A DNA stretch of 11,000 bases, taken from Holdemanella sp. (GTDB lineage: Bacteria; Bacillota_I; Bacilli_A; Erysipelotrichales; Erysipelotrichaceae). Below the pieces are notes generated by a model. That model was given only the letters and a program-made list of their open reading frames with translations. It was not told the origin of the DNA and did not search any database. The position numbers and the translations under genes were made by a program. Shown here piece by piece: positions 1 to 11,000 of the stretch. The DNA lies in contig JABUSD010000221.1 in NCBI GenBank assembly GCA_021442845.1, forward strand, positions 1-11,000. Reading direction: 5' to 3'. Numbering within the stretch: position 1 is the stretch's first letter; each line of letters begins with the position of its first letter.

Positions 1-531
1 GTTGACCCAACCAATATCAATCGTCAGATTATCGCAACTTTAGATACAATCGGATTAAAGAAGGTAGATGTGATGAAAAAACGAATTCTTTCCATTAATA
101 AAGATGCGATTGTGAATACATATGATATATTCTTTTTGTCAGAGAATGCCAATCAGTTCGATTTTAGCCAATATGACTATGTGATTGATGCCATTGATAC
201 CGTCAGTGCAAAGATAGAACTGGTGTTGGCTTGTAAACAGGCGGGCACACCTATCATTAGTAGTATGGGAACAGGTAATAAGATGAATCCTTCTATGTTA
301 GAAGTCAGTGATATCAGCAAGACAAGTGTATGTCCATTGGCTAGGGTTATGCGAAGGGAACTGAAAAAAAGGAATATACATCATCTAAAGGTCATCTATT
401 CAAAGGAAGAACCAGTTAAGGTGTATGAGGAGGGAGCAAAAAGAGGAATTCCTTGTTCGAATTCTTTTGTACCTGCCAGTGCCGGTTTATTGATTGCTTC
501 AGAAGTTATTAAGGATTTATGTAGAATGTAG
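1..531 (+). CDS. tcdA: tRNA threonylcarbamoyladenosine dehydratase TcdA (CsdL/YgdL), 3' part
   Basis: Known family role: ATP-dependent cyclisation of N6-threonylcarbamoyladenosine at tRNA position 37 to cyclic t6A, a cytoplasmic E1/ThiF/MoeB-like enzyme. The frame is open from base 1, and the 176 visible residues are the C-terminal two thirds of a protein of about 250-270 residues; the start and the nucleotide-binding glycine loop lie upstream of the window. The fragment begins with the E1-family TNINRQ motif (fragment residues 4-9), whose Asn and Arg contact ATP. VIDAIDT (61-67) follows at the adenylation-site aspartate, then the TcdA-typical SSMGTGNKMNP and CPLARVMRRELKKR stretches and the C-terminal GIPCSNSFVPASAGLLIA signature. 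The stop at 529-531 directly abuts the -10 box of the next gene. The family call is secure; an internal GTG at 70 is not a start, because conserved sequence precedes it. Confidence 0.92.
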   Translation, partial: VDPTNINRQIIATLDTIGLKKVDVMKKRILSINKDAIVNTYDIFFLSENANQFDFSQYDYVIDAIDTVSAKIELVLACKQAGTPIISSMGTGNKMNPSMLEVSDISKTSVCPLARVMRRELKKRNIHHLKVIYSKEEPVKVYEEGAKRGIPCSNSFVPASAGLLIASEVIKDLCRM

Positions 532-537
532 TATAAT
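509..537 (+). promoter_or_regulatory. Putative sigma-A promoter of the cyclophilin lipoprotein gene
   Basis: A perfect -10 box TATAAT lies at 532-537, immediately after the tcdA stop codon. A weak -35 (TTAAGG, 509-514; 3 of 6 consensus bases) lies 17 bp upstream, inside the tcdA coding region. Transcription would start near 544, giving a leader of about 18 nt with the GGGAGG ribosome binding site at 551-556. Read-through from tcdA also remains possible, as no terminator is seen between the genes. Confidence 0.5.
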
Positions 538-561
538 GGAAAATATTTATGGGAGGTTTAT

Positions 562-1161
562 ATGGAATATACAAAAAGACAATCTAAATGGATATTTCTA
601 TTTGTATCTATTTTATTAGCAGGATGCATGCTGCTTGCAGGATGTACAAGCAAAAAAGGTGGAGATCGTTATCTTGCGACAATTACCGTCAAGAACTATG
701 GAACAATTGAACTGGAACTTTATGGAGATAAAGCCCCTGAAACAGTGGAAAACTTTGTTGAGTTAGCCCAATCTGGTTTCTATGATGGACTTACATTCCA
801 CAGAATTATGGCTGGATTCATGATTCAGGGTGGAGATCCAAATCATAATGGAACAGGTGGTTCCAGCAAGACAATTAAAGGGGAATTCAGTTCAAATGGT
901 GTCGAGAATGACATAAGCCATAGACGTGGTGTTATCTCTATGGCACGCTCCAATGCACCAGACAGCGCTTCATCACAATTCTTTATCTGTCATGCGGATA
1001 GCACATTCCTTGATGGAAATTATGCAGCCTTTGGAGTTGTGACAAGTGGAATGGATGTGGTTGATAAGATTGCCGAAGATGCAAATCCTACAGATGATAA
1101 TGGAACCATTCCTTTTGAAGAGCAGCCAGTGATTGAATCAATTAAAGTACAAAAGAAATAG
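562..1161 (+). CDS. Cyclophilin-type peptidyl-prolyl cis-trans isomerase, lipoprotein
   Basis: Predicted to catalyse cis/trans isomerisation of X-Pro bonds, acting as a foldase on the outer face of the membrane. The 199-aa product starts with a lipoprotein signal: basic residues (K5, R6, K9), a hydrophobic core from about 11 to 20, then two consecutive LLAGC lipoboxes ending at C22 and C28. A cyclophilin domain spans about residues 37-197. Visible active-site residues are R81 in FHRI, F86, M87 and Q89 in GFMIQGGDP, and the SQFFI strand (138-142). The usual cyclosporin-contacting Trp is Phe (F149 in FLDGNYAAFG), as in many bacterial cyclophilins, and the following His position is Tyr (Y154). 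The start is supported by GGGAGG 5 nt upstream. The gene converges on the regulator gene downstream and shares its terminator. The isomerase call is secure, the lipoprotein location very likely; the client proteins are unknown. Confidence 0.93.
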   Translation: MEYTKRQSKWIFLFVSILLAGCMLLAGCTSKKGGDRYLATITVKNYGTIELELYGDKAPETVENFVELAQSGFYDGLTFHRIMAGFMIQGGDPNHNGTGGSSKTIKGEFSSNGVENDISHRRGVISMARSNAPDSASSQFFICHADSTFLDGNYAAFGVVTSGMDVVDKIAEDANPTDDNGTIPFEEQPVIESIKVQKK

Positions 1162-1193
1162 ATGCGTAAGTTTGATTACTTACGCATCTTTTT
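1161..1193. terminator. Shared bidirectional intrinsic terminator between convergent genes
   Basis: A perfect 10-bp stem GATGCGTAAG (1161-1170) / CTTACGCATC (1179-1188) encloses an 8-nt loop and is followed by TTTTT on the plus strand. Read on the minus strand, the stem is followed by TATTTCTTTT, so it can also end the convergent transcript. The left arm begins with the last base of the cyclophilin TAG stop. The right arm encodes the last codons (Met-Arg-Lys) of the minus-strand gene, whose TAA lies in the loop. Confidence 0.9.
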
Positions 1194-2333
1194 GATATAG
1201 AAAGCCAGGGAATATTGAAATAATTCTTCCTGTTGGGTTAAATCCGAATCGAGGATTTCCTTGATCTTGGCAATACGATAATTGATTGTGTTTCTATGAG
1301 CAAATAAGCTTTCCGCAATCTTCTGGATAGAACCATTGTGCTTGATGTAGTAATATAATGTCTTTTCAAGCTCGGTATTATGCTTCAAGTCATATTCTAA
1401 TATATTCTTTAATTTTTCATGGTAGAACTCATCCAATAATAAGGTATCCTCAACCATGAATAAAATCTGATATTGTTTCATATCTTTAAAGGCATAGATG
1501 TCCTTTTCAAAAATCAATCCATATTTTAAGGCAGCTTTAGCGCGCTTTGCAGATGTGATGATGTTTCTTATATCCTTTACCTGTGTACCAATTCCAATGT
1601 GAAGAGGGTTGTTTTCCAATTTAACCATTGCCTTTCTGTACATTCGCTTTGTGATTTCATGCAGTTCATCTTCTGGCATGTTGTTGACCACAAGAACCAG
1701 ATAGGTGTTATACCAGAACATTTGATACATCGCATCGATTCGGTCGAAGTAATATCGGATACGAGAAGCCAGTCGCTGCAGCTGAATAGGCGTCATATCT
1801 TCTGTGTTTTCTACCTGAATCATTAATACCTGGAACTTTCCTTCAACATCAAAGCTTGTCATGAAGTCGTTTCGATAGGCATCGATGACATCAGGATCCT
1901 TAAAGGCTTCAATCAAGCGCTGGCCAACCAGCTGATCTTCCTTTTGGGCATACATGCATCGTACACTAATATCACGGATTACTGTAGTTACATGGATTTC
2001 CCATGGCATTAGAATTAATGGAAACTGATTCTCGTTGCAGTAATCTATGATATGCTGGGGAATTTCATTTACATATTTTCCTGTGTTGATGATTAATCCT
2101 GAACAATGTCGGCTTGCCAGTTTTTTGATGCAGTTTAAAAGATCATCTTCTTCCTGAAATCCCATACCTAATGTCATAGCTAAATCGTTTGGCCATAAGA
2201 ATTGAATGACCTTAAAATCTTCTACTAGATGTACCCACTCCACAAGACCTGTACACCCTTCATGTCCAGCAACTAAATTTAATTTATAATTTTCACCACA
2301 TTGCACAAGAATGTCTTCAATTGATAGACTCAT
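1176..2333 (-). CDS. PucR-family transcriptional regulator (PucR domain plus C-terminal HTH_30)
   Basis: Likely DNA-binding regulator of the PucR/CdaR type; members of this family control purine catabolism, amino-acid or sugar-acid use, usually as activators, but the ligand cannot be read from sequence. The N-terminal ~125 residues match the PucR domain (SIEDIL start, then LWPNDLAMTLGMGF and SGLIINTGKY, ending in FPLILMPWE). The middle resembles the GGDEF-like region of CdaR-type proteins. The C-terminus holds the helix-turn-helix, about residues 324-366 in long-start numbering, with NGSIQKIAESLFAHRNTINYR. Two in-frame ATGs exist: at 2339 the GAGG site (minus strand, 2346-2343) is only 3 nt away, but at 2333 it is 9 nt away, so 2333 is preferred. 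It is divergent from the 43-codon small gene and pyrB. No metabolic target gene sits next to it, so its regulon is uncertain. Confidence 0.88.
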   Translation of the reverse strand: MSLSIEDILVQCGENYKLNLVAGHEGCTGLVEWVHLVEDFKVIQFLWPNDLAMTLGMGFQEEDDLLNCIKKLASRHCSGLIINTGKYVNEIPQHIIDYCNENQFPLILMPWEIHVTTVIRDISVRCMYAQKEDQLVGQRLIEAFKDPDVIDAYRNDFMTSFDVEGKFQVLMIQVENTEDMTPIQLQRLASRIRYYFDRIDAMYQMFWYNTYLVLVVNNMPEDELHEITKRMYRKAMVKLENNPLHIGIGTQVKDIRNIITSAKRAKAALKYGLIFEKDIYAFKDMKQYQILFMVEDTLLLDEFYHEKLKNILEYDLKHNTELEKTLYYYIKHNGSIQKIAESLFAHRNTINYRIAKIKEILDSDLTQQEELFQYSLAFYIKKMRK

Positions 2334-2350
2334 GTTCATATACCTCGCAT

Positions 2351-2413
2351 ATTATATAAAATTATATGTGCTTCATGCACAATATCATTCTACTCTTTTA
2401 TGCCCACAATATC
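2351..2413. promoter_or_regulatory. Divergent promoter/operator region upstream of the PucR-type gene
   Basis: On the minus strand two TATAAT boxes occur (plus coordinates 2361-2366 and 2351-2356); the first is the better placed -10 for the regulator gene, with transcription from about 2354. Directly upstream of it is a perfect inverted repeat TGTGC-TTCAT-GCACA (2367-2381). A 9-bp direct repeat CACAATATC occurs at 2378-2386 and 2405-2413, 27 bp apart; its second copy ends just before the plus-strand promoter at 2414-2442. The arrangement fits operators for the adjacent regulator acting on itself and on the divergent small gene. The repeats are seen; the binding role is inferred. Confidence 0.4.
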
Positions 2414-2442
2414 TAGGAAAATATGCATAATCTTTCTATAAT
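2414..2442 (+). promoter_or_regulatory. Putative promoter of the 43-codon small gene
   Basis: A perfect -10 TATAAT is at 2437-2442. The sequence 17 bp upstream, TAGGAA (2414-2419), is a poor -35 (3 of 6), which is what an activator-dependent promoter would look like. Predicted transcription start is near 2449, leaving a leader of about 41 nt that contains AAGGAGG at 2475-2481. Confidence 0.5.
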
Positions 2443-2489
2443 ACAAGTGAAGATAAGGAAACAAGAAAGAAACTAAGGAGGATTGAATC

Positions 2490-2621
2490 ATGATTAACTT
2501 AAACACTTATTTCGCATTAGCTAACTTAGAAACTACAGTTCCAAGCTGGATCCAAGGTGAAAATTACTTCAATTGTGAAAGCAGTGCAATTTCAAAATTG
2601 TTATCTTGGTTTGTTAAGTAA
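2490..2621 (+). CDS. Unrecognised 43-aa small protein
   Basis: Not recognised as a member of any family. The reading frame runs from ATG 2490 to TAA 2621. It has every sign of being expressed: a TATAAT box at 2437, a near-perfect Shine-Dalgarno AAGGAGG (2475-2481) 8 nt before the ATG, and its own terminator at 2649-2674. The product starts MINLNTYFALANLETTVPSW and ends SAISKLLSWFVK. It has two Trp (20, 40), one Cys (29), no signal peptide and no long hydrophobic segment; the last 12 residues could form an amphipathic helix with a C-terminal Lys. It lies between the divergent PucR-type regulator and pyrB. It could be a target of that regulator, a secreted or membrane-active peptide, or a leader peptide for pyrB, as E. 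coli pyrBI has a leader peptide of similar length. Function unknown; coding status moderately sure. Confidence 0.6.
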   Translation: MINLNTYFALANLETTVPSWIQGENYFNCESSAISKLLSWFVK

Positions 2622-2648
2622 TTCTAATAGTTCACATAATAATAGATT

Positions 2649-2674
2649 GAGGCAAAATGCCTCTTTTTATTTTT
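2649..2674 (+). terminator. Intrinsic terminator between the small gene and pyrB
   Basis: Stem GAGGCA (2649-2654) / TGCCTC (2658-2663) with a 3-nt loop of A, followed by TTTTTATTTTT. It stands 28 nt after the small-gene stop and 50 nt before the pyrB start. It may simply end the small-gene transcript, or act as an attenuator for pyrBI. Confidence 0.82.
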
Positions 2675-2691
2675 GCTTATTCGTGTATAAT
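2663..2691 (+). promoter_or_regulatory. pyrB: Putative pyrBI promoter
   Basis: A -10 TATAAT is at 2686-2691, 32 bp before the pyrB ATG. No good -35 is present: the position 17 bp upstream is CTTTTT within the T-tract of the preceding terminator. Transcription would start near 2698 and include the AGGAGG site at 2711-2716. A start this close to the gene would bypass the upstream terminator. Confidence 0.45.
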
Positions 2692-2723
2692 CAGTATGAA
2701 TAAAAATACCAGGAGGTTTTACC

Positions 2724-3656
2724 ATGAAATATCTTATTGAACCGAATGATTTATCCGTAAAAGAAATTGATGAATTAATTATGCTGGCAAATGATATCAT
2801 CAAGGATCCAAGTCGATATCAGGATGTCTGCAAGCATAAGATTCTTGCGACATTATTCTTTGAACCATCTACAAGAACCCGTTTATCATTTGAAAGTGCG
2901 ATGTTGTCATTGGGAGGAAGTGTATTAGGATTTTCCAGTGCTTCAAACTCATCTACATCAAAAGGAGAAAGTGTAACGGATACAATCTGGACAGTGTCCT
3001 GCTACAGCGATATCATTGCGATGCGTCATCCTAAGGAAGGGGCACCACTTGTTGCCTTACGCAGAAGCAAGGTTCCACTAATCAATGCAGGAGATGGTGG
3101 ACATAACCATCCTACACAGACATTAACGGATTTATTGACAATCCAAAGAGAAAAAGGCAGCTTTGAAAACCTGACGATTGGTTTCTGTGGAGATTTAAAG
3201 TTTGGTAGAACAGTACACTCGCTTTTAAAAGCTTTATCACGATATAAGAATACAAAGTTTGTCTTTATTTCACCGAAGGAATTGATGATTCCTGAATATT
3301 TGAAAAAGGACTTGCTGGAAAGAGAAAATCTTAATTATGTTGAAGTGGAAAGAATGGAAGATGTCATTGGTGACTTAGATATTCTTTATATGACACGTGT
3401 TCAAAGAGAACGATTCTTCAATGAACAGGATTATATCCGTTTAAAGGATTACTACATCTTAGATGAAGACAAGATGAAACTTGCTTCTAAGGATATGATT
3501 GTTATGCACCCACTTCCAAGAGTCAATGAAATCTCTACGAAAGTAGATGATGATCCTAGAGCCAAATACTTTGATCAGGTACAGAATGGAAGATATATCC
3601 GTATGGCATTGATTCTAACGATGTTAGGTTTGGATAAAGAGGTAGAACGCTTATGA
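2724..3656 (+). CDS. pyrB: Aspartate carbamoyltransferase catalytic chain
   Basis: Condenses carbamoyl phosphate with L-aspartate to N-carbamoyl-L-aspartate, the committed step of de novo pyrimidine synthesis, in the cytoplasm. At 310 aa it has normal family length. The carbamoyl-phosphate domain carries STRTR (49-53) and the flexible loop with S79-K80, then MRHP (100-103) and [11 protein letters not shown] (126-136, with catalytic H129). The aspartate domain ends with HPLPRV (262-267). The start is fixed by AGGAGG 7 nt upstream. Its stop overlaps the pyrI start (ATGA), so the two chains are translationally coupled, as expected for subunits of one holoenzyme. No PyrR-type RNA binding site was recognised in the leader. 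No further pyrimidine genes follow. Confidence 0.97.
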
Positions 3657-4075
3657 AAATAGATGGAATAATGAATGGAATTGTATTGGATCATATCAGT
3701 GCCGGAAAAGCATTAAATATATATGATGCATTGCATTTAGGAAAACTGGATTGCAGTGTTGCGATTCTAACAAATGTAAAATCCGAAAAGATGGGAAGAA
3801 AAGATATTCTTAAAATTGATGGAAATGTAGATATCGATTTTAAAGTTTTAGGATATCTTGATCCAAATATCACGGTATGCATTATTAAAGATGCACAGAT
3901 TGTAGAGAAGAAGAAATTACAATTACCAGAAAGAATCAAGAATGTTCGTAAATGTAAGAATCCTCGCTGTATCACATCCGTTGAACAGGATTTGGATAAT
4001 GAATTCTATCTATCTAATAAAGAAGAAAGAATCTATCGATGCATTTACTGTGATACAAAACTAGAGAACAGATAA
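3653..4075 (+). CDS. pyrI: Aspartate carbamoyltransferase regulatory chain
   Basis: Allosteric subunit that binds nucleotides (in E. coli, ATP activates and CTP/UTP inhibit) and assembles catalytic trimers into the dodecameric enzyme. The 140-aa protein is slightly shorter than the E. coli chain of about 153 aa, mainly at the N-terminus. The nucleotide-binding domain keeps DHI (13-15), K54 in ILKIDG and the lysine cluster 86-88 before LPERI, which correspond to known effector contacts. The zinc domain has the expected four cysteines C101, C106, C130 and C133 (Cx4C-x23-Cx2C), needed for contact with PyrB. A ribosome binding site AAAGAGGT (3636-3643) lies in the end of pyrB. The stop codon forms part of the terminator stem. 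PyrI is absent from Bacillus subtilis, so its presence helps place the organism. Confidence 0.96.
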
Positions 4076-4099
4076 GACAGGGAAACTTGTCTTTTTTTT
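4074..4099 (+). terminator. Intrinsic terminator of pyrBI
   Basis: Stem AAGACA (4074-4079) / TGTCTT (4088-4093), with an optional inner G-U pair, followed by T residues up to 4099. The left arm starts inside the pyrI TAA stop. Its right arm also contributes the -35 of the next promoter. Confidence 0.75.
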
Positions 4100-4116
4100 A
4101 TAGTAGATAGTATAAT
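4087..4116 (+). promoter_or_regulatory. manA: Putative manA promoter, overlapping the pyrI terminator
   Basis: A -35 TTGTCT (4087-4092; 4 of 6 consensus) and a perfect -10 TATAAT (4111-4116) are separated by 18 bp. The start would be near 4123, followed by AGAGG at 4131-4135 and the ATG at 4144. The -35 lies in the descending arm of the upstream terminator. Confidence 0.6.
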
Positions 4117-4143
4117 GTTGAGTAAAGAAAAGAGGATCTTGTT

Positions 4144-5106
4144 ATGTCAATTATTAAATTATCACCAGCCTTTAAAGACTACCTTTGGGGTGGAACAAAA
4201 TTAAAAGAAGAATATGGAAAAGAAACAGACTATGACATTCTAGCTGAAAGCTGGGAAGTATCGGTTCATCCAGATGGACCATCTGTTGTTGAAAGTGGAA
4301 AATATGCAGGCAAGACACTTCCTGAATATATTGAAGCAGTTGGAAAAGACTGTTTAGGAACAAAAGGAAATGCCTTTGAATTCTTCCCAATTCTTGTGAA
4401 GTTTATTGATGCGAAAGGTTCCTTATCAATTCAGGTGCACCCAGATAATGAATATGCACTACGTGTTGAAAAAGAATATGGAAAGACAGAAATGTGGTAT
4501 ATCATGGATTGTGAACCCGATTCATTCCTATACTTTGGAACAAATAAGGAAGTCACAAAAGAAGAATTTGAAGCGAGCATTAAGAATAATACATGTTTGG
4601 ATGTATTAAAGGCAGTTCCTGTACATAAAGGGGATGTATTCTTTATTAAAGCAGGTACAATCCATGCTATTGGTGCTGGCATCTTAATCTGTGAAATTCA
4701 GCAGAATTCGAATTCAACATATCGTGTTTATGATTTTGGACGTGTAGGAAAAGATGGAAAACCAAGAGAATTACACATCCAGAAGGCAATCGATGTATCT
4801 AACTTAACACCAATTGAATCGGATTTCAAACCATGTGGACCTACGGTACAGAATGGAGATGCCACAGAAACAATGATGGCAACATGTAAGGAATTCACTA
4901 CTTATGTAACGGATATTGACGGTAGTGCTACATTGAATGTAGATGAAGAAAGTTTTGGTTCTGTAATCAACTTAAATGGTACAATCACACTTGAAAATGG
5001 TGAAGATACAGTTGTCTTAGAAAAAGGACAGACAGCTTTTATCGATGCGAATACAGGTGATGTAAAAGTATCAGGAAAAGGTCAATATATTTACGCTAGA
5101 GTCTAA
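4144..5106 (+). CDS. manA: Mannose-6-phosphate isomerase, class I (short Bacillus type)
   Basis: Zinc enzyme interconverting mannose-6-phosphate and fructose-6-phosphate, linking mannose uptake or mannosyl-glycan precursors with glycolysis. At 320 aa it matches the short Firmicutes form rather than the ~390-aa enterobacterial form. Cupin metal ligands are visible: Q97 and H99 in SIQVHPD, E116 in GKTEMWY, and H174 in AGTIHAIG; the conserved active-site R194 follows in STYRVYDFGR. WGG (15-17) and AESWEVS (34-40) at the N-terminus are also typical. The C-terminal third is the second beta-barrel. It appears monocistronic, with its own promoter and a terminator 19 nt after the stop. No sugar transporter lies beside it, so a particular mannose-use pathway cannot be inferred. 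Confidence 0.95.
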   Translation: MSIIKLSPAFKDYLWGGTKLKEEYGKETDYDILAESWEVSVHPDGPSVVESGKYAGKTLPEYIEAVGKDCLGTKGNAFEFFPILVKFIDAKGSLSIQVHPDNEYALRVEKEYGKTEMWYIMDCEPDSFLYFGTNKEVTKEEFEASIKNNTCLDVLKAVPVHKGDVFFIKAGTIHAIGAGILICEIQQNSNSTYRVYDFGRVGKDGKPRELHIQKAIDVSNLTPIESDFKPCGPTVQNGDATETMMATCKEFTTYVTDIDGSATLNVDEESFGSVINLNGTITLENGEDTVVLEKGQTAFIDANTGDVKVSGKGQYIYARV

Positions 5107-5124
5107 TAAAATGATACAATGTTT

Positions 5125-5154
5125 AGGAATATAGAAATATATTCCTTTTTTATT
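5125..5154 (+). terminator. Intrinsic terminator after manA, at the manA/mutY junction
   Basis: Perfect 9-bp stem AGGAATATA (5125-5133) / TATATTCCT (5138-5146) with a GAAA tetraloop, then a run of T to 5151. It ends one base before the mutY ribosome binding site. A possible mutY -10 TACAAT (5115-5120) lies just upstream with no convincing -35; if used, the mutY mRNA would begin within this hairpin. Confidence 0.85.
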
Positions 5155-5163
5155 GGAGATAGG

Positions 5164-6153
5164 ATGTTTCAGTATGATTTGTTATCCTGGTATGAAAAGA
5201 ATGCCAGAGAGTTGGAATTTAGAAAGAATAAAGATGCCTACGGTATATGGATCAGTGAAATCATGGCACAGCAGACACGCATAGAAGCCATGCTGGCATA
5301 TTATGCAAGGTTTATGAAGGAGTTGCCAGACATTCAATCACTGAGTGAAGTGGATGATGAGAAATTGAATAAGCTCTGGCAAGGCTTAGGCTATTATAGC
5401 CGGGCTAGAAATCTCAAAAAATGCGCTATTATCTGTATGGAAGAATACAATGGTAAATTGCCTTCTACCAAAAAGGAACTGATGAAACTTCCTGGTATTG
5501 GGAATTATACAGCGGGTGCAATCGCAAGTATTGCCTTTGATGAAAAGGTCAGTGCTGTAGATGGCAATGTCATTCGGGTTTTTTCAAGACTTTATAATAT
5601 TGATGAAGATGTGACATCGCAAAAGGTTAAGAAAAGAATAGAAAACCTTGTGGATGATTCCCTTGTAGAATCCAGGGATATTTCCCATTATAATCAGGCA
5701 TTAATGGAATTAGGCGCTTTAATCTGCATTCCACAGAATCCAAGATGTGAACAATGCCCAATTAAGAAATATTGCCAGGCATATAAACAGGATACACAGA
5801 ATAGACTACCGATATTAAAAAAGAAAAAGGAAAGAAAAATCATTCAGAAGACAATTTATATCTATACATATAAAAATAAGATTCATATACATAAAAGAAG
5901 TGATAAAGGATTGCTTGCAGGCTTATATGAATTTGATGAAGATTTGATAAATGAATCTAATATTATAAATAAAGTACAGATTCCATCCTATACCCATATA
6001 TTCTCACATGTGGAATGGCATATGGATGCCTATATGATCGAGGTAAAAGAAGAATTTGATGGATTTGTGCATATAGAAACAATAGAAAAAGAGTATGCGA
6101 TTCCAAGTGCATTTGCTCCATTTTTTAAAGAAGTGAAAGGAAGATTATCATGA
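5164..6153 (+). CDS. mutY: A/G-specific adenine DNA glycosylase MutY
   Basis: Removes adenine mispaired with 8-oxoguanine, protecting against G:C to T:A mutation. From the chosen start it is 329 aa. The catalytic domain has E32 in SEIMAQQTR, the helix-hairpin-helix [11 protein letters not shown] (109-119) and catalytic D133 in VDGNVIRV. A [4Fe-4S] cluster is bound by C188, C195, C198 and C204 (Cx6Cx2Cx5C). The C-terminal part, about 225-325, is the NUDIX-like domain that reads 8-oxoG, including LLAGLYEF and the HVEWHMDAY segment. The usual LPWR near the start is LEFR. An upstream in-frame ATG at 5119 is rejected as start because its extra 15 codons lie across the manA terminator, whereas ATG 5164 has GGAG at 5155-5158 and begins at the conserved [15 protein letters not shown]. 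The stop overlaps luxS by 4 bp. Confidence 0.95.
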
Positions 6154-6629
6154 AAAAAGTCATTATTGAAAGCTTTACATTAGATCATACAAAGGTGATT
6201 GCCCCTTATGTGCGTTTAATAGCTGAACAGGTAGGAGAACATGGAGATGTAGTTACAAATTTTGATATTCGCCTTACCCAGCCAAATGAACAGGCGATTT
6301 CTACAGCCGGTATGCATACATTGGAACATCTATTAGCGCTTACCTTAAGACCAAGGTTAAAAGGATATATCGATTGTTCCCCTTTTGGATGTAGAACTGG
6401 ATTTCACTTGTTGTTGTGGGGAAAACATACATCCAATGAAGTTGCCAAGGCATTAAAGGAAGGATTAGAAGTGATTGTCAATGAAATTGAATGGGAAGAT
6501 GTTCCTGGAACAAAGAAGGAAGAATGTGGAAATTATAAAGATCATTCATTAGTATGTGCCAAAGAATGGGCTAAGGAAATCTTAGAAAAGGGAATCAGTG
6601 AGGACCCATATGAAAGAAAACTTGTGTAA
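6150..6629 (+). CDS. luxS: S-ribosylhomocysteine lyase LuxS
   Basis: Cleaves S-ribosylhomocysteine to homocysteine and 4,5-dihydroxy-2,3-pentanedione, the precursor of autoinducer-2, within the activated methyl cycle. The 159-aa length is typical. Metal ligands H56 and H60 with catalytic E59 form HTLEH; the third ligand is C126 in ECGNYKDH; the catalytic cysteine is C81 in [10 protein letters not shown]. Translation is coupled to mutY (ATGA overlap) with AAAGGAAG at 6136-6143, and the gene overlaps the following kinase by 20 bp. The partner enzyme MTA/SAH nucleosidase (Pfs) is not in the window, so it must be elsewhere or replaced. Whether AI-2 serves as a signal here cannot be told from sequence. 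Confidence 0.97.
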
Positions 6630-7443
6630 TCCATGCATCGTAGCTTCCATCACAACGGATATTATTCTATATGTAGAATTTCTTCCTAAACGGCAGCAGG
6701 ATACCAAGGTATTAAAAACAGAGACCAGAATTGGTGGATGTGCTTATCATGTGGCAAAGGCATGCCAGATTGCACCTGTATTTGCACCAGTAGGAAAGGG
6801 AAGCAACGCCCAGTTTGTCAAGGATGCCCTTATTCAGGAAGATTTTGAATGCATTATGCCAACTGTAGACCAGGACAATGGGGCGTGTTATTGCCTTGTA
6901 GAACCAGATGGAGAAAGAACATTCATGGCTGCCCATGGCGCTGAATATAAATATAAGGAAGAATGGCTGGATGAACTTGAAGAATATGATCTTATATATC
7001 TAAGTGGAATTGATATGGAAGTAAAAGAGAATCATTGTATAATTGATTATTGCAAGGAAAAGGATAAGCCGATTTTTCTATCACCAGGACCTAGACTTGA
7101 ATTTCTATACTGCATGGATGAATTGTTAGATATGCATCCAATTTTACATATGAACCGTCTTGAATGCGAAATATTATCAAAACTTCCTTTCGAAGAGGGA
7201 ATCAGGAAATTATATGAAAGAACAAAATCACTTATCATTGTGACAGATGGTGAATTTGGTTCATATGCATATGATGGCACTTTATATTATGAACCAAGTG
7301 AAAAAGCGGTTATTAAAAATACGATAGGAGCTGGCGATTGCCATGCTGGAAGCTGTCTTCACTCTCTTGTTGAAAGGGATGATATCCAGACAATGCTTAG
7401 AAAAGCTAATGATTCAGCTAGATTAAAGCTTATGAACAAATAG
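6610..7443 (+). CDS. PfkB-family sugar/nucleoside kinase, substrate unknown
   Basis: Predicted ATP-dependent kinase of the ribokinase/PfkB family. The 277-aa product is a little short for the family. Visible elements: a first strand with the substrate-contact Asp position (D17), the GG hinge (G42-G43), [14 protein letters not shown] before the nucleotide site, and signature 2, [11 protein letters not shown], with the anion hole and catalytic D243. The first signature is unusual: [10 protein letters not shown] has His47 where most members have Asn. There is a CxxC (C6, C9) near the N-terminus and a Cys (C244) beside the catalytic Asp. The start ATG 6610 has GTGAGG 6 nt upstream; an in-frame GTG at 6598 lies within that site and is rejected. 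The 20-bp overlap with luxS implies coupled translation. Possible substrates are ribose-like sugars, nucleosides or 2-keto-3-deoxy sugars; none is supported specifically. Confidence 0.82.
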
Positions 7444-7469
7444 ACATGAAAGAATGTCTATTTTTTGTT
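7439..7469 (+). terminator. Intrinsic terminator of the mutY-luxS-kinase operon
   Basis: Perfect 9-bp stem AATAGACAT (7439-7447) / ATGTCTATT (7454-7462) with the 6-nt loop GAAAGA, followed by TTTTGTTT. The kinase TAG stop (7441-7443) lies within the left arm. Confidence 0.87.
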
Positions 7470-7488
7470 TGAAAAAGACATATAACGT

Positions 7489-7518
7489 TTGGAGATATAC
7501 CTATAACTGTGCTAGAAT
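7489..7518 (+). promoter_or_regulatory. secA: Putative secA-prfB promoter with extended -10
   Basis: An extended -10 of the form TGnTAGAAT is at 7510-7518 (TAGAAT at 7513-7518). A weak -35 TTGGAG (7489-7494) stands 18 bp upstream. Transcription would begin near 7525, about 32 nt before the secA ATG. A nearby TTGACG (7524-7529) has no suitable -10 downstream and is not taken as a promoter. Confidence 0.5.
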
Positions 7519-7556
7519 GTAGATTGACGTAAAATAGACTCTAAGGAGGAAATACT

Positions 7557-10010
7557 ATGGTTAGTTTTTTTGAAAAGCTATTCTCTGAAGAAAAAAGAGA
7601 ACTTGAACAACTAGAAAAAATGGCAGACAAAGTCATTTCTTATGAACCTGCAATGCAAGCATTGTCAGATGATGAATTAAGAAATAAGACTGCAGAGTAT
7701 AAAGAACGTCTAGCAAAAGGTGAAACAGAAGATGATCTTCTTTATGAAACATTTGCCACAGCTAGAGAAGCAGCTTATCGTGTCATTAATGAAAAGCCTT
7801 ATAAGGTACAGATTATGGGATCTATCGCAATGCACAAAGGCGATATTTCTGAAATGAAGACAGGTGAAGGTAAAACCTTAACCGCAACAATGTGTGTTTA
7901 CTTAAATGCATTATCAGGAAAAGGTGTTCATGTAATTACGGTTAACGAATACTTAGCTGGTCGTGATGCTGCATGGATGGGTGAAATTTACCGATTCTTA
8001 GGATTGAGCGTTGGTGTAAACAAGCGTGAATTGACACCAGAGGAAAAACGAGCCGCTTATAATTGCGATATCACATATACAACAAACTCTGAATTAGGAT
8101 TTGACTACTTGCGTGACAACATGGTTACAAGTGTTAGAGAACGTGTAATGCGTGGATTGAATATGGCTATTGTCGATGAAGTTGACTCTGTATTAATTGA
8201 CGAATCACGTACACCATTGATTATTTCTGGTGGAAAGAAGAAAACTGCAAATCTTTATATTGCAGCGGATAACTTTGTAAAGACATTGGTTGCTCCAGAA
8301 TATGAAAGAGATAAATTCACAAATGAAAAGATTCTGGTATCAGGTGACTATGATATTGATGAAAAGACACGTCAGGTCATGCTATCGGAAGATGGATGTC
8401 ATAAAGCAGAAGCTTTCTTTAAAATCAAGAACCTTTATGATATTGAACATACACAATTGGTTCACCATATCAACCAGGCACTTCGTGCAAACTATATTAT
8501 GATGCGTGAAGTCGAATATGTGGTAAATGATGAACAGGAAATCGTAATCGTTGACCAGTTTACTGGACGTATGATGCCAGGACGTGCGTATTCAGATGGA
8601 TTGCATCAGGCAATTGAAGCAAAAGAAGGTGTACCAATTAAAGAGGAAACATCTACATTGGCAACCATCACATACCAGAACTTCTTCCGTTTGTATGACA
8701 AGTTAGCAGGTATGACTGGTACTGCAAAAACAGAAGAAGAGGAATTCCTTTCAACATACAATATGAAGGTTGTATGTATTCCAACAAATGTTCCTGTCAT
8801 TCGTGAAGATTTAGATGATGAAATCTATGCACACAAGGAACACAAGTTCAAAGCCCTTGTAGAAGAAGTAAAACGTCTATATGAAAAAGGACAGCCAGTC
8901 CTTGTTGGTACAATTGCGGTAGAAACGTCTGAATTGATTTCAAATTTATTGAAGAAGGAAAAAATCCCTCACCAGTTGTTGAATGCGAAAAACCATGCAA
9001 AGGAAGCTGAAATCGTTGCTCTTGCTGGTCGTCCAAAATCAGTTACAATCGCAACAAACATGGCTGGACGTGGTACCGATATCAAACTTACAGAAGAGTC
9101 ACGTAAATTAGGTGGTTTAGCTGTATTAGGTAGTGAAAGACATGAATCTCGTCGTATTGACAACCAGTTACGTGGTCGTTCAGGACGTCAGGGAGATCCT
9201 GGATTCTCTAGATTCTATATCTCATTGGAAGACTCATTGATGGTTCGTTTCAGCGGTGATAAGATTCAGAAAATGTTTGATAAATTTGATTATGAAGCTA
9301 TCCATTCAAAGACAATCACAAAATCAATCAGTTCTGCACAGAAACGTGTAGAAGGGTATAACTTTGATATGCGTAAACAGCTTCTTGATTATGATGATGT
9401 ATTACGTCGTCAACGTGAAATCATCTATGCACAAAGAAATAAGATTCTTGAAAGTGAAGAAATTCATGATACAGTACAAGCTGTTTTCAAATCTACAATT
9501 GAAAATGTTGTAAAGGCAAATCTATCGGATCCAAAGAAGATGACAGTAGATGCAGAAAGTCTTGCACAGTCATTGTCTGTAATGGGTATGACAGAAGAAA
9601 AGGCAATTCATGCCAGTGAATTGACGGGTAAGAAATTTGAAGAAACTGTAAATTACTGTTTTGATAAGGTTTGGGGAGAATACGAAAAGGAAATCGAACC
9701 TGTTAAGAGCCAGTTCCTGCCATTTGAAAAGACAGTTGTACTTCGTAATATCGATAGAAACTGGATCAATCACATTGACAGAATGGATAAGTTAAGAAGT
9801 GGTATCTATCTACGTTCTTATGCACAGAACAATCCGCTTCAACAATATGTTGAAGAAGGATTTGATATGTTTGATGAAATGAACAATCGTATTAATAGAG
9901 AAATTACACAATTCCTATTAAAAGTTAGAATCCGTAAAGAAGAACCTAAGAATCCTGCTCTAGAAGCTGCCAAAGCAGCCGCTAAGAAGAGAATTAAAAA
10001 AGGTAAATAA
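7557..10010 (+). CDS. secA: Preprotein translocase ATPase SecA
   Basis: Motor ATPase of the general secretion pathway, pushing unfolded preproteins through SecYEG at the membrane. The 817-aa protein has the Walker A motif GEGKT (103-107), TTNSELGFDYLRDN (175-188), DEVD (207-210) in NBD1, and SRTPLIISG. The preprotein cross-linking region follows, then GRMMPGRAYSDGLHQ. In NBD2 lie ATNMAGRGTDI (499-509) and RGRSGRQGDPG (539-549), then helical scaffold and wing domains. It ends in a lysine-rich tail (residues ~800-817) and lacks the C-terminal CxCx8CH/C zinc motif present in E. coli (901 aa) and B. subtilis (841 aa) SecA. AAGGAGGAA at 7543-7551 supports the start. The stop shares one base with the prfB ATG (TAATG). 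Confidence 0.98.
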   Translation: MVSFFEKLFSEEKRELEQLEKMADKVISYEPAMQALSDDELRNKTAEYKERLAKGETEDDLLYETFATAREAAYRVINEKPYKVQIMGSIAMHKGDISEMKTGEGKTLTATMCVYLNALSGKGVHVITVNEYLAGRDAAWMGEIYRFLGLSVGVNKRELTPEEKRAAYNCDITYTTNSELGFDYLRDNMVTSVRERVMRGLNMAIVDEVDSVLIDESRTPLIISGGKKKTANLYIAADNFVKTLVAPEYERDKFTNEKILVSGDYDIDEKTRQVMLSEDGCHKAEAFFKIKNLYDIEHTQLVHHINQALRANYIMMREVEYVVNDEQEIVIVDQFTGRMMPGRAYSDGLHQAIEAKEGVPIKEETSTLATITYQNFFRLYDKLAGMTGTAKTEEEEFLSTYNMKVVCIPTNVPVIREDLDDEIYAHKEHKFKALVEEVKRLYEKGQPVLVGTIAVETSELISNLLKKEKIPHQLLNAKNHAKEAEIVALAGRPKSVTIATNMAGRGTDIKLTEESRKLGGLAVLGSERHESRRIDNQLRGRSGRQGDPGFSRFYISLEDSLMVRFSGDKIQKMFDKFDYEAIHSKTITKSISSAQKRVEGYNFDMRKQLLDYDDVLRRQREIIYAQRNKILESEEIHDTVQAVFKSTIENVVKANLSDPKKMTVDAESLAQSLSVMGMTEEKAIHASELTGKKFEETVNYCFDKVWGEYEKEIEPVKSQFLPFEKTVVLRNIDRNWINHIDRMDKLRSGIYLRSYAQNNPLQQYVEEGFDMFDEMNNRINREITQFLLKVRIRKEEPKNPALEAAKAAAKKRIKKGK

Positions 10011-11000
10011 TGGAACTATATGAATTGAAACAAGGAGTTAGTACTCACCTAGAGAAGTTGCATTCTTTAGGTGAGTCTCTTTGACTTAGACGTTAAAAAG
10101 GATAAGGTTGAAGAACTCGATCATATGATTATGCGGGATGATTTCTGGAATGATCAGAAAAAAGCACAGACAATCATTCGAAATCGAAACGCATTAAAAG
10201 AAATTGTTGATAAATACGAAGAATTAAGTGCTCAATTGGATGGGCTGAATGAAACAGCGGATGTATTGAAAATAGAATTTGATGAAGAGCTGATGGAAAT
10301 TGCAGCTGAGGATTTCAATGATGCTACATCAAAACTGGAAGATTTTGAAATACAGGTATTATTATCTCATGAATATGATCAGAACAATGCGATTCTAGAA
10401 TTGCATCCAGGAGCAGGAGGAACAGAAAGCTGTGACTGGGTCAGCATGTTGTATAGAATGTATACCCGCTATGCTGAAAAACATGGTTTCAAGGTAACCG
10501 TTCTTGATTATCAGCCAGGGGATGAAGCTGGAATCAAATCCGTAACATTCCTGGTGGAAGGGGATAAGGCATATGGATATCTTAAATCCGAAAAAGGAGT
10601 CCATAGACTGGTTCGTATTTCGCCATTTGATGCTGGAGCTAGAAGACATACATCATTCGCATCCTTAGAGGTTATGCCACAGTTTAACGATGAAATCGAG
10701 ATTGATATCAAGCCAGAGGATTTGATTGTTGAAACAAAAAGAGCATCAGGAGCTGGAGGACAGCATATCAATAAGACAGACTCTGCGATTCGTATGGTGC
10801 ATAAGCCAACAGGAATTGTGGCAACATGCCAGAATGGAAGAAGCCAGCATGAAAATCGTGAAGAAGCATTGCGAGTGTTAAAATCGCGTATTTATCAATT
10901 ACAGATTGAAGAACAGGAAAAGAAATTAGCAGAAATCAAGGGGATTCAACAAGCCAATGAATGGGGTAGCCAGATTCGAAGCTATGTCATGCATCCATAT
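10010..11000 (+). CDS. prfB: Peptide chain release factor 2, programmed +1 frameshift, 3' end beyond window
   Basis: RF2 recognises UGA and UAA stop codons and triggers peptide release. The first frame runs from ATG 10010 through 24 codons (MELYELKQG...GESL) to an in-frame TGA at 10082-10084. Shifting +1 at CTT (10079-10081), with T10082 skipped, opens a frame to the window end: 306 more codons starting Asp-Leu-Asp. The merged protein shows 330 of about 365 residues. The stop-codon reading tripeptide SPF is at 204-206 and the catalytic GGQ at 249-251, matching the usual RF2 positions and confirming the frameshift. ELHPGAGGTES is also typical. The ATG overlaps the secA stop by one base, with a modest AGG at 10001-10003 in the end of secA, so translation is probably coupled. 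Autoregulation is expected: low RF2 makes the TGA pause longer and favours the shift. Confidence 0.97.
10043..10076 (+). promoter_or_regulatory. prfB: 14-bp RNA stem-loop inside prfB, covering the frameshift-stimulating Shine-Dalgarno
   Basis: The left arm ACTCACCTAGAGAA (10043-10056) pairs with the right arm TTCTTTAGGTGAGT (10063-10076) across a 6-nt loop GTTGCA; 13 Watson-Crick pairs and one G-U. The right arm contains AGGTGAG (10069-10075), the internal Shine-Dalgarno-like sequence of the frameshift site, and ends 2 nt before the CTT slip codon. It is not followed by a T-tract, so it is not an intrinsic terminator. A role in modulating the frameshift or in secA/prfB mRNA processing is inference. 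Confidence 0.6.
10069..10085 (+). promoter_or_regulatory. prfB: Programmed +1 frameshift site of prfB
   Basis: Elements in order: Shine-Dalgarno-like AGGTGAG (10069-10075), TCT, the slip codon CTT (10079-10081), stop TGA (10082-10084) and C (10085), matching the CTT TGA C core known from E. coli and most bacteria. The SD-like A is one base further from CTT than in the E. coli AGGGGGTATCTTTGAC arrangement. Confidence 0.95.

Follow-up and report, generated by a model that had tools for sequence, protein, structure and literature searches.

A conserved hairpin directly behind the prfB slip site of Erysipelotrichaceae as a probable stimulator of the +1 frameshift

What drives the +1 frameshift in a prfB gene that carries no Shine-Dalgarno (SD) sequence at the customary place, and whose nearest SD-like sequence is buried in the arm of a hairpin? 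The stimulator of the RF2 shift is described as an SD in a 2016 review, which gives 3 nt as the SD spacing for +1 shifts (PMC5009743), and a Flavobacterium study reports that the RF2 mechanism depends on mRNA-rRNA pairing (PMC8710568). In a 2025 survey of 12,753 genomes, the RF2 SD is called hyper-conserved, and the main text of that survey has no match for "hairpin" or "secondary structure" (PMC12421855). The window, that is, the whole 11,000-nt stretch of Holdemanella sp. DNA analyzed here, poses the question through the following features:

7557..10010, + strand: secA, directly 5′ of prfB; its stop codon overlaps the prfB start
10010..10084, + strand: prfB zero-frame leader ORF, from ATG to the in-frame TGA (24 codons plus stop)
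10043..10056, + strand: hairpin 5′ arm (ACTCACCTAGAGAA), from sequence, fold, and covariation
10057..10062, + strand: hairpin loop, 6 nt, from the fold
10063..10076, + strand: hairpin 3′ arm (TTCTTTAGGTGAGT), from sequence and fold; 2 nt (CT) before CTT
10069..10074, + strand: AGGTGA, SD-like, from sequence; wholly within the 3′ arm
10079..10085, + strand: slip site CTT T plus weak stop TGA-C (CTTTGAC), from sequence
10083..11000, + strand: RF2 body in the +1 frame, running off the window; PCRF and RF-1 domains (Pfam)

The gene was identified as prfB by the Pfam domains PCRF and RF-1 in the +1 frame. Its ATG (10010-10012) shares the letters TAATG with the secA stop, and its codon 25 is an in-frame TGA directly after CTT (CTT at 10079-10081, TGA at 10082-10084, and the following C at 10085). 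Since the zero frame is closed by this TGA and the RF2 body lies in the +1 frame, full-length RF2 requires a +1 shift. The locus has in common with the canonical RF2 cassette the TGA right after CTT early in the ORF, the slip sequence CTTT, the C after TGA, and the RF2 body in the +1 frame. What differs is the upstream element: the canonical cassette has AGGGGG or GGAGG three nt before CTT, which the window lacks, having instead an upstream hairpin with a shifted AGGTGA in its stem. Counting the C of CTT as 0, AGGTGA spans -10 to -5, leaving an edge-to-edge gap of 4 nt to CTT; aligned on the 16S tail, its register lies about 4 nt upstream of the canonical one. In stacking terms only, 16S pairing in the canonical register has a median of -5.3 kcal/mol in the window's genus versus -14.5 kcal/mol in Bacillaceae and relatives, and AGGTGA in its shifted register reaches -12.0 kcal/mol. 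A strong SD-like AAGGAG also occurs at 10032-10037, 5′ of the hairpin and 42-47 nt before CTT, a distance that exceeds the +1 rule; the sequence CAAGGAGT upstream of the hairpin is common to several relatives and the window.

An earlier note on this DNA had described a 14-bp stem with one G-U pair and a 6-nt loop, ending 2 nt before CTT TGA and holding the SD-like letters in its 3′ arm, and had suggested folding it computationally. Both the stem (10043-10056/10063-10076) and the position of AGGTGA were confirmed, the last paired base being at -3, so that a stable hairpin ends beside the E-site codon of the +1 site. Folded alone, the 34-nt hairpin has -20.3 kcal/mol (z -7.2), and the 71-nt region has -27.6 kcal/mol (z -5.75); in both cases, 0 of 200 dinucleotide shuffles were equally stable. 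The 71-nt fold additionally offers an extended stem, CAAGGAG (10031-10037)/CTCTTTG (10077-10083), which by eye is unconserved in relatives and would also lie beneath a ribosome positioned on CTT; it was set aside. Rfam 15 gave no match at gathering score on either strand of the window's 11,000 bases.

For comparison with relatives, 198 of the 257 family genomes with a prfB match were used (175 plus 6 frameshifted and 17 without a slip site), together with 83 loci from 75 genomes of family f8, in which 108 of 116 genomes have a prfB match; these loci give 71 distinct leaders, identical leaders being counted once throughout. Leaders of f7, f12, and f19 were picked by hand, mostly for an open frame suggesting a frameshift, and form an uneven sample. 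Two rows were dropped (L260, mis-anchored; L273, truncated), L143 and L145 have no resolved leader, and L178, which has no pipeline leader, was read by eye as CTTTGAT plus a hairpin of the g74 type. A base other than C after TGA, in contrast to the usual TGAC, is seen as CTTTGAT in L178, L368, and L414 and as CTTTGAA in L019, L347, and L354. A leader of the window's genus equals that of Floccifex porci letter for letter over 102 bases (L007, L042), which places the window in an Erysipelotrichaceae bacterium close to Floccifex; named genomes with a window-like hairpin include Holdemanella biformis DSM 3989, Faecalicoccus acidiformans DSM 26963, and Catenisphaera adipataccumulans DSM 25799.

Folding in excess of coding constraint was assessed over the last 51 nt before CTT against 300 variants per leader, in which amino acids were fixed and codons redrawn from local usage. 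All five leaders from the window's genus, one of them the window's own, fold at p<=0.01 (median z -5.79), as do 62 of 149 distinct Erysipelotrichaceae frameshift leaders (median z -2.24; counts non-independent through kinship). Among leaders with a canonical SD, none of the 48 controls from Bacillaceae and relatives reaches p<=0.05 (median z +0.39), and neither the 20 of family f12 (median z +0.41, one at p<=0.05) nor the 13 from Erysipelotrichaceae itself (median z -0.37, one at p<=0.05) show an excess; the two f7 control leaders have a median z of +0.73. The excess is weak in g2 (2 or 3 of 19 at p<=0.05) and absent at that threshold from both leaders of g71. Of the 90 significant family hairpins, 88 have their last paired base at -1 to -7 (0-6 nt before CTT), a count in which folds were cut at -1, making structures that enter the slip site invisible.

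The ATG stands exactly 69 nt before CTT in 167 of the 175 frameshifted family leaders, and the leader alignments are accordingly gapless. Stems occupy four registers: A, the window's, with 40 distinct leaders from 21 genera; A2, with 26 leaders of genus g31; B, with 9 distinct leaders (10 loci, picked by hand) of g17, g20, g25, and g66 and its last base at -7; and C, with 27 leaders of g2, g18, g20, g30, g50, g58, and g63. Registers A2, B, and C each retain their own stem. Pairing in register A is kept in 399 of 400 cells over the ten outer pairs and less strictly over the four inner ones (17 to 36 of 40 intact). Pair -29/-10 of that register occurs as UG (12), UA (10), AU (9), CG (8), and GU (1), broken in none of the 40 leaders, and the codon containing -29 encodes Leu, Gln, Ser, or Arg; as the amino acid varies and the pair is kept, pairing outlasts the peptide.

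The earlier note had proposed compensatory changes in the two arms among relatives as a check, and these were found in all four registers. On RF2-body trees, 13, 3, 6, and 6 double-compensatory changes were counted for A, A2, B, and C; when the registers were displaced by up to 6, the counts were 0-4, 0-1, 0-1, and 0-1. Inferred changes to or from a mispair numbered 37, 11, 1, and 4, of which 36 of the 37 in register A fall in the four inner pairs. Tree-aware simulations, with the per-column number of changes equal to that observed, matched the observed pairing in 0, 1, 22, and 0 of 3000 runs. The registers and their members were chosen after inspection of the folds, so that these tests are only partly confirmatory, and they left out g7, g19, g23, g24, g60, g62, g72, and g74. 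In a separate count on 21 distinct rows, paired cells, double-change cells, and covariation score were each reached by 0 of 500 shuffles; the same count gave no excess in pairs with a double change (254 of 500 shuffles) or in further pair types (372 of 500). When the whole family was scanned without registers and with random placement of events on the tree, none of 2145 column pairs was significant, a result that was judged to reflect a signal hidden by the mixture of hairpin registers and a wide null. Compensatory change across genera suggests that it is the pairing, rather than the sequence, that matters.

Related leaders do have most letters in common, and an LG(D/E)SL-like peptide ending occurs also without a frameshift, as would be expected if the structure had arisen by chance from a conserved peptide and shared ancestry. 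Against that explanation, which is hardly credible, both the synonymous-codon and the tree-aware nulls are exceeded, clades differ in hairpin register, and amino-acid changes in the 5′ arm preserve pairing. It is nearly certain that the hairpin is a genuine and conserved RNA element.

What this element does was approached through its relation to the SD. SD classes were assigned by pairing at fixed registers with an assumed sequence of the 16S tail (anti-SD), which is unchanged in 10 of 26 genomes, including those of SD-poor g31, g50, and g63; the other 16, including the window's own fragmented genome, have no exact match. The 155 distinct Erysipelotrichaceae leaders comprise 13 with a canonical SD, 73 with GGTGA, 42 with little or none, and 27 in between, with median fold z of -0.37, -3.15, -1.84, and -2.27, respectively. 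The commonest state is GGTGA plus a hairpin: GGTGA leaders have p<=0.05 structure in 51 of 73 cases, and GGTGA was found in 34 of the 53 Erysipelotrichaceae genera examined, in some of which the hairpin is weak. Most leaders have a strong hairpin with its end at -2 to -8 in 1 of 7 genera with a canonical SD, 26 of 34 with GGTGA, 11 of 12 with a weak SD or none, and 7 of 9 in between (one genus may enter two classes); by leaders, such hairpins are present in 110 of 155 from Erysipelotrichaceae, 6 of 48 in the Bacillaceae control, and 0 of 20 in f12. A pooled rank test of canonical versus weak or no SD gives p of about 1e-15, a descriptive value that ignores shared ancestry. A FastTree phylogeny of RF2 (103 rows; 35 of 100 inner branches weak) requires the SD class to change 11 times and the hairpin state 13 times, and neither therefore looks as if it had changed only once.

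Covarying stems of their own, accompanied by at most a weak SD in the customary position, are found in g31, g66, g17, g2, g18, g30, g50, g58, and g63, and folding evidence, outside the register tests, gives g74 a strong stem without an SD. Hairpins at p<=0.05 accompany a weak or in-between SD in all examined leaders of g66 (4/4), g74 (2/2), g63 (2/2), g20 (3/3), g52 (3/3), and g25 (2/2), in 15 of 26 leaders of g31, and in single leaders of g18, g30, g50, and g58. The arms of two SD-less hairpins are as follows:

g66: 5′ arm GCCAAGTT, 3′ arm AACTTGGC
g74: 5′ arm GTCTTCAAGC, 3′ arm GCTTGAAGAC

The structure, covariation, and position of the hairpin, and its persistence without an SD, are thereby demonstrated. 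Since the hairpin is significant where the SD is weak and absent where the SD is canonical, it probably does the job of the SD. In g31 (e.g., L175-L176), the 12-nt hairpin loop contains an SD-like TTGGAG about 15 nt from CTT; its GGAG lies beyond the 3-nt rule for +1 shifts but may still act.

The earlier note had read the hairpin as a device that hides the SD, and a version of this reading would have AGGTGA-16S pairing drive the shift while the hairpin competes with it, attenuating the shift or sensing ribosome spacing or secA-prfB coupling. AGGTGA, wholly within the 3′ arm, is indeed able to pair with the anti-SD, prfB starts inside the secA stop codon, and some of the 34 genera with GGTGA have weak hairpins. 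Hiding, however, predicts hairpins only where an SD is present, and this prediction fails: in registers A2, B, and C, where an SD to hide is weak or missing, the stems are conserved and covary, and the leaders with a strong canonical SD show no hairpin excess. Two natural experiments point the same way. Leaders of g52 come in two forms, CACTC...GGGTGAG and CACTC...GAGTGAG; in the second, the SD is weaker and U-A stands in place of a U-G pair, with pairing retained. In group Y of family f8 (7 leaders), eight pairs are intact in 7/7 although AGTGA or AGCGA replaces GGTGA in 4 of the 7 (GGTGAC versus AGTGAC or AGCGAC), the SD being weakened and -28/-9 kept as U-A instead of C-G. The conserved stem of the earlier reading thus stands, concealment of the SD as its main role is not supported, and attenuation is quite unlikely.

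Family f8 also holds a group X of 32 leaders, in which a 7-bp stem with three covarying pairs is retained and the SD letters are only CGGGTC-like; its stem ends at -12, away from CTT, and 4 of the 32 reach p<=0.05 against the synonymous null, compared with 18 of 71 distinct leaders in f8 overall. Because groups X and Y were delimited by letter patterns, some of their pairs were set in advance (-33 to -30 in X, -33 to -31 in Y); the covarying pairs all lie elsewhere.

The SD letters of the window's clade are themselves well conserved (GGT in 37 of 40 leaders, AGT in 3). Another reading is that shifted SD and hairpin both act there, or that the SD dominates in that clade and the hairpin suffices only in SD-poor genera. 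The 73 of 155 leaders with GGTGA, 51 of them structured at p<=0.05, are in keeping with it, as is family f19, whose four leaders (L355-L358) have GGTGAT and little or no hairpin (median z +0.46). On the other side, AGGTGA misses the canonical RF2 register by about 4 nt, though its 4-nt edge spacing comes near the reported 3 nt (PMC5009743), and this arrangement as the whole account is unlikely. GGTGAT likewise accompanies a weak hairpin in the 11 leaders of g60 (L262-L272; median z -1.3). GGTGAT before CTTTGA with little hairpin or a weak one was also observed at L310 and L313. A shifted SD might therefore suffice alone, and in these leaders it may form a separate variant.

Genes without a slip site provide a further comparison. 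The 17 such prfB genes have a median fold z of -0.18, a value that rests on nine of g65 (9 of 9 genomes; L274-L282), which show no fold (z -0.81 to +1.28). Among the other eight, L223 (g31) and L248 and L256 (g2) fold at p<=0.05, L140 and L141 (g72) and L169 (g63) lie at p 0.06-0.08, and L183 and L215 (g31) show no excess fold, so that the slip-site losers are a mixed control; the slip site may have been lost recently in those that fold, or the fold may serve something else. In the sister family f2 (G036-G059), the prfB open frames are about 368-384 aa, as expected without a frameshift, and the one leader inspected (L030) has no slip site.

Stable stems may protect mRNA or be cut, and the earlier note had offered, as its alternative, an RNase processing or stability element between secA and prfB. 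A hairpin of this kind, or one that pauses ribosomes, would have no frameshift role; its location just within prfB, downstream of secA, and the persistence of the fold in L223, L248, and L256 accord with that. Such an element does not explain why the 3′ end is held at -1 to -7 from the slip codon (88/90), the hairpin is missing where a canonical SD is present, and the nine g65 genes without a slip site are unfolded. It is a very improbable sole function.

On the strength of the sequence comparisons, the most likely role of the hairpin is to stimulate the +1 shift, either as a substitute for SD-anti-SD pairing or together with it, a reading to which we assign a probability of about 0.6. We infer both the stimulation itself and the zippering step described here. 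The hairpin directly behind the slip site would be the main stimulator of the prfB +1 cassette. A ribosome reading the leader would melt it; once CTT occupied the P site and UGA the A site, the upper stem would lie outside the ribosome and refold, and the lower stem would try to zip toward the E site. Were RF2 scarce, the ribosome would wait, the peptidyl-tRNA would release, and the closing helix would pull the mRNA back by one base, moving the ribosome forward from CUU to UUU. The hairpin helix would in this way occupy the place that the SD-anti-SD helix has in E. coli and Bacillus. For the window's clade, AGGTGA, the shifted SD in the stem, may add to the effect of the hairpin; in other genera, the hairpin appears to act with little or no SD. 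The refolding imagined in the earlier note is thus placed where alone it would be possible, behind a ribosome standing on CTT. A trailing ribosome close behind would hold the hairpin open, and some dependence on ribosome spacing, which the earlier note had suggested, is possible.

In the open-licence PMC literature, no natural hairpin at prfB was found, and only work on engineered upstream hairpins is relevant. Bypassing in T4 gene 60 is a long hop, of 50 nt, whereas here a cellular autoregulatory gene is shifted by one base. The likeness to gene 60 lies in its 5′ stem, proposed to act as a motor that pulls the mRNA by closing at the mRNA exit (PMC5009743). E. coli dnaX is similar in that an upstream duplex and a hairpin both affect frameshifting, and differs in that its shift is -1 and its hairpin downstream (PMC5009743, PMC6321510). 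Closest are the engineered SD-mimic hairpins (Huang, Cho and Chang 2018; PLoS One 2013), which, like the present one, are stable and juxtaposed to the E site. With E. coli 70S, an engineered hairpin upstream of CUUUGA reached about 60% of the activity of an internal SD, with an effect that scales with stability and appears only without RF2; its stem has 12 bp, compared with 14 bp in the window (PMC6321510). That work used reporters with designed or coronavirus-derived hairpins (PMC6321510, PMC3639245), whereas the hairpin described here is natural and conserved in prfB. PRFect, whose authors suppose quite generally that lesser hairpins upstream of frameshift sites may have gone unnoticed, anticipates the idea of an upstream hairpin but names no such prfB (PMC10885494).

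The RF2 frameshift is the textbook case of mRNA-rRNA pairing that steers an elongating ribosome. The balance of the comparative evidence tips slightly toward a history in which at least two bacterial families swapped the SD-anti-SD helix for a helix within the mRNA, the shift being mechanical and the anti-SD no longer needed; the hairpin would have been rebuilt in several registers, and intermediates with both elements would survive, the window's clade among them. If the hairpin is indeed a natural replacement, this would suggest that what matters is a helix at the edge of the E site, and not the strand that serves as its partner. Such sites may be overlooked or misread by searches that rely on an SD plus CTTTGA. 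Slip-site losers are useful natural knock-outs, and the Erysipelotrichaceae and their relatives would offer many natural constructs, with SD only, both elements, or hairpin only, in which to test what force on the mRNA does to the reading frame.
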